Positions 1 to 64,000 of a stretch of 64,000 bases of DNA are shown piece after piece. The notes beneath the pieces were generated by a model. That model ran no database searches. It saw nothing but the letters and a program-made list of their open reading frames with translations, and was not told the DNA's origin. Within the stretch, counting starts at the first letter, position 1, and each line of letters starts with the position of its first letter. The stretch is from Acidobacteriota bacterium (GTDB lineage: Bacteria > Acidobacteriota > Holophagae > Holophagales > Holophagaceae): the NCBI GenBank assembly GCA_016213735.1, contig JACQZU010000023.1, forward strand, positions 1 through 64,000. Direction: 5' to 3'. Position numbers and translations under genes: made by a program.

Positions 1-42
1 GGGGCAAACGGCGGCTTCGCCGCCTGGGCCCCCAGACCCCGC

Positions 43-77
43 GCACCCCCACGGCGCAACCGCGGGGGTGCTTTCTT
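43..77 (+). terminator. Hairpin plus T-rich tail, repeat unit 1
   Basis: GCACCCCC at 43-50 pairs perfectly with GGGGGTGC at 64-71, and TTTCTT follows. This has the form of a rho-independent terminator for a plus-strand gene lying upstream of the window. Confidence 0.6.
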
Positions 78-125
78 CTCCTGGGGGCAAACGGCGGCTT
101 CGCCGCCTGGGCCCCCAGACCCCGC

Positions 126-160
126 GCACCCCCACGGCGCAGCCGCGGGGGTGCTTTCTT
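126..160 (+). terminator. Hairpin plus T-rich tail, repeat unit 2
   Basis: GCACCCCC (126-133) pairs with GGGGGTGC (147-154). The stem is extended inside by CGGC-GCA-GCCG after an A/C mismatch, and TTTCTT follows. The inner triloop stem is better formed than in unit 1, which reads CGCAACCG there. Confidence 0.6.
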
Positions 161-259
161 CCCCTGGGGCAAACAGCGGCTTCGCCGCCTGGGCCGCCGG
201 GACCGGGGCGGAGTGGGGGATCTTGAGTACCCTTAGGGTTGCCTCCCCGGGGGACCCGC

Positions 260-2968
260 ATGACCCATCCCATCGGCCAGACCCGTGAGCTCAAATGCCT
301 CACGCGGATCGTGGAGACGCTGCGCGAGGGGGGATCCTTCGAGGAGCATCTCCCAAGGGTCCTGGAGATCCTGCCCGAGGGATTCAATTACCCGGAAGTC
401 CTGGTGGCGCGCATCTTTTTCGACGGGCAGGAGTTCGTCACGCCCGGGTATCGCCGCGGGCCCTACGAGCTGCATTGCCCCATCGTCGTGGACGGGCAGC
501 CCCGGGGCGAGATCCGGGTGGTGTACCTCGAAAACCGTTCCACCATCGGACGGGAGAACCCCTTCCACCTCGACCAGAAGAAGCTGGTGGACCTGGCGGC
601 CCGGAAACTGGGCCGCTACGCGGAGGTCGGGCCCGAGGTCCGCCCCGTCGAACCCGCCGGTGACTGGAAACCCGAGTGGAAGGCCATGCTTGACCTGCTG
701 GCGGAGATCGACACGAGCCTGCACGGCCGCCTGCTCCGGCGGCTGATGAACCACATGACCAAGGGGGGGGTCCCCGGGGTCCACAAGATGATCGCCCGGC
801 TGGATCCTGCCCTCTACGAGGAGGAGGAGCCGGAGACCCACGGGTCCAACGTCCCCCTGCCCAAGCGGGACGGGGCCGAGATCGTGAAGATCTACACCGA
901 GATCACCCGCCTGGCCTCCCTGGCCCTGGAGGAGGAGGCGCTGAACGCCCTCTTCAAGCAGTGGATGCGCCAGGCCAAGCTGGGCTACCTGGCCATCGCC
1001 ACCGAGCGGCGGGACGTGCCCCTGGTGGAGATCTCCCAGATCGTGGACCGCTTCTGCCGCGAGACCCGGGAGGACGAACCCGCCCTCAGCCCCGCAGACG
1101 ACACCAACGTCCGGGTGGCCCTCATCCGCCGTTTCCTGACCGACAACCTCAAGTTCATCGGCATCGCCAAGGAACACCTGTCCATCTACGACTTCGGCCG
1201 GCTCATGGGGCGCCTCGCGGGGCCCGCCCAGGGCAACGGCAAGATGGGCGGCAAAGCCGCCGGGCTGATCCTGGCCGCCTCCATCCTGGAGAAGGTGGGT
1301 GCGGGGAACCCCCTGCTCCGGGAGCTGCGGACCCCCCCGGCGTGGTACATCACCTCCGATGGAATCTACGACTTCCTGCGCAACAACAGCCTGGAGGACC
1401 TCTGGAGCTGGAAGTTCACCAGCATCGAGGAGATCCGCGACAACTTCCCCTACCTGGAGCAGGTGTTCAAGAACAGCTACTTCAGCCTGGAGATGTACCA
1501 CCAGCTGGGCGTGATCCTGGACGACCTGGGCGAGGGCCCCCTCATCGTGCGCTCTTCCAGCCTGCTGGAGGACAGCTACGGCTCGGCCTTCTCAGGGAAA
1601 TACCGGAGCCTCTTCCTTCCCAACACGGGCACCCGCAAACAGCGCCTGGACGCCCTCATGGACGCCGTGGCGGAGGTGTACTCCTCCGTGCACCACCCGG
1701 ACCCCATCCAGTACCGGGCGGAGCGAGGCCTCCTGGACTTCATGGAGGAAATGGGGATCATCATCATGCGGGTCGTGGGGCGCAAGGTCGGGAAGTACTG
1801 GTTCCCCGCCTTCGCCGGCGTGGCCTTCAGCCACAACGAGCTCCGCTGGTCCCCCCGCATCAAGCGCGAGGACGGACTGCTTCGGGTGGTGGTGGGGCTG
1901 GGCACCCGCGCGGTGGACCGGGTCGGAAACGACTTCCCCGTGCTCATCAGCCCGGGCCAGCCGCGCTTGCGGGTGAACACCATGCCCGACCAGGTGATGC
2001 ACTACGCCCAGCACGCCATGGACGTCATCAATCTGGAGAGCGGCCAGTTCGAATCGGTGCCCATCGACCAGCTCATCCGGGAGGTGGGGGAGGAGTTCCC
2101 GCTCCTGGAGCGACTGGTCTCGGTCCATGAGGAAGGCATGCTCCGAACGCCGCGGAAGGGGATGGTGGACACGCTCCGGGACGAGCTCGTCGTGACCTTC
2201 GCCGGGCTCACGGAAGGCACGGACTTCATCAAGCAGATGCGGGCCATCCTCGACACCCTCCGGGAAGCCATGGGCACCCCGGTGGATCTGGAATTCGCCC
2301 ACGACGGGGATCACCTCTACCTCCTCCAGTGCAGGCCCCAGGTCCAGATGGGGGGCCTGGACCAGGTGCACCTCCCCACGCGGGTGCCCCACGACCGGAA
2401 GCTGTTCTCCGCCTCCAAGTACGTGACCAACGGCGTGGTGGGAGGCATCCGCCACATCGTGTACGTGGACCCTGAGGAATACCGCCAACTGCCCACCCGG
2501 GGGGACCTGCTGGCCGTGGCCGAGGCGGTGAGCCGCCTGAACGGACTCCTGGAGCGGCGCACGTTCATCCTGATGGGCCCGGGGCGATGGGGCAGCCGTG
2601 GGGATCTCACCCTGGGGGTGGGGGTTACCTATTCGGGGATCAACAACACCGCCATGCTCGTGGAAGTCGCCCGGAAGAAGGGGAACTACGTTCCCGACCT
2701 CTCCTTCGGGACCCACTTCTTCCAGGACCTGGTGGAGGCCCAGATCCGCTACCTGGCCCTCTATCCCGACGAGGAGGAGAACCTCTTCAACGAGGCCTTT
2801 TTCCGGGACAGTCCGGGGGAGCTCGCCGCCCTCCTTCCGGATTTCGCCCGCCTGGACAAGGTGGTTCGCGTCATCGACGTCGCGAAGGTGGTCCCGGGCA
2901 CCACCCTGGAGGTCGTCATGGACGGCGAACGGGACAAGGCCCTGGGCTTCCTCAAGGAACACCGGTAG
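260..2968 (+). CDS. PEP/pyruvate-binding (PPDK N-terminal) domain protein
   Basis: The 902-residue protein has an N-terminal region of about 130 residues that looks GAF-like. A central region carries the ATP-grasp nucleotide-binding signatures of the PEP synthase/pyruvate phosphate dikinase N-terminal domain: GKMGGKAAGLILA, PLIVRSSSLLEDSYGSAFSGK and LYLLQCRPQ. The C-terminal 230 residues form a separate conserved-looking block (MGPGRWGSRGDLTLG, GINNTAMLVEVA, LSFGTHFFQDLVEAQI). There is no swivelling phosphohistidine domain and no PEP-binding TIM barrel, so it cannot be a complete PEP synthase. It may phosphorylate or sense a partner, but the substrate is unknown. I chose ATG 260; an in-frame TTG at 239 is an alternative. 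The guanine deaminase gene starts 14 nt downstream. Confidence 0.8.
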   Translation: MTHPIGQTRELKCLTRIVETLREGGSFEEHLPRVLEILPEGFNYPEVLVARIFFDGQEFVTPGYRRGPYELHCPIVVDGQPRGEIRVVYLENRSTIGRENPFHLDQKKLVDLAARKLGRYAEVGPEVRPVEPAGDWKPEWKAMLDLLAEIDTSLHGRLLRRLMNHMTKGGVPGVHKMIARLDPALYEEEEPETHGSNVPLPKRDGAEIVKIYTEITRLASLALEEEALNALFKQWMRQAKLGYLAIATERRDVPLVEISQIVDRFCRETREDEPALSPADDTNVRVALIRRFLTDNLKFIGIAKEHLSIYDFGRLMGRLAGPAQGNGKMGGKAAGLILAASILEKVGAGNPLLRELRTPPAWYITSDGIYDFLRNNSLEDLWSWKFTSIEEIRDNFPYLEQVFKNSYFSLEMYHQLGVILDDLGEGPLIVRSSSLLEDSYGSAFSGKYRSLFLPNTGTRKQRLDALMDAVAEVYSSVHHPDPIQYRAERGLLDFMEEMGIIIMRVVGRKVGKYWFPAFAGVAFSHNELRWSPRIKREDGLLRVVVGLGTRAVDRVGNDFPVLISPGQPRLRVNTMPDQVMHYAQHAMDVINLESGQFESVPIDQLIREVGEEFPLLERLVSVHEEGMLRTPRKGMVDTLRDELVVTFAGLTEGTDFIKQMRAILDTLREAMGTPVDLEFAHDGDHLYLLQCRPQVQMGGLDQVHLPTRVPHDRKLFSASKYVTNGVVGGIRHIVYVDPEEYRQLPTRGDLLAVAEAVSRLNGLLERRTFILMGPGRWGSRGDLTLGVGVTYSGINNTAMLVEVARKKGNYVPDLSFGTHFFQDLVEAQIRYLALYPDEEENLFNEAFFRDSPGELAALLPDFARLDKVVRVIDVAKVVPGTTLEVVMDGERDKALGFLKEHR

Positions 2969-2982
2969 GGCCGGGCCCCCCC

Positions 2983-4290
2983 ATGCCACCCCCCGTTCTC
3001 CGAGTCCGCGCCCCCCTCCTCGCTCCGGGAGCCCGGGGGCTCCGCTTCCACCCGGACGGCCTGCTGGAGATCGGGGAGGACGGGTTGGTGGTGACCTCCG
3101 GCCCCTTCCCCTCCGAGGCCCCCGGGCCTTTCACGGACCTCCGGCCCTTGTGGATCCTGCCGGGCCTGGTGGATCTGCACACCCACCTGCCCCAGCTGGA
3201 GGCGGTGGCCTGCGACGGCCTGGAACTCCTGCCCTGGCTGGAGACCCACGTCTTCCCGGCGGAGGCCGCCTTCGCGGATCCGGATCACGCAGAACGCATC
3301 GCCGAGCGGTTCATCCAGGCGCTCCTGGCCGCCGGAACCACCACCGCGGTGCTCTGGGGCAGCAGTCATCCCGAGGCCACGGAGCGCATCTTCCGGGTGG
3401 CCCAGCGCACGGGGATCCGGGCCGTGGTCGGCCTGACCCTCATGGACCGGAACGCGCCCTCCGGCCTGCTCCGCCCCGCCGACCGGGCGCTCCAGGACAG
3501 CGAGGCCCTGTGCCGGCGCTGGCACGGGACCGAGCAAGGTCGCCTGCGCTACGCCTTCACGCCCCGCTTCGCCCCGGCCTGCACGCCGGCGCTCCTCCGG
3601 GGGGCCGGCGAACTGGCCCGCACCCACAAGGCCTTCGTGCAGACCCACCTCAGCGAAAACCTCCGGGAACTGGAATGGGTTCGGGAACTCTTCCCGGAGT
3701 CCCCGAGCTACACAGCCGTCTACGCCGACCACGGGCTCCTGGGTCCCCGGACCCTGCTCGGCCACGGGATCCACTTGGAGCCGGCGGAGCGCAACCTGAT
3801 CCGGGAGTCCGGCGCCACCGTGGTCCACTGCCCTTCCTCCAACGCCTTCCTCCAGAGCGGCATCATGCCCCTCCGCCGCTGGATGGACGAGGCAATCTCC
3901 CTGGGCCTGGGCACGGACGTGGGGGCAGGGCCCGAGCTGAGCCTGTGGCGCGAGATGGCCACCGCGTGCACCGTCAGCAAGCTCCTCCGGGCCGGCCGAC
4001 CCCCCGAGGCCGAGGGACGTGCTTCCGATGCCCCCCTGCGCCCCGGGGAGGCCTTCGCCCTGGCCACCCTTGGGGGCGCCGCGGCCCTGGGCCTGGCGGA
4101 CCGCCTCGGATGCCTGGAGGCAGGGCAGGAGGCGGATTTCATCGTGGTGGACCCCCGCGCGTGCGATCCCCTGGGGCGGCCCGGCGGGGACCCGAGAGGC
4201 GTTCTGGCCCGCCTCCTCTACCGGGCCGATCCCGGAATGGTCCGGGCGAGTTTTGTGCGGGGACGGCGGTGCTTCAGCCGGGAAGCCTGA
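2983..4290 (+). CDS. guaD: Guanine deaminase
   Basis: A 435-residue amidohydrolase that converts guanine to xanthine in cytosolic purine salvage and catabolism. The metal-binding HxH pair is H66/H68 in PGLVDLHTHLPQ. Further ligands are H222 (QTHLSEN), H261 (GHGIHL) and D312 (LGTDVGAG). HCPSSNAFL near residue 282 and the TPRFAP block near 193 are typical of guanine deaminases rather than other amidohydrolases. Length matches the family. ATG 2983 lies 14 nt after the preceding gene, so the two are probably cotranscribed. The 3' end overlaps the glycosylase start by 22 nt. Confidence 0.88.
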   Translation: MPPPVLRVRAPLLAPGARGLRFHPDGLLEIGEDGLVVTSGPFPSEAPGPFTDLRPLWILPGLVDLHTHLPQLEAVACDGLELLPWLETHVFPAEAAFADPDHAERIAERFIQALLAAGTTTAVLWGSSHPEATERIFRVAQRTGIRAVVGLTLMDRNAPSGLLRPADRALQDSEALCRRWHGTEQGRLRYAFTPRFAPACTPALLRGAGELARTHKAFVQTHLSENLRELEWVRELFPESPSYTAVYADHGLLGPRTLLGHGIHLEPAERNLIRESGATVVHCPSSNAFLQSGIMPLRRWMDEAISLGLGTDVGAGPELSLWREMATACTVSKLLRAGRPPEAEGRASDAPLRPGEAFALATLGGAAALGLADRLGCLEAGQEADFIVVDPRACDPLGRPGGDPRGVLARLLYRADPGMVRASFVRGRRCFSREA

Positions 4291-4919
4291 TCCCGCCCGC
4301 CTTCTACCTCCGGGAACCTCCGGAAGTGGCCCGGGCCCTGCTGGGCTGCTGCCTGTGGCGGGAGGGTGTGGCCCTGCGGATCACCGAAGTGGAGGCCTAT
4401 GGCGGGCCTGAGGACAGCGCCTCCCACGGACGTCACGGGCGCACGGCCCGCAACGCCCCCATGTGGACGGAGGGCGGCCGGGTGTACATGTACCTGTGTT
4501 ACGGGATCCACCGGATGCTCAACATCGTCACCGGTGAACCGGGCCGCTGCGGAGCGGTGCTCGTGCGCGCGGCCGAACCGGTGGCGGGTCTGGAACGGGT
4601 CCTCGGTCGCCGGCGGATGCAGGAGGCGCGGCCTGCCCTTCTGGCGGGGCCCGGAAGGGTGGCCCAGGCCCTGGACCTGGATCTTGGGTTCAGCGGCCAG
4701 GCCCTTTTCGAGGCCGGCGGCCTGGAGCTGCGGGAGGGGTGGCCTCCGATGCGCATCGCGGCGGGCCCCCGGGTGGGCGTGGACTTCGCCTCCCCGGCCG
4801 ATCGCCGGCGGCGCTGGCGCTTCGTGGAGGCAGGTTCTCCCTGGCAGAGTGCCCCGAGCCTGGGGGGTGTCCCTAGGCCCCGGCGGGTTCGGAATGGGGA
4901 TCGACGCCCACCGGAGTGA
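4269..4919 (+). CDS. DNA-3-methyladenine glycosylase (AAG/MPG family)
   Basis: This 216-residue base-excision repair enzyme removes 3-methyladenine and other alkylated purines from DNA. The family core is present: RITEVEAYGGPEDSASHG (the catalytic glutamate lies in TEVEAY), then GRVYMYLCYGIHRMLNIV and GAVLVRAAEP. I chose GTG 4269, preceded by CGGGGA, because homology starts at IPPAFY only nine residues later and no ATG is available. It overlaps guaD by 22 nt, so expression is probably coupled. Its last 47 nt overlap the convergent PII gene. The C-terminal tail after about residue 200 is probably not conserved. Confidence 0.88.
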   Translation: MLQPGSLIPPAFYLREPPEVARALLGCCLWREGVALRITEVEAYGGPEDSASHGRHGRTARNAPMWTEGGRVYMYLCYGIHRMLNIVTGEPGRCGAVLVRAAEPVAGLERVLGRRRMQEARPALLAGPGRVAQALDLDLGFSGQALFEAGGLELREGWPPMRIAAGPRVGVDFASPADRRRRWRFVEAGSPWQSAPSLGGVPRPRRVRNGDRRPPE

Positions 4920-5249
4920 CGGCGGCGCGGTCCTCCTCCCCGGTGCGGATCCGGTAGACCTTTTCCAGGGGCACCACGAAGACCTTGCCGTCCCCCACCT
5001 CCCCGGTGCGGGCGCTGGCCAGGATGGCGCGGACCGTGGGCTCCACGAAGTGGTTGGAAACGCCGATCTCCAGGCGCACCTTCTCAGCCAGCTCCATCTT
5101 GACGGTGGTGCCCCGGTAGGTTTCCACGCGCTCCCGCTCTCCCCCGTGGCCCTGCACGCGTCCCACCGTGAGCCCCTGCACGTCCAGGCGGTAGAGCGCC
5201 TCCAGCACGGCGGGCAGGACTTCCGGACGGATGACGGCGACGATGAGTT

Positions 5250-5253
<4 letters not shown>
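4873..5253 (-). CDS. glnK: PII nitrogen regulatory protein (GlnK-like)
   Basis: A 126-residue PII signal protein. PII trimers bind ATP/ADP and 2-oxoglutarate and gate ammonium transporters. The C-terminal signature TGEVGDGKVFV (about 84-94) and YRIRTGEE are present. The T-loop reads ETYRGTTVKMEL: Y46 is kept, but residue 51, the tyrosine uridylylated in enteric PII, is valine. Control by GlnD-type uridylylation at that site is therefore not possible. It follows amt with a 4 nt overlap, the standard amtB-glnK arrangement. About 14 residues extend past the usual C-terminus, in the stretch antisense to the glycosylase gene. Confidence 0.93.
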
Positions 5254-6545
<1,292 letters not shown>

Positions 6546-6700
6546 GCGATCCTCCAACGGGAGTTCCCAATGAACTAAATTTGCGTCAATTTGAATTAAT
6601 TTCAAGTTGAATTAATATAAATGTGAATGAAATTAATATTAAATGTATTGAAAATCGATCAAAAATTGTGAAACTTGAGCTTGTCTCATCCCGCCTGGGC
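6546..6700. promoter_or_regulatory. AT-rich promoter island between amt and ssrA
   Basis: Bases 6571-6680 contain 24 G/C out of 110, in a chromosome that is otherwise about 70% GC. The stretch holds several TATATT/TAATAT-like hexamers on the minus strand and no open frame of note. It must carry the amt promoter and regulatory sites. I found no convincing sigma-54 (GG-N10-GC) element by eye, so nitrogen control through NtrC is not supported from sequence alone. Confidence 0.6.
6586..6616. promoter_or_regulatory. Paired TCAANTTGA sites, candidate operator upstream of amt
   Basis: TCAATTTGAATTAAT (6586-6600) and TCAAGTTGAATTAAT (6602-6616) are near-identical 15-mers with a 16 bp period. Each begins with the palindrome TCAA-N-TTGA. 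They lie 41-71 bp upstream of the amt start. Two spaced copies suggest a dimeric regulator binding twice; the regulator is unknown. Confidence 0.4.
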
Positions 6701-6711
6701 CTCCGGCGGTC

Positions 6712-6741
6712 TGGACAGGGGAGCGCAGGGGGACCCATACT
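6712..6741 (+). promoter_or_regulatory. Candidate ssrA promoter
   Basis: TGGACA (6712-6717, five of six matches to TTGACA) is followed after 18 nt by CATACT (6736-6741, four of six matches to TATAAT). This would start transcription about 30 nt before the mature tmRNA 5' end, leaving a short leader for RNase P to remove. Confidence 0.4.
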
Positions 6742-6778
6742 CCCTTCCCCGGGCTTCGCGGAGCGCGGGATGGACCAT

Positions 6779-7167
6779 GGGGGTGACCGGTTTCGACAGG
6801 TCATGAACCGGGCGTCCGGTGCAGGCGGGGGTTGGACGGCTGGCCCCCTTATCAAGCCGCCCAAAACAAACTGCCAACGATAACTTCGAACTGGCTCTCG
6901 CCGCCTGAGCAATCAGGCTCCGAGCGAGGATCCGTGATCTCCAGGTAGCGGACTCGTAAAACCCTCCGACGGGTGGCTCCGGCCTGCCGGACGAGGGAAC
7001 TGGATGGGATGCGCGGACGCCCCCGACGCGCGGCCGAGACCAGGGGGCAAGGACGCCGGACGGCTCGTCCGTTCCCCGCCGGCGCCCCCCAAGAGCGGAA
7101 CAAGCCTGTGGATGAACCGCCGAACGGCATGTCTTGGATGCGGGTTCAACTCCCGCCACCTCCACCA
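6779..7167 (+). ncRNA. ssrA: tmRNA (transfer-messenger RNA)
   Basis: The 389 nt RNA rescues stalled ribosomes. The 5' end GGGGGTG (6779-6785) pairs with CACCTCC (7157-7163, one G-U), followed by discriminator A and an encoded CCA (7165-7167). The conserved GGTTTCGAC follows the 5' strand. The T-arm is GCGGG-TTCAACT-CCCGC (7140-7156). The tag frame runs 6873-6908 and encodes ANDNFELALAA then TGA, ending in the LAA degron typical for ClpXP. A strong terminator follows at once. The 3' end is repeated in inverted orientation just downstream (see repeats). Confidence 0.95.
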
Positions 7168-7222
7168 AACAGGGCCCCACGGGGCCCTTTTTGGTGGAGA
7201 AAAGTGGCGGGAGTTGAACCCG
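7141..7222. repeat. Interrupted palindrome built on the tmRNA 3' end
   Basis: CGGGTTCAACTCCCGCCAC (7141-7159, T-arm and start of the acceptor strand) is the exact reverse complement of 7204-7222. CTCCACCAAA (7160-7169, including CCA) is the exact reverse complement of 7190-7199. The terminator stem sits between them and only AAAA (7200-7203) is unpaired in the right arm. The two arms together give 29 bp of perfect inverted repeat around the terminator, so a readthrough transcript could fold the tmRNA T-arm and CCA into a competing hairpin. Confidence 0.85.
7171..7192 (+). terminator. tmRNA rho-independent terminator
   Basis: AGGGCCCC (7171-7178), loop AC, GGGGCCCT (7181-7188), then TTTT. The perfect 8 bp GC-rich stem starts 3 nt after the tmRNA CCA. 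It is the centre of a much longer palindrome. Confidence 0.9.
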
Positions 7223-7325
7223 ACCCAAGGGCGCGCCGGTAGGGCCAGGCGCAGGACGCACCGCGTCCAAGCCGGTCCGCCAGAGGCGGAGGCCCGGGCG
7301 CAGCCCGCGGGAGGCATGAACCTCC
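7204..7325. repeat. Composite repeat downstream of tmRNA, copy A
   Basis: Module 1 (7204-7240) is the inverted tmRNA T-arm copy followed by ACCCAAGGGCGCGCCGGT. Module 2 (about 7246-7325) is a chain of small triloop hairpins: GGACGC-ACC-GCGTCC, a GCC-rich stem, and GGGC-GCA-GCCC, ending CGGGAGGCATG. The open frames that cross it change frame between copies and read as repeats of short proline/arginine-rich strings, so I treat it as non-coding. Confidence 0.75.
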
Positions 7326-7380
7326 GCGACGGCGATCCCCAAACCCCCGCGACCCGCGGGTGCCCGCTCCCCCACCCGAG

Positions 7381-7498
7381 GGCGGGAGTTGAACCCGACC
7401 CAAGGGCGCGCCGGTAGGTTCAGGCGAGAACGCGCAGCGTTCGAGCCGGTCCGGCGAAGCCGGAGAACCGGGCGCAGCCCGCGGGAGGCATGCACCTC
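7381..7498. repeat. Composite repeat downstream of tmRNA, copy B
   Basis: Module 1 (7381-7415) matches copy A from GGCGGGAGTTGAACCCG onward. Module 2 (7421-7498) carries a diverged first hairpin but the same CCGGC-GAA-GCCGG and GGGC-GCA-GCCC stems and the same CGGGAGGCATG end. The modules are a few bases apart, as in copy A. Confidence 0.75.
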
Positions 7499-7550
7499 AC
7501 GGAACCCGGCCCCGTGACCTCGACGGTCCTCGGCTTTCGGCCCAGGCTCA

Positions 7551-7756
7551 GTGGCGGGAGTTGAACCCGACCCAAGGGCGCGCCGGCTGACGAGGACACG
7601 TCCTGTGCCCTCGCCCTTTGGGCGGCCATCGCCTGCGGCGATTCCGTCCTATTCCTCAATCCTGAGGAATGGTGGTTCAGGCGCAGGACGCACCGCGTCC
7701 AAGCCGGTCCGGCGAAGCCGGAGAACGGGGCGCAGCCCGCGGGAGGCATGCACCTC
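7551..7756. repeat. Composite repeat downstream of tmRNA, copy C with insert
   Basis: Module 1 (7551-7586) again contains the exact 19-mer complementary to tmRNA 7141-7159. Module 2 (about 7676-7756) follows after some 90 bp of unrelated sequence rather than 5 bp. Copies A to C share one orientation and fill most of the stretch between the tmRNA and gmk. Nothing else is recognisable from 7168 to 7886. Confidence 0.7.
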
Positions 7757-7886
7757 CACGATCCTGAGATCTCCACCCCCCGGCGCGGGACGGGAAGGGC
7801 CGACGGCGGGTCGAACGGGACCCCGGGGCGGAGGCCGGGAGGCAGGAGGGGCCTCCTTTCGCTACCATGGTCGGTCGGGAGGTTCC

Positions 7887-8507
7887 GTGCTCGATCACCG
7901 CGGCAACGTCTTCGTCCTCTCGGCGCCCTCCGGAGCCGGCAAGTCCACCCTGGCCCGGCGCCTGGTGCGGGAGACGCCCGGCCTGATCTTCTCCACCTCC
8001 TTCACCACCCGGGCGCCCCGCCCCGGCGAGCGCCAGGGGCAGGACTATTTCTTCGTGGACGACCCCACCTTCGACCGCATGGTGGCCGAGGAAGGCTTCG
8101 TGGAGTGGGTGCGGGTCTACGAACACCGCTACGGCACGGGCCGGGCCTGGCTGGAGAAGACCCTGGCCTCGGGGGTGGACGTGCTGCTGGACATCGAGAC
8201 CACCGGGGCCCTCAACATCCGGCGGGCCATCCCGGACGCCACCATGATCTTCCTGCTGCCTCCCTCCGCCCAGGAGTTGGAGCGCCGGCTCCGGGGCCGG
8301 GGTTCCGACGGCGAGGAGCAGATCGCGGGCCGGCTCCGCCACGCACGGCACGAGATGGAGCTATTCGAGGCCTACGACTACCTGGTGGTGAACGACGACC
8401 TGGACCTGGCCTTCCGGAAGCTCCAGGGGGTGGTCCTGGCGGTCCGGGCCGGGCGGGAGCGCATGGCGGGAACGGCCGAGGGGATCCTGGGCACTTTCCA
8501 GAAATAG
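7887..8507 (+). CDS. gmk: Guanylate kinase
   Basis: A 206-residue cytosolic enzyme that phosphorylates GMP to GDP with ATP. The P-loop is SAPSGAGKST (about 12-21). The GMP-binding block is FTTRAPRPGERQGQDYFF, followed by LDIETTGALNIR. GTG 7887 is chosen: GGGAGG (7877-7882) precedes it by 4 nt and the P-loop begins at the usual distance. The nearby ATG at 7867 is out of frame. Length equals the family norm. The gene begins right after the tmRNA repeat cluster, so its promoter must lie in or beyond copy C. Confidence 0.95.
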   Translation: MLDHRGNVFVLSAPSGAGKSTLARRLVRETPGLIFSTSFTTRAPRPGERQGQDYFFVDDPTFDRMVAEEGFVEWVRVYEHRYGTGRAWLEKTLASGVDVLLDIETTGALNIRRAIPDATMIFLLPPSAQELERRLRGRGSDGEEQIAGRLRHARHEMELFEAYDYLVVNDDLDLAFRKLQGVVLAVRAGRERMAGTAEGILGTFQK

Positions 8508-8590
8508 GCCTGGATGGGCCCTGATTCTGCCTCAAACTGGTAGTCCGGGTCGTTGACATGAGCACCGGAAGGACAAGGAAGGATCGAGGC

Positions 8591-10177
8591 ATGGCGCGCT
8601 GGGTCGCTCGGAACTGGATGTGGGTGCTGGTCCTGGGGACCACCGCCATCTACGCCCCCCTGGCGGGCCGCACGGGCGAGGAACGGAGCCGGGCCCGGAA
8701 CCTGGACACCCTGGCGGAGGTCATGAGCCTGCTCCAGAAGCAGGGGGTGGAGCCCCCCACCCCCCGGCAGGTGTCCCACGCCAGCATCCAGGGCATGTTG
8801 CACACCCTGGACCCCCATTCCAACTACATGGACGAGAATGAATTCCGCATGATGCGGGAGGACCAGCGGGGCTCCTTCTTCGGCATCGGGGCCATCATCC
8901 AGCAGCACCTGGACGGCGTGGTGGTGGTGAGCACGGTGGCCGGCGGGCCTTCGGAGCGCGCGGGCATCCGGGCCGGGGACTACATCCGCGAGATCGACGG
9001 GAAGAGCACCGAGGGCTGGTCGAGCAACCAGGCCGTCCAGAAACTGCGGGGGGACAAGGGCACCGCGGTGGAGGTGGCCGTCCAGCGGCCGGGCTTCCCC
9101 GAACTGCTCCGCTTCACCCTCACCCGCAGCGAGATCCCCTCCAACACCGTCACCCACGCCTTCATGCTCACGCCCACCACGGGCCTCATCTCGATCAAGG
9201 ATTTCGGGGAGCAGACCTCGGAGGAGTTCGAGCGCGCCCTGGCGGGGCTCCGGAAGCAGGGCCTGAAGGAACTGATCCTGGACCTGCGGAACAACGGGGG
9301 CGGCGTCCTCGACGCGGCCCTGGGCATCTGCCGCCAGATCCTGGGGCCCGGCGAACTCATCGTCAGCCAGCGGGGACGGGACGGCCGGGACACCAGCGAA
9401 ACCCGCTCCCCCAAGGGGGCCAGCCCCGAGCCCTTCCCCCTGGTGGTGCTGATCAACCGCGCCTCCGCCTCCGCCTCGGAGATCGTCACCGGAGCCATCC
9501 AGGACCACGACCGGGGCCTGGTGGTGGGCCAGACCTCCTGGGGCAAGGGGCTGGTCCAGAGCGTCCTGGCCATCAACCGCACCCGGGGCCTGGCCCTCAC
9601 CACGGCCCGCTACTACACTCCCTCGGGCCGGAGCATCCAGCGGGACTACCAGCACGGCCTGGACGACTACTTCGCCCCCCCCGAGGACGGCAAGGAGGGC
9701 TCCCAGGCCAAGGGCCCCGAGTTCAAGACCGACCTGGGCCGCACCGTCTTCGGCGGCGGGGGCATCACGCCGGATTTCGTGGTGGATCCGGGCCGCCTCA
9801 GCCCCTTCACGGCCGAGATCCGGTACCGCCATTCGGTCTTCTTCAAGTTCGCGGTCCTCGAGAAGGAGAAATTCGGGATCAAGCCCGGCCAGGCGGCGGA
9901 TGACCCGGCCATGGCCCGCTTCAAGGAGTGGCTCACCGCCCAGAAGGTCCCCTTCACCGAGGAGGATTGGAGCAAGAACCTGGAGGAGATGCGCGACCAG
10001 CTCAGCATCGAGATGCAGAACGTCGCCTTCGGGGTGGACGCCGGCTTCCGCTTCATTTGCGGGAAGGATCCCCAGGTGAAGAAGGCCCTGGAGGTCCTGC
10101 CCGACGCCGCGGGACTGCTGAGGAGGAAGGTGGCCCTGGCCGCCGAAGGACCTGGCAAGAACCTGGCTCAGCGCTGA
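8591..10177 (+). CDS. S41 family C-terminal processing peptidase (CtpA-like)
   Basis: A 528-residue periplasmic serine protease. The N-terminus has one hydrophobic anchor or signal segment (WMWVLVLGTTAIYAPL). A PDZ domain follows around residues 95-180 (GIGAIIQQHLDGVVVVSTV, SERAGIRAGDYI). The catalytic core has the nucleophile region NRASASASEIVTGA and the general-base lysine in TSWGKGLVQS, a Ser/Lys dyad. About 130 residues follow the core. Substrates are probably envelope proteins bearing hydrophobic C-termini. I prefer ATG 8591 (AGGA upstream) to ATG 8558. A hairpin follows the stop. Confidence 0.88.
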   Translation: MARWVARNWMWVLVLGTTAIYAPLAGRTGEERSRARNLDTLAEVMSLLQKQGVEPPTPRQVSHASIQGMLHTLDPHSNYMDENEFRMMREDQRGSFFGIGAIIQQHLDGVVVVSTVAGGPSERAGIRAGDYIREIDGKSTEGWSSNQAVQKLRGDKGTAVEVAVQRPGFPELLRFTLTRSEIPSNTVTHAFMLTPTTGLISIKDFGEQTSEEFERALAGLRKQGLKELILDLRNNGGGVLDAALGICRQILGPGELIVSQRGRDGRDTSETRSPKGASPEPFPLVVLINRASASASEIVTGAIQDHDRGLVVGQTSWGKGLVQSVLAINRTRGLALTTARYYTPSGRSIQRDYQHGLDDYFAPPEDGKEGSQAKGPEFKTDLGRTVFGGGGITPDFVVDPGRLSPFTAEIRYRHSVFFKFAVLEKEKFGIKPGQAADDPAMARFKEWLTAQKVPFTEEDWSKNLEEMRDQLSIEMQNVAFGVDAGFRFICGKDPQVKKALEVLPDAAGLLRRKVALAAEGPGKNLAQR

Positions 10178-10187
10178 GGGGATCGGG

Positions 10188-10204
10188 CCGTCGGGGACCG
10201 ACGG
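10188..10204 (+). terminator. Hairpin after the S41 peptidase gene
   Basis: CCGTCGG-GGA-CCGACGG is a perfect 7 bp stem 10 nt after the stop codon. There is no T-tract, so termination here is only suggested. Confidence 0.35.
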
Positions 10205-10292
10205 GGCTCCGGATCCCACGGCCAGGCGGGATCCTCTCCTGGTCCCCCACGGCTCCGGCGGTTTATCCTGGACCGTATCCGAGAGGCGAGCC

Positions 10293-11450
10293 ATGGATTT
10301 CACCCTTCCGGCCCACGTGGAGGCCTTGCGCGACGAGGTCCGCAAGTTCGCGGAGCGGGAGATCCGCCCCCACGTCATGGTGTGGGACGAGGCCAAGACC
10401 TTCCCCATGGACGTGGTGCGGAAGCTGGGCGAGATGGGAATGCTCGGCGTCATCTTCCCCGAGGCCTACGGCGGGGCGGGGATGGGGTACCTCGAATATG
10501 CGGTGGTCGTCGAGGAATTGAGCCGGGTGGACGGCAGCGTGGGCATCACCGTCGCCGCCCACAACTCGCTTTGCTCGAACCACATCTTCGCCATGGGCAA
10601 CGAAGCCCAGAAGCAGAAGTTCCTCCGCCCCCTGGCCAGCGGCCAGGTCCTCGGGGCCTGGGGGCTCACCGAGCCCGGTTCGGGCTCGGACGCAGGCTCG
10701 CTCCGCACCACGGGACGGAAGGAGGGTTCCCACTGGGTCCTGAACGGCACCAAGACCTTCATCACCCATGCCCGGGTCGGCGAAATCTTCGTCGTGATGG
10801 CCCGCACCCGGCCTCCTCAGAAGGGCAAGGGCAGCACCGACGGCATCAGCGCCTTCGTCCTGGAGAAGGGAATGAACGGGCTCCGGGCGGGTAAGCAGGA
10901 GAACAAGCTGGGCCTTCGCGCCTCCGACACCAGCGAATTGATCCTGGAGGACGTCAAGGTCTCCGAGGAGAACATGCTCGGCGAGGAGGGGGTGGGCTTC
11001 AAGCAGGCGATGAAGACGCTGGACGGCGGCCGCATCAGCAACGGGGCCCTGGGACTCGGCATGGCCCAGGGGGCCTTCGAGGAGGCCATCCGCTACGCCA
11101 AGGTCCGCCAGGCCTTCGGGAAGCCCATCGCGGAGCACCAGGGCGTTCAGTTCAAGCTCGCGGACATGGGGACCCAGGTGGAGGCGGCGCGCCTGCTGGT
11201 GTACCGCGCGGCGAACCTGAAGGACCAGGGGCAGCCCTACGCCAAGGCGGCCAGCATGGCCAAGCTCTTCAGTTCCGAGGTGGCCTGCCGGGTCGCCGAG
11301 GAGGCGGTGCAGATCCTGGGCGGGTACGGCTACGTGAAGGACTACCCGGTGGAGAAGTACTACCGGGACGTAAAGCTCTGCACCATCGGCGAGGGCACCA
11401 GCGAGATCCAGCGGACCGTCATCGCCCGCCACCTGATGCTCGAGTACTGA
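10293..11450 (+). CDS. Acyl-CoA dehydrogenase
   Basis: A 385-residue FAD enzyme that introduces the alpha-beta double bond into acyl-CoA, passing electrons to electron-transfer flavoprotein. Signatures are GAWGLTEPGSGSDAGS (about 126-141), KLGLRASDTSEL and LGGYGYVKDYPVEKYYRD. The catalytic base is the glutamate in IGEGTSEIQR near residue 371, the position used by short- and medium-chain enzymes. Length fits butyryl-CoA dehydrogenase-like proteins. Chain-length preference cannot be read from the sequence. It stands alone: no thiolase, hydratase or etf gene is nearby. Confidence 0.92.
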   Translation: MDFTLPAHVEALRDEVRKFAEREIRPHVMVWDEAKTFPMDVVRKLGEMGMLGVIFPEAYGGAGMGYLEYAVVVEELSRVDGSVGITVAAHNSLCSNHIFAMGNEAQKQKFLRPLASGQVLGAWGLTEPGSGSDAGSLRTTGRKEGSHWVLNGTKTFITHARVGEIFVVMARTRPPQKGKGSTDGISAFVLEKGMNGLRAGKQENKLGLRASDTSELILEDVKVSEENMLGEEGVGFKQAMKTLDGGRISNGALGLGMAQGAFEEAIRYAKVRQAFGKPIAEHQGVQFKLADMGTQVEAARLLVYRAANLKDQGQPYAKAASMAKLFSSEVACRVAEEAVQILGGYGYVKDYPVEKYYRDVKLCTIGEGTSEIQRTVIARHLMLEY

Positions 11451-11630
11451 TCCCCCTCCATCTGCGCCGGGGGCCGGGAACCCCTCCCCTTCGAAATCTA
11501 GGGGCGGGGTCTGGGGGGACCTCCGTTCCCCCATGAGGGTGGCCGCCAGCGAACCCATGGCGTTTGCGGGTGCCAGAGGAGGCCAGGCCCCAGTGAAGCG
11601 CCCCCTGCCTTCGATCCGATTCGATAACGG

Positions 11631-13298
11631 TTATTCCGGTGGGGGGCCCTGGCATGGAATGCGGAAACGCAGGGTGTTGCCGGATTCGTTGAACTCGAGG
11701 TCCTGGGCGAGGGTGGACAGGAGAAGCAGACCCCGGCCGTGGGGTTCGGTTCCCTCCCGGGTGTCCCGGATAGAGCGCCAGTCGAACCCTGGCCCTCCGT
11801 CGGACACCTCCACGGCCAGATGATCCAGGCGGTGGTCCCCCTCGGTGGAGTAAGCCAGGCGGATCTCGCAGCGGACAGTGCCGCCGGCGTGGGACTGGAT
11901 GGCGGCCCGCCGGGCCGCCTCCCAAACCTGGAATCCGTCCCCCTTCAGCCGGCTGTCCAGCCGGAGGAGCCCGTGGTCCACCGCGTTGTTGAGGGCCTCG
12001 GAGGCCAGGATGCCCAGGAGCTCCACCTGGGGTCGGGGCACCCCCTGGAAACCGAGCAGACCCAGAATATTGGGGACGAGGTCCCGCACATCGTGATGGC
12101 GGGGATCCGCTTCGAAGGCCACCGAGAAGCCCAGCTGGGTGGGGATCCTCCCGGGGTTCCGGGGGGGTGGGGGAGGAAGGATGGGGTGGGGTTCCGGCAC
12201 CTCCCACAGGGACCAGCTGATGTCGTCATGCTGTTCGGCATTCAGAAGGCTGCCCTCCACGCTCTGCCGGAGGCGGCGGGGGAGGTCCCCGGCGGGGACC
12301 GAAGGGCGGGAGGGCAGCAGAAGCTCGCGGATGCCTTCCTCTCGAAGGAGGTCCGCCAACCCGTCGCTGTGCGCGAAAATCCGTTCTCCGGGACGCACCC
12401 TCAGCTCCGCCACCCGGGTGGTGCCACTGTGGCGGGTGATCCCCGCCGGCAGATTGCCCGAAGGGATGCGCCCGAGGATTTCCCCCTCCGGGCCCAGGTG
12501 CACCAGATCCGGCATCCCCGCGTTGAGGATCCGGAGGGCCCCCTCCTCGGGGTCCAGCCGGAGGAGGAGGAGACAGGCGAAGCGCTCGGGGGGCAGGAGG
12601 CGGATGAGCTTCTCGTTCACCTCGTTGTAGACGGATTCGAGGGGAAGGTCCCGGGGCGCCATGGCGTTGAAGGTCTCGAGGACCGGAAGGGTGGAGACTC
12701 CCGCCACGAGCCCGTGGCCTGTCGCGTCGCAGACCAGGCCGAAATGGATCCCCCTCGGGCCCCTGAGGTATGCGCAAGCGTCTCCATTGATGCGGCGGGT
12801 CTGGAGGGTCTCCATGACGAACCCGGGGGGGAGGGTCCGGAGGCCCGGGGCGGTCAGTCGCTCCAGGAGGTGCTTGACGACGGTGATCTCGTGCTCGTTC
12901 TCGGCCTGGGCCTCCGCCAGGGCGTTGTGCATCCTGGCCAGGCTGGCCAGGGCCCTCATGCGGGAGCGAAGCTCCTCGGGTCGAACGGGCTTGTTGAGGA
13001 ACTCCAGGGCGCCCGCCTCGAGGCTCCGCGGAAGCAGATCGGAATCCTGCCCGCTGGTGAGCATCACCAGGGGCACGAAGCGGCCCTCGCTCGCCTCGAC
13101 TAGCCTTCGGCAGAGCTCGACCCCGTCCATTCCCGGCATCTGGTAGTCCGTCACCACCAGGTCCGGGGGATCCGTCCGGAAGAGGGCGAGGGCCTGGGGG
13201 CCGTCCTCCGCCAGGATCACTTCCCAGCCGTCACGCTCCAGGACCCGGCGGATCAGGAGCCGGGTGGCCGCATCGTCGTCGACGGCAAGGAGCCGCAT
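11631..13298 (-). CDS. Receiver / PP2C-SpoIIE phosphatase / HATPase regulator
   Basis: A 555-residue three-domain signalling protein. Residues 1-115 form a CheY-like receiver with acidic pocket D7-D9, phosphoacceptor D51 (VVTDYQMPGMDG), T81 and K103. About 150-365 is a SpoIIE-type serine phosphatase with metal aspartates in INGDACAY, VCDATGHG, HSDGLAD and HDDISW. The C-terminal 140 residues resemble an RsbW-type kinase ATPase (SEALNNAVDHG, SDGGPGFD, HGRGL). A polyproline linker (PPPPPP, about 380) separates the last two. The protein thus combines a phosphatase and an anti-sigma-type kinase. It starts 3 nt after the STAS gene, its likely substrate. Confidence 0.88.
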   Translation of the reverse strand: MRLLAVDDDAATRLLIRRVLERDGWEVILAEDGPQALALFRTDPPDLVVTDYQMPGMDGVELCRRLVEASEGRFVPLVMLTSGQDSDLLPRSLEAGALEFLNKPVRPEELRSRMRALASLARMHNALAEAQAENEHEITVVKHLLERLTAPGLRTLPPGFVMETLQTRRINGDACAYLRGPRGIHFGLVCDATGHGLVAGVSTLPVLETFNAMAPRDLPLESVYNEVNEKLIRLLPPERFACLLLLRLDPEEGALRILNAGMPDLVHLGPEGEILGRIPSGNLPAGITRHSGTTRVAELRVRPGERIFAHSDGLADLLREEGIRELLLPSRPSVPAGDLPRRLRQSVEGSLLNAEQHDDISWSLWEVPEPHPILPPPPPRNPGRIPTQLGFSVAFEADPRHHDVRDLVPNILGLLGFQGVPRPQVELLGILASEALNNAVDHGLLRLDSRLKGDGFQVWEAARRAAIQSHAGGTVRCEIRLAYSTEGDHRLDHLAVEVSDGGPGFDWRSIRDTREGTEPHGRGLLLLSTLAQDLEFNESGNTLRFRIPCQGPPPE

Positions 13299-13301
13299 GG
13301 A

Positions 13302-13607
13302 TCAGGTGATGTCGAAAAGGCGGCCGAACTGGACCACTTCCAGGATCCGCAGCACGATGGGGCTGGGCTTCCGGAGTTCCACGCTCTTGCCCTGGGCCAA
13401 GGCCTTCTCCCGGAGCAACAGCAGCATCCCCAGGGAGGAGGAGTCCATGGCGCTCACTTCCGCCAGCTCCACGCATATCACCTTGATGGCTGGATTCTCC
13501 AACATCGGGTGGGTGGCCTGCTTGAGCGTCTGGTGGAGTTCGAAGCTCAGGGCGCCGCTGAGGGTGACGACGCCCACATCTCCCTGGATCGATGTGCGGG
13601 TGTTCAT
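13302..13607 (-). CDS. STAS-domain anti-sigma factor antagonist (RsbV-like)
   Basis: A 101-residue single STAS domain. The phosphorylation loop AMDSSSLGMLLLL is near residue 60 and contains three serines, one of which should be the site. In partner-switch systems this protein, when dephosphorylated, binds and inhibits the kinase. ATG 13607 is chosen because GGAGG lies 7 nt upstream. A longer frame to 13682 has no ribosome site. It precedes the receiver/phosphatase/kinase gene by 3 nt, so the pair forms a two-gene operon. No sigma factor gene is adjacent, so the output is unknown. Confidence 0.88.
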   Translation of the reverse strand: MNTRTSIQGDVGVVTLSGALSFELHQTLKQATHPMLENPAIKVICVELAEVSAMDSSSLGMLLLLREKALAQGKSVELRKPSPIVLRILEVVQFGRLFDIT

Positions 13608-13698
13608 GGCCACGCCTCCATTTCTCCTGGATGCCACCGCCCTCTGCCCCCATTGTGCTTTGACCTGGGGGGCCAGGCCCATGGGTTAGAATCCGAGC

Positions 13699-15297
13699 TC
13701 AACCCAGGGACTGGGCGATGAATTCCCTGCGGGAATCCAGGAAGGCCGCCGCGGGGGGGAGCAGCCGAAGGTAGCCGGCCAGGCAGGCTCCGAACAGCAG
13801 GGTCATCACGGGGAGGAGGGCGCCGGGCAGTTTCCAAGCCAGAATGAGGAAGATTCCGCCGAAAAAGGCGGCCGCCGTGCTGGCCAGGCCCATGCCCAGA
13901 AGGATCACGGGCAGGGCCAGGTTGCTGTTCTTGAGGCTGTCCCGGGGCATGGGACGGGGGATCCAGGCGGAGGTCCAGGCCCCGCACCCCACATGGACCA
14001 GGAAGGTGCAGCCCGCCAAGGGAAGGGCCGCCACCAGGCCCCGGGGATCCACCCCTCCCAGGGCGGTCAGAAGAACGATCAGCATCAGGGTCTGGGCCCC
14101 CTGGTAGAAGGCAATCCCAAGGCATTTTCCCGCCAGCAGCTGGCGGGACCCGATCGGCAGGAGGAGGAGGGCTTTGACCCCATGGCCATCCAGTCCGAAC
14201 TGATTGAGCTGGATCTGGATCCCCGCCAGGCCCAGGTAAAGGAAGGCGGCGGGGACGGCCCAGAGGGACTGGCCCCGCAGGCCCGCCAGGGGACCCCGCA
14301 GGATCACCAGGGTCATGAGGGGCACGAGGAAGCCGAATTTCCCGATGTGGCTGCCCAGCAGGCTCTGCCACTGCAGACGGGCCACGCCGGCCACGGGGCC
14401 GCGAAAGCTCCAGAGGCGTTCCCCCCGCCGGGAGGCCGCCGTCGCCAGGCGGCCCGGTTCCGCCGACCGGAGGGAGGCCCGGGCGGCGCCCCAGGCCAGG
14501 AGGGCGACGAAGGCCAAAGGGTAGGTCTGGCGGAGCAGGGCGGTGCCCCAGGCGCCCTCCAGGGCGTCCACCAGGCTCTGGGCCCCCTGGGTGGCCGGGA
14601 ACCAGGTCAGCCACCCGGCGAGGGTCCGGCCCAGGCGGGCCAAGGAATCCACCTGCCCCGGAACCAGGAACCCGGCACTCCCTTTCGCGGCCAGGGGAAG
14701 TCCCGACATCAGCACGGAGGTGACCCAGGCCAGGCTCGCGAGGATGAACAGCCCCACCTGCAGCCGCTTCACGGCCGCAGCGGCCAGGAGCCCGACCCAC
14801 TGCTGGGCGAGGAGGAGCGTGAGCACGGTGGTGAGGGCGAGGAAGGGGAGCAGGGGCAGGATCGAAGGCTCTGCCAGGCCCACGCCCAGGATCAGGAAGA
14901 CGCTCGACAGGGCCAGGAGGAGGGGCAGAGGATCGCCCAGGGCCGCCACCAATTCCGCCACGAAGAGGGCGCGCAGAGGGAGGGGGAAGACTTTGTAGCT
15001 CTCCCAGGCGAGGGTGCGGCTCCCGCCCAGGGCCCCCCCGGCCAGACCTCCGCCGAGGCTCACCAAGGTGAGAAGCCCCCCCAGGGCCGGCACGCCCTGG
15101 GGCTTCCGGAGAGACCCGCCCACCACCCAGCCCAGCAGGGAACTGCCCACGATCAAAGGGACCACGGCCGCAAGGAACAGCACTCCCACCACCAGGCCCA
15201 GGATCGCCGCACCGCTGCGGCCCATCTCCTTCCGGCTGCGGTTCAGCGTGGCCTGCCCGTGGGCCGCCAGCATCGCCCAAACGGGGCTCAGAGCCAT
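13699..15297 (-). CDS. ABC transporter permease
   Basis: A 532-residue membrane protein with about 12 hydrophobic segments in two similar halves, of the ABC-2 exporter type. No large periplasmic loop is visible. It begins 10 nt inside the end of the ATPase gene, so the two form one transporter. Substrate is unknown. The large two-half layout resembles permeases of undefined specificity in Acidobacteriota and Myxococcota rather than a characterised drug or polysaccharide exporter (recollection only). Confidence 0.8.
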   Translation of the reverse strand: MALSPVWAMLAAHGQATLNRSRKEMGRSGAAILGLVVGVLFLAAVVPLIVGSSLLGWVVGGSLRKPQGVPALGGLLTLVSLGGGLAGGALGGSRTLAWESYKVFPLPLRALFVAELVAALGDPLPLLLALSSVFLILGVGLAEPSILPLLPFLALTTVLTLLLAQQWVGLLAAAAVKRLQVGLFILASLAWVTSVLMSGLPLAAKGSAGFLVPGQVDSLARLGRTLAGWLTWFPATQGAQSLVDALEGAWGTALLRQTYPLAFVALLAWGAARASLRSAEPGRLATAASRRGERLWSFRGPVAGVARLQWQSLLGSHIGKFGFLVPLMTLVILRGPLAGLRGQSLWAVPAAFLYLGLAGIQIQLNQFGLDGHGVKALLLLPIGSRQLLAGKCLGIAFYQGAQTLMLIVLLTALGGVDPRGLVAALPLAGCTFLVHVGCGAWTSAWIPRPMPRDSLKNSNLALPVILLGMGLASTAAAFFGGIFLILAWKLPGALLPVMTLLFGACLAGYLRLLPPAAAFLDSRREFIAQSLG

Positions 15298-16040
15298 GAC
15301 AGCTCGCCCTTCTGGGCGCCCCCGACCAGGTCCACGAACAGGCTTTCGAGGTCCTCGGCCCCCGCCCCCTCCCGCAAGTCCTCCAGGGAACCGAAACCTT
15401 TGAGGCGCCCCTCGTCCAGGATGGCGATGAGGGGACAGAGGCGCTCCACCACCTCCATGATGTGGCTGGTGAGGATGAGGGTGACGCCCCGGGTTTGCAG
15501 GCCGGCCAGGATCTCCTTGATGGTCCGGCTCGTGACCGCGTCGATGCCCTCGAATGGTTCGTCGAGGAAGAGCATGCGGGGGGCGTGGATGAGGGCCGCG
15601 CAGAGCGAGAGCTTCTTCTTCATCCCATAGCTGTAGTCGCTGACCAGGGCCCCGGCGGGGGGGTCCAGATCCAGCTTGGAGAACAGCTCGAGCCGCCGTG
15701 CGTCCGCCGTGGCGTCGTCCAGACCGTACATCCGCCCCACGAAGCGCAGGTACTGGGGGCCCGACAGGAACTCCAGCAAGGCCATGTCCTCGGGCATCAC
15801 CCCGATCTGGCGCTTCACGGCGATGGGATCGGCCCCGAGGTCCAGGCCCAGCACCCGGATGCTTCCCTCCGTGGGTTGCAGCAGGCCCGTGACCATCTTC
15901 AGGGTGGTGCTCTTCCCTGCCCCGTTGCGACCCAGGAGGCCCAGAAAGGCCCCGGGCGGAAGGCGGAGGTCCAGACCGTCCACGGCCACCTTGTCGCCGA
16001 AGCGCTTGGTCAGCCGGTTCAGCTCCAGGGCCCATTCCAT
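15288..16040 (-). CDS. ABC transporter ATP-binding protein
   Basis: A 250-residue nucleotide-binding subunit of an exporter. Walker A is GRNGAGKST (about 37-45). The signature motif reads YSYGMKKKLSL, the KKK form common in ABC-2 exporters. Walker B is MLFLDEPFEGID, followed by the switch histidine in ILTSHIM. It overlaps the permease start by 10 nt. The upstream 190 bp (16041-16233) holds no gene I can support. Confidence 0.93.
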   Translation of the reverse strand: MEWALELNRLTKRFGDKVAVDGLDLRLPPGAFLGLLGRNGAGKSTTLKMVTGLLQPTEGSIRVLGLDLGADPIAVKRQIGVMPEDMALLEFLSGPQYLRFVGRMYGLDDATADARRLELFSKLDLDPPAGALVSDYSYGMKKKLSLCAALIHAPRMLFLDEPFEGIDAVTSRTIKEILAGLQTRGVTLILTSHIMEVVERLCPLIAILDEGRLKGFGSLEDLREGAGAEDLESLFVDLVGGAQKGELSWL

Positions 16041-16233
16041 TGAGAAAGCCTAGTGGCGTCGGGCAGGAATACCAACCTCGAGCCGGGGGTGGAGAATCCC
16101 TTGCACCGGGGTGGCGCGGCCGGGCCTTATCGGGCGCCAGGGCCCAGGACCGTTGGTGTCACCGCCTCCGGGGCCGGTCTCGGAATCCATGGCAGGGCTC
16201 GGGAGCGCGGGTCCTGGGCTCCCACCCGCCGCT

Positions 16234-16698
16234 TCAAGGGGGGAGGATCCACGGAACCAGGGCCGGGTCCAGGGCCCGAAGGGGCTCCAGGACGAAGGCC
16301 CGGGCGCCTGCCCGGGGATGGGGGAGCACCAGCTCCAGCCGCGGGCCCAGGGCGCGGAGCCCGGCCGGGGCCGGCCACGACCAACTTCCCGTCCAGCCCT
16401 CCACGGCGATCAGATCCAGGTCCAGGGTGCGGGGTGCGTTTCGTCCAAGGTTCCGGTCCCGCCCTCGCTCCAGCTCGATCCCGAGCAGGGACTCCAGGAG
16501 GCGGCGAGGATCGGGGGCCGTCCCCTCGAGCAGGGCCACCGTGTTCAAGAAATCGGGGCCCTGGCGTGATTCGTCGGGCGATTCCATCACGAGAGGAGAA
16601 GGGCGGATTTTCCCAAGGGAGACCAGGGCCTCGAGGCCCCAGGTCAGGTTGGCCCGGCGGTCCCCGAGGTTGGAGCCCAGGGCCACGACCGCCCTCAT
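16234..16698 (-). CDS. folK: HPPK, 6-hydroxymethyl-7,8-dihydropterin pyrophosphokinase
   Basis: A 154-residue folate-pathway enzyme that transfers pyrophosphate from ATP to 6-hydroxymethyl-7,8-dihydropterin. Signatures are VALGSNLGDR at the N-terminus, DFLNTVALL, the HPPK signature RTLDLDLIAV (metal-binding aspartates) and LPHPRAGARAFVLEPL. Length matches stand-alone HPPK. It overlaps the stop of the upstream membrane-protein gene by 4 nt. folB and folP are not in the window. Confidence 0.92.
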   Translation of the reverse strand: MRAVVALGSNLGDRRANLTWGLEALVSLGKIRPSPLVMESPDESRQGPDFLNTVALLEGTAPDPRRLLESLLGIELERGRDRNLGRNAPRTLDLDLIAVEGWTGSWSWPAPAGLRALGPRLELVLPHPRAGARAFVLEPLRALDPALVPWILPP

Positions 16699-17294
16699 CC
16701 CGCTCCCCCATGGCCGGCAACCTTCGCTGGCCGGCCCAGCCAGGCCCCGAACCCCAGGTCGGCCAGTAGGAGGAGGCCGAGCATGCCCGCGCTGAACACC
16801 CCCCGGTACTCCCAGGTCCCCGGGAAGCGGCTGCGCAGGAATTCCAGCCGCTGGTGGGTGAAATTCACGTTGAGGCGGGGTGGGGTGAGGGCGTGGCTGA
16901 GGGGCACCAGGGCGACGAAGAGCAGAAAGGCCAGCCAGGGGCAGAGCCTGGGCAGGCCGGACCGCCGAAGGTACAACAGGGCGGCGAGGGTGGGAAGGCT
17001 GTGGACGAGCACCGAGATCCAGGTGGTCTGGCCGGTCTGGAGCACCCCCAGGATGTACCCCGGCTCCCCTACGGCCATGTGCCAGAGGAATCCCGTGCCC
17101 ACGAGGACCGGCCGATCCAGGAACAGGCCCAGGATGATCACGAAGCTCGCCACGTTGCAGCCCCAGAGCAATTCAGGCAGGGTGCCCCAGCGCCACTTCA
17201 GGTAGGTGTGGACGGCCATGGCGGCCAGCACCGCGAAACCGAGAGCCCCCCGGAGTCTGCGGGAATCCCCTCCCACCGGGACGGTGACCGCCAT
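16695..17294 (-). CDS. Predicted inner-membrane protein of unknown function
   Basis: A 199-residue protein with about six hydrophobic segments. Charged or conserved-looking patches are KWRWGTLPELLWGCNVASF, LWHMAVGEPGY and LNVNFTHQRLEF. I do not recognise the family. It lies 7 nt after queF and overlaps folK by 4 nt, so it is translated within a queF-x-folK operon. A role in pterin or deazapurine handling is possible from context only. Confidence 0.75.
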   Translation of the reverse strand: MAVTVPVGGDSRRLRGALGFAVLAAMAVHTYLKWRWGTLPELLWGCNVASFVIILGLFLDRPVLVGTGFLWHMAVGEPGYILGVLQTGQTTWISVLVHSLPTLAALLYLRRSGLPRLCPWLAFLLFVALVPLSHALTPPRLNVNFTHQRLEFLRSRFPGTWEYRGVFSAGMLGLLLLADLGFGAWLGRPAKVAGHGGAG

Positions 17295-17301
17295 CGGAGG
17301 A

Positions 17302-17715
17302 CTAGGCCGGCTTCCCGTGCTCGACGCTCACCCTCGTCCGGATCCCCCCGCGGATCAGGAAGTCGCCTTCCACGCGCATCCACCTCGGTTTGGCCGCCTT
17401 CACGAGATCATCCAGGATCTGGTTGGCCACGGCCTCGTGGAAGGCGCCCTGGTCGCGGTAGTTCCAAAGGTAGAGCTTGAGGCTCTTGGACTCGAGGCAA
17501 AGCTGGTCCGGCTGGTAGGCGATGCGCAGCTTGGCGAAGTCCGGCTGGCCCGTGAGGGGGCACAGACAGGTGAATTCCTCCGTCTCGAAGACCACTTCGA
17601 AGGGGCGCCCGGGCCTCGGGCTGGGGAAGGTGTCGAGGTGCCCCGTGGGGCGGGTCACGACGAAGGCCGGTCGGGGCTTCCGGGAGGGCTTCGCGGGGGC
17701 GCCGGACCTAGGCAT
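17302..17715 (-). CDS. queF: NADPH-dependent 7-cyano-7-deazaguanine reductase
   Basis: A 137-residue QueF of the short (YkvM-like) type. It reduces the nitrile preQ0 to preQ1 in queuosine synthesis. The catalytic cysteine and aspartate lie in EFTCLCPLTGQPDFA (about 47-61). The substrate/NADPH motif is ESKSLKLYLWNYRDQGAFHE (about 75-94). It ends with TAG, showing that amber is an ordinary stop in this genome. queC is 180 nt upstream on the same strand, and that gap has no riboswitch I can recognise. Confidence 0.94.
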   Translation of the reverse strand: MPRSGAPAKPSRKPRPAFVVTRPTGHLDTFPSPRPGRPFEVVFETEEFTCLCPLTGQPDFAKLRIAYQPDQLCLESKSLKLYLWNYRDQGAFHEAVANQILDDLVKAAKPRWMRVEGDFLIRGGIRTRVSVEHGKPA

Positions 17716-17895
17716 CTTGTCTCTCCGGGTCGGGTTCGGGAGGAAGTCCCTCGCCCCAGCAGGACCTGGGCGCGGGATGGGGCCCCGCCAGGAACCGACC
17801 AGGGAAGGCGTCCACCGGCACCTTCAGGCATGCAGACCCGTTCAGGCCTTTCATGTTCGCGAGACCCCCTTGGTTGATGGTACTCCCCCCCCGGA

Positions 17896-18576
17896 TCATC
17901 CCAGGGCGTAGGGGATGGGGTCCGTGGCGCCCGCCTCTTGGAAGCCCCGAAGGCGCAGCAGGCAGGAGTCGCAGCGGCCGCAGGCCAGGTCCCCGGACTG
18001 GTAGCAGGACCAGCTGAGGTGCAGGGGGGCCCCCAACTGGAGGCCCCGCCGCACGATCTCCGCCTTTCTGAGGTGGATCAGGGGGGCCTTCAGGGCGATC
18101 CGCGTCTCGGGACGGGTGCCCAGGTTGGCGGTCGCTTCGAAACCCTTCAGGAAGGCCTCCCGGCAGTCCGGGTAGCCACTGCTGTCCTCTTCCACGAAGC
18201 CCACGAAGACGGCCTCGGCCCCCAGCACCTCTGCCCAGGACACGCAGGCCGACAGCAGGTGGGCGTTGCGGAAGGGCACGTAGCTCGCCGGAATCCCCGG
18301 CCGCTCCAGGTTGCCCTCCGGCAGGGCGATGGATGGGTCGGTGAGGGCGGAGCCCCCGATGGCCCGGAGGCCCCCGAAGTCCACCACGAGCAGCCGGGCA
18401 GGGGGCACGCCGAGGTGCTGCGCGATCTCCTGGAAGGCCCGGCGTTCCCGGGCCTCCGTGCGTTGCCCGTAGTCGCCGTGGAGGAGCGCGAGCTCGAAAC
18501 CTTCGCTCCGGGCGATGGCGGCCGTGACGCAGGAGTCCATGCCCCCGGAGAGGGAGACGACGGCGAGTCCCTTCAT
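17896..18576 (-). CDS. queC: 7-cyano-7-deazaguanine synthase
   Basis: A 226-residue ATP-dependent enzyme that converts 7-carboxy-7-deazaguanine to preQ0. The PP-loop is SLSGGMDSCV (about 8-17). The zinc site is the cysteine cluster SCYQSGDLACGRCDSC near residue 200. ATG 18576 has GAGG upstream; a longer frame to 18645 adds 23 residues with no homology. It starts 7 nt after the DUF374 gene. With queF and queD in the window, only queE (and possibly folE) of the preQ1 route is missing here. Confidence 0.94.
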   Translation of the reverse strand: MKGLAVVSLSGGMDSCVTAAIARSEGFELALLHGDYGQRTEARERRAFQEIAQHLGVPPARLLVVDFGGLRAIGGSALTDPSIALPEGNLERPGIPASYVPFRNAHLLSACVSWAEVLGAEAVFVGFVEEDSSGYPDCREAFLKGFEATANLGTRPETRIALKAPLIHLRKAEIVRRGLQLGAPLHLSWSCYQSGDLACGRCDSCLLRLRGFQEAGATDPIPYALG

Positions 18577-18583
18577 GGCCACC

Positions 18584-19297
18584 TCACCCGCTGGACTCCG
18601 CCCAGGCCTCGAGGACATCCATCTCCACCTGGAGGCGCCGGGCATCTTCGGCCTCCTCGCCCCCCGGCCCGGGGCGCCAGGGCTCCCCGTAGCGAACGGT
18701 GACTTCGCTGAAGGGGCTGGGAATCCGCATCCGGTCCCAGGTCCGGAGGGTCCAGCCCCGGGGCATCGCCACCGTGACAGGCACGATCCAGGCCCCGGTC
18801 TTCCGCGCCAGGGCGAGCACGCCGGGTTTGAGCTGCAGGGCAGGACCCTTGGGGCCGTCGGGGGTGATCCCGAAATCCCAGCCCTCCCGCACGGCGCGGA
18901 TCATCCGGACCAGGGCCTTGGCGCCATCGTCCGAGGCGGTGCCCCGCACGGCGTGGATCCCGAACCAGCGCCAGGTGGCCGCGCTCCGCTCCCCGTCGCG
19001 GCTGTCGCTGGACAGGATCGCCACCCCCCGGGGGCTGCCGTCGGGGGCCCGCCGGGCCCAGGGGTAGGAGAGGGGCATCATCAGGAGCCGCCGGTGCCAG
19101 AAGGCCAGGATGATTCGCTCCCCTCCGGCGACCAGGGCGTCCACGGCTTCGAAGTTCTCCGTTTTCACGCGGAGGGTGTGGCCCAGGAGCTTCACGATCT
19201 GGGCTCCCAGGAGGGGTACCAGGCGGAAGTGCAGCCACACCGAAACGGGCGAGCCCAGGGGCCGGCCCCGCCCGGCGATCTCCACCTGGGCGCTCAT
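18584..19297 (-). CDS. DUF374 lysophospholipid acyltransferase family protein
   Basis: A 237-residue protein. The family block is FWHRRLLMMPLSY, ILSSDSRDGE (about 96-105) and GITPDGPKGPALQLKPGVLALARKTG in three pieces (about 143-168), followed by WIVPVTV. This is the DUF374 family, related to PlsC-type acyltransferases and often linked to lipid A or glycerolipid acylation. The substrate is not known. It overlaps the hslO stop by 4 nt (ATGA) and precedes queC by 7 nt. Confidence 0.85.
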   Translation of the reverse strand: MSAQVEIAGRGRPLGSPVSVWLHFRLVPLLGAQIVKLLGHTLRVKTENFEAVDALVAGGERIILAFWHRRLLMMPLSYPWARRAPDGSPRGVAILSSDSRDGERSAATWRWFGIHAVRGTASDDGAKALVRMIRAVREGWDFGITPDGPKGPALQLKPGVLALARKTGAWIVPVTVAMPRGWTLRTWDRMRIPSPFSEVTVRYGEPWRPGPGGEEAEDARRLQVEMDVLEAWAESSG

Positions 19298-20124
19298 ACC
19301 GCCTCGTCCAGGATTTCCTGCTTCCGGAACAGGTAGGTGGCTCCGCAGTAGTCGCAGCGGACCTCGGCATGGGGGGTCTCGTCGAAGAGGTCCAGCACCT
19401 GCTCCCGGGGAAAGCCCCGGAGGGTGCCGAGCAGGCTCGCGCGCGTGCACCGGCACCGGTAGAGCAGGTCGAAAACCCCGAGGTGCTCGGCGCCGGGGCC
19501 GCCATTCACCCAGTCCACCAGGAAGGCGGGAACCCGCTCCGAATCCTGCAGCACCTCCACGCCCTCGATGGCCTGGAGGAGCCGCTTCAGCCTCGCTGGA
19601 GGGCAGTCCGGCAGCGGCTCCACCAGGAGCCCCCCGGCATGGCCCGTGGCCGGGTCGCACCACAGCGTGATGGAGGCCATCACCTGCTCGGATTGCTGGA
19701 GGTACTGTTCCACCTGGGCGTGGATGGGCCCGTCCACGAGGTCCAGGGTGCCCATGTAGGGTTGGCCGCCCGGATCGGACCGCATGACTTTGAAGTGACC
19801 GGGGGCCCGGATCCAGCCGTCCTCCGACTTCCCGAGATCCAGCACGCCGCGCAGCGTGCCGTCGAGCCAGCAGTCGCTCACCAGGGCCCGGGCCCGGCCA
19901 GCGCCCCGGAGGAAGAACTGGAGCCGTTCGAGGAAGAGCGTGCGGCTGTTGAGAAGGGCCGTGGCGGCCAGGAATTCCGTCAGGCAGGCACAGGCCTCGG
20001 CATCCAGGTGGGGGTGGCCCCGCCGGACGCCGTCCCACAGGGCGCTCGCGTCCACGGCGGCCACCCGGATCCGCTGGTCGGAACTGAGGGCCCGGATCAC
20101 CCGGGCGGAGGGACCTTCCGTCAT
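19294..20124 (-). CDS. hslO: Hsp33 redox-regulated chaperone
   Basis: A 276-residue holdase chaperone activated by oxidation. The zinc/redox switch near the C-terminus is CRC (about 234-236) followed 30 residues later by CDYC, the CXC-X(27-32)-CXXC arrangement of the family. SITLWCDPATGHAGGLLVEPLP is the conserved core turn. ATG 20124 is the first methionine before homology. It is divergent from rsmB with 39 nt between start codons, so the promoters must overlap. Confidence 0.92.
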   Translation of the reverse strand: MTEGPSARVIRALSSDQRIRVAAVDASALWDGVRRGHPHLDAEACACLTEFLAATALLNSRTLFLERLQFFLRGAGRARALVSDCWLDGTLRGVLDLGKSEDGWIRAPGHFKVMRSDPGGQPYMGTLDLVDGPIHAQVEQYLQQSEQVMASITLWCDPATGHAGGLLVEPLPDCPPARLKRLLQAIEGVEVLQDSERVPAFLVDWVNGGPGAEHLGVFDLLYRCRCTRASLLGTLRGFPREQVLDLFDETPHAEVRCDYCGATYLFRKQEILDEAV

Positions 20125-20163
20125 GGCAACAGTGTAGTTCCCCGGATGTGCGAGGCTGGAAGG

Positions 20164-21432
20164 GTGATCACGCCCTCCCGCGCCGCCGCCGCCGCCGCCC
20201 TTCTGGGCGTGTTCGAGGGCGGGCGGAGGACGCCCGAGGACTGGGACGCGAAGCTCGAGGGCCAGGATGCGGGCCTGGCCCAGGCCCTCCTGGGGCTCGT
20301 GCTCCGCCGCTGGGGACGGCTGCAGGCCTGGGTTCGCCCCAGGCTGCGGGAGGGGGCCCGGGGACTTCCGGTGCCCACCCAGGTGGCCCTGGCCCAGGGC
20401 CTGGCCCAGTTGGCCTGGCTGGATGGCGTCGCCGACCATGCCGCGGTGAACGAATCCGTGACCCTGGTCTCTTCCAGGGAATGGGGATTCCCCCCGCACC
20501 GCGGCCTGGTCAACGCCCTCCTGCGGCAGGCGGCCTCGGACCGGACCAGCCTGCGCCGGGAGCTGGAAGGCCTCCCCGCGGCCCTTGACCGCAGTCCCTT
20601 CGCCGGAGAGGTTCTGGAAGCCGCCGTTCCGCCGGATCGCGTCTCCACCCTCTGGGAACGGCTCCAGGTCCCGCCCCGGCCCGCCTTCCGGGCCCTGCGG
20701 GGGGATGCTCCGGAGGATCTGGAGGATTCCGGGGATCCCCCGGGCTGTCTGAGGCTCAGGGAGGGCGCGCCCTTCCCCAAAGGATGGCTCCAGTCGGGCG
20801 CCGGCATGGTGCAGGATGCGAGTTCCCAGGCCCTCATGGCCTTCTCGTGGCAAGGAGCGCCGAAGCGCATCCTGGACGCCTGCGCCGCCCCCGGAGGGAA
20901 GACCACCAGCCTGGGGCTCCGCTTCCCGGGGGTCCCCATCGTCGCGCTCGAGCAGGATGCCGCCCGCGCCCGGCGCCTGGAAGCCAACCTGGCCCTTCGC
21001 GGGATCCCCGCCGAGGTCGTCTGCGCGGACGCGGCGGGCTGGCTGGCCGGCCCGGGGCCGGCCTTCGACCTGATCCTGGTGGACGCGCCCTGCACGGGTT
21101 CGGTAACCCTGGGAAAGCACCCGGAACTCACCTGGATCGGCCACAGGATTCCCCGCCCGGACCTGCTCCGGCGGCAGGCCAGGATCCTCGAGGCGGCCCT
21201 GCCGCGCCTGGCTCCGGGAGGTTTGCTCCTCTACGCCGTGTGCAGCTGGCTCCCGGAGGAGGGGATGGCCCACCGCGAGCGCCTGGCGAGCACCCACCCG
21301 GGATTCCGGAGTGCGGACATCTGGGGCCGTCGCTGGGGGCCTCCCGGGGCGTTCCGGCCCGATCCCCTCACCTGGGAAGGAGAGGGCTTCCAGGCCTTCG
21401 CCCTGGCGGCCCCGAGCCCGGGGGGGGCCTGA
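20164..21432 (+). CDS. rsmB: 16S rRNA m5C967 methyltransferase RsmB-like
   Basis: A 422-residue protein. The N-terminal 130 residues form a NusB-like RNA-binding domain. The C-terminal half is a SAM-dependent RNA m5C methyltransferase with DACAAPGGKTT (about 232-242), catalytic-site cysteine in VDAPCTGSV and second cysteine in YAVCSW. I prefer GTG 20164, with GAGG 8 nt upstream, which begins MITPSRAAAAAALL as in RsmB proteins. ATG 20146 in the same frame adds six residues. The exact target cytosine is assigned by family resemblance only. Confidence 0.85.
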   Translation: MITPSRAAAAAALLGVFEGGRRTPEDWDAKLEGQDAGLAQALLGLVLRRWGRLQAWVRPRLREGARGLPVPTQVALAQGLAQLAWLDGVADHAAVNESVTLVSSREWGFPPHRGLVNALLRQAASDRTSLRRELEGLPAALDRSPFAGEVLEAAVPPDRVSTLWERLQVPPRPAFRALRGDAPEDLEDSGDPPGCLRLREGAPFPKGWLQSGAGMVQDASSQALMAFSWQGAPKRILDACAAPGGKTTSLGLRFPGVPIVALEQDAARARRLEANLALRGIPAEVVCADAAGWLAGPGPAFDLILVDAPCTGSVTLGKHPELTWIGHRIPRPDLLRRQARILEAALPRLAPGGLLLYAVCSWLPEEGMAHRERLASTHPGFRSADIWGRRWGPPGAFRPDPLTWEGEGFQAFALAAPSPGGA

Positions 21433-21463
21433 AAACGGGATATCCTCGTCTCACGAGGTCCTG

Positions 21464-23047
21464 ATGCGCGCCATCGCCGCACTGTTTTCCGTGTCCCTTC
21501 TCGCCCAGGCTCCCGTGGTGGAGGAGGGTCCCCTCCGTGCCCACCTGGCCTTCCTTGCGGACGACCTGGTGGAAGGCCGGGGGACGGGGCAGCGGGGCGG
21601 CGATCTCGCCGTCCGATACCTCGAGACCCAGCTCCGGGCCCTGGGACTCCGTCCCGCCAACGGCACCAGCTACCTCCAGGAGGTGTCCATCCGGGGCATC
21701 CGGACCTTCTGGGAACGCAGCGAACTGGCCTTCGAGGGTGGCAAGGAGCGGCTGGTTCCCGCTGTCGAGAAGGATCTGGTCGGAGGAATCGGCGTTGGGA
21801 AGGAAGAGCTCGTCCTGGACGCTCCCGTGGTGTTCGCCGGCTACGGCATCCAGGCCGCCGAGGAAGGCTGGGACGACTTCAAGGGGCAGGACCTCAGGGG
21901 CCGGATCCTGGTGATGCTGGTGAACGACCCTCCTCCCACCGCGGAGGAGCCCAACCGCTTCGGCGGGAAGGCCATGACCTACTACGGCCGCTGGACCTAC
22001 AAGCTGGAGCAGGCGGCGCGGCTCGGAGCCGCCGGCGTGCTGCTGATCCACACCGACGCCAGCGCCACCTACGGGTGGAGCGTCGTGCGGACCTCCTGGG
22101 TGGCCGAGCGCTTCTACCCCTCGAGGAACCCGGCCGAAAACCCCTTCCAGGGCTGGATCACGGAGGCCTTCGCCCGGCGCCTGTTCGCCGCCGCCGGGAA
22201 GGACCTGGGGAATTTGCGGGAAGCGGCGGGCCGCAAGGATTTCCGTCCCGTGGACCTGGGGCTGAGGCTTTCCGGGCGCCTGCGAGGGCAGGTGCGGGAG
22301 CTGCCCCAGTACAACGTGGCCGGTGTGATCCCGGGAAGCGATCCCGCGTTGAAGGACGAGGCCGTGATCTTCAGCGCCCACTGGGACCATTTCGGGGTGG
22401 AGCCCGGCCCACCCCTGCGGATCTACAACGGCGCCGTGGACAACGCCTCGGGATGCGCGGGGCTCCTGGCCATGGCCCAGATCGCGGTGCGGCGGCCCGC
22501 CCCCCGCACCCTGATGTTCCTCTTTGTCTGCGGGGAGGAGCAGGGCCTCCTCGGCTCGGAGGCCTATGTCCGCGCACCGCTCTGGCCTCTCGAGCGGACG
22601 GTGGCCGACCTCAACCTGGATTCCATGAACTGGGTGGGAGCCACGGGCGACATCTCCCTGTTCGGGGCCGAGCGCACGACCCTGTACGACACCGGCGTCG
22701 AGGTGGCCGCCCGCATGGGGCTGAAGGTGTCGCCGGCAGGGCCCGACACCACGGGAGGCTATTTCCGCAGCGACCATTTCTGGTTCGCCAAGGCGGGCGT
22801 CCCCGCCTTTTCAGTGGGGGCCGGACAGGACTACTCGAAGGATCCCGCCGGGGCCAAGAACCGGGCAGCCTCCGCCGGATCCCGCTACCACCAGCCAACG
22901 GACCGCTACGACCCCGCCTGGGACCTCTCCGGCATGGTCCAGCAGGCCCAGTTCGCCCTCAACCTCGGATTCCAGGTGGCTGGGATGCCCCAGCGACCCG
23001 TCTGGAAGCCCGGGGCGAAGCTCCCTCCGGTTCCTCCGCGGAAATAG
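21464..23047 (+). CDS. Secreted M28 family zinc aminopeptidase
   Basis: A 527-residue protein with signal peptide MRAIAALFSVSLLAQA. A PA-domain insert lies around residues 110-220 (VFAGYGI, AARLGAAGVLLIHT). The two-zinc peptidase domain follows: SAHWDHFG (H and D ligands), AVDNASGCAGLL (bridging D), CGEEQGLLGS (general base E and ligand E), NLDSMNW (D) and RSDHFWFAKAGVPA (H). All ligands are present. It probably trims peptides outside the cytoplasm. The last 89 nt overlap the convergent BaiN-type gene, so both C-terminal tails are read from the same DNA. Confidence 0.9.
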   Translation: MRAIAALFSVSLLAQAPVVEEGPLRAHLAFLADDLVEGRGTGQRGGDLAVRYLETQLRALGLRPANGTSYLQEVSIRGIRTFWERSELAFEGGKERLVPAVEKDLVGGIGVGKEELVLDAPVVFAGYGIQAAEEGWDDFKGQDLRGRILVMLVNDPPPTAEEPNRFGGKAMTYYGRWTYKLEQAARLGAAGVLLIHTDASATYGWSVVRTSWVAERFYPSRNPAENPFQGWITEAFARRLFAAAGKDLGNLREAAGRKDFRPVDLGLRLSGRLRGQVRELPQYNVAGVIPGSDPALKDEAVIFSAHWDHFGVEPGPPLRIYNGAVDNASGCAGLLAMAQIAVRRPAPRTLMFLFVCGEEQGLLGSEAYVRAPLWPLERTVADLNLDSMNWVGATGDISLFGAERTTLYDTGVEVAARMGLKVSPAGPDTTGGYFRSDHFWFAKAGVPAFSVGAGQDYSKDPAGAKNRAASAGSRYHQPTDRYDPAWDLSGMVQQAQFALNLGFQVAGMPQRPVWKPGAKLPPVPPRK

Positions 23048-24302
23048 GAGTCCCGCCCCCGATCGGTCCATCCCCGGCGGCCTCCCCGGCCACGAAGCCG
23101 GTGCTGAAGGCCGCCTGGAGGTTGAATCCCCCGATGGGTCCGTCCACGTCCAGGAGCTCCCCACAGACGAAAAGGTTGTCCCAGCCCCGCAGGCGCATGG
23201 TCCTTGGGTCCACCGCCTCCAGGCGGACCCCGCCGGCGCACACCTCGCCCCGCTCGAGGGAAAGGGCCCGGGGGGCCCCGAGGGGAAAGGCCGTGAGCCA
23301 GCCGAGCACCCGCCGCCGCGCCTCCCGGCCTAGATCCTTCAGCCGGAGGTCCTCGATCCCCTCCCGCTGCCCCAGGTCCTGCGCCACCCGTTCGGGGATC
23401 CACTGCTGGAGCCAGCCCCGGACAAACCGGCGGGGGGATGTTTTCTGGGCCGAGAGGATCTCCCGGTCCAGGACTCCGGGGTCGAGGCGCCGGAAGTCGT
23501 AGGCGAGCCACGCCGCCCCTTCCCGGCGGGCGGCTTCCACCCTCTGGCTCAATTCCAGGGCGGCCGGTCCGCTGATGCCCTCCCGGGTGAACACCAGGTC
23601 CCCTTCGCAGGAGGCCAGGCGCCGCCCCCCTGGACCGGCCGTGAGGCGAAGGATCCCTCCCCGGAAGGCGGTCCCCTCGAAGGCCGGCAGCGGCTCCGCC
23701 AGGGGGATGGGCGCCAGGGCGGGAAACCAGGGCGCCACGGGCACTCCCAGGGCCTCCAGCCACCCGGCGACCTCTCCCCGGGACCCGGTCCCGGGATAGC
23801 TGGCGCCTCCCGGAGCCAGGATGACCGCGTCCCCCCGGAGTTCCTGGCCCCCCACCCACACCCCGGCGATCTTCGGAGGCAGGCCTGCGAGGCCCGTGAC
23901 CCGTGCTCCGAGGCGAACCGTCGTTCCCGCCCCTTCCGCCAGGGCCCGGAAGGCCGCCACCACCCCGACGGCGGCCCCGGGTCCTTCCACGGGGAAGACC
24001 CGCCCGTTCTCCCGGGCCTGGGTCTGGATCCCCTGGCTCGCCAGGAGGGCCACCACGGCCCGTCCGTCGAAGGCGTGGAAGGCATGCCGGAGGAATCGTG
24101 CCTGCCTCGCGGGGAAGGCCCCCAGGAGTTCCTGGACCGTGCCCTCGTGGGTGACATTGCAGCGGCCCCCCCCGCTGATGCGGAGCTTGACCCCCACGCG
24201 GGGGTTGGCCTCCAGCAACGTGACGGCATGTCCCCGCAGGGCCGCCCGCCAGGCAGCCACCAGGCCCGCCGCGCCGCCGCCCACCACGATGACTCGCGCC
24301 AC
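22959..24302 (-). CDS. BaiN/HI0933-family FAD-dependent oxidoreductase
   Basis: A 447-residue flavoprotein. The FAD dinucleotide fold is VIVVGGGAAGLVAAWRAA (residues 4-21), followed by the family marker RISGGGRCNVTH (about 41-52). LAPGGASYPGTGS and, near the C-terminus, CGELLDVDGPIGGFNLQ complete the HI0933 pattern. The reaction in this branch is undefined. The final 30 residues after AAGDGPIGG are low-complexity and lie antisense to the M28 gene, so the true functional end is probably earlier. Confidence 0.88.
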   Translation of the reverse strand: MARVIVVGGGAAGLVAAWRAALRGHAVTLLEANPRVGVKLRISGGGRCNVTHEGTVQELLGAFPARQARFLRHAFHAFDGRAVVALLASQGIQTQARENGRVFPVEGPGAAVGVVAAFRALAEGAGTTVRLGARVTGLAGLPPKIAGVWVGGQELRGDAVILAPGGASYPGTGSRGEVAGWLEALGVPVAPWFPALAPIPLAEPLPAFEGTAFRGGILRLTAGPGGRRLASCEGDLVFTREGISGPAALELSQRVEAARREGAAWLAYDFRRLDPGVLDREILSAQKTSPRRFVRGWLQQWIPERVAQDLGQREGIEDLRLKDLGREARRRVLGWLTAFPLGAPRALSLERGEVCAGGVRLEAVDPRTMRLRGWDNLFVCGELLDVDGPIGGFNLQAAFSTGFVAGEAAGDGPIGGGTPISAEEPEGASPRASRRVAGASQPPGIRG

Positions 24303-24381
24303 GCTTCGCTCTCCGACCTGGATTCTTCCACACCCGGCGCCGGGGGGGCCCCGGAGGCCGCGTTACCATGGGCGTCGCCGG

Positions 24382-24455
24382 GCACCCATAGCTCAGGTGG
24401 ATAGAGCAGCTGCCTTCTAAGCAGCAGGTCATTGGTTCGAGTCCAATTGGGTGCA
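24382..24455 (+). tRNA. tRNA-Arg (anticodon TCT)
   Basis: The 74 nt cloverleaf has acceptor GCACCCA/TGGGTGC, D-stem GCTC/GAGC, anticodon stem GCTGC/GCAGC with loop CTTCTAA (anticodon TCT, reading AGA), T-stem ATTGG/CCAAT with loop TTCGAGT, and discriminator A. CCA is not encoded. It sits 24 nt before the POT transporter start. No integrase or att repeat is nearby. Confidence 0.95.
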
Positions 24456-24478
24456 CACCCCCCCTTCCTGGAGCCGCG

Positions 24479-25867
24479 ATGGCCGCCGACGCAGAACCCA
24501 AGGTCCCCTTCCCCTCCAGCTTCTGGAGCGCCAACGTCATCGAGCTCTTCGAGCGGGCCGCCTTCTACGCCATGGCCAGCTTCGTGGTGATCTACCTGGG
24601 GCAGATGGGATTCGGCTCCAACTGGCCCGGCGTGATCAATGGTCCCCTGCTCTGGGGGACCCTGTACCTCCTCCCCATCTTCTCGGGCACCATTGCCGAC
24701 CGCATCGGGTTCAAGAAGGCCCTCCTCCTCGCCTTCGCCGTTCTCGCGGTGGGCTACTTCTGCATGGGCTACCCGGTCTGGTTCGGGGGGCAGCGCCTGC
24801 AGGGGGCAATGACCGACAAAGTCACCGTGGGCTGGCAGGCCTGGGTCTCGATCCTCATGGGCATCCAGCTGATCGGCATCGGGGGCTCCTTCGTGAAGCC
24901 CTGCATCGCCGGCACGGTCCAGAAGACGGCCGGGGCGAGGAAGACCCTGGGCTTCGCCATCTTCTACATGGTGATCAACATCGGCAGCGTGGTGGGCCGC
25001 ATCGTCGCCTTCTTCGTGCGAAGCAAGCCGGGCTTCGACCTGAGCATCATCTTCGCGGTGAGCCTGGCCGCGGCGGTGGTGGCCTTCTTCCTGGTCCTTT
25101 TCGCCTACAAGGACCCGGACCTGGAGATGGGCACTTCCGAGCGCAAGCCCGCCAAGAGCCTCCGCGAGATCTTCCTGGGGATCTTCCTGGTCCTGGGAAA
25201 CGGCCGCTTCGTCCTCTTCATCCTGGTGGCCAGCGGCTTCTACTTCATCTACAACCAGGTCTACACCCTGCTTCCCCTCTACGTGAAGAAAACCGTGGAG
25301 CTGTCCCCGCGCATGGACCTCTACACCGCGGCCAACCCCATCGTCATCGTGGCCTTCCAGCTGCTCATCACCAAGCTGTTCGGCAAGCTGCCTCCCATCA
25401 AGTCCATCGTGATCGGGACGGTGATCATCGGGCTCTCCATGTTGATCAACGTCCTGCCGGTCTACCTGTCGGGGGGGGTCGGCCAGGGCACGCGCTTCCT
25501 CTTCTGGATGCTCCCCCTGGGCTCGGTGTTCATCATCCTCACCGTGGCCCTCATCGCCTTCGGCGAACTGTTCGCGAGCAGCCGCATGTACGAGTACATC
25601 GGCTCCCTGAGCCCCAAGGGCCAGGAGGGTCTCTTTCTGGGCTACGCCCAGCTGCCCATGGGCTTCGGGGCCATCGTGGGGGGCCCGGTGGGCACCCTCT
25701 TCTTCAACTACTTCATGTGCCGGGGGGCCGTGAAGGAAGCTTCGGGCCTGCTTCGGCTCGACCCCTTCTACGCCACCACGGGCTGGGCCCTTCTGGGGGC
25801 CTTCGGCCTCGCCTCCGCCCTGGCGATGTTCATCTACAACCGCTGGCTCCTCAAACACCCCGCCTGA
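24479..25867 (+). CDS. POT/PTR2 family proton-coupled peptide transporter
   Basis: A 462-residue inner-membrane MFS protein with about 12-14 hydrophobic segments. The proton-coupling motif ELFERAAFYAM (residues 22-32) is the ExxER variant of the family, followed by GTIADRIGFKK. GSFVKPCIAGTVQ and FYMVINIGSVVG match the PTR signature region. It imports di- or tripeptides, probably with protons. The gene ends shortly before a strong terminator. Initiation is at ATG 24479, with GGAGCC upstream. Confidence 0.88.
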   Translation: MAADAEPKVPFPSSFWSANVIELFERAAFYAMASFVVIYLGQMGFGSNWPGVINGPLLWGTLYLLPIFSGTIADRIGFKKALLLAFAVLAVGYFCMGYPVWFGGQRLQGAMTDKVTVGWQAWVSILMGIQLIGIGGSFVKPCIAGTVQKTAGARKTLGFAIFYMVINIGSVVGRIVAFFVRSKPGFDLSIIFAVSLAAAVVAFFLVLFAYKDPDLEMGTSERKPAKSLREIFLGIFLVLGNGRFVLFILVASGFYFIYNQVYTLLPLYVKKTVELSPRMDLYTAANPIVIVAFQLLITKLFGKLPPIKSIVIGTVIIGLSMLINVLPVYLSGGVGQGTRFLFWMLPLGSVFIILTVALIAFGELFASSRMYEYIGSLSPKGQEGLFLGYAQLPMGFGAIVGGPVGTLFFNYFMCRGAVKEASGLLRLDPFYATTGWALLGAFGLASALAMFIYNRWLLKHPA

Positions 25868-25898
25868 GCCCCTCCGGAGCCGCTGCTACAATGAGAGA

Positions 25899-25921
25899 GC
25901 CCCCGTTCCGGGGGCCCTTTT
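25899..25921 (+). terminator. Terminator after the POT transporter gene
   Basis: GCCCCCG (25899-25905), loop TTC, CGGGGGC (25909-25915), then CCTTTTGT. A perfect 7 bp stem with a short T-run. It lies inside an in-frame upstream extension of queD, which argues against a queD start at 25891. Confidence 0.75.
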
Positions 25922-25932
25922 GTCGTGAAGCC

Positions 25933-26280
25933 ATGATCCTGCGCAAAGAATACGGATTCGAGTCCGCCCACTTCATCCACAACCATCCCGGCAAGTGCCG
26001 GAACCTGCACGGGCACAGCTACAAGCTCATGGTGAGCCTGGAGGGGCCGGTGAACCCCGAGACCGGCATGATCATCGATTTCGACGACCTCACCAAGATC
26101 GTGGACGAACGGGTGATTTCCAGGCTGGACCACCGCTTCCTGAACGACCTCATCCCCCTCTCGACCGCGGAGAACATCGCGGTGTGGATCTGGGGAGAGC
26201 TGAAGTCGGCCCTGCCCGAGCTGGTCCAGGTGGAAGTCTTCGAGACCAGCGACAACTGCGTGATCTACCGGGGCGCCTGA
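25933..26280 (+). CDS. queD: 6-carboxytetrahydropterin synthase
   Basis: A 115-residue QueD/PTPS-family enzyme. It makes 6-carboxy-5,6,7,8-tetrahydropterin from dihydroneopterin triphosphate for queuosine. Zinc histidines are H15 (ESAHFIHNH) and the HGHSY pair. The catalytic cysteine is in GKCRNLHGHSY (about 23-33). MIIDFDDL and LDHRFLND complete the pattern. ATG 25933 is chosen because the terminator hairpin blocks the upstream ATG. The next gene begins on the last base of its stop codon. Confidence 0.92.
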   Translation: MILRKEYGFESAHFIHNHPGKCRNLHGHSYKLMVSLEGPVNPETGMIIDFDDLTKIVDERVISRLDHRFLNDLIPLSTAENIAVWIWGELKSALPELVQVEVFETSDNCVIYRGA

Positions 26281-26789
26281 TGCGATGGCCCTGGCTGCTG
26301 CTGCCGGTCCTCCTGGGCACGGGCTGCGCAGGCCTTGATCCGGCCGAGGCTTACCGTGCCGCGGCCCGCAGCCTGAATTTCAAGCTCGAAGGGGTGCACC
26401 CCCGCATGGACCTGCAGTTCCCCCTGGACCGTTCGGGCCTGGTCCTGGGGGTGGACCTGGGGGTGGAGAACCCCTCGGGACTGCGCCTCGCCGCACGCAC
26501 CCTGGGAGGCACCGTCCACCTGGAGGGTGCCCAGGGCAGCTTCCCTCTCGGCGTCGTCTCCTTCCCCGGGGGAGCCGTCCTGGAACCCGCCTCCCGCAAG
26601 ACCCTCCGGGCCGAGATCCGGCTTCCCTATGGGGACCTGCGTTCCGCCTGGAAGCTCCTGGAGGGAGTGGCCCTCAGGGGGCAGGCGGGCACCTGGCGAT
26701 TGGAAGGAAAAGCCACCATGGAGGTCCTGGGCCTCCCCTTCGAACTGCCCCTCCGGGCTTCCCGACGGACGGGCTCAGCCTCCCCATGA
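26280..26789 (+). CDS. LEA14/WHy-type small exported protein
   Basis: A 169-residue protein with a hydrophobic leader ending LLGTGC, an imperfect lipobox, so lipoprotein export is likely but not certain. The body (FKLEGVHPRMDLQFPLDRSG, then VDLGVENPSGLRLAARTLGGTV in pieces) has the alternating pattern of a WHy/LEA-2 beta-sandwich. The function is unknown; such domains are linked to desiccation or stress. The start overlaps the queD stop by one base (TGATG). The 3' end overlaps the HAD gene by 4 nt. Confidence 0.75.
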   Translation: MRWPWLLLPVLLGTGCAGLDPAEAYRAAARSLNFKLEGVHPRMDLQFPLDRSGLVLGVDLGVENPSGLRLAARTLGGTVHLEGAQGSFPLGVVSFPGGAVLEPASRKTLRAEIRLPYGDLRSAWKLLEGVALRGQAGTWRLEGKATMEVLGLPFELPLRASRRTGSASP

Positions 26790-27466
26790 TCCGTGCGGTG
26801 GTGTTCGACCTCTGGAACACCCTGGTCCGGAGCCAGGCGGGGAGTCCCTTCCGCAGGATCCAGCCGCTGCTCCGGCCGGAACAGGCGCACCTGGTGGACG
26901 AATTCATGTGGGACAGCATGCGCGTGCCCTACCCGTCCTGCGATGCCTTCCTGGAACGGTGGCGGGAAGCCATGGGACTGGACCCCATCCAGACCCGGGC
27001 GATCCGGCAGGTCTTCCTCGAAGCTTCCCAGGATGCGGAGCTGTTCCCCGAAACCCTCGAAGCCCTGGATCAGACCCGCTCCTTGGCCCGGGTGGCCCTG
27101 CTCTCCAACACCCAGAGTTTCGACATGGGTCTGCTGGAGGACCTGGGGCTCACCTCCAGGCTCCGGGTGCAGGTCCTTTCGGCGGCCATCGGGAAACTCA
27201 AACCCGCCCCGGAGGCCTTCGAAGCCGCCCGGCGCCGCCTGGGCCTCTTCCCGGGCGACCTGGTCATGGTGGGGGACAGCTGGCGCGATGACGTTGGAGG
27301 CGCCCTCCAGGCGGGATGGAGCGTCATCTGGATCAACCGGGAGGGCATCCCGCGCCCCGAGGTGGAACCCGACGCGGAGCTTGTGGAATTGCCCGATCTG
27401 GAGCGGGTGCCGGAGGTGATCCGGCGCCTCCAGGAGGGTGCCCGCTGCGCCACCTGCCTCGGGTGA
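26786..27466 (+). CDS. HAD-superfamily hydrolase
   Basis: A 226-residue HAD phosphatase-like protein. Motif I is VFDLWNTLV: the nucleophile aspartate D8 is present, but the second aspartate of DxD is tryptophan. Motif II is LLSNTQS, motif III lysine is in KLKPAPEAF and motif IV is MVGDSWRDDVGGA. FDLWNT/FDLWGT forms exist in a branch of the superfamily, so it may still be active or act as a dehalogenase-like enzyme. The substrate is unknown. It overlaps the LEA-type gene by 4 nt and converges on rng. Confidence 0.82.
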   Translation: MIRAVVFDLWNTLVRSQAGSPFRRIQPLLRPEQAHLVDEFMWDSMRVPYPSCDAFLERWREAMGLDPIQTRAIRQVFLEASQDAELFPETLEALDQTRSLARVALLSNTQSFDMGLLEDLGLTSRLRVQVLSAAIGKLKPAPEAFEAARRRLGLFPGDLVMVGDSWRDDVGGALQAGWSVIWINREGIPRPEVEPDAELVELPDLERVPEVIRRLQEGARCATCLG

Positions 27467-27502
27467 GGGGGCTTTTCTCCGTGGGGGCCATCGGCGGCCG
27501 CG

Positions 27503-29014
27503 CTATTTGGGGGCCAGGATGTCCATGGCGAGGGTGTTGCGCGGGGTGTCGGACTTCTCGACCCAGAGGACGTGGGCGCCCAGGACGCGGGCGAGCTGCA
27601 CCATGCCCTCGCGCATCTCGGGCTGGAGCGAGGCCCGCAGTTCGGGGTGGATCGTGAGGCGGAGGGTGGCCCCTCGAAGGCGCTCCCCCAGGCGGGCCAT
27701 TTCCCGGTAGGCCTTGAGGACGATGGTCTCGGGGGTCACCAGGCGGCCGACCCCCTGGCAATGGGGGCAGGGTTCCGTCAACTGGCGATCCAGGCTGGGC
27801 CCGGTGCGCTTCCGGGTCATCTCCACCAATCCGAATTCACTGATGGTGATGGCCCGGGCGTGGTTGCGGTCCCGTCCCAGCTCCTCCTGGAGTCGGGACA
27901 TCACGGCCTCCCGGTGCTCCGGCACCCCCATGTCGATGAAGTCGATGACGATGATCCCTCCCAGGTTCCTGAGCCGAAGCTGCCGGACCACCTCGGGGAT
28001 GGCCTCCAGGTTGGTCAAATAGACGGTTTCCTCCAGGTCCTTCTTCCCGACGAATTTCCCGGTGTTCACGTCCACGCTGACCAGGGCCTCGGTCTGGTTG
28101 ATGACCAGGGAGCCGCCCTTCTTGAGGAAGACCTTGGGTTGGCGGGCGGCCTCGATTTCCTGCTCGATCCCGAAGGCCTCGAAGATGGGGATGTCAGAGG
28201 TGAAGTGCTTCACGCGCTGGATCCATTCCGGGTGAAGCTTCTGGACGGCCTCCACCACCTCCCGGTGGGTGTCCTCCTGGTCCACCCAGAAACTCGCGAC
28301 TTCTTCCCGGAAAAGGTCCCGGAGCACCTTCTGCAGCAGCGGGATGTCCTTCCAGACGAGGCTGTGGGTCGGAAGGGTGCGGGCGGAGGCCTGCACCTGG
28401 GCCCAGAGATCCCGGAGAAAGGCCACGTCCGAGATCAGGTCCTCGTCCCGCTCCCCGATGGCCGCGGTGCGGACGATGAAGCCCTCCCCGGGCTGGGCGT
28501 GGCTCCGCACCAGGGCCCGGAGTCTTTCCCGCTCCTCCAGGTCGGTGATCTTCCGGGAGATTCCCACGTGGTCGATTCCGGGCATGAAGACGAGGAAGCG
28601 CCCCGGGAAGCTCAGGTGGCGGGACAGCCGTGGGCCCTTGGTGCCGATGGGGTCCTTGACCACCTGGACCAGGACCTCCTCCCCTTCCTTGACGGGGGGC
28701 AGGGTGGCGGGCAGGGCCGAGAACTCGATGGCCACGGTGTCCGTGTCCTCCTCCAGCTCCACCTCCTCGGCGCTGAGGCGGTGCCCCTCCGGCTCGTCCA
28801 GGTATAGGAACCCGTCCTTGCTGCCCCCGATGGCCACGAAGGCGCTCTGCATGCCCTGGAGCAGCTTGGCCACCCGGCCCTTGTAGACGTTTCCCACCTG
28901 GCTCTGCTGGGCGGTCCGCTCGATGAAGAGTTCGCAGACCTGGCCGTTCTCCAACAACGCGATGCGCGTCTCCAGCGGGGTCGCGTTGACCACCAGGGAA
29001 CGGCGGAACTCCAT
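27503..29014 (-). CDS. rng: Ribonuclease G (RNase E/G family)
   Basis: A 503-residue endoribonuclease for rRNA maturation and mRNA decay. An S1 RNA-binding domain spans about 30-125 (VGNVYKGRVAKLLQGMQSAFV). The catalytic DNase I-like subdomain has VSVDVNTGKFVGKKDLEETV and IIVIDFIDM, with metal aspartates in each. The zinc-link PCPHCQG is near residue 400. No RNase E-type C-terminal scaffold follows, so it is RNase G-like. ATG 29014 with AGAAAGG upstream is preferred to a longer frame. An extra charged segment (EEVELEEDTDTV) sits in the S1 domain. Confidence 0.93.
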   Translation of the reverse strand: MEFRRSLVVNATPLETRIALLENGQVCELFIERTAQQSQVGNVYKGRVAKLLQGMQSAFVAIGGSKDGFLYLDEPEGHRLSAEEVELEEDTDTVAIEFSALPATLPPVKEGEEVLVQVVKDPIGTKGPRLSRHLSFPGRFLVFMPGIDHVGISRKITDLEERERLRALVRSHAQPGEGFIVRTAAIGERDEDLISDVAFLRDLWAQVQASARTLPTHSLVWKDIPLLQKVLRDLFREEVASFWVDQEDTHREVVEAVQKLHPEWIQRVKHFTSDIPIFEAFGIEQEIEAARQPKVFLKKGGSLVINQTEALVSVDVNTGKFVGKKDLEETVYLTNLEAIPEVVRQLRLRNLGGIIVIDFIDMGVPEHREAVMSRLQEELGRDRNHARAITISEFGLVEMTRKRTGPSLDRQLTEPCPHCQGVGRLVTPETIVLKAYREMARLGERLRGATLRLTIHPELRASLQPEMREGMVQLARVLGAHVLWVEKSDTPRNTLAMDILAPK

Positions 29015-29145
29015 CTGAATGTGCCTTTCTCGAACCTGGCCGGGGCCGCCCTGCGACCCCCCCGTCACCCCCGGGCCATGCCAGGGCGGGGGTGCTTATT
29101 TTTACCAAGTTTCCGGGACCCCGGGAAGGGTCCAGGGGGCTTGCA

Positions 29146-29541
29146 TCAGGCGAAGGCGTCCGCCACCGCCGGAGTCCTCTCGGCCTCCGCAAGCGAGCAG
29201 ATGCGGTTCCGGTGGTCCACGAAGACGACCCGGGGCCGCCGGGCGGCCGCCTCCTCCTCGGTCATCCAGCCGTAGGCCGCCACGATGATCAGGTCTCCCT
29301 GGTGCACCAGGTGGGCGGCGGCCCCGTTCACCCCCACCTCCCCCGACCCCGGCAGGCCCGGGATCACGTAGGTGGAGAGACGGGCGCCGCTGGTCACGTC
29401 ATAGATGTCCACCTTCTCGTTTTCCAGGAGTCCGGCCCCGGCCATGAGAAGGGGATCCAGCGTGATCGAGCCCACGTAGTCCAGGTCCGCGCGCGTGACG
29501 GTGGCGCGATGGATCTTGCCGAGAAGGAAATGACGAAGCAT
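29146..29541 (-). CDS. panD: Aspartate 1-decarboxylase
   Basis: A 131-residue proenzyme that makes beta-alanine from aspartate for pantothenate. Self-cleavage occurs at G24-S25 in DYVGSITLD, generating the pyruvoyl group. N-terminal [11 protein letters not shown] and [21 protein letters not shown] (in two pieces) are typical. It lies 102 nt after panC in the same direction and 131 nt before rng. Expression as part of the pan cluster is likely. Confidence 0.95.
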
Positions 29542-29643
29542 GTCGGCTCCCGGTCCAGGCCCTTGGGTGCGGGTCCCGGCCAGGGGAAAGCATGGGTCCG
29601 TCCGGACGGAAAATCCATCCTCGAAGATTTCCGAGTTCCCGAC

Positions 29644-30516
29644 TTACCCTGTCCCGCTTTCGTGGAGATCGGGGCCCTGGCCGAGAATGACGTTGTCGAT
29701 GAGCCGGGTGCTTCCCACGAAGGCGGCGGTGACCAGGGCCGCGGGCCGGTCCACCGGGCGCAGGAGGGGCTGCATGTCCTGGAGATCCACCACTTCGCAG
29801 TACTGCACGCTGGAAATGGGCCGGATCCGCTCCAGGGCGAGGGCCACCAGGCGTTCGGGATGCCGTTCGCCCGCACGGTAGGCGGCGTCCGCGGCGAAGA
29901 GGCCCTGGCTGATGCCGCAGGCGCGCTGGCGTTCCTCGGTGGAGAGGTAGGCGTTCCGCGAGCTGAGGGCCAGGCCGCCGGCCTCCCGGACCGTGGGGAC
30001 CACGATCACCTCCACGGGCATGTCCAGGTCCCGCACCATCCGGCGGATCACCGCCGTCTGCTGCAGGTCCTTCTGGCCGAAGAAGGCCAGGTCCGGCTCC
30101 ACCATGTGGAAGAGCTTGGCCACCACGGTGGCCACGCCCCGGAAATGGCCCGGGCGGAACTGCCCGCAGAGGGGCTCCGCGAGGCGCCCGGGTTCCACCG
30201 TGGTGCTGAAGCCGGTGGGGTAGATCTCGGGGACCTCGGGAAGGAAGAGCAGGTCCACGCCCATGCGGAGGCAGAGGTTCTGGTCACCCTCCAGGTCCCG
30301 GGGGTACTTGGCGAGATCCTCATTGGGCCCGAACTGGGTTGGATTGACGAAGATCGAGACCACGGTGGCCCCGCACCGTGCGGTGCTCTGGCGGATCAGG
30401 GAGGCGTGCCCTTCGTGAAGGAAGCCCATGGTGGGGACGAAGCCGATCCGCTTCCCCCCTTCCCGCAGGGTGCGCACCGCGATGCGAAGTTCGGCGACAC
30501 TGCGAACCAGGCGCAT
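29644..30516 (-). CDS. panC: Pantothenate synthetase
   Basis: A 290-residue cytosolic ligase that joins pantoate and beta-alanine through a pantoyl-adenylate. The nucleotidyl-transfer motif PTMGFLHEGHASL (about 28-40) contains the HxGH histidines. IFVNPTQFGPNEDLAKYPR, FFGQKDLQQ and LSSRNAYLS (ATP-binding) follow. Length is typical. It starts 3 nt after panB. Confidence 0.96.
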   Translation of the reverse strand: MRLVRSVAELRIAVRTLREGGKRIGFVPTMGFLHEGHASLIRQSTARCGATVVSIFVNPTQFGPNEDLAKYPRDLEGDQNLCLRMGVDLLFLPEVPEIYPTGFSTTVEPGRLAEPLCGQFRPGHFRGVATVVAKLFHMVEPDLAFFGQKDLQQTAVIRRMVRDLDMPVEVIVVPTVREAGGLALSSRNAYLSTEERQRACGISQGLFAADAAYRAGERHPERLVALALERIRPISSVQYCEVVDLQDMQPLLRPVDRPAALVTAAFVGSTRLIDNVILGQGPDLHESGTG

Positions 30517-30519
30517 GGG

Positions 30520-31392
30520 TCAGGACTCCCCGCCGGGGCGCCAATCCTGGACGGCCTTCTGGACGGCCTTGGGCAGGAGGTAGGACTCGGGGGCCGCCGG
30601 GAAGGCCCCCGAGCGGACCTCTCCGGCCCAGGAGGCCAGGGCATCCCGGAGGGCCCCGAAGCCATCCAGATAGGCCCGGACGAATTTCGGCGGCGGCCCC
30701 GGGATGAGACCGAGGACGTCGTGGAAGACCAGCACCTGGCCGGAACAGCCGGGTCCCGCGCCGATCCCAATGGTGGGGATCTCCACCGTCTCGGTCACCC
30801 TCCGGGCCAGTTCGGCGGGAATGCCTTCCAGGAGAAGCGCGAAGCAGCCCGAATCCTGGAGACGCTGGGCATCCTCCAGGATGGCCAGGGCCCCCCCCTC
30901 CGTTCGCCCCTGGACCTTGTAGCCCCCCATGGCGTGGAGGCTCTGGGGCGTGAGGCCCAGGTGCCCCATGACGGGGATTTCGGCCTCCACGAGGGCCCGG
31001 ATCACCGGGATCCGCCGGGCGCCGCCCTCCAGCTTGACGCCCTGGGCCCCCCGCTGCAGGAATGCGCCCGCGTTCCGGATGCTGTCCTCCATCCCGAGGT
31101 GGTAGCTGAGGTAGGGCATGTCCGCCAGGAGCAGGGCCCGCGGCCGGATCCGGACCACCGCTTCGAGGTGGTGCAGCATCATCGCCATGGAAACCGGCAG
31201 GGTGTTCTCGAAGCCGAGGCAGACATTCCCCACGCTGTCGCCCACCAGGATCACGTCCACCTCGGCGGCGTCCGCGATGCGGGCGGTGGGGGCGTCGTAG
31301 GCGGTGGTCATGACGATGGGCCGCCCTTCCCGCGCCATCTGGAGCAGCGTGGGAATGGTCACCGCGTGGCGGGATTCGGGAACATGGCTCAT
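30520..31392 (-). CDS. panB: 3-methyl-2-oxobutanoate hydroxymethyltransferase
   Basis: A 290-residue enzyme that makes ketopantoate from 2-oxoisovalerate using methylene-tetrahydrofolate. Markers are MTTAYDAPTARIAD, ILVGDSVGNVCLG (metal-binding aspartate), DMPYLSYH, KLEGG and the catalytic glutamate region EGIPAELA, then TIGIGAGPGCSGQVLV. It overlaps the stop of the upstream NTPase/repeat gene by 4 nt and precedes panC by 3 nt. It is about 25 residues longer than the E. coli protein at the C-terminus. Confidence 0.95.
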   Translation of the reverse strand: MSHVPESRHAVTIPTLLQMAREGRPIVMTTAYDAPTARIADAAEVDVILVGDSVGNVCLGFENTLPVSMAMMLHHLEAVVRIRPRALLLADMPYLSYHLGMEDSIRNAGAFLQRGAQGVKLEGGARRIPVIRALVEAEIPVMGHLGLTPQSLHAMGGYKVQGRTEGGALAILEDAQRLQDSGCFALLLEGIPAELARRVTETVEIPTIGIGAGPGCSGQVLVFHDVLGLIPGPPPKFVRAYLDGFGALRDALASWAGEVRSGAFPAAPESYLLPKAVQKAVQDWRPGGES

Positions 31393-34300
31393 GAGGGCAC
31401 GACGGGGACCTGGAGCTGCAGGGTGGGAAGGTTGGACTGGGTGGGAGTCCAGTCGGAGAGGGGATCCACGCGTTCGGGCAGGACGAAGCGCAGGCCCGCG
31501 TCCTCCACCGCCTGCCGGAAACGGTGCATCTCGTTCCGCCCCAGGAAGAGGGATTCGTGGCTTTCGGGAATGCGCGTCCACAACTCCTGGAAGCTCTGGA
31601 AGGCATCCTGGAGCCGTGATCGGGCCCCGAGTTTCTCGCCCCGCCCCAACAACAGGCCGGCCACGCGGGCGCTGGCCTCCATGACCGCCGCGGGGAAGCG
31701 CAGTTCCCGGGCCGCGGCCAGGACCTCTCCCCAGGCGGACAGCGCCTCGGCCGCCGCCGCCTCCCCCTCCTGGAGGGCGGCGTGGTTGAGGAGCAGGGCG
31801 TGGGCCCGGTGCCACTCGAGTTCGAGCCACCGGGAGGCCGAACCTTCGACGGGGCCCTTCAGCGCCTCGAGGCGGACCCAGCTGGGCTCGAGGCTCTCCA
31901 GGGCGGCCCCGGGGTCCGCTGACAGCGCCTGACACTGGATCGCCCGGACCTGGGACATCCGCTCCCGCCAGGAAAGGTTGGCGGGGCCGAATATCTCCGC
32001 GGCCTGGGCGAAGAGGTTGGCGGCCTCCCGCCAGCGGGCCTGGAAACCGCAGATCTCCGCCTGGAGGAAGACATGGTCCCCCTGCTCCAGGGGGGAAAGA
32101 CCGTCCTGGGGCAGGGCCAGGGCCTGGAGGAGGAGATGCTCGGACTGGACGACATCCCCCAGGGCCGCCAGGGTTCTGGCCTTCCAGGCCATGCACTGGA
32201 CGGTCATGGGGGTGTCCCCCCCCTTCTGGAAGCGTTCCAGGGCACGGTCGAGGTGGGAGAGGGAGGGACCGAGCAGCTGCTGGATGCCCCGGAAGATCCC
32301 GAGGGCGAGGTGAGCCTTGGCCTGGGAAAGGGAAGCCCCGTGCAGGCGGGCCACCCTGAGGGCCTCCCGGAAGGCGGTGTGGGCGCTTTCGGGCTGCCCC
32401 TGGGCCAGGGCGAGGTTTCCCTCGTAGATCTGAACGCCCACCAGGGTCCGGAAGTCCTGGTCATGCTCCAGGAGCCTGTGGGCCGACTGGAGCATGGCGG
32501 CGGCCCGCTGGAATTGGCAGGTGTGGGCGAGGGCCCGCCCCAGCTCCACTAACAGCGACACGTGGTCCCTGTGCTCGCCCTTCTGCGTGCTCTGTCCCAG
32601 CAGTTGCAGGCCTTCCTCCAGCACCCGGATGCCCCGAAGGGTGTTCCCCTGGAGGATGGCCAGGCGGCCCTGGGCCTGGCGCAACCGGGCCTGTTCGGGG
32701 TGGAGGGGGTGGTCGGCCAGGCATTCCGCGGCCTGGTCGAGGGAGGCCGCCGCCTCCCGGACTCTCCGGCGGCCGATTTCCAGGAAGGCCTTCTTACCCA
32801 GCATGCGGGCCCGGGCGGTCCAGACCCCCAACTCGGACCCTTCCGCCTGGAGGTGCTCCAGGCCGGAGACCAGGGCCCCCAGGGCCCGGGCTCCCTGGTC
32901 GTCCCCGGGGCCCGCCCCGGCATCCGAGAGCCCTTCCTGCCACCCCCGGGCCAGGCAGTCCGAGAGGAATTCCCAGAGCCGGGCGGCCCGGACCGGGCCC
33001 GGGTCCAGGGCCAGGGCCTGCTGGACCACCCGCTCGGCTTCTGAAGGGCTGAGAAGGGAACCCTGCTCGATGACCCCCATGACCTGGGCCAGGGCGGTGG
33101 CCTCGTCCGAGGCGAGGGACTGGAGGCGGACCGACAGTACGCCGCCCCCTCCCTCCTGCCGGAGGGCCCCGAGGAGGGCCCGGGCGAAGCGCTTGAGGTC
33201 CGGCAGGGAGGTGTTGGAGAGAACCAGCTCCCGCACCTGGGGATCCTCCATGGAGGCCCGCCCATCCTGAATCTGGACCAGCCGGGATGAGAGGGCGTTC
33301 TGGACGGCCTCCTCCAGAGGCTCCCCCGCCAGGCCGAGGGCGCTCCCCAGGGTCTGGATGGCCAGGGGGTGGTCGGCCAGGGAGAGCACACGGACCAGGG
33401 CGGAGGCGGCGGGTCGCAGGCGCTGCAGGCGACCCAGGAGCACCTGGCGCATCAGGTCCTCGGGGGCTCGAAGGGAGGCGTTCTTCCCCCCGACCATCCG
33501 CCACCGTCCCTGGACCCACGCCAGATCTCCGCCCTGGATGGCCAGTTCCAGGAAACTCTGGAGGAGACCGGGATTGCCCAGACTGAGCCGGAACACCTCC
33601 CGCAGGATCTCCTCGGGCAGTTCGTGGGCCCCCAGGAAGTCCTGCACGAGGAGACGGAGATCCTCGTCCTCCAGGCGGTTGAGGTTCACCACCGCCAGGT
33701 TGGCGGCTTTCACCGCCGACAGGAAGCTGCGGGTGCGCCCGGCGGGATCGCCCGAGGGGAGGGTGATGAGCCAGGGCACCCGCGAGGGCAGCGCGAGCTG
33801 GGCCACCAGGGCCAGTCCTTCGGGATCGGCCCGTTCCAGGGAGGACAGCTGGAAGAGCCTGGGATGGAGCCCCTCCGCGAATTCCATCACTTCCAGGGCG
33901 CCGTCGAATTCCTCTTCGGTGAGGGGGGCGTCCTTGTCCTTGGGAGGTCGTCCTCCGGCGAGGAAGGCGAAGGATTCCAGGCGGCGGGAGAGTCCCCGGG
34001 CCAGGTCCGGTCGGTGGCTGTAGAACTCCGCCTCGAAGCCCGCGAGGAGGTTCTGCAGAATGCGGTTGAACAGGGAGCCCCGGCTCTCCCCGTGCTGGAC
34101 CTCGAGATGGTGGACCCAGAGACCCTCGGCCTCCGCCGCGGCCGCGGCCCAGGAGGCCAGGCGCTCCTTCCCGAGTCCGGTCTCCCCCTGGAGAATGATG
34201 ACCCGCTCCATGGGGGCAGGCGCCGCGAGGCCGAACATGAGCGACTTGATGTAGGTCAATTCCCGGGACCGGCCACGGATGGGGTGGGCCAGCCCACGCT

Positions 34301-34847
34301 GGAACTCCCTGGGCTGCTCCCAGGTGGGCACGGGCTCGGGATCCGCACCCGTTCCACCTTCCCCCGGGAGAAGTTCCATCAACCCCTCGAAGCTCCAGGG
34401 TTCAGCCCCGATCACCCGCGGGATCAGGGTCAGGCCCGGCAGCAGGCCGATGGCGTCCGGGGCCAGGAGTCGCGGGTGCCGGGTGTTGCCCAGGAGGTCC
34501 AGAAGGTGCGCCTGGAAGGAACGTCGCCGCTCGGGGCCCCAGTCCGGCCAGACCCTTCCCAGCGGGGCCCCGGCCAGGGTCTGGAGGAACCAGGCGTGGT
34601 TCTCGTCGAACCCGAAGCTGCAGGTGGGGTGGTCCAGCGCCTCCGTATCCAGGAAACAGGCCAGAAAGGATTCCTTGATCTTGTCCAATTCGCGGTCGGT
34701 GGGCCGGGGATCCCACAGCTGGACCAGGCACCGGGCCCCATCGCTCTCCCGGCGGGCCAGGTGCCAGGAGCAGCCCGAGGTCCGGGAGGCGCCAACCTCC
34801 GAGAGCCAGGCGAATTTCTGCCCCCCGAGGAGCCGGACCGCGCTCAT
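31389..34847 (-). CDS. Large NTPase with helical-repeat C-terminus
   Basis: A 1152-residue protein. Residues 1-150 look like a degraded protein-kinase N-lobe or adaptor (LLGGQKFAWLSEVGASRTSG, no catalytic HRD or DFG seen). A linker leads to RGRSRELTYIKSL (191-203) and a P-loop, LQGETGLGKERL (219-230), with TGLGKE in place of the usual GKS/GKT. The rest of the NTPase is STAND/AAA-like, followed by about 500 residues of alanine/leucine-rich helical repeats that read as TPR. The layout resembles PknK- or MalT-like signal NTPases, but no output domain is visible. It overlaps panB by 4 nt. Confidence 0.7.
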   Translation of the reverse strand: MSAVRLLGGQKFAWLSEVGASRTSGCSWHLARRESDGARCLVQLWDPRPTDRELDKIKESFLACFLDTEALDHPTCSFGFDENHAWFLQTLAGAPLGRVWPDWGPERRRSFQAHLLDLLGNTRHPRLLAPDAIGLLPGLTLIPRVIGAEPWSFEGLMELLPGEGGTGADPEPVPTWEQPREFQRGLAHPIRGRSRELTYIKSLMFGLAAPAPMERVIILQGETGLGKERLASWAAAAAEAEGLWVHHLEVQHGESRGSLFNRILQNLLAGFEAEFYSHRPDLARGLSRRLESFAFLAGGRPPKDKDAPLTEEEFDGALEVMEFAEGLHPRLFQLSSLERADPEGLALVAQLALPSRVPWLITLPSGDPAGRTRSFLSAVKAANLAVVNLNRLEDEDLRLLVQDFLGAHELPEEILREVFRLSLGNPGLLQSFLELAIQGGDLAWVQGRWRMVGGKNASLRAPEDLMRQVLLGRLQRLRPAASALVRVLSLADHPLAIQTLGSALGLAGEPLEEAVQNALSSRLVQIQDGRASMEDPQVRELVLSNTSLPDLKRFARALLGALRQEGGGGVLSVRLQSLASDEATALAQVMGVIEQGSLLSPSEAERVVQQALALDPGPVRAARLWEFLSDCLARGWQEGLSDAGAGPGDDQGARALGALVSGLEHLQAEGSELGVWTARARMLGKKAFLEIGRRRVREAAASLDQAAECLADHPLHPEQARLRQAQGRLAILQGNTLRGIRVLEEGLQLLGQSTQKGEHRDHVSLLVELGRALAHTCQFQRAAAMLQSAHRLLEHDQDFRTLVGVQIYEGNLALAQGQPESAHTAFREALRVARLHGASLSQAKAHLALGIFRGIQQLLGPSLSHLDRALERFQKGGDTPMTVQCMAWKARTLAALGDVVQSEHLLLQALALPQDGLSPLEQGDHVFLQAEICGFQARWREAANLFAQAAEIFGPANLSWRERMSQVRAIQCQALSADPGAALESLEPSWVRLEALKGPVEGSASRWLELEWHRAHALLLNHAALQEGEAAAAEALSAWGEVLAAARELRFPAAVMEASARVAGLLLGRGEKLGARSRLQDAFQSFQELWTRIPESHESLFLGRNEMHRFRQAVEDAGLRFVLPERVDPLSDWTPTQSNLPTLQLQVPVVPS

Positions 34848-34906
34848 GGCCGGCCCGGGCGCGGATCCCAGAGGAGGGGGAATCCCGGCGGGAACATGGG
34901 GGAAGT

Positions 34907-35524
34907 CTAGCGCGGGGGAAAATTCAGCCAAAGGGTCAAGAGCCCCAGTCGCTGAACCAGCTCGCCGAAGCGCTCGACCGGGAACCCCATCACGGTGGCG
35001 AAGGAACCCTCGATCTTCTCGATGAAGAGGGCCGCCACACCCTGGGCCGCGTAGGCGCCGGCCTTGTCCATGGGCTCGCCCGTGCCGGCGTACCAGCGGG
35101 CCTGCCGCTCGGTGAGGGGCCGGAAGTAGACTTCGGCGGTGTCCACGAAGTGGTGGCTTTCCGCATCGCAGGCGAGGCAGAGGCCCGTGTGAACCTCGTG
35201 CCGCCGCCCCTGGAGCAGCATGATCATCCGGACCGCGTCCTCGACGTCCACGGGCTTGTTGAGCACGTGGTGGTCCACCGCCACCGTGGTGTCCGCCGCG
35301 ATGACCCAGCGGCCAGGATTCACGGCCGAGACAATTTCCGCCTTGGCCTTGGCAAGCCGCTGAACGAGGCGTTCGGGATCCTCGCCGAAGAAAGGCGTCT
35401 CGTCCACCTCCGGGGCCCAGATCTCGAAGTTGAACTTCAGGGCCTCCAGCCACTGGCGACGACGCGGGGAGGAGGACGCCAGGATAGGGGGCCCGAGCTT
35501 CAGGGTCTGGTTGGATAGCGCCAA
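34907..35524 (-). CDS. maf: Maf-family nucleoside triphosphate pyrophosphatase
   Basis: A 205-residue cytosolic house-cleaning enzyme that hydrolyses non-canonical or modified NTPs such as dTTP/UTP analogues. Markers are ILASSSPRRRQWLEAL (14-29), EVDETPF, VIAADTTVAVD (about 74-84) and DKAGAYAAQG (about 156-165). The base-specificity subtype cannot be fixed from these motifs alone. It lies 54 nt downstream of lnt and 59 nt before the large NTPase gene on the same strand. Confidence 0.92.
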   Translation of the reverse strand: MALSNQTLKLGPPILASSSPRRRQWLEALKFNFEIWAPEVDETPFFGEDPERLVQRLAKAKAEIVSAVNPGRWVIAADTTVAVDHHVLNKPVDVEDAVRMIMLLQGRRHEVHTGLCLACDAESHHFVDTAEVYFRPLTERQARWYAGTGEPMDKAGAYAAQGVAALFIEKIEGSFATVMGFPVERFGELVQRLGLLTLWLNFPPR

Positions 35525-35578
35525 GGGGGCCTCGCCTTTGCCGCCTGGGCCCGCACGCCAAGCCAGGGGCGGAGAGGA

Positions 35579-37129
35579 TCAGCCTGCGGGATTTCGGCCC
35601 CGCCATGCTAGCAGAAGGGCTCCGGCCCCCAGGAAGAGGAGGAGTCCCCGGCGCACCCAGGGGCTGCGGGCGGGGGTTCGCACCGGGCTCCAGGCCAGGG
35701 TGAAGGCATGTCCCGCCTCGGTCATCGGGGCGCCCCAGAGGGCCCACCGCCCATCCTCCCGGAAAACACCCGACTTCCCCGTGAGCGTGCAGCGCAGCAG
35801 GGGCACCCCCATTTCCACGGAGCGGAGGCGAATCTGGACCGCATGCAGGTCGGTGGCCACGCTCCGGTCGAACCACCCGTCGTTGGTGAGGTTGGCCAGC
35901 AGGTCCGCGCCGGCCAGGGCCACGCCCTCCTGAACCCGGACCGGCATCAGCGCCTCGCTGCAGATCAGCGGGTGGATGCGCAGGGTCCCCTGGGGCGTGG
36001 GCATCGCGAAGCTGCTTCCGGCGCCCAGTTCCCCCGGCTCGGCGCTTCCGAATCCGAGCACCCGGTCCAGCCACGCCCGCATCCCCGGGGGCCCCGGCAT
36101 CCGCTCCCCGAAAGGCATGGGTTCGGTCTTCGCCTGAACAAAGCTGGGCTGGCCCCCGGCCTCACCCCGCACCAGGTTGTAGCGCAGGGGATAGCGCTGG
36201 CCTTTCCATTCGGGCCGCCCGCCCTCGGATCCGAAGATCCAGGAAACCCCCCGCCGCCGGGCCTCTTCCTGGAGCCGGGGCTCGGGCGCGAAGTCGTCGC
36301 GCCCGAGCACGGCGCTTTCCGGCCAGAGCAACAAGGTGGCCACGCCCGGGCGGGGCAGGCGGCCGGCCAGAATCCGGTCGCTGCGTGCCCACATCTCCTC
36401 CTCCATGCCGAGGAGGCGTTCCCCGGGCGGGAAGTTGGGCTGGACCATCACCACGTCGATCATCCTTTCCGGACCGCGGGGCAACCCCATCCAGGCCCAG
36501 CCCAGTCCGAGCAGGAGTCCCGCGCCCAGCGCCAGGGGCCTGAGGGCCAAGGTCCAGCCGCGGCCTTCAGCCCGGAGGGAGGCGGTCGCCGCGGTGCAGC
36601 CCCACACGAGGGCCGACAGGCCGTAGGTGGTCACGAAGGCCGCGGCCCGGGCGAACCACGGGATTCCGGCCAGCGTGGAGCCCCAGCCCCACTGGTACAC
36701 GTGAAAGCCGAAAAGCTCCCAGGCCACCACCCCGCCCGCGGCCGTGAAGCCCGCGGCCCAGGCCCCGGCCCGCCGATGGGCCAGCCGGGCGAGGGCCACC
36801 ACCGCCAGAAGCCCGAGGGCCTCGTAGAGGTAGAAAAGGCTGGTGCCCAGGAGCGCGACGGCGTAGGGCTGGTTTCCCTTTACCTCGATGGTGCGGGCCA
36901 CCCAGGAGAAGACACCCATGAGGCTCAGGAAGATTCCCAGGTAGGTCCAGGCCAGGCGACGCCCGGAGAAGGAGGCCCGGAGCCAGAGATAGGGCAGCAC
37001 CGTGGAGAAGATCGCCTCCATCCATCCCAGGCCCGCGAAGGGGAAGCGCCAGCCCAGGAGGGCCACCCCGACGCCGAGGACCGTCCCCCCGAGGATCCGC
37101 CCGATGGATTCTCCCCTCTCCGCCCTCAC
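35579..37129 (-). CDS. lnt: Apolipoprotein N-acyltransferase
   Basis: A 516-residue inner-membrane enzyme that N-acylates lipoproteins. About seven hydrophobic segments fill the first 210 residues. The periplasmic nitrilase domain follows with the catalytic triad in LLWPESAV (Glu), QAKTEPMPFGE (Lys) and LICSEAL (Cys). One C-terminal transmembrane segment (LLLFLGAGALLLAW) closes the protein. GTG 37129 is chosen because GTGA overlaps the stop of the upstream methyltransferase gene exactly. It supports a diderm envelope with Lol transport. Confidence 0.92.
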   Translation of the reverse strand: MRAERGESIGRILGGTVLGVGVALLGWRFPFAGLGWMEAIFSTVLPYLWLRASFSGRRLAWTYLGIFLSLMGVFSWVARTIEVKGNQPYAVALLGTSLFYLYEALGLLAVVALARLAHRRAGAWAAGFTAAGGVVAWELFGFHVYQWGWGSTLAGIPWFARAAAFVTTYGLSALVWGCTAATASLRAEGRGWTLALRPLALGAGLLLGLGWAWMGLPRGPERMIDVVMVQPNFPPGERLLGMEEEMWARSDRILAGRLPRPGVATLLLWPESAVLGRDDFAPEPRLQEEARRRGVSWIFGSEGGRPEWKGQRYPLRYNLVRGEAGGQPSFVQAKTEPMPFGERMPGPPGMRAWLDRVLGFGSAEPGELGAGSSFAMPTPQGTLRIHPLICSEALMPVRVQEGVALAGADLLANLTNDGWFDRSVATDLHAVQIRLRSVEMGVPLLRCTLTGKSGVFREDGRWALWGAPMTEAGHAFTLAWSPVRTPARSPWVRRGLLLFLGAGALLLAWRGRNPAG

Positions 37130-37881
37130 CACCCCCCCCTGCGGGCGGCCTCGTAACAGGCGATCCCCGCGGCCACCGCCGCGTTCAGGCTCTCCACCCC
37201 CTGGACGGGGATGGCGAGGCGCTGCACGGCTTCCGGCACTTCCAACTGCGCCCAGCCGTGCCCTTCGTTCCCCACCAGGAGGCGCAGGGGGGCAGAAAGG
37301 TCGGCCTGGGCCAGGGGGAGTGCCCCCGGGGCCCCGTCGAGGGCGTACCACCGGGCGCCGTCCAGGGGCAATTCCGCGCAGCGGCGGACGGGGATGAGAA
37401 AGGCGGCTCCCATGGAGCCCCGGAGGGCCCGGGGGGAAAAGGGATCCGCGCAGCCCGGACCGAGGAGGGCTTCCTGGAAGCCGAAGGCCGCCGCAGCGCG
37501 GAGGATGGCCCCCAGGTTGCCGGGATCCTGCACGCCCCAGGCCCCCACCGTCCGGTGGGCCAGGGGTCCCTGGGGTTCAGGGCCCAGCTCGGCCACCAGG
37601 GCGTGGGGAGGGGGGCTGCCCGCCTCCCCCAGCTCCCGCATGAGGGCCTCCCCCAGCTCCCAGCAGTCCAGGGCCAGGGCCTTTTCCAGCGGGTGGGGCC
37701 GTGCTCCTTCCAGGCGGAGCCATCGAATCGGGCGGAGCCGTTCTCTCCCGGGCCCCGAACTGGCCCAGGCTTCGATGAGCTTGGTGCCCAGGAGGAGGGT
37801 GGTCCGGCGCTTGGGACCGGAGGGTCGGACCTCTTCCCTCAGGGCGCGGAAACGCGGGTTGGCCTTGCTGGTGAGCTGCAT
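37126..37881 (-). CDS. SpoU/TrmH-family RNA 2'-O-methyltransferase
   Basis: A 251-residue SAM-dependent RNA methyltransferase with the SPOUT knot. The three family motifs are VQDPGNLGAILRAAAAFG (about 117-134), LLVGNEGHGW (about 205-214) and VESLNAAVAAGI (about 231-242). The N-terminal region LTSKANPRFRALRE is the usual RNA-binding start of RlmB/TsnR-like enzymes. The target nucleotide is not assigned. ATG 37881 is preferred to GTG 37896. It is the first gene of a minus-strand run that continues through lnt, maf and the pan genes. Confidence 0.87.
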   Translation of the reverse strand: MQLTSKANPRFRALREEVRPSGPKRRTTLLLGTKLIEAWASSGPGRERLRPIRWLRLEGARPHPLEKALALDCWELGEALMRELGEAGSPPPHALVAELGPEPQGPLAHRTVGAWGVQDPGNLGAILRAAAAFGFQEALLGPGCADPFSPRALRGSMGAAFLIPVRRCAELPLDGARWYALDGAPGALPLAQADLSAPLRLLVGNEGHGWAQLEVPEAVQRLAIPVQGVESLNAAVAAGIACYEAARRGGW

Positions 37882-38004
37882 GGTGACGGGGGGCACAGGA
37901 TGGAAAGAAAGTGGCGGGGCGGGAGGCCTTCCACCTTACACTGTGCGCTGCCTTTCCCAGGAAAACGGCATTTCGGGAAACCCTTTCTCCACGGAGATCC
38001 CCGC

Positions 38005-40119
38005 ATGCAACCCTTCGTCCCCTCGGACCAGAACCTCAAGGAATTCTCCCTCCGGGCCGTCCTGATCGGCCTGGTGATGGCGGTGGTGCTGGGCAGTGCC
38101 AACGCCTACCTGGGCCTCAAGGCCGGCATGACCATCGCCGCCACCTACCCGGCGGCGGTCATCGGAATGGCCCTCATCAAGCTCATGAAGGGCACCATCC
38201 TTGAAGAGAACATGGCCCGGACGGTCGGCAGCATCGGCGAGTCCGTGGCGGCCGGGGCCATCTTCACCCTCCCCGCCTTCGTCATCAGCGGCCTCTGGCC
38301 CAAGTTCTTCACCCCCGGCAACTACCTGACCAGCTCCCTGATCATGTTCGCCGGTGGGGTGCTGGGCATCATGTTCGTGGCCCTGCTGCGGCGCGTGATG
38401 GTGGAGGACGCCGAACTGCCCTATCCCGAAAGCGTGGCCGCCGCGGAAATCCACAAGGCCGGGGCCAAGGGCGGCAGCGGGACCACGTTCCTCTTCGGCG
38501 CCATGGGCATCGGGGCGGTGATCCAGGCCCTGGTTCAGCTCTCCATCTTCGCCACCACCTGGGAGCACTTCGTCCGCTTCGGGGCCAACGTCATCAAGCT
38601 GGGCGGGAAGTTCAAGGCCCAGGTGGGCGGCGGCATGCTGCTCAGCAGCCCGGGCATCAGCCCTGCCTACATGGGCGTGGGCTACATCATCGGCCCCAAG
38701 CTGGGCGCCCTGAACTTCGCCGGGGGCGTCCTCGCCTGGGGGCTTCTGGTGCCCATCATCAGCTACTTCCTGGCCCCCGGGGCCATGCCCGCAGACGCCA
38801 CGGAAGCGGACTGGGTCTTCCTCTTCGGCCGCGTGTGGCGCGACATCGTCCGCCCCATCGCGATCGGAGGCATGCTCGTGAGCGCCTGCTTCACCCTCTT
38901 CCGGATGCGCAAGAGCCTGGGGGCTGGGCTCACCCGCTCGGTTTCCGACGTGAAGAAGGCCGCCGCCGGAGAGCACACCGTGGACCGGGTGAACAAGGAC
39001 CTCTCCTTCACCACGGTGCTGGGCGGGATCGGGTTCGCGGCGTTCGTCACCTTCCTCATCACCTGGCAGATCTTCCACGTCTCCCTGCTCGTCTCCCTGG
39101 TTACGGCCCTGGTGGTGGTCATCCTGGGCTTCTTCTTCGCGGCCATCAGCGGCTACCTGGTGGGCATCATGGGCTCGAGCAACAACCCCATCTCGGGATT
39201 GACCCTCACGGCCCTGGTGGTCACCGCCCTGGTGATGGTGCTGCTGGGCGTGAAGGGCCACGAGGGCGTCGCCGCCGTGCTGGGCGTCGCCGCCGTGGTC
39301 TGCGTCTCTGCCGCCGTGGCGGGCGAGATGCTCCAGGACCTCAAGGCCGGCTACATCCTGGGAGGGACGCCGTGGCGCATGCAGATCGGCGACATCCTGG
39401 GCGTGGCCCTCTCCGCCGCGGTCCTCTTCCTCCCGCTCATGGTGCTCCACGAGGGCGACATCAAGAAGTCCGCCATGGCCAAGGTAGGCAGCCTGGAGGC
39501 CCAGCAGGTCCAGACCGTGGCCGCCCCGGACGGCCGGAACTACACCCTCGCCGAGGTCAAGGCCCTGCCCCCCGACCAGAAGAAGGCCGTGCTCTCGCTG
39601 GACGCGGGCTTCGGCGGCAAGAGCATCAGCGCCCCCCAGGCAGGGCTCATGGCCCAGCTCTCCTCGGGCATCGTGGAGGGCAAGATGGCCTGGCCCCTCA
39701 TCATCGTGGGGATCCTCATGGGTCTGGGATTCATCCTGATGCAGGTGCGGAGCCCCATGCTGGTCTGCGTGGGCATGTACCTCCCGCTGGAGACCACGTT
39801 CGCCATCTTCCTGGGCGGACTGATCAAGGGCGCCGTGGATATGCTGGGGGCCAAGCGGGGACTCAACGAGGCCCAGAGGGTGCGCGTCGAGAACAATGGC
39901 GTCCTCCTGGCCGCAGGCCTCATCGCCGGCGAGGCGCTGGTGGGCATCGTCTTCGCGTTCCTCTCCTTCATGGAGGTTGACTACACCCTCATCAAGCAGC
40001 CCTCCATGTTCTGGATCAGCCTGCTCATCCTCGCCGGCATTGCGGTCTACCTCGTGAAGGTGCCCCTGGCCAACGCTGGCGAGGCCGACGAACCCGCGCC
40101 CCCCTCGGCCAACTTCTGA
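38005..40119 (+). CDS. OPT family oligopeptide transporter
   Basis: A 704-residue inner-membrane transporter with about 15 hydrophobic segments. The N-terminal signature is GSANAYLGLKAGMTIAATYPA in two pieces (about 31-51). SIGESVAAGAIFTLPAFVI, PYPESVAAAEIHKAG and MGSSNNPISGLT match the bacterial OPT subfamily. It probably imports oligopeptides or metal-chelate complexes, but the substrate is not predictable. A soluble loop around residues 485-555 (KKSAMAKVGSLEAQQVQ and following) is unusually polar. ATG 38005 has GGAG 8 nt upstream. A strong terminator follows. Confidence 0.9.
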   Translation: MQPFVPSDQNLKEFSLRAVLIGLVMAVVLGSANAYLGLKAGMTIAATYPAAVIGMALIKLMKGTILEENMARTVGSIGESVAAGAIFTLPAFVISGLWPKFFTPGNYLTSSLIMFAGGVLGIMFVALLRRVMVEDAELPYPESVAAAEIHKAGAKGGSGTTFLFGAMGIGAVIQALVQLSIFATTWEHFVRFGANVIKLGGKFKAQVGGGMLLSSPGISPAYMGVGYIIGPKLGALNFAGGVLAWGLLVPIISYFLAPGAMPADATEADWVFLFGRVWRDIVRPIAIGGMLVSACFTLFRMRKSLGAGLTRSVSDVKKAAAGEHTVDRVNKDLSFTTVLGGIGFAAFVTFLITWQIFHVSLLVSLVTALVVVILGFFFAAISGYLVGIMGSSNNPISGLTLTALVVTALVMVLLGVKGHEGVAAVLGVAAVVCVSAAVAGEMLQDLKAGYILGGTPWRMQIGDILGVALSAAVLFLPLMVLHEGDIKKSAMAKVGSLEAQQVQTVAAPDGRNYTLAEVKALPPDQKKAVLSLDAGFGGKSISAPQAGLMAQLSSGIVEGKMAWPLIIVGILMGLGFILMQVRSPMLVCVGMYLPLETTFAIFLGGLIKGAVDMLGAKRGLNEAQRVRVENNGVLLAAGLIAGEALVGIVFAFLSFMEVDYTLIKQPSMFWISLLILAGIAVYLVKVPLANAGEADEPAPPSANF

Positions 40120-40166
40120 GCGCCACAGACGCGGCCCCGCGACTCGATTTCCGGTGTTCAATCCTT

Positions 40167-40196
40167 GCTGCGGCGGCCCGCCCGCCGCAGCTTGTT
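40167..40196 (+). terminator. Terminator after the OPT gene
   Basis: GCTGCGGCGG (40167-40176), loop CCCGC, CCGCCGCAGC (40182-40191), then TTGTT. A perfect 10 bp stem. It separates the OPT gene from the PqqD-like gene, so the latter needs its own promoter or relies on readthrough. Confidence 0.75.
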
Positions 40197-40210
40197 CCAT
40201 GGAGTGAACT

Positions 40211-40660
40211 GTGGGCAACGAGGCCTTCCATTCCCTGATGCCCGAGCGCGCCCTGCCTTTCGAGACCGGGGACGACGGGCGGGTCACCGTGATTCGTCCC
40301 AAGGCCCTGGCTCCCCGATGGGCCTGGATCCTCCGCTTCCTGGGGAAACCCAACTACCGCGTCCGCCTGGATGAACGGGGCAGCTTCCTGTGGGGGCTCT
40401 GCGACGGATGCCACACCGTGGCAGAACTCGGCTGCGAGATGGCGGCCCGGTTCGGCGAAGAGGGAGGCGACCACCGGGAACGCAGCGCCGCCTTCGTCCG
40501 CGAACTCCTGAAGGGGGGCTTCCTCCGCCCCGCGCCGGCCCGGAGGGAGGAGCCTCCCGTGCGACCGGGCCCTGCTCAGGACCTCTTTCCGGGGCCTGAG
40601 CCTCCGGCCTCCGAGCGGCAGAGCCCCATGAAGGCCTCCGGGTTCACGACCCTGCCGTAG
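40211..40660 (+). CDS. PqqD-like (RRE-type) small protein
   Basis: A 149-residue protein starting at GTG 40211, with GGAG 8 nt upstream. The middle (about 52-105) reads VRLDERGSFLWGLCDGCHTV, then AELGCEMAARFG and AFVRELLKGGFL. This is the winged-helix pattern of PqqD-like peptide-recognition proteins. The first 50 residues (RVTVIRPKALAPRWAWILRF) are also seen in stand-alone members. No radical-SAM enzyme or precursor peptide is nearby, so a RiPP role is not supported. The last 85 nt overlap the convergent subtilase gene, and the proline-rich tail there is probably not functional. Confidence 0.75.
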   Translation: MGNEAFHSLMPERALPFETGDDGRVTVIRPKALAPRWAWILRFLGKPNYRVRLDERGSFLWGLCDGCHTVAELGCEMAARFGEEGGDHRERSAAFVRELLKGGFLRPAPARREEPPVRPGPAQDLFPGPEPPASERQSPMKASGFTTLP

Positions 40661-41922
40661 GGCATCTCCGTGGCGCTCTGGACCAGGAAGGTCCGGATCT
40701 GGGCCGGGGTGAGGGCGGGGTTGGCCTGGAATCCCAGGGCCGCCAGTCCGGCCAGCCAGGGGGCCCCCCAGCTCATGCCTCCCATGGGCGCGTAGGCGAA
40801 AGCGCCCGTCCCCAGGTGATGGGCGAAGGTCCTTCCGTCCCCGGGCACCAGCAAACCTCCCCCATAACTGCCCTTCGAGTAACCCTCCGGCCGTTCCCTG
40901 TCCCCGGCGGGAAGGGGGCGCAGCAAGCCCCACTCCAGGCCCATCCCCTTCCCGTCACAGGTGATCACCAGGACCCCTTCGGCCTCGGCCCTCGCCACCA
41001 GCGCGTTCCAGGCCGCGGCGTCCGGCGCGCTTCCGAATCCTCCGTAGGAAATGCTGACCACCCGGATCCTCGCCCCACCCGTCCGCTTGAGTTCCAGGAG
41101 CCGCTCCAGGGCCTGAAGGTAAAGTTTGTTGCCCAGGGCCGGGGACTTCCACATGGCCATGGCGACGTAATGGACCGTGGCCCCGGGAGCGACGCCGCAG
41201 GTCCTGCCCGCGGCGAGGCTGCTGACCGCCGGTCCGTGCATCTGGGGCTGGATCCCCGCGACCTCCAACTCCCCTGCCATTTTCAGGCGTCCCGCCACCT
41301 CGGGATGATCGGGCACCAGGGGCTGGTCGATGATGCCGATCTCCACCCCCCGCCCGTCGAGCCCCCGGGCGTGGAGGGCCCGTACCCCCAGGCCGGGGTT
41401 CCGCCCCTTTTCCATCAGGGCCAGGGGGTCGAAGCCTTCCGGCAGCCGTTCTTTGCCGGGCCACCGCGTCGAGGTGTCGAAGGGCAGAAGCCGCAGCCGT
41501 TCCCCCTCCTGGCGGAGATCGACCCTGGAGGCGTCCACGTTCTGGAGCCCGGTGAAGGTCCGGAGCTTCGCGAGGTCCTTTCCCTCCCGCAGCACGAGGA
41601 GATCCCCTGGCCGGGGCCCGCTCCATTCCCCCCGCACCTGCGCCTTGGCAAGGACGAAAGGGCCGTCCTTCCCCGCATCCCGCCAGAAAACCACCCTGGC
41701 CTCCGGGCCGTAGATCCAGGTGAGGATTTCCAGGCCCCCGTCCCGGCCCCGCTGCTCTTCCAGGGGGGCACCCAGGGCCTCCTTGATCTCCGGAGGTTCG
41801 CTGAGCCGCCAGGCCACCCGTCCCGAGGCCACGGCCGTGGCAAGCCTTTCCCCGAGGTCGGGACCTGCGGGGGGCCCGGCCACCAGGAGGGCGGGGACGA
41901 GTCCGAGGTAGGAAAATCGCAT
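40576..41922 (-). CDS. Secreted subtilisin-like (S8) serine protease
   Basis: A 448-residue protein with a signal peptide (MRFSYLGLVPALLVAGPPAG). An N-terminal region of about 170 residues may be a propeptide or lipoprotein-processing-like domain. The catalytic triad is D199 (IGIIDQPLVPDH), H229 (QMHGPAVSSLAAG) and S384 (GGMSWGAPWLAGL). The serine motif is GxSWGAP rather than the usual GTSMAxP, so the enzyme belongs to a divergent branch. ISYGGFG (about 291-297) supports the fold. It probably acts in the periplasm or outside. Its 3' end overlaps the PqqD-like gene. Confidence 0.82.
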   Translation of the reverse strand: MRFSYLGLVPALLVAGPPAGPDLGERLATAVASGRVAWRLSEPPEIKEALGAPLEEQRGRDGGLEILTWIYGPEARVVFWRDAGKDGPFVLAKAQVRGEWSGPRPGDLLVLREGKDLAKLRTFTGLQNVDASRVDLRQEGERLRLLPFDTSTRWPGKERLPEGFDPLALMEKGRNPGLGVRALHARGLDGRGVEIGIIDQPLVPDHPEVAGRLKMAGELEVAGIQPQMHGPAVSSLAAGRTCGVAPGATVHYVAMAMWKSPALGNKLYLQALERLLELKRTGGARIRVVSISYGGFGSAPDAAAWNALVARAEAEGVLVITCDGKGMGLEWGLLRPLPAGDRERPEGYSKGSYGGGLLVPGDGRTFAHHLGTGAFAYAPMGGMSWGAPWLAGLAALGFQANPALTPAQIRTFLVQSATEMPYGRVVNPEAFMGLCRSEAGGSGPGKRS

Positions 41923-42007
41923 GGGCTTGCTCCGGTTGAAGGGTGGGGGGAATCCGCGGGGCAGGCTTCCGCCCGGCCCCAGGATTACGCCCCAACCCTC
42001 CGTTCCC

Positions 42008-42454
42008 TTAGCGCGCCCACTCCAGGGAGTCCCGCTTGGCGAGGTAGTGGGCCCCGAGATCGAGGGCGAGGGCGCGATCGCACAGGTCCAGGGCCCCGTG
42101 GAAATCCCCCAGTTCGCCCCGGGCCTGGATGCCCCGCTCGAAACACGTCATGGCTTCGAGCATCCGGCGGAATTCGTGGGGAAAGGCCGCCTCCAGCTCT
42201 CCCAGTCCCTCCAGGGCCGTGGCCACGGAACGGGCACAGCCCTCCCAGTCCCCCAGGCGACCCTGGGCCTCTGCCAGGAGATCGTGGGCCACCGCCTTCA
42301 CGGCGTTGGGCAGGCTGGCCTGCTGCTCCAGGGTGCGCCGGAGATAGCTGGAGGCGGCCTGCGGCCCGTTGAAGGCGGCTTCGCGATGCCCCGCCAGGAG
42401 ATCGTCGAGGATCTCCCGCACGGACTTGCGGACGGGTTCGCTGCGCCTGGCCAT
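42008..42454 (-). CDS. Small helical (TPR-like) protein downstream of ftsZ
   Basis: A 148-residue cytosolic protein, rich in Ala, Leu, Glu and Arg, without signal peptide. It appears all-helical. The segments AHDLLAEAQGRLGDWEGCAR and FERGIQARGELGDFHGALDL have the spacing of two TPR-like hairpins ending in GDW/GDF. I do not recognise a named family. It begins 21 nt after ftsZ, so it is probably cotranscribed with the division genes. A role in division is inferred from position only. Confidence 0.7.
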   Translation of the reverse strand: MARRSEPVRKSVREILDDLLAGHREAAFNGPQAASSYLRRTLEQQASLPNAVKAVAHDLLAEAQGRLGDWEGCARSVATALEGLGELEAAFPHEFRRMLEAMTCFERGIQARGELGDFHGALDLCDRALALDLGAHYLAKRDSLEWAR

Positions 42455-42475
42455 GGGAGGTCCGGGGCCCCTCCC

Positions 42476-43687
42476 TCACTCCATGGGCAACCGGCCCTGG
42501 TTCAGCCGGATGATGGCGGGAACGTGCAGGTCGTCGGCCAGGTTCACCATTTCACCGCTGGGGGTCGGCGGCTGCTGCGGCAACAGCCGGGTCGGGGTGA
42601 GGGGCGGAAGCTCCGTGCTGGCGGGCGCCTCGCCGTAGATCCGTCCCGTGCTGACCGGGGGCGTCACCTGGGCGTCGGCGCTCTCGAGGGGACGGGGCGG
42701 CGTGAAGGCAGGCTCCATCCTTGCAAAGCCGGAGGCCAGGACGGTGACGAGCACCTTGTCTTCCAGTTCCGGCGCCTCCACGGTGCAGAGCTTGATGTTG
42801 GCCGCGCCCAGGTAGTGGTCACTGAGAAAGCCCATGGCGGTCTGGACCGCGGCCAGTTCCACCTGGTCCCAATCGGCCATCACCGAGACGATCACGTTGG
42901 TGGCCGGGCCGGTGGCGCCCCGTTCCAGGAGGGGGCTGTGGAGGGCGCGCTGCAGGGCATCCAGGATGGCCTCCTCCCCCCGGCCGTGGCCGGTGCCGAT
43001 GAGGGCCTCGCCGCCGTTCCGAAGCACGGCCTCCACGTCCGCGAAGTCCCCGTTGAGGGTGCCCGGACGGAGGATCAGGTCGGTGATGCCGCGCACGCCC
43101 TGGATCAGGACGCTGTCCGCCACGCGGTAGGCCTCCCGGACCGTGACCCGCTGCTCGCAGAGAGAAAGAAGTTTCTGGTTGGAGACGACGATCACGGTGT
43201 CGGCGGTGTTGAACAGGTTGTCCAGGCCCTGCTGGGCCTTCTCCAGCTTGCCGGCGCCCTCGTACTTGAAGGGCGTCACCACCACCGAGACCGTGAGGGC
43301 GCCGAGTTCCCGGGCGCAGCTGGCGACCACCGGGCTGGCCCCGGTGCCCGTGCCGCCGCCCAGGCCAGCGGTGATGAAGACCATGTCCGCGCCCTGGAGG
43401 TTGGCCAGGATGTCGTCCATGCTCTCCTCGGCCGCCACGGCCCCCCACTCCGCGTTGCCTCCCGCCCCCAGGCCCTTGCGGGACTTGGGTCCCAGGGGGA
43501 TGCGCACCTCGGCCTTGTTCTGGGCCAGGCTCTGCTGGTCGGTATTCATGGCAATGAACTGGACCCCCATCACGCCGCTCTCGATCATCCGGTTGAGGGC
43601 GTTGCAGCCCGCCCCGCCGACCCCGACGACCTTGATGTTGGCGCCGGGAAGGTGGACGGGGCTGGGAAGGAAGGGGATCTCGGCCAT
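42476..43687 (-). CDS. ftsZ: Cell division GTPase FtsZ
   Basis: The 403-residue tubulin homologue that forms the division ring. N-terminal IKVVGVGGAGCNALNRM (18-34), tubulin signature GGGTGTGASPVVA (about 110-122) and synergy loop NGDFADVEAVL are present. After about residue 320 comes a Pro/Thr-rich linker. The C-terminal VPAIIRLNQGR resembles the conserved peptide that binds FtsA and other anchors. Gene order murB-ftsQ-ftsA-ftsZ is standard, with ftsA ending 15 nt upstream. Confidence 0.96.
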   Translation of the reverse strand: MAEIPFLPSPVHLPGANIKVVGVGGAGCNALNRMIESGVMGVQFIAMNTDQQSLAQNKAEVRIPLGPKSRKGLGAGGNAEWGAVAAEESMDDILANLQGADMVFITAGLGGGTGTGASPVVASCARELGALTVSVVVTPFKYEGAGKLEKAQQGLDNLFNTADTVIVVSNQKLLSLCEQRVTVREAYRVADSVLIQGVRGITDLILRPGTLNGDFADVEAVLRNGGEALIGTGHGRGEEAILDALQRALHSPLLERGATGPATNVIVSVMADWDQVELAAVQTAMGFLSDHYLGAANIKLCTVEAPELEDKVLVTVLASGFARMEPAFTPPRPLESADAQVTPPVSTGRIYGEAPASTELPPLTPTRLLPQQPPTPSGEMVNLADDLHVPAIIRLNQGRLPME

Positions 43688-43702
43688 GGGGGCTCCGGTC
43701 GG

Positions 43703-44917
43703 TCAGAAGAAATTCTTGAACTTGCCCCAGAGGCCGTCGCCGCCGCGAGCCTTGGAGGCGCTTTCCTGGAGGTCCCGGGCCAGGCTCTTCACCGCCCCGA
43801 GGGCATTGGTGTAGAGGGGGTTGGCCGTGACCTGGGGCAGGCCCTGGATGCCGGAGACTCGGCCCAGCAGGACCCTGGGACGCTGAAGGACGTTCTGGGC
43901 CAGGATGGGCAGGTGGGGAAGGAGGGACCCGCCGCCCACGAGGTGGACGCCGCCGTGAAGTTCGTGGATGAGGCCGCTCCGGCCGATCTCCGCGAGAACC
44001 ATGTTGAGCAGCTCCACGGCGCGGGCGTGCAGGACTTCCGCAAGCTCCCGGCGGCTCACCTGCCGGCCCTCGTCCTCCAGCTCGATCATCTCCTCGGGGG
44101 GCACCTGGCTCGGAATGGCCGTGCCGTAGACCCGCTTGATGCGCTCCGCCACGCTGATGCCGCCCAGGTGCTTGGTGATCTCCAGGTCCCGGGTGAAGTG
44201 CATGCCGCCGATGGGGATCACCGCGGAGTGGAAGAGGGCCCCACGGAGGTACACGCCCAGGTGCGTGAGCTGGTCCCCGATGTCCACCACGACGGCGCCA
44301 TTCTCCGCATCCTCCCGGGAGAGGACCGCCTCGGCGCTGGCCAGGGGCGCGTAGTGGAGGGTCGCTCCCTGGAGCCCGCTCAGCTCCATGGCGCGACGGA
44401 TGTTCCCCAGCACTGGGGCAGGGGCCACGATGATCCGGACCTCCGCCTCCAGGCTCTCGCCCACCATGTTCACGGGGTTGCGGATGTCCCGCTGCCCCTT
44501 GATGTGGAACATCTGGGGCAGCCGGTGGAGGACCTGCTCCTCCTTGGCCAGCTTGCAGTTGCTCGTGGCCTGGTCCAGCACCCTGTCCCGGTCGCCCGGC
44601 GTGATGACCTTGTCGGCCCCCGAGATCGTGATCGAATCCCGGAGGTTCTCGCCCTTGAACTGCTTGCCCCCCACGCAGACCCGGATTCCCTCCAGGCGCG
44701 TCTGGCCCGCCGTCCGCATGGCCTCCTCCACGGCCCGGTTGATGGCCCGGGTGGTGAGTTCCATGTCGTTGATCTCGCCCTGCCAGATGCCCCCCTCGGG
44801 GCTGGCAAGGCTGGCGCCGGTGACGTTCAGGGCCCCGGATTCGTCCAGGAGGGCGAGCACCGCGACGATTTTGCTTGCACCGAGATCCAGACCCAGAAGT
44901 ACGGCGGGAAGCACCAT
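43703..44917 (-). CDS. ftsA: Cell division actin-like protein FtsA
   Basis: A 404-residue actin-fold ATPase that tethers FtsZ to the membrane. The phosphate-1 region is LLGLDLGASKIVAVLA near the N-terminus, the SHS2 region is RVCVGGKQFKGENLRDSITI and the adenosine region is VHLVGGGSLLP. The C-terminal GLWGKFKNFF is an amphipathic membrane-binding helix typical of FtsA. ATG 44917 (AGGA upstream) is chosen over ATG 44944. It is followed by ftsZ after 15 nt. Confidence 0.94.
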   Translation of the reverse strand: MVLPAVLLGLDLGASKIVAVLALLDESGALNVTGASLASPEGGIWQGEINDMELTTRAINRAVEEAMRTAGQTRLEGIRVCVGGKQFKGENLRDSITISGADKVITPGDRDRVLDQATSNCKLAKEEQVLHRLPQMFHIKGQRDIRNPVNMVGESLEAEVRIIVAPAPVLGNIRRAMELSGLQGATLHYAPLASAEAVLSREDAENGAVVVDIGDQLTHLGVYLRGALFHSAVIPIGGMHFTRDLEITKHLGGISVAERIKRVYGTAIPSQVPPEEMIELEDEGRQVSRRELAEVLHARAVELLNMVLAEIGRSGLIHELHGGVHLVGGGSLLPHLPILAQNVLQRPRVLLGRVSGIQGLPQVTANPLYTNALGAVKSLARDLQESASKARGGDGLWGKFKNFF

Positions 44918-45015
44918 GTCGCGTCCTGTTCTAGGCTCGATCATAGCCGGATCCCGGAGCCCGGCCACGCGGGACGGGGAAAAAGGCGCCCGACGGGAGG
45001 AAGGGCCGGGGGAGC

Positions 45016-45819
45016 TCAGTTTCCTTCTGTCCGGGAGGCAGGAGCCTGGTCCGGGGCCAGGTTCCCCACGGCGACGTATCCGCCCTCCACGGACCAGCGG
45101 AGGTCGAAGTATCGGGGCGCCTGCCCCTTGGGTTCCCCGGCGAAACGGGAGAGGTAGAGGGCCTGGAAGTTGGGGACGTTCCGGGTGGGATCCTGGGCGG
45201 ACAGGTAGATGGGGGCTCCGAGGCCCTCGATGTAGGCCACGGGCCCCTTGCCCGACCAGCGGAACTCGGTGATCCGGTCGTAGAAGTCCCGCTGCCTTTC
45301 GCGCAGGGCCTTGGCCGCCCGCAGGATCCCCAGAAGGGGTCCGTCGGCCTGGCTGGCCGGTTCCGCCACCACCGGGATGGGGGTCAGGTTTCCCGGCCCG
45401 ACCCGGTCCATGAGCACCCCGTCCTCGGAGACGAGAAAAATGCCCCTCGGGTGGACCAGCCAGACCAGGGGCTGCCGCTCCTCGATCATGAGCGTGAGCC
45501 GGTCCGGCGGGTCCTTCCGGATGGTCAGGCCCTTGACCCAGCGGAGGGCGAGCACCTTGGCCCGCAGACCTTCGGCATCGAAGAGGAAGAGGGGGCGACC
45601 CAGGCAGTGCCGGTCCGCCAGGCCCTGGACCTCCCGCAGCCGCTCCCCGCGGCATCCGTTCACGGCCACCTGCTCGATGGTCAATTTCTGGAGGCCGAGG
45701 TATCGCTGGCCCAACTCCAGGGCCCCCCAGCCTGCCAGTCCCACCGCCGCGAGGACCAGGGCCACGCGAAGCCAGGCCACCCAGGGGCGCCGCTTGCGGG
45801 GAGGGTCGAGGAGGGCCAT
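45016..45819 (-). CDS. ftsQ: Cell division protein FtsQ/DivIB
   Basis: A 267-residue bitopic protein: short basic cytoplasmic end (PPRKRRPW), one transmembrane segment (about 15-35), then a POTRA domain (LTIEQVAVNGCRGERLREVQ) and the beta domain. It joins the divisome with FtsB and FtsL. IRKDPPDRLTLMIEERQPL is the typical end of POTRA. It starts 3 nt after murB and precedes ftsA by 98 nt; that gap might hold an ftsA promoter. Confidence 0.92.
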   Translation of the reverse strand: MALLDPPRKRRPWVAWLRVALVLAAVGLAGWGALELGQRYLGLQKLTIEQVAVNGCRGERLREVQGLADRHCLGRPLFLFDAEGLRAKVLALRWVKGLTIRKDPPDRLTLMIEERQPLVWLVHPRGIFLVSEDGVLMDRVGPGNLTPIPVVAEPASQADGPLLGILRAAKALRERQRDFYDRITEFRWSGKGPVAYIEGLGAPIYLSAQDPTRNVPNFQALYLSRFAGEPKGQAPRYFDLRWSVEGGYVAVGNLAPDQAPASRTEGN

Positions 45820-45822
45820 GGC

Positions 45823-46749
45823 CTAACAGGGTATCCCCGGGAGCCCCCGCCCCGACGCCGAGCCTTCCCGCCAGATTTCCACCTCCGCCTCCAGGGAGAC
45901 CCCATGGCGTTCGAGGACCGCAGCCCGCACCCGCTCCATCAATTCGAGGAAGTCCTCCCCGGAGGCCTTCCCGCGGTTCACCAGGAAGTTGCCGTGCTCA
46001 GGGCTCACCTCCGCGTCGCCCACCTTCAGCCCCTTCAACCCTGCCTCGTCGATGAGGCGTCCCGCGCTCCGACCCGGGGGGTTCTTGAAGATGCAGCCCG
46101 CGTTGCGGCTGGAGAGGGGTTGGCTGGTGCCTCGCTTCTCCCGGTTCTCGGAGACTTGGGCCTGGATGCGCAGGGGGTCCCCTTCCGCCAGCCGGACGGT
46201 GGCGGAGAGAATCATCTGGCCGCCGGTGAGCCAACTCCGGCGGTACTCGAACTCGCCCGGCTCCGGAGCCTTCTCGATCAGGTCCCCCGCAGGGGTGAGA
46301 AAGCGGTACCTGGCCAGCACGTCGACCCACTCCCGCCCGTAGGCCCCGGCGTTCATTCGGACCGCGCCGCCCACGCTGCCCGGAATCCCGCTGGCGAACT
46401 CCAGGCCCGAGAGGCCGGCCTTGGCCGCGGCCAGGGCCAGGGCGATGTGTCCGTGGCTGGCGGGGGCGGTGAGCTCCAACCCCTCCCGGCGAAGCTCCCT
46501 GGGCAGGTCCAGCCGGAGCACGGGGACCTGGATGTCCCCCAATACCACGAGGTTCGAGCCTCCTCCCAGGATGCGGAAGGCCATCCCCTCCCGGGCGCAG
46601 GCGCGCACGAAGCCCTGGGCCTGGGCCTCGCTGACGGGTTCGAACAGCCAGCGGCAGATCCCGCCCACGCCGAGGGTGGTGAGCCTGGAAAAGGGCACGT
46701 CGGTCCGGTGGGGCACCGTCGATAGCGCGTCGGGGAGGGAGCGGGGCAT
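45823..46749 (-). CDS. murB: UDP-N-acetylenolpyruvoylglucosamine reductase
   Basis: A 308-residue FAD enzyme that makes UDP-MurNAc. FAD-binding motifs are FRILGGGSNLVVLG (about 57-70) and GIPGSVGGAVRMNAGAYG (about 122-139). The proton-donor site reads SSRNAGCIFKNPPG: the serine of E. coli MurB is cysteine here, a substitution seen in other MurB proteins. The C-terminal VSPEHGNFLVN supplies further active-site residues. ATG 46749 is 69 nt from the divergent lyase gene, so promoters face each other in that gap. Confidence 0.93.
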   Translation of the reverse strand: MPRSLPDALSTVPHRTDVPFSRLTTLGVGGICRWLFEPVSEAQAQGFVRACAREGMAFRILGGGSNLVVLGDIQVPVLRLDLPRELRREGLELTAPASHGHIALALAAAKAGLSGLEFASGIPGSVGGAVRMNAGAYGREWVDVLARYRFLTPAGDLIEKAPEPGEFEYRRSWLTGGQMILSATVRLAEGDPLRIQAQVSENREKRGTSQPLSSRNAGCIFKNPPGRSAGRLIDEAGLKGLKVGDAEVSPEHGNFLVNRGKASGEDFLELMERVRAAVLERHGVSLEAEVEIWREGSASGRGLPGIPC

Positions 46750-46818
46750 CCCTTCCAGTATCGGCGCTCCGGCGGGCCGAGGCGACGGACTCCGGTAGGC
46801 TCGGAAGGTGGAGGCCCC

Positions 46819-48678
46819 ATGGACAGCCGCATCCAGACCCTCGCCAGCGCCGAACTCTTCCGGGGCCTCCCGGCCCCCACCCTGGAGCGTCTGGCGGCCC
46901 TCGCGGTTCGTCGGGAACTGCCCCCGGGGGCCTACCTGTTCCGCCAGGGAGAGCCCCGAAAAGCCTGCTGGATCATCGCGGAGGGCCAGGTCGAGGTGCT
47001 CCGGGACAACGGCGAGGGTCCCGAACCCCTCATCATTCTTGGCCCCGGAGAGACCACGGGAGAGGGCGCGCTCCTCCGTCCCAGCCACCACAGCTCCACC
47101 GCCCAGACCCTGGGCCCGGCCCTGGTTCTGGAACTGGACCGGGAGGCCATCCTGGACAGCCTCGCCCAGGATGGCCGCGCGGCCCTGGACGTGCTCCAGC
47201 GGGTGGCCCTCACGGTGCTGCGGCGGGTGTCCTACGGCGGCCTGGGGCGCACGGGCCGGGACCAGGCCTACGCCTCCGTGGTGACCCGCACCGAATCCGA
47301 CCTGCTGGGCTCCGCGGAGGTGCCGGCGGACGCCCTCTTCGGGATCCAGAGCCTGCGGGCGCTGGAGAACTTTCCCATCACCGGCATCCCCCTGGCCCAT
47401 TTCCCCGAACTGGTCCGGGCCCTGGCCATGGTGAAGCAGGCGGCGGCTCGGGCGAACGCCCGCCTGGGCCTCCTGGAGCCCGGCATCGCCCGGGCCATCG
47501 ACCGGGCCGCCCAGGAGATCGTGGACGGCCACTGGCACGGGCACTTCCTGGTGGATGTGGTGCAGGGAGGCGCGGGCACCAGCACGAACATGAACGCCAA
47601 CGAGGTCATCGCCAACAGGGCTCTGGAGCTCATGGGCCGTGCCCGGGGGGATTACCAGGCCTGCCATCCCAATGAGCACGTGAACCTCAGCCAGAGCACC
47701 AACGACGTGTACCCCACGGCCGTCCGCCTGGCGACGGTGCTCATGCTGCGCCGCCTCCTGGGGGCCCTGGAACAGCTCAAGGCGGCCCTCCACGAGAAGG
47801 GGCGGACCTTCCAGGGCGTGGTGAAGATGGGCCGGACCCAGCTCCAGGACGCCGTGCCCATGACCCTGGGCCAGGAATTCGAGGCCTTCGCCGTCACCAC
47901 GGGGGAGGACATCGACCGGCTGCGGGAGACCGCCCGCCTCTTCCTGGAGGTGAACATGGGCGGCACGGCGATCGGCACCGGGATCTGCGCGGACCCCCGC
48001 TACCCGCAGGCGGTGGTGGAGGAACTGCGCCGGGTCACCGGCCTGGACGTGCAGCTGGCCACGAACCTCATCGAGGCCACCCCGGACACCGGCGCCTTCG
48101 TCATGTTCAGCGGCGTGGTGAAGCGCGCCGCCGTGAAGCTCAGCAAGCTGTGCAACGACCTCCGCCTGCTCTCCAGCGGGCCCCGCTGCGGTTTCCAGGA
48201 AATCAACCTGCCCGCCCTGCAGCCGGGCTCCAGCATCATGCCCGGCAAGGTGAACCCCGTGATCCCCGAGGTGGTGAACCAGATCGCCTTCCATGTCATC
48301 GGCAACGACCTCACCCTCACCCTGGCCGCGGAGGCCGGGCAGCTCCAGCTCAACGTCATGGAGCCCATCCTGGCCTTCAACCTCTTCCAGAGCCTGCAGA
48401 TGCTCACGGCCGGGGTGAATGTCCTCACCACGCGGTGCATCCGGGGGATCACCGCCAACGCGGAACGCTGCCGGACCATGGTGGAGAACTCCATCGGCAT
48501 CGTCACCGCCACCCTTCCAGCCCTCGGCTACAAGCGCGCCACGGAGGTGGCCAAGGAGGCGCTGGAGACCGGGGTTCCCGTCCGCGAGATCATCCTCCGC
48601 CGGGGCTGGCTCACCGAGGCCGAACTGGACGAGATCCTCAGCCCCGACGCCATGACCCAGCCGAGACCCCTGGGGTGA
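46819..48678 (+). CDS. Cyclic-nucleotide-binding-like domain fused to aspartase
   Basis: A 619-residue fusion. Residues 1-150 form a Crp-like sensory domain (LFRGLPAPTLERLAALA, GAYLFRQGEP, GETTGEGALL). The phosphate-binding arginine of the RxA motif is missing (HHSSTAQ). From about 157 the sequence is a complete aspartate ammonia-lyase/class II fumarase-family enzyme: TRTESDLLGSAEVPADALFG, NMNANEVIANRA, NLSQSTNDVYPTA and signature GSSIMPGKVNP near 470. VPADALFG and NLIEATPDTGAFV favour aspartase (aspartate to fumarate plus ammonia). The sensory domain probably controls activity or localisation. Intact frame, no sign of a join error. Confidence 0.85.
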   Translation: MDSRIQTLASAELFRGLPAPTLERLAALAVRRELPPGAYLFRQGEPRKACWIIAEGQVEVLRDNGEGPEPLIILGPGETTGEGALLRPSHHSSTAQTLGPALVLELDREAILDSLAQDGRAALDVLQRVALTVLRRVSYGGLGRTGRDQAYASVVTRTESDLLGSAEVPADALFGIQSLRALENFPITGIPLAHFPELVRALAMVKQAAARANARLGLLEPGIARAIDRAAQEIVDGHWHGHFLVDVVQGGAGTSTNMNANEVIANRALELMGRARGDYQACHPNEHVNLSQSTNDVYPTAVRLATVLMLRRLLGALEQLKAALHEKGRTFQGVVKMGRTQLQDAVPMTLGQEFEAFAVTTGEDIDRLRETARLFLEVNMGGTAIGTGICADPRYPQAVVEELRRVTGLDVQLATNLIEATPDTGAFVMFSGVVKRAAVKLSKLCNDLRLLSSGPRCGFQEINLPALQPGSSIMPGKVNPVIPEVVNQIAFHVIGNDLTLTLAAEAGQLQLNVMEPILAFNLFQSLQMLTAGVNVLTTRCIRGITANAERCRTMVENSIGIVTATLPALGYKRATEVAKEALETGVPVREIILRRGWLTEAELDEILSPDAMTQPRPLG

Positions 48679-48679
48679 A

Positions 48680-49792
48680 TCAGTCCGGAACCTCCAGGGG
48701 CTCACGCGTCCCGTCCGCCCGACCCCGCCAGGCCCGCCCCCTTTCCCAGACCCAGGCCTCTCCCGGCCTGCCGTCCTTGAGACCGGCATCAATGCCGAAG
48801 ACGAGTCCGCCGTGGAATGCGGTGACCCTCTCCAGGGTCGTGTGTCCCACAACCAGGCGTCGCGCCCCAAAGGTGCCGAGGATGCTCTGCAGCTGGTCTT
48901 TCCCCAGGTCCTGACTGGGGATGGCCCCGGGAATGGCTCCCCGGAACCAGAGGGGTCCTTCCCGGCCCAGCAGGAAGGCGGCCCCGGGCTCGCCCTCCGG
49001 AGCGTCCAGGGCTTTCCGCAGCTTTGAATTGAGGGCTCCCAGGGTTTCCCTCTGGGCGACAAGGGCCGGCGAGGGGCCGCCGTGGACGAAGAGGCTGTCC
49101 CCAAGGCACACCAGGGCGGGACGGGACCGCAGCCATCGCCCCAGTTCGCTCCGGGGGCCGAAGAGCCGGGGAACCGGGACCGGGAGGGGTCCCTTCAGGA
49201 GGTTCTGGTACTTGGGATTCAGGTAGCGGAGGTCTCCCCGGAGGACCATGGCCTCGTGGTTCCCGAGCAGGACGTGGACCCTGCCGCCCGATCGGAGGGC
49301 CTGCCCTTCCAGGGCGCGGAGGAACCAGAGGATCTCCGTGACCCCATCTCCCCGGTCGAAACAGTCCCCCACCACCACGAGGTGTCCCTTCCCGAAGCGC
49401 CACGTCAGTTGGGCGTCCACGACCCCCTGGGCCTGAAGGAGCTGCCTCAGGGCGGGCCAGGCGCCGTGGACATCGCTGACCGCAAGGATGCGTTCGGGCC
49501 CGGGGAAGCGGTCCTGGGCCGGGGCCGGTTCCAGGCCGTCGAGGTGCAAAGGGCGGGCGGCAAGGCCAGGAAGTTCCAAACTGAAGGGAGGCTTCCGCAG
49601 TTCCTCCACCAAGATTCCGTCCCGTACTCGAAGGATCCGGGCCTGCCGCTCCTCCCAGAGCACGTGGGGGCCCTCCTCCCGGGCGCTGGGGGCTGGCCAG
49701 GCGTACTGTCCCTGGAGGGGCAGAGGCGGGGCTGCCAGCAGCAGGGGCAGCAGCAGGGCGGCGAGGCGGCGGAGCATGGGCCAGGATGGCAT
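48680..49792 (-). CDS. Exported metallophosphoesterase
   Basis: A 370-residue protein with signal peptide (LAALLLPLLLAAPPLPLQG). The calcineurin-like core is complete: AVSDVHG (about 103-109), VVGDCFDRGDG, LLGNHEAM, FVHGG and VVGHTTLE. Metal ligands D, H, D, N, H and H are all visible. The arrangement resembles ApaH/Shewanella-like Ser/Thr phosphatases, which sit in the periplasm. The substrate is unknown. It is divergent from ruvX with only 11 nt between start codons; ATG 49777 is a possible later start. Confidence 0.85.
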   Translation of the reverse strand: MPSWPMLRRLAALLLPLLLAAPPLPLQGQYAWPAPSAREEGPHVLWEERQARILRVRDGILVEELRKPPFSLELPGLAARPLHLDGLEPAPAQDRFPGPERILAVSDVHGAWPALRQLLQAQGVVDAQLTWRFGKGHLVVVGDCFDRGDGVTEILWFLRALEGQALRSGGRVHVLLGNHEAMVLRGDLRYLNPKYQNLLKGPLPVPVPRLFGPRSELGRWLRSRPALVCLGDSLFVHGGPSPALVAQRETLGALNSKLRKALDAPEGEPGAAFLLGREGPLWFRGAIPGAIPSQDLGKDQLQSILGTFGARRLVVGHTTLERVTAFHGGLVFGIDAGLKDGRPGEAWVWERGRAWRGRADGTREPLEVPD

Positions 49793-49803
49793 AGGATGAT
49801 GCC

Positions 49804-50241
49804 ATGCGGTGGATGGCGCTGGACCACGGAACGAAGCGGATCGGCATCGCCTTCTGCGACGAACGGGAGATCCTGGCCACCCCCTTCGATGTGTGGCCGC
49901 AGGAGGGCGAGGCCACCCTGGACCGGCTCGCGCGCCTGGCGAAGGAGGAGGGCGCGCAGGGCCTGCTGGTGGGGCTTCCTCGTCACCAGGACGGAGCGGA
50001 AAGCGCCACGGCCCCGGCCGCCCGCGCCTTCGGCCGAGCCCTGGCCGGCCGCACCGGACTCCCCCTGTGCTTCATCAACGAGCACCTCAGCAGCGCCGAG
50101 GCCGAGCGCCTCCTGGCCCAGCGGGGCGTGAAGCCCGGGAACCGCAAGGCCCGGCTGGACGCCGCGGCCGCCGCGGTGATCCTCCAGGATTTCCTGGAGG
50201 ACCGGCGCGGCCGCGGGCTGGCCGCAGACGCCCTGGGCTGA
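49804..50241 (+). CDS. ruvX: Putative pre-16S rRNA nuclease YqgF/RuvX
   Basis: A 145-residue RNase H-fold protein involved in 16S rRNA 5'-end processing. The N-terminal WMALDHGTKRIGIAFCD contains the first catalytic aspartate (family form is LGLDxGxKRIGVA). GLLVGLPRHQDG, FINEHLSSAEAERLL (catalytic Glu) and RLDAAAAAVILQDFL (last Asp) follow. Length fits the family. It converges on a TauE/SafE gene 3 nt downstream. Confidence 0.92.
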   Translation: MRWMALDHGTKRIGIAFCDEREILATPFDVWPQEGEATLDRLARLAKEEGAQGLLVGLPRHQDGAESATAPAARAFGRALAGRTGLPLCFINEHLSSAEAERLLAQRGVKPGNRKARLDAAAAAVILQDFLEDRRGRGLAADALG

Positions 50242-50244
50242 CCG

Positions 50245-51009
50245 TCAGCCCAGAAGCATTTTCCCCGCGGCGTAGACGCCCACGGCGATGGCCACCGCCC
50301 GCATCCCCAGGGGCGGAAGGCGCTGGGCCAGGCGGGCCCCCAGCCAACCCCCCAGGGTGGCGCCCAGGGCCATGAGAAGGGCAATGGGCACCCGGGCCGC
50401 CCCGAAGGCGAGGAAGCAGAGGGCCGAGATGCCGTTCACCAGGAAGGAGAGGAGCACCTTCAGGGCGTTGGCGTGCTGGGTGCTGCACCGGTGCAGGATG
50501 CCCATGGAGGCCAGCATGAGGATGCCCATGCCGGCCCCGAAATAGCCCCCGTAGACCGAGATCGCCGCCTGGGCCAGCCAGAGGGCGGCGGGGTGGTCGC
50601 TTCCCGGGACCCGGCCCAGGGCCTTCTTCACCAGGTCCTGGAAGGCCAGGAGCAGGCAGGCGAAGAGGATCAGCCAGGGCACGGCCAGGGCGAAACTCTT
50701 CTCGGGCAGGAAGAGCACCAGGAAGGTGCCGCCGATTCCTCCCAGGATCGAAGGCAGGATCATGGCCTTGGCGGTCCTCCGCTCCTCCCCGAGGTGCCTT
50801 CGGTAGGCGATGGCGCCGCTCAACTGCCCGGGCCAAAGCGCCAGGGTGTTGGTGGCGTTGGCCGCCACAGGGCTCACCCCGATGCCCAGGAGGGCCGGAA
50901 AGGTCAGCAGGGTGCCGCCCCCCGCCAGGGCATTCACCACCCCGGCACCCACGGAAGCCGCTGAAAGGAGAAGGGCCTGGCCGAGGGTCAACCCCAGGAT
51001 TCCCTGCAC
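50245..51009 (-). CDS. TauE/SafE family sulfite-exporter-like permease
   Basis: A 254-residue protein with about eight hydrophobic segments. Two internal glycine-rich turns mark the family: GVVNALAGGGTLLTFPALLGIG (in two pieces, about 22-44) and GGYFGAGMGILMLA (about 155-168). It probably moves a small anion such as sulfite, sulfoacetate or another organosulfur anion; the substrate cannot be told. It starts 2 nt after lolD. Confidence 0.87.
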   Translation of the reverse strand: MQGILGLTLGQALLLSAASVGAGVVNALAGGGTLLTFPALLGIGVSPVAANATNTLALWPGQLSGAIAYRRHLGEERRTAKAMILPSILGGIGGTFLVLFLPEKSFALAVPWLILFACLLLAFQDLVKKALGRVPGSDHPAALWLAQAAISVYGGYFGAGMGILMLASMGILHRCSTQHANALKVLLSFLVNGISALCFLAFGAARVPIALLMALGATLGGWLGARLAQRLPPLGMRAVAIAVGVYAAGKMLLG

Positions 51010-51011
51010 GC

Positions 51012-51698
51012 CTAGGCTCCGATTCCAATCCCGGCGTCATGGCCTGCCCCCCGGAGGCGCACGGTGCGGTGGCAGCGCCCCGCCAGGTCCAGGTTGTGGG
51101 TCACCATGAGCGTGGTGGGGCGGTGTTCGGCGTGCAGACCCAGGAGCACCTGGAAGACCTCCTGGGCGGTGTCGGGATCCAGGTTGCCCGTGGGTTCGTC
51201 CAGGAGCCAGAGGGCCGGCCGTCGCACCAGGGCCCGGGCCAGGCCCGCCCGGGCGGCCTGACCGCCGCTGAGCTGGTTGGGGAGGCGCCCCGCCAGGTCG
51301 GCCAGGCCCACCTGGGCCAGGATGCCCTCGGCCCGGGCCTCCGTCTCGGGGCCGAAACTCCCGTCGATGCGGCAGGGCATCAGCAGGTTTTCCCGGACCG
51401 TGAACTCCGGGAGGAGGTGGGGCTCCTGGAAGGCCAGTCCCACTTTCGACCTCCGGAAAAGCGCTCGGGCTTCCACGCCCACCGGGACCGCCTCTCCCCC
51501 CACGAGAATCTCTCCGGAATCCCAGGTGTCCAGCCCGGCGATGCAGTTGAGCAGGGTGGTCTTGCCCACCCCCGAGACCCCCACCAGGGCCACCAGAGCC
51601 CCCGCCTCCACCTCCAGGAAGAATCCGTCAAAGACCGGATGCTCGGCCCCGGAATAGGTCTTCACCAGCGCTCGGATGGAGAGGGTCTGCCCGTTCAT
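51012..51698 (-). CDS. lolD: Lipoprotein-releasing ABC transporter ATPase (LolD-like)
   Basis: A 228-residue ATPase. Walker A is GVSGVGKTT (about 37-45), signature LSGGQAARAGLARALV and Walker B LWLLDEPTGNLDPDT. The PTGNLD form is typical of LolD/MacB-type ATPases. It overlaps the LolC/E-like permease gene by 4 nt, so the pair should power lipoprotein release toward the outer membrane. Only one permease gene is present, suggesting a homodimeric LolF-like membrane part. Confidence 0.88.
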   Translation of the reverse strand: MNGQTLSIRALVKTYSGAEHPVFDGFFLEVEAGALVALVGVSGVGKTTLLNCIAGLDTWDSGEILVGGEAVPVGVEARALFRRSKVGLAFQEPHLLPEFTVRENLLMPCRIDGSFGPETEARAEGILAQVGLADLAGRLPNQLSGGQAARAGLARALVRRPALWLLDEPTGNLDPDTAQEVFQVLLGLHAEHRPTTLMVTHNLDLAGRCHRTVRLRGAGHDAGIGIGA

Positions 51699-52930
51699 TC
51701 GGCCCTCAGGGCGTCCACGGGGTCCACCGAGGCGGCCCGGCGGGCGGGATAGCGGCTGGCCCACCAGGCCACCAGCAGGGGGAAGGCCACCACCAGCACC
51801 AAATCCAGGAGGTGCAGGCGGAAGGGGACGTAGGTGATGAAGTCGTAGACCGCGCTGGGCAGTTTCAAGAGGCGGAAGTGGTCGGCCACCAGGCAGAAGG
51901 GGACCGACAGGCCCAAGCCCCAGGCGGTGCCGGCCGCCCCGATGCGGAGCCCCTGCACCTCGAAGAGGCGCTGGACCTGCGCCGGCGTGGCCCCCAGGGC
52001 CAGGAGCACCCCGAGGTCCCGCCGCTTCTCGGTGACCAGAAGCACCAGGCTGGCCACGATGTTGAAGGCCGCCACCAGCACGATGAGCCCGAGGATCGAA
52101 GCGAAGAGCCATTTCTCGAGCTTCAGGGCCGCGAAGAGGGGGCGGTTGGTGTCCCGGAGATCCGTGGCCACGAAGCCGCCGCCCCCGGCGCCGTTGAGGG
52201 CCTCCAGCACCGCGGGCTTGACCCGGTCGATGGCCTCCACCGAGGCGGCCCGAACCTCGATCATCTCGGCTTCTTCGCTCCGTGCGAGGCGGCCCGCGTC
52301 CCGGAGGTGCATGAAGACCCAGTTCCGGTCGTACTCGCTGATGTGGCTGTGGAAGATCCCCGCCACCCGCAGGGCCACCACCTTGGGCTGGAGCCCCGCC
52401 AGGCCCAGGTCCACCCGGAGAAGGCTGAGGGCCACGTCCTCCCCGACCCTGAGATCCATGCGCTGGGAAAGGTCCTTGCCGATGAGCAGCTCGCCCTCCC
52501 CGAGGGCCGTGACCGGCCGGGGGCTCAGGGTTGAAAAAATGCTGGAGGTGCTGCCTGCCGTGGCCGGATCCACCGCCTTCACCGCCACCGCCTCCGGGGG
52601 AGCGCCGTTGAGGGCGGGCTTGAGAAGCCCCTTCTCGAAGCGGATGGGGCTGGCCGCCACCACGCCGGGAACGGCGCGGATCGCGGCCAGGCGATCCGCG
52701 CTGCGGGGCACCTCCCCCGAGAGGTGCTGGATGGTGAAGTGGGCGGTGGCGCTGAAGAGGTTCTGCTGGATCTCCTCCCGGAAGCCGTTCATGAGCGCCA
52801 GGGTCACCACCAGGGCGAAGACGCCGAGGGCGATGCCCCAGCGGGCGAAGGCCACCATCACCCGCACGAAGGCTCCCTTCCTCCGGGTGCCCAGGTAGCG
52901 CCGGGCGATGAACCCCTCGAAGCCCTTCAC
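51695..52930 (-). CDS. Lipoprotein-releasing permease (LolC/E-like)
   Basis: A 411-residue FtsX-type permease. One transmembrane segment near the N-terminus (about 25-48), a periplasmic domain of about 200 residues, then three transmembrane segments. FIARRYLGTRRKGAFVRVM and LALMNGFREEIQQNLFSATAHF are hallmarks of LolC/LolE. EKRRDLGVLLALGATPAQVQ is the cytosolic coupling helix. It precedes lolD with a 4 nt overlap and fits with lnt in lipoprotein trafficking. Confidence 0.9.
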   Translation of the reverse strand: MKGFEGFIARRYLGTRRKGAFVRVMVAFARWGIALGVFALVVTLALMNGFREEIQQNLFSATAHFTIQHLSGEVPRSADRLAAIRAVPGVVAASPIRFEKGLLKPALNGAPPEAVAVKAVDPATAGSTSSIFSTLSPRPVTALGEGELLIGKDLSQRMDLRVGEDVALSLLRVDLGLAGLQPKVVALRVAGIFHSHISEYDRNWVFMHLRDAGRLARSEEAEMIEVRAASVEAIDRVKPAVLEALNGAGGGGFVATDLRDTNRPLFAALKLEKWLFASILGLIVLVAAFNIVASLVLLVTEKRRDLGVLLALGATPAQVQRLFEVQGLRIGAAGTAWGLGLSVPFCLVADHFRLLKLPSAVYDFITYVPFRLHLLDLVLVVAFPLLVAWWASRYPARRAASVDPVDALRAE

Positions 52931-52931
52931 C

Positions 52932-53222
52932 TCAGCGTTCCCGCTCGTGCTCGTGCATGAAGTTCACCAGGAGTTTGTCCACCAGTTCCCAGATTTCGAG
53001 CAGGGCTGCGATGAGCATCGTGAGTCCCAGGCCGATGGCCACCCCCCTGCCCCAGGGCCCGGTGACCCAGGTCGCAAGCTCCGGCCAGCGCCAGAGGAAG
53101 GCCGGGGGCCGGATGCGGCCGTACCAGCCCAGGGTTGCGAGGAGCAGGCCGCCCCAGAGCAGGTAGAAGAAACGCAGGCTCCGAAGAATCGCGTCGAGGA
53201 AGAAGGGCCGGGGGGTGGACAT
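52932..53222 (-). CDS. Small predicted membrane protein
   Basis: A 96-residue protein with two hydrophobic segments (RFFYLLWGGLLLATLGW and GVAIGLGLTMLIAALLEIW) and a charged end (HEHERER). No family is recognised. ATG 53222 is preferred to a longer frame whose extension reads as low-complexity Trp/Gly/Ser. It ends one nucleotide before the LolC/E start, so it may be part of that operon. Confidence 0.65.
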   Translation of the reverse strand: MSTPRPFFLDAILRSLRFFYLLWGGLLLATLGWYGRIRPPAFLWRWPELATWVTGPWGRGVAIGLGLTMLIAALLEIWELVDKLLVNFMHEHERER

Positions 53223-53271
53223 CCTGCTCCAGCCTACCGGAAGGCCGGTTCGCCCATCAGGAGGAAGGCCC

Positions 53272-54066
53272 TCAAGAGCCTGGCGAAGCCGCGAAGAGGC
53301 CCTGCAGGACCTGCCACCCCAGGCGAAGCACCAGGGCGGAGACCACCACAAGGAACAGCCCCCGCACGAAGGAGCTTCCCCGCCCCAGGACCGTCCGGGC
53401 CCCCAGGTAGCCTCCCACACCGTTGGCCAGGGCCATGGGCAGGGCCACGGCCCAGATCCAGCTTCCGTGGGCCAGGAAGAAGGTCAGGCTGGCCGCGTTG
53501 GAGGCCCAGTTCGCGGACTTGGCCAGGGCGGAGGCCCGCATGAAGTCGAAGCCCAGCACCACCACGAAGAGATAGATCAGGAAGGTCCCGGTGCCCGGCC
53601 CGAAGAATCCGTCGTAGGCCCCGACCACCAGGGCGATGAGGGAGGCCAGGGCCCGCTGGTGGGCCAGGCCGAAGCGAGGGGCGTGGAGGTGGCCCATGTC
53701 CGGTTTGAGGAGGGTGAAGACCAGCACCCCCCCGAGGAGCACCAGCACCACGGGGCGAAGGAAATCCGGGCGTACCTGGTAGGTGAACCAGCTGCCCGCC
53801 ACGGAACCCCCGGCAGCGAAAAGGACCGGCAACAGCATCTCCCTCCAGTCCAGGATCCCGCTGCGCAGGAACTTGGCCGCCGCCACCGAGGTTCCGGTGC
53901 AGGCCACCACCTTGTTCGTCCCGAACAGGACCGGCATGGGGGTCCCCGCGGGCAGCCCGAGCATGAGGGCCGGCACGGTGATGAGCCCGCCTCCACCCAC
54001 CGCGGCGTCCATGAACCCCGCGAGGCCGCTGGCGAGCATGAGGAGCCCGATGGTGGAAAGGGTCAC
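53272..54066 (-). CDS. TauE/SafE family permease, second copy
   Basis: A 264-residue protein with about eight hydrophobic segments. GFMDAAVGGGGLITVPALMLG (in two pieces, about 18-38) and GAYDGFFGPGTGTFLIYLF are the two family repeats. GTNKVVACTGT and ANWASNAASLTFF are characteristic of the YfcA-type branch, different from the other TauE-like protein at 50245-51009. GTG 54066 is chosen because GTGA overlaps the amidase stop. The substrate is unknown. Confidence 0.88.
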   Translation of the reverse strand: MTLSTIGLLMLASGLAGFMDAAVGGGGLITVPALMLGLPAGTPMPVLFGTNKVVACTGTSVAAAKFLRSGILDWREMLLPVLFAAGGSVAGSWFTYQVRPDFLRPVVLVLLGGVLVFTLLKPDMGHLHAPRFGLAHQRALASLIALVVGAYDGFFGPGTGTFLIYLFVVVLGFDFMRASALAKSANWASNAASLTFFLAHGSWIWAVALPMALANGVGGYLGARTVLGRGSSFVRGLFLVVVSALVLRLGWQVLQGLFAASPGS

Positions 54067-54836
54067 GGACCTTGGGCCCCTGAACCCCGGGCCTGTCTCA
54101 AGCGGTTCCGCACTTCCCTCATGAACCTCTTTCCCGGGTCCGACTTCTCCGTCCGGTAGCCCGCCACGGCCTCCATGAAGAGGGTCCGCCCCGGATGCCG
54201 GGGATGTTCGAAATCGCGGTATTCCTGGTGGCCAATGAGCCACTCCAGGCGGGGGTGGCGGGCCTGGAGAACCCGGATCAGGGCCACATTGGACTCCACC
54301 TGGGCCGGGGTGAGCTGCCGGCCGTTGCCCTCCCCCGGGACGCGCCCCTGGAGCTGATCCTCCGAGATGTCCTCGCCGCCGATGTTCTCGATGCCGATGG
54401 CGACATGGTTCAGCCCGATGACGTGGCGGACCATGGCGGTTTCGGGGAAGCAGCGGTACACCCTTCCGTCACGGTCCACGATGAACTGGATGCCCACATT
54501 GAGCCGTCCGTTGGCGGCGACCAGGTCCCGGCCCGCGTCGATGGTCTCGTTCCGGAAGTAGGCCAGGGTCCGTGCCAGGCTCGGGATGACCGTGTAGTGG
54601 ACCACCACGACCCTGGGCTCCATGCGGAAGGGCGGGTGGAGGTCGAGGGCGGGGGCGTGGAGCCGGAAGTAGTCCCGGGTGTGTTCCACCCGCGGCCCCT
54701 CCAGCGGCAGGGCCGTCGACTCGTCGATGGCCACAGGAACGGGCGCGGAGCGCAGGGGAATCAGTCGCTGGGCCTCGAAGCGGCGGGTCGCGCAGCCGGT
54801 CAAGAGAAGGAGGAGGAGGCCCGGAAGCAGTCGCAC
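54063..54836 (-). CDS. Lipoprotein N-acetylmuramoyl-L-alanine amidase
   Basis: A 257-residue Amidase_2-type zinc enzyme that cleaves the amide between MurNAc and the stem peptide. The N-terminus MRLLPGLLLLLLTGCATRR has a clear lipobox (LLTGC), so it is membrane-anchored and periplasmic. Zinc-ligand regions are VVVHYTV and NHVAIGIENIGG; a third is near GHQEYRDFEHPRHPG. GTG 54836 has GAGGAG 8 nt upstream. It starts 11 nt after frr and overlaps the TauE gene. A cell-wall recycling or remodelling role is likely. Confidence 0.87.
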   Translation of the reverse strand: MRLLPGLLLLLLTGCATRRFEAQRLIPLRSAPVPVAIDESTALPLEGPRVEHTRDYFRLHAPALDLHPPFRMEPRVVVVHYTVIPSLARTLAYFRNETIDAGRDLVAANGRLNVGIQFIVDRDGRVYRCFPETAMVRHVIGLNHVAIGIENIGGEDISEDQLQGRVPGEGNGRQLTPAQVESNVALIRVLQARHPRLEWLIGHQEYRDFEHPRHPGRTLFMEAVAGYRTEKSDPGKRFMREVRNRLRQARGSGAQGP

Positions 54837-54847
54837 GCGGAGGCTCC

Positions 54848-55420
54848 TCAGACCTTCATGATCTCGGCTTCCTTGTGCTTGAGGATCTCGTCGATCTCCT
54901 TGATGTGTTCGTCGGTGGCCTTCTGGATCTGGTCCAGGGTCTTCTTCACCAGGTCCTCGGAGACCGGATTGGCCTTGTCCTTCTCCAGCCGCTTCAGGTG
55001 CTCGTTGGCGTCCCGCCGAACATTGCGCACGCTGGTGCGGATCTCTTCCCCCAGGCGGTGGAGCACCTTGACGAGCTCCTTGCGCCGCTCCTCCGTGAGG
55101 GGGGGGATGGGAAGGCGGATCACGTTCCCGTCGTTGGCGGGGTTGAGGCCCAGTTCGCTCTTGAGGATGCCGGTCTCGATGGCCTTGATGCTGCTGCGGT
55201 CGAAGGGCTGGATCACCAGCAGGGACGGCTCGGGCACCGTCACCGTGGCCAACTGGTTGAGAGGCATGGCCGACCCGTAGTAGTCCACGTGCACCGTGTC
55301 CAGCAGGCTGGCGTGGGCCCGGCCCGTCCGGATCGTGGCCATCTCCTTCTTCAGCGTCTCGATGGCGCTGTGCATCCGCTTCTTCCCGTCCAGGACGATG
55401 GCGTCGGGGGTGTGTGGCAT
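54848..55420 (-). CDS. frr: Ribosome recycling factor
   Basis: A 190-residue protein that, with EF-G, splits post-termination ribosomes. IRTGRAHASLLDTVHVDYYG (30-49), LLVIQPFDRSSIKAIE and the long helical C-terminal segment VRNVRRDANEHLKRLEKDK are standard. Length matches RRF. pyrH, its usual partner, is not adjacent; ftcD lies 59 nt upstream. Confidence 0.96.
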   Translation of the reverse strand: MPHTPDAIVLDGKKRMHSAIETLKKEMATIRTGRAHASLLDTVHVDYYGSAMPLNQLATVTVPEPSLLVIQPFDRSSIKAIETGILKSELGLNPANDGNVIRLPIPPLTEERRKELVKVLHRLGEEIRTSVRNVRRDANEHLKRLEKDKANPVSEDLVKKTLDQIQKATDEHIKEIDEILKHKEAEIMKV

Positions 55421-55479
55421 GGCGGGCTCCCTGCGAACCCTTCAGTTCTAGCTTCCCCGGCGGGAAAAGGCCAGGGGCC

Positions 55480-57321
55480 CTAGTGCCCGAGCATCGAAGC
55501 GAGGCGCTGGTCGCCCTCGCCGGCCGCAGCGTCCAGAAGGGCCCTGGCCTGGGTCAAAAGGTCGGCGCAACGGGCCTCCATGTCCGTGCGGAAGGCAGGA
55601 TCATGGATGTCCTTCAGGTTGATCAATACGTTCCAGATCCCTCCCCGCACCGCACCGAAGCCCGTCTGGAGGCCCACCAGGGCGTCCGAGAGGGAGGCGG
55701 GATTCCCCAGCCGCAGCGCGATGGCCGCGGTCTCCATGGCTTCCAGGCTCCGTTCCGCCGTTCGAAGGGGCACCCTCACGGCCTGCTTCAACCCCGCCTG
55801 CATGGCCTCCTCCCGGGCGGCCCGCTCCTCCGCAGACCCCTGGGGCAGGCGCCGGGCCTGAAGGTACCCGTTGAAGGCGTCCGTATCTTCGTCCACGCCC
55901 ATCACCAGGGCCTCCCTGACCCGATGGGCCAGGGCGGCGGCAGCCCGCAGCTCCTGGCCTCGGGCCTGGTCCCGGGGCTTGGTGAGGTTGGCCACCATGG
56001 AGGCCAACCCCGCGGCCAAGGCCCCGCTCAGGGCGGCAATGGATCCTCCCCCCGGAGCTGGAGTGTCCCGGCTGACCTCCGTCGCGACGGCGCGCACCGT
56101 CATGGCCGCCAACCCTCCTTCCCGAACGGCCGGCAGCCCCAGCACCTTCTTCCGGAGGTCGAAGGGGGCCACGTCCGAGAGGCCCATGGCGAAGACCGCG
56201 CATTCCAGGGCGTCCTCCCAGGGGACTTCGGGGCTCCGGCCCTGCCGCTCCAGGTAGAAGCGGCCGGCCTGGAGAAGCGCCTCGAAGGGCACCAGCCCCA
56301 CGATTTCGCTCCCGGTGACCACCAGGCCCCGCTCTGCCGCCAGCCTGCGGGCGGCCTCCAGCACCCGGTGGGGAGGTGTCCGGTGGAAATCGGTGAGGTT
56401 GATGCTCAGTTGGGCGCGGCGGTACTCCTCCACCACCCACCCGATGGCCTTGCAGGCCTGGAAGAGCCCCGCCCGGTAGGCCTTCTGCCCGACCAGCCCT
56501 GCCTCGGGGTCCAGGTCGTTGAGGCGCAGCAGCGCGGCAAGATCGTAGCCGTGGCTGTCCCGGCAGTGGGCCTCCAGGGCCTCGAAGGAGCTCGCGTCGT
56601 GACTGCAGTTGCCGCACGGGAAGCAACCTTCGGCGTAGCGCAGTTCCTGTCCGCTGGCGTAGAAGGCGTCGCTCTGCCCCCGACGCGCCACCCGGCCCTT
56701 CTCCCGCAGCTCGAAGGCGATGTCGGAGGCGTGGGATTTGTCCCGGCTGGCCAGGGTGATGTTGTAGGCAATCAGGAATTCCCGGGCGCCGGTGATGAGG
56801 GCCCCAGCCCTGGGATGGACGCGGGCCGGGCCGAAATCGGGGGCCCAGTCCGGGTCCTTCAGCTTGTCCGCCAGACCCTCGTACTCCCCCTTCCGCACGC
56901 TGGCGAGGTTGCGGCGCTCGGGCCGGCGGGCGGCGTGTTCGTAGAGGAAGACCGGGATCTCCAGCTCGCGGCCGGCCCGCTCGCCCAGGCGCCGCGCCAA
57001 TTCCGCGCAGTCCTCCATCGAGACCCCTGCCACGGGCACGAAGGGGCAGACGTCGGTGGCTCCCATGCGGGGGTGGGCCCCCTGGTGGGTCCGCATGTCC
57101 AGCACCTGGGCCGCGGTCCGCACCGCCTGGAAGGCCCCCTCCAGCACGGCCTCCGGGTCCCCCACGAAGGTGACCACGGTCCGGTGGGTGTCGGCGCCGG
57201 GGTCCACGTCCAGGAGGCGGACCCCTTTCACGGCCTCGATGGCGTCCGTGATGGCCTTGATCCTCGCGGGATCCCGCCCTTCCGAAAAATTGGGGACGCA
57301 CTCCACGACGCGCTGGGACAT
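55480..57321 (-). CDS. ftcD: Formiminotransferase-cyclodeaminase with C2H2-like insert
   Basis: A 613-residue fusion. Residues 1-400 are glutamate formiminotransferase (VECVPNFSEGRD, THQGAHPRMGATDVCPFVPV in pieces, GAREFLIAYNI). The C-terminal 200 residues are formimino-THF cyclodeaminase (SRDTPAPGGGSIAALSGALA). Together they return the histidine-derived formimino group to folate. Residues about 210-288 form an insertion absent from animal FTCD, containing C236-x2-C239-x12-H252-x4-H257 with a further C233: a classical C2H2 zinc-finger pattern. No hut gene is nearby. Confidence 0.92.
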   Translation of the reverse strand: MSQRVVECVPNFSEGRDPARIKAITDAIEAVKGVRLLDVDPGADTHRTVVTFVGDPEAVLEGAFQAVRTAAQVLDMRTHQGAHPRMGATDVCPFVPVAGVSMEDCAELARRLGERAGRELEIPVFLYEHAARRPERRNLASVRKGEYEGLADKLKDPDWAPDFGPARVHPRAGALITGAREFLIAYNITLASRDKSHASDIAFELREKGRVARRGQSDAFYASGQELRYAEGCFPCGNCSHDASSFEALEAHCRDSHGYDLAALLRLNDLDPEAGLVGQKAYRAGLFQACKAIGWVVEEYRRAQLSINLTDFHRTPPHRVLEAARRLAAERGLVVTGSEIVGLVPFEALLQAGRFYLERQGRSPEVPWEDALECAVFAMGLSDVAPFDLRKKVLGLPAVREGGLAAMTVRAVATEVSRDTPAPGGGSIAALSGALAAGLASMVANLTKPRDQARGQELRAAAALAHRVREALVMGVDEDTDAFNGYLQARRLPQGSAEERAAREEAMQAGLKQAVRVPLRTAERSLEAMETAAIALRLGNPASLSDALVGLQTGFGAVRGGIWNVLINLKDIHDPAFRTDMEARCADLLTQARALLDAAAGEGDQRLASMLGH

Positions 57322-57501
57322 GGCGACCTCGCCGCGGCCTGGGCCGCCCTCCCAGCATGCCCGGGCGCCCCTCCAGGAGCGAGGCAGCCCATCACAAGCT
57401 GCCCTTCCGCAGTTTTCCCGATCGGCCCAGGCCGGACCGGGACCCCGGGCTGGGGCCCTCCCGGAGGGAGCAGGGGACGCGTTCCCTGGCCCCGCGGGGC
57501 C

Positions 57502-57930
57502 TCAGGTCGTGATGTAGCGTTCCAGCTGCTCGATGATGAACTTCTGCTCCGAGATGGTCTCTTTCACCAGGTCGCCGATGGAGACCACCCCGACCACCTC
57601 GTTGTCGTCGCCCAGCACCGGCAGGTGGCGCACGTGGCGGTCCGTCATCACGGCCATGCACTCCTCAACGGTCTGGCGGAGGGTTACGCAGTGCAGCTTG
57701 CCGCTCATGATGTCCTTCACCGGGGTCTCCTTGGAGCTCCGGCCCTTGAGGATCACCTTCCGGGCATAGTCCCGCTCGGAGAACATTCCCACCAGCTTGC
57801 CGCCTTCCATCACCAGGAGGGCCCCGATGTCGTGCTCCGCCAGGAGGGAGAGCGCGTGGTGGACCGTGTCGCCCGGGGCCACCGAGAGCGGCGTCCGCTT
57901 GCCTTGGAGCAGCTGCGTCAGGGTCTTCAT
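57502..57930 (-). CDS. Tandem CBS-domain protein
   Basis: A 142-residue protein made of two CBS motifs: about 10-62 ([32 protein letters not shown]) and 72-130 ([25 protein letters not shown] in pieces, [10 protein letters not shown]). Such stand-alone pairs bind adenosyl nucleotides and sense energy state; partner unknown. FSERDY and SIGDLV carry the aspartates that contact ribose. It lies 36 nt before the acyltransferase stop on the same strand. Confidence 0.9.
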
Positions 57931-57966
57931 CGGCGCCTCCGGGGATCGGTGGGGGAAGGATTCTGA

Positions 57967-59064
57967 TTATGCTTGCGGACCCCCGCCGGCGCCAGTGCGG
58001 TCCGGCTGGCCGCGGCCCAGCCTGCCCAGGGGCCGCTCGATCCACCGCTCCGCGGCCGCCCCCGCCGCCAGGCTCAACAGCAGGGCCCCCAGGAAGGCCG
58101 TCCAACCCTTGGCCCAGGGGGAGACCAGGCGGTAGGCGAAGGGGTGGAGCAGGTAGATGCCGAAACTCCAGGACCCGAGGCGCCCCAGGACCCTGCCTGT
58201 CACTCCCAGGGGGCTCCGGGTCGCCGCTGCCAGGAAGACCAGGCCGGCCCCGGCCGAAACGTAGGTGTATCGGGCCCAGCCGGTGAGCACTTCGAAATGG
58301 TCGTAGAAGGTTGGCACCCTTCGCACCAGCCACCCCAGGCAGGCCAGGCCGAGCAGCAGAACCACGGGGCCAGGGAGCCGGGCCCCGATGCGCCCGTGCA
58401 GCCAGCCCCCCGCCGCCCCCAGGGCGACGAGGAAGAGCTGGTTGCCCGGCAGCACGTACGCATGGAAACGCTCCCAGTGGGGCAGGGCCATGACCCCGTG
58501 GAGGGTGGGGCCGAGGCTCCACGCGCCCAGGAGCGCGCACAGCAGGAGCAGGGGCCATCCCCGCCCGCGGTCCAGCCACGCTGCCAGGGGCCAGGCGGCA
58601 TAGGCCAGGGCGACCAGGCCCACGTACCAGCCCCCGGTGACGAAAGCGTGGTTGGGGTGGAAGAGGCCGAAGCTGAGGCTGAGGTTCTCGGCCAGGAAGC
58701 GCCAAGAAAAGTCCGGGCCCATGCCCAGGCCGAAGGCCAGGTTGAGCCCCACCGCCACATAAAACAGCGGCGCCAGGCGCAGGAAACGCTTGCGCCACCA
58801 AGCTCCCAATCCCTCCCTCCGCAGCCGTTCCCACGGGCTCAGGCGGGCCAGGATGAAGCCGCTGAGGACGAAGAAGGCCGAGACCCCGTAGTTGCCCAGC
58901 CGGGCCAGGGCCATGTTGGCCCAGGTTCCTCCCGGGAAGAGCCCGCCCCAGACGCTCAGGTGATAGGCCGCCACCGCCACGGCGAGCAGGCCGCGAAGGG
59001 CGTCCAGGCCAGCCAGTCGGGGAGAGGTGGCAGGCCTGGGCTCGGGCCCGGATTCCGGATTCAC
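57967..59064 (-). CDS. Acyltransferase 3 (OafA/YrhL-type) membrane protein
   Basis: A 365-residue protein with about ten hydrophobic segments. LAGLDALRGLLAVAVAAYHL (18-37) with its RG and H is the family start, and YGVSAFFVLSGFILARL plus KRFLRLAPLFY are hallmark stretches. These enzymes O-acylate sugars of LPS, peptidoglycan or antibiotics; target unknown. The gene starts at GTG 59064 overlapping the purM stop (GTGA), so it is translationally coupled to purM. Confidence 0.87.
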   Translation of the reverse strand: MNPESGPEPRPATSPRLAGLDALRGLLAVAVAAYHLSVWGGLFPGGTWANMALARLGNYGVSAFFVLSGFILARLSPWERLRREGLGAWWRKRFLRLAPLFYVAVGLNLAFGLGMGPDFSWRFLAENLSLSFGLFHPNHAFVTGGWYVGLVALAYAAWPLAAWLDRGRGWPLLLLCALLGAWSLGPTLHGVMALPHWERFHAYVLPGNQLFLVALGAAGGWLHGRIGARLPGPVVLLLGLACLGWLVRRVPTFYDHFEVLTGWARYTYVSAGAGLVFLAAATRSPLGVTGRVLGRLGSWSFGIYLLHPFAYRLVSPWAKGWTAFLGALLLSLAAGAAAERWIERPLGRLGRGQPDRTGAGGGPQA

Positions 59065-60098
59065 CGGTAGCGGACCAGGCCGCCACCCGCCGCCAGGGCG
59101 CCCAGGCGCCAGGGTGCTTCACCCACCGCCCGCAGGTGTCGGAGGACCGCCTCAGCCTCCTCCGCGGCCACCACCAGCACCATGCCGACCCCCAGGTTGA
59201 GCGCCTGGCGGGCGTCCGCCAGGGCCAGGCCGCCCTTCTCCATGAGAAAGGTGAAAAGGGGCGGGATCTCCCAGGAGGCGCTGTCGACCACCGCGTCCAG
59301 ACCCTCGGGCAGGACCCGGGGAATGTTGTCGGTGAGGCCGCCGCCCGTGATGTGGGCCATCGCTTTCAGGCGACCCGCCTGAACCAGGGGCAGGAGCAGG
59401 TCAAGGTAGCTCCGGTGGACGGCCAGGAGGGCCTCGCCCACGGGGCGGCCCGTCCCGGGGAGCTCGTCGCCGATTCCCAGGCCGGCCAACTCGAAGCACA
59501 CTTTTCGGGCCAGGGACTAGCCGTTGGTGTGCAGGCCTGAGCTGGGCAGGGCAAGGAGGGCATCGCCCGCCTTCATGTCCCCGAGCCGGGGCAGCAGGAG
59601 GGGCTCGTCCACGATCCCGACGATGGTTCCGGCCACGTCCACTTCGCCCTCGGCGTACACGCCGGGCATCTCGGCCAGCTCGCCGCCGATGAGGGCGCAG
59701 CCGGCGGCCTGGCAGGCCGCGGCCATGCCCTTCACGATCCCCTCGATGACCTCGGGCTCCAGGCGCTCCGCGGCGATGTAATCGAGAAAGAAGAGGGGCC
59801 TTGCGCCCTGCACCAGGATGTCGTTGATGCAATGGTTCACCAGGTCCTGGCCGACGGTGTCCCAGATCCCGGCCTTCCGGGCCACCTTCATCTTGGTGCC
59901 CACCCCGTCCATGGAGCTCACCAGGATGGGCCGGGCCTCCGGGAATCGGGCGCTGAAGAGTCCGCCGAAGAGCCCGAGGTCGCTTCGGACCCCTGGCGTC
60001 CGGGTGGCCTTCACCAGGGGCTTGATGCGGCGCAGCGCTTCGTCCTGCCGGTTGATGTCCACACCGGACGCCGCGTAGCTCAGCTTTGGATCGCTCAT
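59061..60098 (-). pseudogene. purM: purM (AIR synthetase) interrupted by an in-frame amber codon
   Basis: Phosphoribosylformylglycinamidine cyclo-ligase makes AIR in purine synthesis. Codons 1-193 end SSGLHTNG; codon 194 is TAG (minus strand, 59517-59519); the same frame resumes SLARKVCFELAGLGIGDE and runs to the proper stop at 59061. PurM has tyrosine at that point (HTNGYSLAR), so one C-to-G change explains it. Both sides are otherwise intact, including DGVGTKMKVA, INDILVQGA and AHITGGGLTDN. Causes could be a true mutation, suppression or a sequencing error. TAG ends other genes here, so reassignment is unlikely. No second purM is in the window. Confidence 0.85.
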
Positions 60099-60255
60099 GC
60101 CGTTCCCCGCTGGCATTCTCGCACGGGCCAAGGGCTGACCGTTCAACGGGCCCTGGGGGCGGTTCGCGTCCCGAAGGGGTCGCTTCGGGGAGGGAGCCTT
60201 TTCCCAGGTTCCTCTCGGCGTTGCGATGAAGCGTCCCCCGTGGACAGGAGGATTC

Positions 60256-60912
60256 ATGCATTCAGCGCGTTTCACCACCCTCGTCATGGTCCTGGCCCTC
60301 CCCGCATCCAGCCAGGAAGCCTTCGAAGCGGCACTCACCATTGATCAGGTCCAATCCAGGACCCAGACCCTGCGCGTTTCGCCCATGGCGCAGGTGACCT
60401 TCGAGCCGAAGGGAAATTCGGCCGTCGGCCTGACGTTCGCCTGGTACCCCTGGAAAGTGGGAGGGGGCCAACTCGGACCCTCCCTCGCCTACCGCTTCAA
60501 GGGAAGCTCGGATCTTTGGGTTTCCGAATCCGGCGCCACGGGGACCCCCGGCACCTTCAAGAACGAACATTTCGACGCCGGGTTCCGGTGGACCTGGCGA
60601 AAGCCCTTCGACCTCGGGATCGGCCTGCAGTACCGATTGGAAAAACTGGCCTGGGAACCCACGGCGGGTCCTGCGGCCACCTGGAGCACCCACTGGGGCC
60701 GGCCATGGTTCGAAGCCTCGGCGGGGTACACCTGGGAATCTCCTGCCATCAAGCCCTTCGTGGCCCTCTCCGCGGCCCTGCCCCTGATCCAGGAAAGCGC
60801 CCCCGTCCTCGCCGCCGAGCCTGAATCCGTGGCTCCTTCCGCCAGGGAGCAGCTGATCCGGTCGGCCGGTCCCAGGCTGGAACTGGCCTTCCGGGCGGGC
60901 ATCCGCTTCTGA
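60256..60912 (+). CDS. Predicted outer-membrane beta-barrel protein
   Basis: A 218-residue protein with signal peptide MHSARFTTLVMVLALPASSQEA. The mature part alternates polar and aromatic residues (VGLTFAWYPWKV, FDAGFRWTWRK, GIGLQYRLEKLAW, FEASAGYTW), as in barrel strands. It ends LAFRAGIRF, with the terminal phenylalanine recognised by BAM. The function is unknown. ATG 60256 has AGGAGG 4 nt upstream. It is divergent from purM. Confidence 0.72.
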   Translation: MHSARFTTLVMVLALPASSQEAFEAALTIDQVQSRTQTLRVSPMAQVTFEPKGNSAVGLTFAWYPWKVGGGQLGPSLAYRFKGSSDLWVSESGATGTPGTFKNEHFDAGFRWTWRKPFDLGIGLQYRLEKLAWEPTAGPAATWSTHWGRPWFEASAGYTWESPAIKPFVALSAALPLIQESAPVLAAEPESVAPSAREQLIRSAGPRLELAFRAGIRF

Positions 60913-60943
60913 GGACGGCAAGCAGGGAGATCCCGCCCCTGGG

Positions 60944-60960
60944 CTCGGGAGAACCCCGAG
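60944..60960. terminator. Hairpin between convergent barrel and aceA genes
   Basis: CTCGGG (60944-60949), loop AGAAC, CCCGAG (60955-60960). A perfect 6 bp stem with no T-tract on either strand, in the 79 bp between the two stop codons. A weak bidirectional terminator is possible. Confidence 0.3.
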
Positions 60961-60991
60961 TGGAGGTCCATCCCGTTTCGGCTCCGGGCCT

Positions 60992-62284
60992 TCAGGCCGC
61001 GCTTTCCTTCCTGGTCTCCTCGTAGAACTGCGCGGCCTCCGTGCTTCCCTCCAGGGCCAGGGTGCTGCTCTGGCCACCGCTGAGGGCTTCGGCCACGGCG
61101 TCGAAGTAGCCTGTGCCCACTTCGCGCTGGTGACGGGTGGCGGTGTAGCCCGCGGCCTCGGACGCGAACTCTGCCTCCTGGAGCCTGGAGTAGGCGGCCA
61201 TGCCCTCCTCCCGGTAGGCCTGGGCCAGCTCGAACATGCCGTGGTTGAGGCTGTGGAAGCCCGCCAGGGTCACGAACTGGAAGGCGTAGCCCAGAGCCCC
61301 CAGCTCCCGCTGGAAGGCGGCGATCTCAGCGTCCGAGAGCTTCTTCTTCCAGTTGAAGGAGGGCGAGCAATTGTAGGCGAGGAGCTTGCCCGGGAAATCG
61401 GCGTGGACCTCCTCCGCGAAGCGGCGGGCCTCCTCCAGGTCCGGTGTGGAGGTTTCGCACCACACCAGGTCCGCGTAGGGTGCGTAGGCCTTGGCCCGGG
61501 CGATGGCCATGTCCAGACCCCCCGTGATCCGGAAGAAGCCCTCGGGGGTGCGCTCGCCCGTCAGGAAGGGCCGGTCGCGCTCGTCCACGTCGGAGGTGAT
61601 CAGGCGCGCCGCGTCGGCGTCCGTGCGGGCGATGATCAGGGTGGGGACCTCGCAGACGTCCGCGGCCAGGCGGGCCGAGACCAGGGTCCGGATGAACTGG
61701 CTGGTGGGCACCAGGACCTTCCCCCCGAGGTGGCCGCACTTCTTCTCGCTGGAGAGCTGGTCCTCGAAATGCACCCCCGCGGCCCCGGCCTCGATCATTC
61801 CCTTCATCAGCTCGAAGGCGTTGAGAGGCCCGCCGAAGCCAGCCTCCGCGTCCGCCACGATGGGGAGGAGCCAGTCCCGGGTGGCGCCGCCCTCGGCGTG
61901 TTCGATCTGGTCCGCCCTCAGGAGGGCGGCATTGAGGCGCTTCACCAGGGCCGGCACCGAGTTGGCGGGGTAGAGGCTCTGGTCCGGGTAGGTCTGGCCG
62001 GAGAGGTTGGCGTCCGCGGCCGCCTGCCAGCCGGAGCAGTAGATGGCCCGCAGGCCTCCCTTGGCCATCTGCACGGCCTGGCCCCCGGTGAGGGCGCCCA
62101 GGGCGTTCACGTAGCCGCCTCCGTTCACCAGCTCCCAGAGTTTTCGGGCCCCGCGCTGGGCCAGGCTGTGCTCGATGCGCACGCTGCCGCGAAGCTTGCG
62201 GACCTGCTCCGGAGTGTAAGGACGGTGGATGCCACGGAAGCGCGTCCCGTTGTGCTCGGTCTCGACGGGCTGAATGGGGCTCAT
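60992..62284 (-). CDS. aceA: Isocitrate lyase
   Basis: A 430-residue glyoxylate-shunt enzyme that splits isocitrate into glyoxylate and succinate. The catalytic loop KKCGHLGGK (about 181-189) has the essential cysteine. [11 protein letters not shown] supplies metal aspartates, and [11 protein letters not shown] and [15 protein letters not shown] are typical. Length matches bacterial AceA. It starts 4 nt inside the end of aceB (ATGA), so both are made from one transcript for growth on acetate or fatty acids. Confidence 0.96.
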
Positions 62285-63903
62285 GCGATTTCTCCAAGCT
62301 GGGGCCGCGCGGTCAGGCCGAGCAGGCGTTCATAGGCGGACAGGGTCAGGAATGCCTCGGGGCAGTCGGCCACCACGAGGGTCTCGAACAATTCGGCGGC
62401 CTCGCCGAAGGAGCCCCGTTCGAAGGGGACTGGGCCGACCTCCTGGCGGATCTGGGCCAGGGCCTCCCGGATCAGGCGGTGGAAGAGGGCACGGTCCAGG
62501 ACACCGTGTCCCTGGATGGGCGTTTCGTGGTGGAGCCACTGCCAGAGCTGCATCCGGCTGATCTCGGCGGTGGCGGCGTCCTCCATGAGACCGTAGAGGG
62601 CCACGCAGCCCTGGCCCCGCAGCCAGGCCTCCAGGTAGCGGATCCCCACCCGGAGGTTGTGGCGAAGGCCGGCATCGGTGGGTGTTCCCTGGACCCCCTC
62701 CAGCAGGTCCGCCGGAGAGGTTTCTCCCTCGGGGATCCGGTGGATCTGGTTCGGGGTGGGCATGTGCTGGTCGAAGACTTCCGTGGCCACCGGCACGAGG
62801 GCGGGGTGCGCCACCCAGGTCCCGTCGCATCCGTCCTGGACTTCCCGGAGCTTGTCCGCGCGGGTCTGTTCGATGGCCCGCTCCGTCGCCGCCGGGTCGG
62901 CTTTGCTGGGGACGAAGGCGCTCATGCCGCCCATGGCGGCGCAGCCCCTGCGGTGGCAGGTCTGGACCAGGCGCCGGGCGTAGGCCCGGAGGAAGGGACG
63001 GGTCATTCCCACCTGGGCGCGATCCGGAAGGACGGCGGCCGGGTCCATGCGGCGGGTCTTGATGAAGCTGAAGATGTAGTCCCAGCGTCCCAGGTTGAGC
63101 CCCAGCGCCCGGTCCCGCATCTCGAAAAGGATTTCGTCCATTTGGAAGGCTGCGGGCAGGGTCTCGATGAGCATGGTGGTGCGGATGCTGGCGGGGGGCA
63201 GTTCCAGCTCGTCCTCCATGGACCGCAGGACCTGGTCGTACCAGCGCGCCTCCTGGTGGTGCTCCAATTTGGGCAGGTAGAGGTAGAGCCCCTTGCCCTG
63301 GGACAACAGTTCCTGTGCGTTGTGGAAGAGGTAGAGCCCCGCGTCAAAGAGGCAGGCAGGAACCGGACGGCCGTCCACTTCCAGATGGCGCTCCTGCAGG
63401 TGCAGGCCCCGGGGCCGGACCATGAGCACCGCGGGGTCCGGCTTGAGCTCGTAGGCCTTCCCGCCCTCCCCGTGGCGCAGGGTGCCCCGGACGGCTTCCA
63501 TGAGGTTGGCCTGGCCCTCCAGCAGGTTTTCCGCGGTGGGCGCCAGGCTGTCCTCGAAATCGGACATGTGGACCCGGGCTCCGCTGTTGAGGGCGTTGAG
63601 CAGCATCTTCCGTTCGGGGGGCCCGGTGATCTCCACCCGCCGGTCCGCCAAATCCGCGGGCAGGGGCGCCACCCGCCAGTCTCCCTCGCGCACCGGGGCG
63701 GTCTCCGGCAGGAACCCCACGGCCTCTCCCCGATCCCACGCCCGCTGGCGCTCCTCCCGGGCCAGGAGCAGGCGCTCCAGTTCGGGCCTGAAGCGGCGGG
63801 TGAGGCGGGCCAGGAAGCCCAGGGCCTCCGGGCTGAGCACCGGCGCCACCCGCTGGGGAAGGGGGCCCTGCCAGCGAAGTCCCTGGTAGCTGACGGTGAT
63901 CAT
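62281..63903 (-). CDS. aceB: Malate synthase A
   Basis: A 540-residue enzyme that condenses glyoxylate with acetyl-CoA to malate. The AceB type is shown by [28 protein letters not shown], the signature [20 protein letters not shown]-like [30 protein letters not shown] and [13 protein letters not shown]. The catalytic arginine and aspartate regions are intact. ATG 63903 is chosen for GGGAGG 7 nt upstream and because [11 protein letters not shown] starts at the usual place. An in-frame upstream extension to 63966 crosses the promoter palindrome. Confidence 0.95.
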
Positions 63904-63918
63904 GGGGTTCCTCCCTGG

Positions 63919-63942
63919 AATAAGGTCAAGGATTGACTTATT
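63919..63942. promoter_or_regulatory. Inverted repeat in the aceB leader, candidate operator
   Basis: AATAAGGTCAA (63919-63929) and TTGACTTATT (63933-63942) form an inverted repeat with one extra G in the left arm. It lies 15-39 bp upstream of the aceB start. A TTGACA element on the minus strand (63990-63985) could be the -35 box; the -10 box 17 nt on (CATGAA) is poor. Position suits a repressor of the glyoxylate operon or an mRNA hairpin. Confidence 0.45.
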
Positions 63943-64000
63943 CTGGCTATGCACAAGAAGGTTCATGAATTTCTTGAATTAAGATGTCAATTTTTGTTAA

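Follow-up and report, generated by a model that had tools for sequence, protein, structure and literature searches.

A palindrome at the ssrA 3' end in a Holophagaceae genome and its probable origin in a gene-less repeat unit associated with tRNA and tmRNA genes

Palindrome and repeat array behind ssrA

The window analysed here, a 64,000-nucleotide stretch of a Holophagaceae genome, contains a tmRNA gene, ssrA, encoding the tag peptide ANDNFELALAA. The 3' end of this gene is repeated in inverted orientation beyond its terminator (Table 1): positions 7141-7159 are the exact reverse complement of 7204-7222, and 7160-7169 that of 7190-7199, with the AAAA at 7200-7203 left unpaired as a bulge in the right arm. 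An earlier note on this DNA had described such an inverted repeat with a single AAAA bulge, and the arms proved exact as claimed. Two details needed correction. The CCA does fall within the left arm but ends at 7167, positions 7168-7169 being two A residues beyond it, and the central terminator stem is present but comprises 7 bp (7171-7177/7182-7188), not 8. Across the 64-kb window, the palindrome is the sole exact inverted-arm pair of at least 14 nt within 120 nt. In 20 dinucleotide-matched random sequences (first-order Markov), such seeds averaged 0.4 at 14 nt and were absent at 16 and 19. Its folding energy lies at z = -11 relative to dinucleotide shuffles. Elsewhere in the window, positions 1-195 form a GC-rich tandem repeat (83-nt unit, 2.4 copies).

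The right-arm sequence recurs twice further downstream, a fact that the earlier note did not mention, and these recurrences belong to an array of three units extending from 7190 to approximately 7760. Each unit consists of an inverted tmRNA 3' end followed by an 81-nt branched body. The inverted-arm sequence was not found elsewhere in the genome, being confined to ssrA and its three units. Right-hand direct copies of the tmRNA 3' end survive in this array as short relics only; the one to the right of the third body is weak and is not proof on its own.

Table 1. Features of the ssrA locus and its downstream array (window coordinates)
Feature	Position	Strand	Basis or remark
tmRNA gene ssrA	6779..7167	+	ARAGORN; Rfam RF00023; target gene of the array
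Left (functional) arm: T-arm, acceptor 3' strand, CCA and two A	7141..7169	+	sequence comparison
Intrinsic terminator hairpin, 7-bp stem, loop CACG, then T tract	7171..7188	+	folding
Right arm: inverted tmRNA 3' end, left edge of unit 1	7190..7222	+	7190-7199, AAAA, 7204-7222
Unit 1 body: P1, GGTAG joint, P2, hairpins P3 and P4	7226..7307	+	models R1/R2, 89.8 bits with R1; covariation
Unit 2 inverted tmRNA 3' end	7381..7397	+	sequence comparison
Unit 2 body	7401..7481	+	paired changes in P2, P3 and P4 relative to unit 1
Unit 3 inverted tmRNA 3' end	7551..7569	+	sequence comparison
Dispersed repeat X	7588..7675	-	inside P1/P2 joint of unit 3 body; 14 genome matches
Unit 3 body remainder: P2-P4 and P1 3' strand	7667..7739	+	body model
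Direct-copy relic of tmRNA 3' end, CACCTCCAC	7751..7759	+	right of body 3; weak

The third body is interrupted by a dispersed repeat of about 90 nt, repeat X, which occupies the same body joint in three arrays (those of ssrA, tRNA-Leu and a tRNA-Ser). A "long form" of the body, considered as a functional variant, was rejected on examination, being actually the short form with repeat X inserted. Several matches of repeat X directly follow the CCA of tRNA-Leu(tag), tRNA-Leu(cag) and a tRNA-Met, and others lie away from tRNAs (loci noted for X: 7588-7675 of the window, L185, L192 and L195).

The earlier note proposed that a readthrough RNA could trap the tmRNA 3' end in a rival hairpin. In-silico folding bears out the hairpin: RNA extending through 7222 loses the acceptor stem, and 7142-7169 become fully paired with the right arm. 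The mature tmRNA and the terminator-ended RNA retain the acceptor stem. On these models, burial of the 3' end would apply to readthrough RNA only and would not be specific to tmRNA, and trapping of the tmRNA 3' end appears without support as the function of the right arm. The other proposed role, as a processing signal, is not supported for a tmRNA-specific signal by comparison with other loci. By model and pattern searches, about 19 of the 42 tRNA/tmRNA genes of the same genome have an inverted arm behind them, which rules out a tmRNA-only signal, and the arrangement is unevenly distributed behind ssrA in relatives. The region downstream of ssrA carries a body (together with the arm) in the genome studied here and a body at two other loci (L040 and L183); in L035 and L042 an inverted arm is present and the body model finds no match; most other relatives have neither. 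From this survey, therefore, the presence of the unit behind ssrA is patchy, the right arm being missing from most relatives and conserved in a few rather than absent in all. Another repeat (TGTGTCGCGG...) lies behind ssrA in L026, L030 and L035, in the last case between the terminator and the inverted arm.

A folded body shared by many tRNA loci

Bodies matching those of the ssrA array follow tRNA-Leu(CAA), tRNA-Asn and tRNA-Gln on other contigs of the genome, and two more arrays, located at contig starts, have tRNA-Ser-like arms. In each array the arm is the reverse complement of the local tRNA 3' end, which the ends of other tRNAs almost never match equally, and the body is common to all. 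A scan with the body model detected bodies in 34 of 61 Holophagaceae genomes, many of them draft assemblies in which arrays at contig ends are incomplete. At a stricter cut-off, 20 of 297 genomes in a phylum-wide sample had a body, all of them Holophagaceae, and a 21-base exact body motif searched in 84,980 species genomes matched Geothrix and Holophagaceae records only. The visible upstream gene of a unit is in every case one for a tRNA or tmRNA, with at least 12 kinds represented. Among 30 loci inspected, the body lies about 50-75 nt past a tRNA 3' end, or is part of an array that follows one, where the contig shows the upstream side; several loci have tandem units. A phage or plasmid origin was rejected, as no body match was found in plasmids, phages or IMG/VR. 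A search of open PMC papers found no published match for tRNA-linked inverted repeats of this sort. The units constitute a family of short, folded, non-coding DNA elements in Holophagaceae that had not been labelled before.

Alignment of ten bodies from the genome defined an 82-column fold: P1 (9 bp with one bulged A), a GGTAG joint with an invariant TAG, P2, and a fork into hairpins P3 and P4. Fifteen of its 28 pairs are altered on both sides within these ten copies. In 56 copies from many genomes, aligned by fitting to the model, 95.6% of cells are paired (a sliding control drops to 29-47%) and double changes affect 26 of 28 pairs, a result matched by none of 500 shuffles. Of 53 copies, 37 close P4 with a C(GNA)G triloop. 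RNA genes favour G.U pairs, and C(GNA)G loops form very stable DNA mini-hairpins. Since G.U and A.C mismatches are roughly equal in the bodies (25 and 19) and such triloops prevail, there is a hint, though not proof, that the fold under selection is that of the DNA strand.

The strong covariation of the body could also be read as that of a structured RNA gene, whose product, a tRNA readthrough RNA scaffolded by the body and antisense in its 5' part to the 3' half of the tRNA, would tune tRNA/tmRNA maturation or capture tRNA fragments. The complementarity of the arm to the local tRNA agrees with this, as does the in-silico pairing of readthrough RNA with the tmRNA 3' end. We nonetheless hold it to be unlikely. 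The arm sits immediately behind the terminator, leaving no space for a separate promoter; G.U does not clearly exceed A.C, unlike in typical RNA genes; and at several loci the arms have drifted or been lost. No unit matched an Rfam family above the gathering cut-off, where tRNA and tmRNA were the only matches, and a permissive search returned matches that were at chance level or tRNA/tmRNA-like only. Displaced 3' fragments (see below) are left unexplained by an RNA gene.

The order of the parts, a variable segment preceding a conserved fold, recalls guide-scaffold RNAs of the OMEGA (IscB) type, in which case the inverted arm would serve as guide and the body would be the scaffold. This seems extremely improbable: no match to the HEARO covariance model and none to an IscB protein, including the IscB N-terminal domain PF14239, was found in the genome. 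The invariant TAG within GGTAG, preceding the P2-P4 fork, is in turn reminiscent of REP/BIME-like elements, in which an IS200/RAYT-type Y1 transposase is associated with GTAG at the hairpin foot. Like REP/BIME repeats and MITEs, the units are short, non-coding hairpin repeats dispersed within one clade. Unlike them, they are tied to tRNA/tmRNA genes, to which REPs are not linked, and have target-derived termini. Moreover, the genome is without Y1_Tnp, and so are G004, G009, G012 and G041, which have units, whereas G050 has five Y1_Tnp copies and no unit. The absence of co-occurrence largely refutes a REP/RAYT origin, which we judge very improbable. The five Y1 (IS200-type) transposase copies of this unit-free Geothrix genome (G050:C1) have identical scores.

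Target-derived ends, displaced copies and probable exchange of bodies

The complete anatomy of a unit comprises the tRNA 3' end with its terminator, the inverted copy, 4-5 nt of the ATCAC type, the 81-nt body, a short right part and a displaced 3' fragment. A tRNA or tmRNA gene on the same strand lies within 900 nt upstream of 50 of 64 unit copies. In 45 of these 50 the inverted arm, whose usual end point is tRNA nt 54 or 49, scores at least 10 against that gene, and in 38 a right-hand direct copy of the same 3' end also scores at least 10. Direct copies start mostly at nt 57 (18 units) or nt 50 (9 units; 13 for nt 50-52 taken together). The 3' ends of tRNAs from other loci seldom match as well in either scoring.

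The most detailed case is a Geothrix locus, L081. There the working tRNA-Gln gene ends in CGA, not CCA, and is followed by a new terminator, while the displaced copy retains CCA together with a terminator homologous to that of tRNA-Gln(ttg) in the genome studied here. The displaced terminator scores 33 in this comparison, where shuffles reach at most 21.5; the functional side scores 8.5, a value reached by 661 of 1000 shuffles. This pattern is the signature of integrative elements that rebuild the tDNA and leave its fragment behind. Three Geothrix tRNA-Gln loci (L079, L081 and L082) have a functional gene reading CGA where relatives encode CCA. A separate observation concerns Geothrix tRNA-Glu (L064, L175, L178-L179), which is an insertion hotspot: the genes behind it differ between species, and in two genomes the displaced 3' end is found far downstream, at 11 kb and 38 kb, which suggests islands.

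Comparison of units with one another indicates that bodies move between loci, because the flanks of Asn units 1 and 2 are 100% identical on both sides while their bodies are only 70% identical, and because the first tmRNA body is closer to Leu bodies (88%), its nearest relatives, than to the second tmRNA body (76%). One Ser body likewise has its nearest relative at the other Ser locus. Judged from such comparisons, the compensatory changes between neighbouring units may reflect exchange of whole bodies rather than drift.

These data bear on the view that the units are a mutational by-product. Template switching of the replication fork at the terminator hairpin would invert the tRNA 3' end, unequal crossing-over would generate arrays, and quasi-palindrome correction would preserve pairing, all without selection or mobility. 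In L073 the arms and terminator do form one continuous perfect palindrome reaching beyond the mature tRNA, L081 and L082 show matched changes in both arms, and the near equality of G.U and A.C fits such an origin too. However, it leaves unexplained the same body at about 12 kinds of tRNA, the exchange of bodies between identical flanks and the displaced fragment with its ancestral terminator, and we regard it as rather unlikely.

Probable integrative behaviour and comparison with known elements

We think it probable that the right arm of the palindrome forms the left edge of a mobile repeat unit, structured and non-coding, which inserted at the ssrA 3' end and then gave rise to the three-unit array. 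The units are best read as non-coding integrative elements moved in trans by a putative recombinase. Their effect on the host and their mechanism we infer as follows. Insertion would occur by recombination in the T-arm, the T-loop sequence being common to nearly all tRNAs. The unit would supply a 3' end and a terminator of its own and thereby restore the gene, and survival of the host would follow from this regeneration of the tRNA gene end. The putative recombinase would act in trans and recognise the body through its folded DNA strand. On this view the long hairpin that readthrough RNA forms over the tmRNA 3' end would be a by-product, possibly with a mild readthrough cost. The earlier note suggested that the hairpin might attract or block integrases that use ssrA 3' ends. 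Its link to insertion there was broadly correct, since the behaviour of the units resembles that of insertions at the 3' ends of tRNA and tmRNA genes.

Several observations weigh on the other side. It would be unusual for one recombinase to serve a set of more than 10 tRNAs, each with matched arms. The units, themselves 150-300 bp long and gene-less, could not be tied to an integrase or any other enzyme, and the analysis revealed neither an excision product nor a near-identical strain with a clean empty site. Other points on this side are the inverted copy, which is foreign to the att pair of a normal island, and the reduction of the right-hand direct copies in the ssrA array to short relics. 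The restriction to Holophagaceae shows no sign of horizontal transfer and counts against mobility.

Genomic islands restore the tDNA and leave its 3' fragment, with the T-loop as one crossover subsite (PMC4383910), and phage Ms6 integrates in the T-loops of tRNA-Ala genes and can be targeted to another tRNA-Ala gene when its attP core is matched to it (PMC1762012). The units share with islands of the Islander type, which depend on tyrosine integrases, an intact tDNA on one side, a displaced 3' fragment starting in the T-arm on the other, a rebuilt tDNA with new 3' end and terminator, a probable crossover in the T-loop/T-stem subsite, and tandem arrays. They differ from them in their size of about 150-300 bp, below the 2-kb lower limit that Islander applies (PMC4383910), in having no integrase and no genes, in their many tRNA targets per genome and in the extra inverted copy of the 3' end, which is not part of the normal att pair of an island. 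The units thus work like tRNA-targeting integrative elements but are not filed as members, because they have no integrase and carry the extra inverted copy.

Other known repeats resemble the units in part. Integron attC sites, like the units, are arranged in arrays and fold as a single strand in which the structure is conserved and the stems vary. In contrast to attC, the units have no tied integron integrase, have tRNA-matched arms and adopt a different fold. At E. coli tyrT, 178-bp tandem units each contain 19 bp of the tRNA-Tyr 3' end and are associated with rtT RNA. These repeats too form a tandem series downstream of a tRNA gene and contain part of its 3' end, but at a single locus, in direct orientation only and with no body known to be shared with other tRNAs; no Rfam match named rtT was found among the units, the presence of an rtT model in the library being unconfirmed.

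It seems conceivable, and we propose it tentatively, that the units represent a new class of gene-less mobile DNA, whose ends are rebuilt from the tRNA or tmRNA gene on which it lands, so that one core colonises many. If this is true, a folded core could occupy a large share of a genome's tRNA genes without killing its host. Genes for tRNA and tmRNA are the chief docking sites of bacterial islands and phages, and a gene-less unit that occupied about half of a genome's tRNA genes, with its ends tailored to each, would show one element using many tRNA targets. The units would also account for hairpins behind tRNA/tmRNA genes to which a regulatory role might otherwise be assigned, and they would give Holophagaceae tRNAs new 3' ends, such as the change of the encoded CCA to CGA in some Geothrix tRNA-Gln genes.
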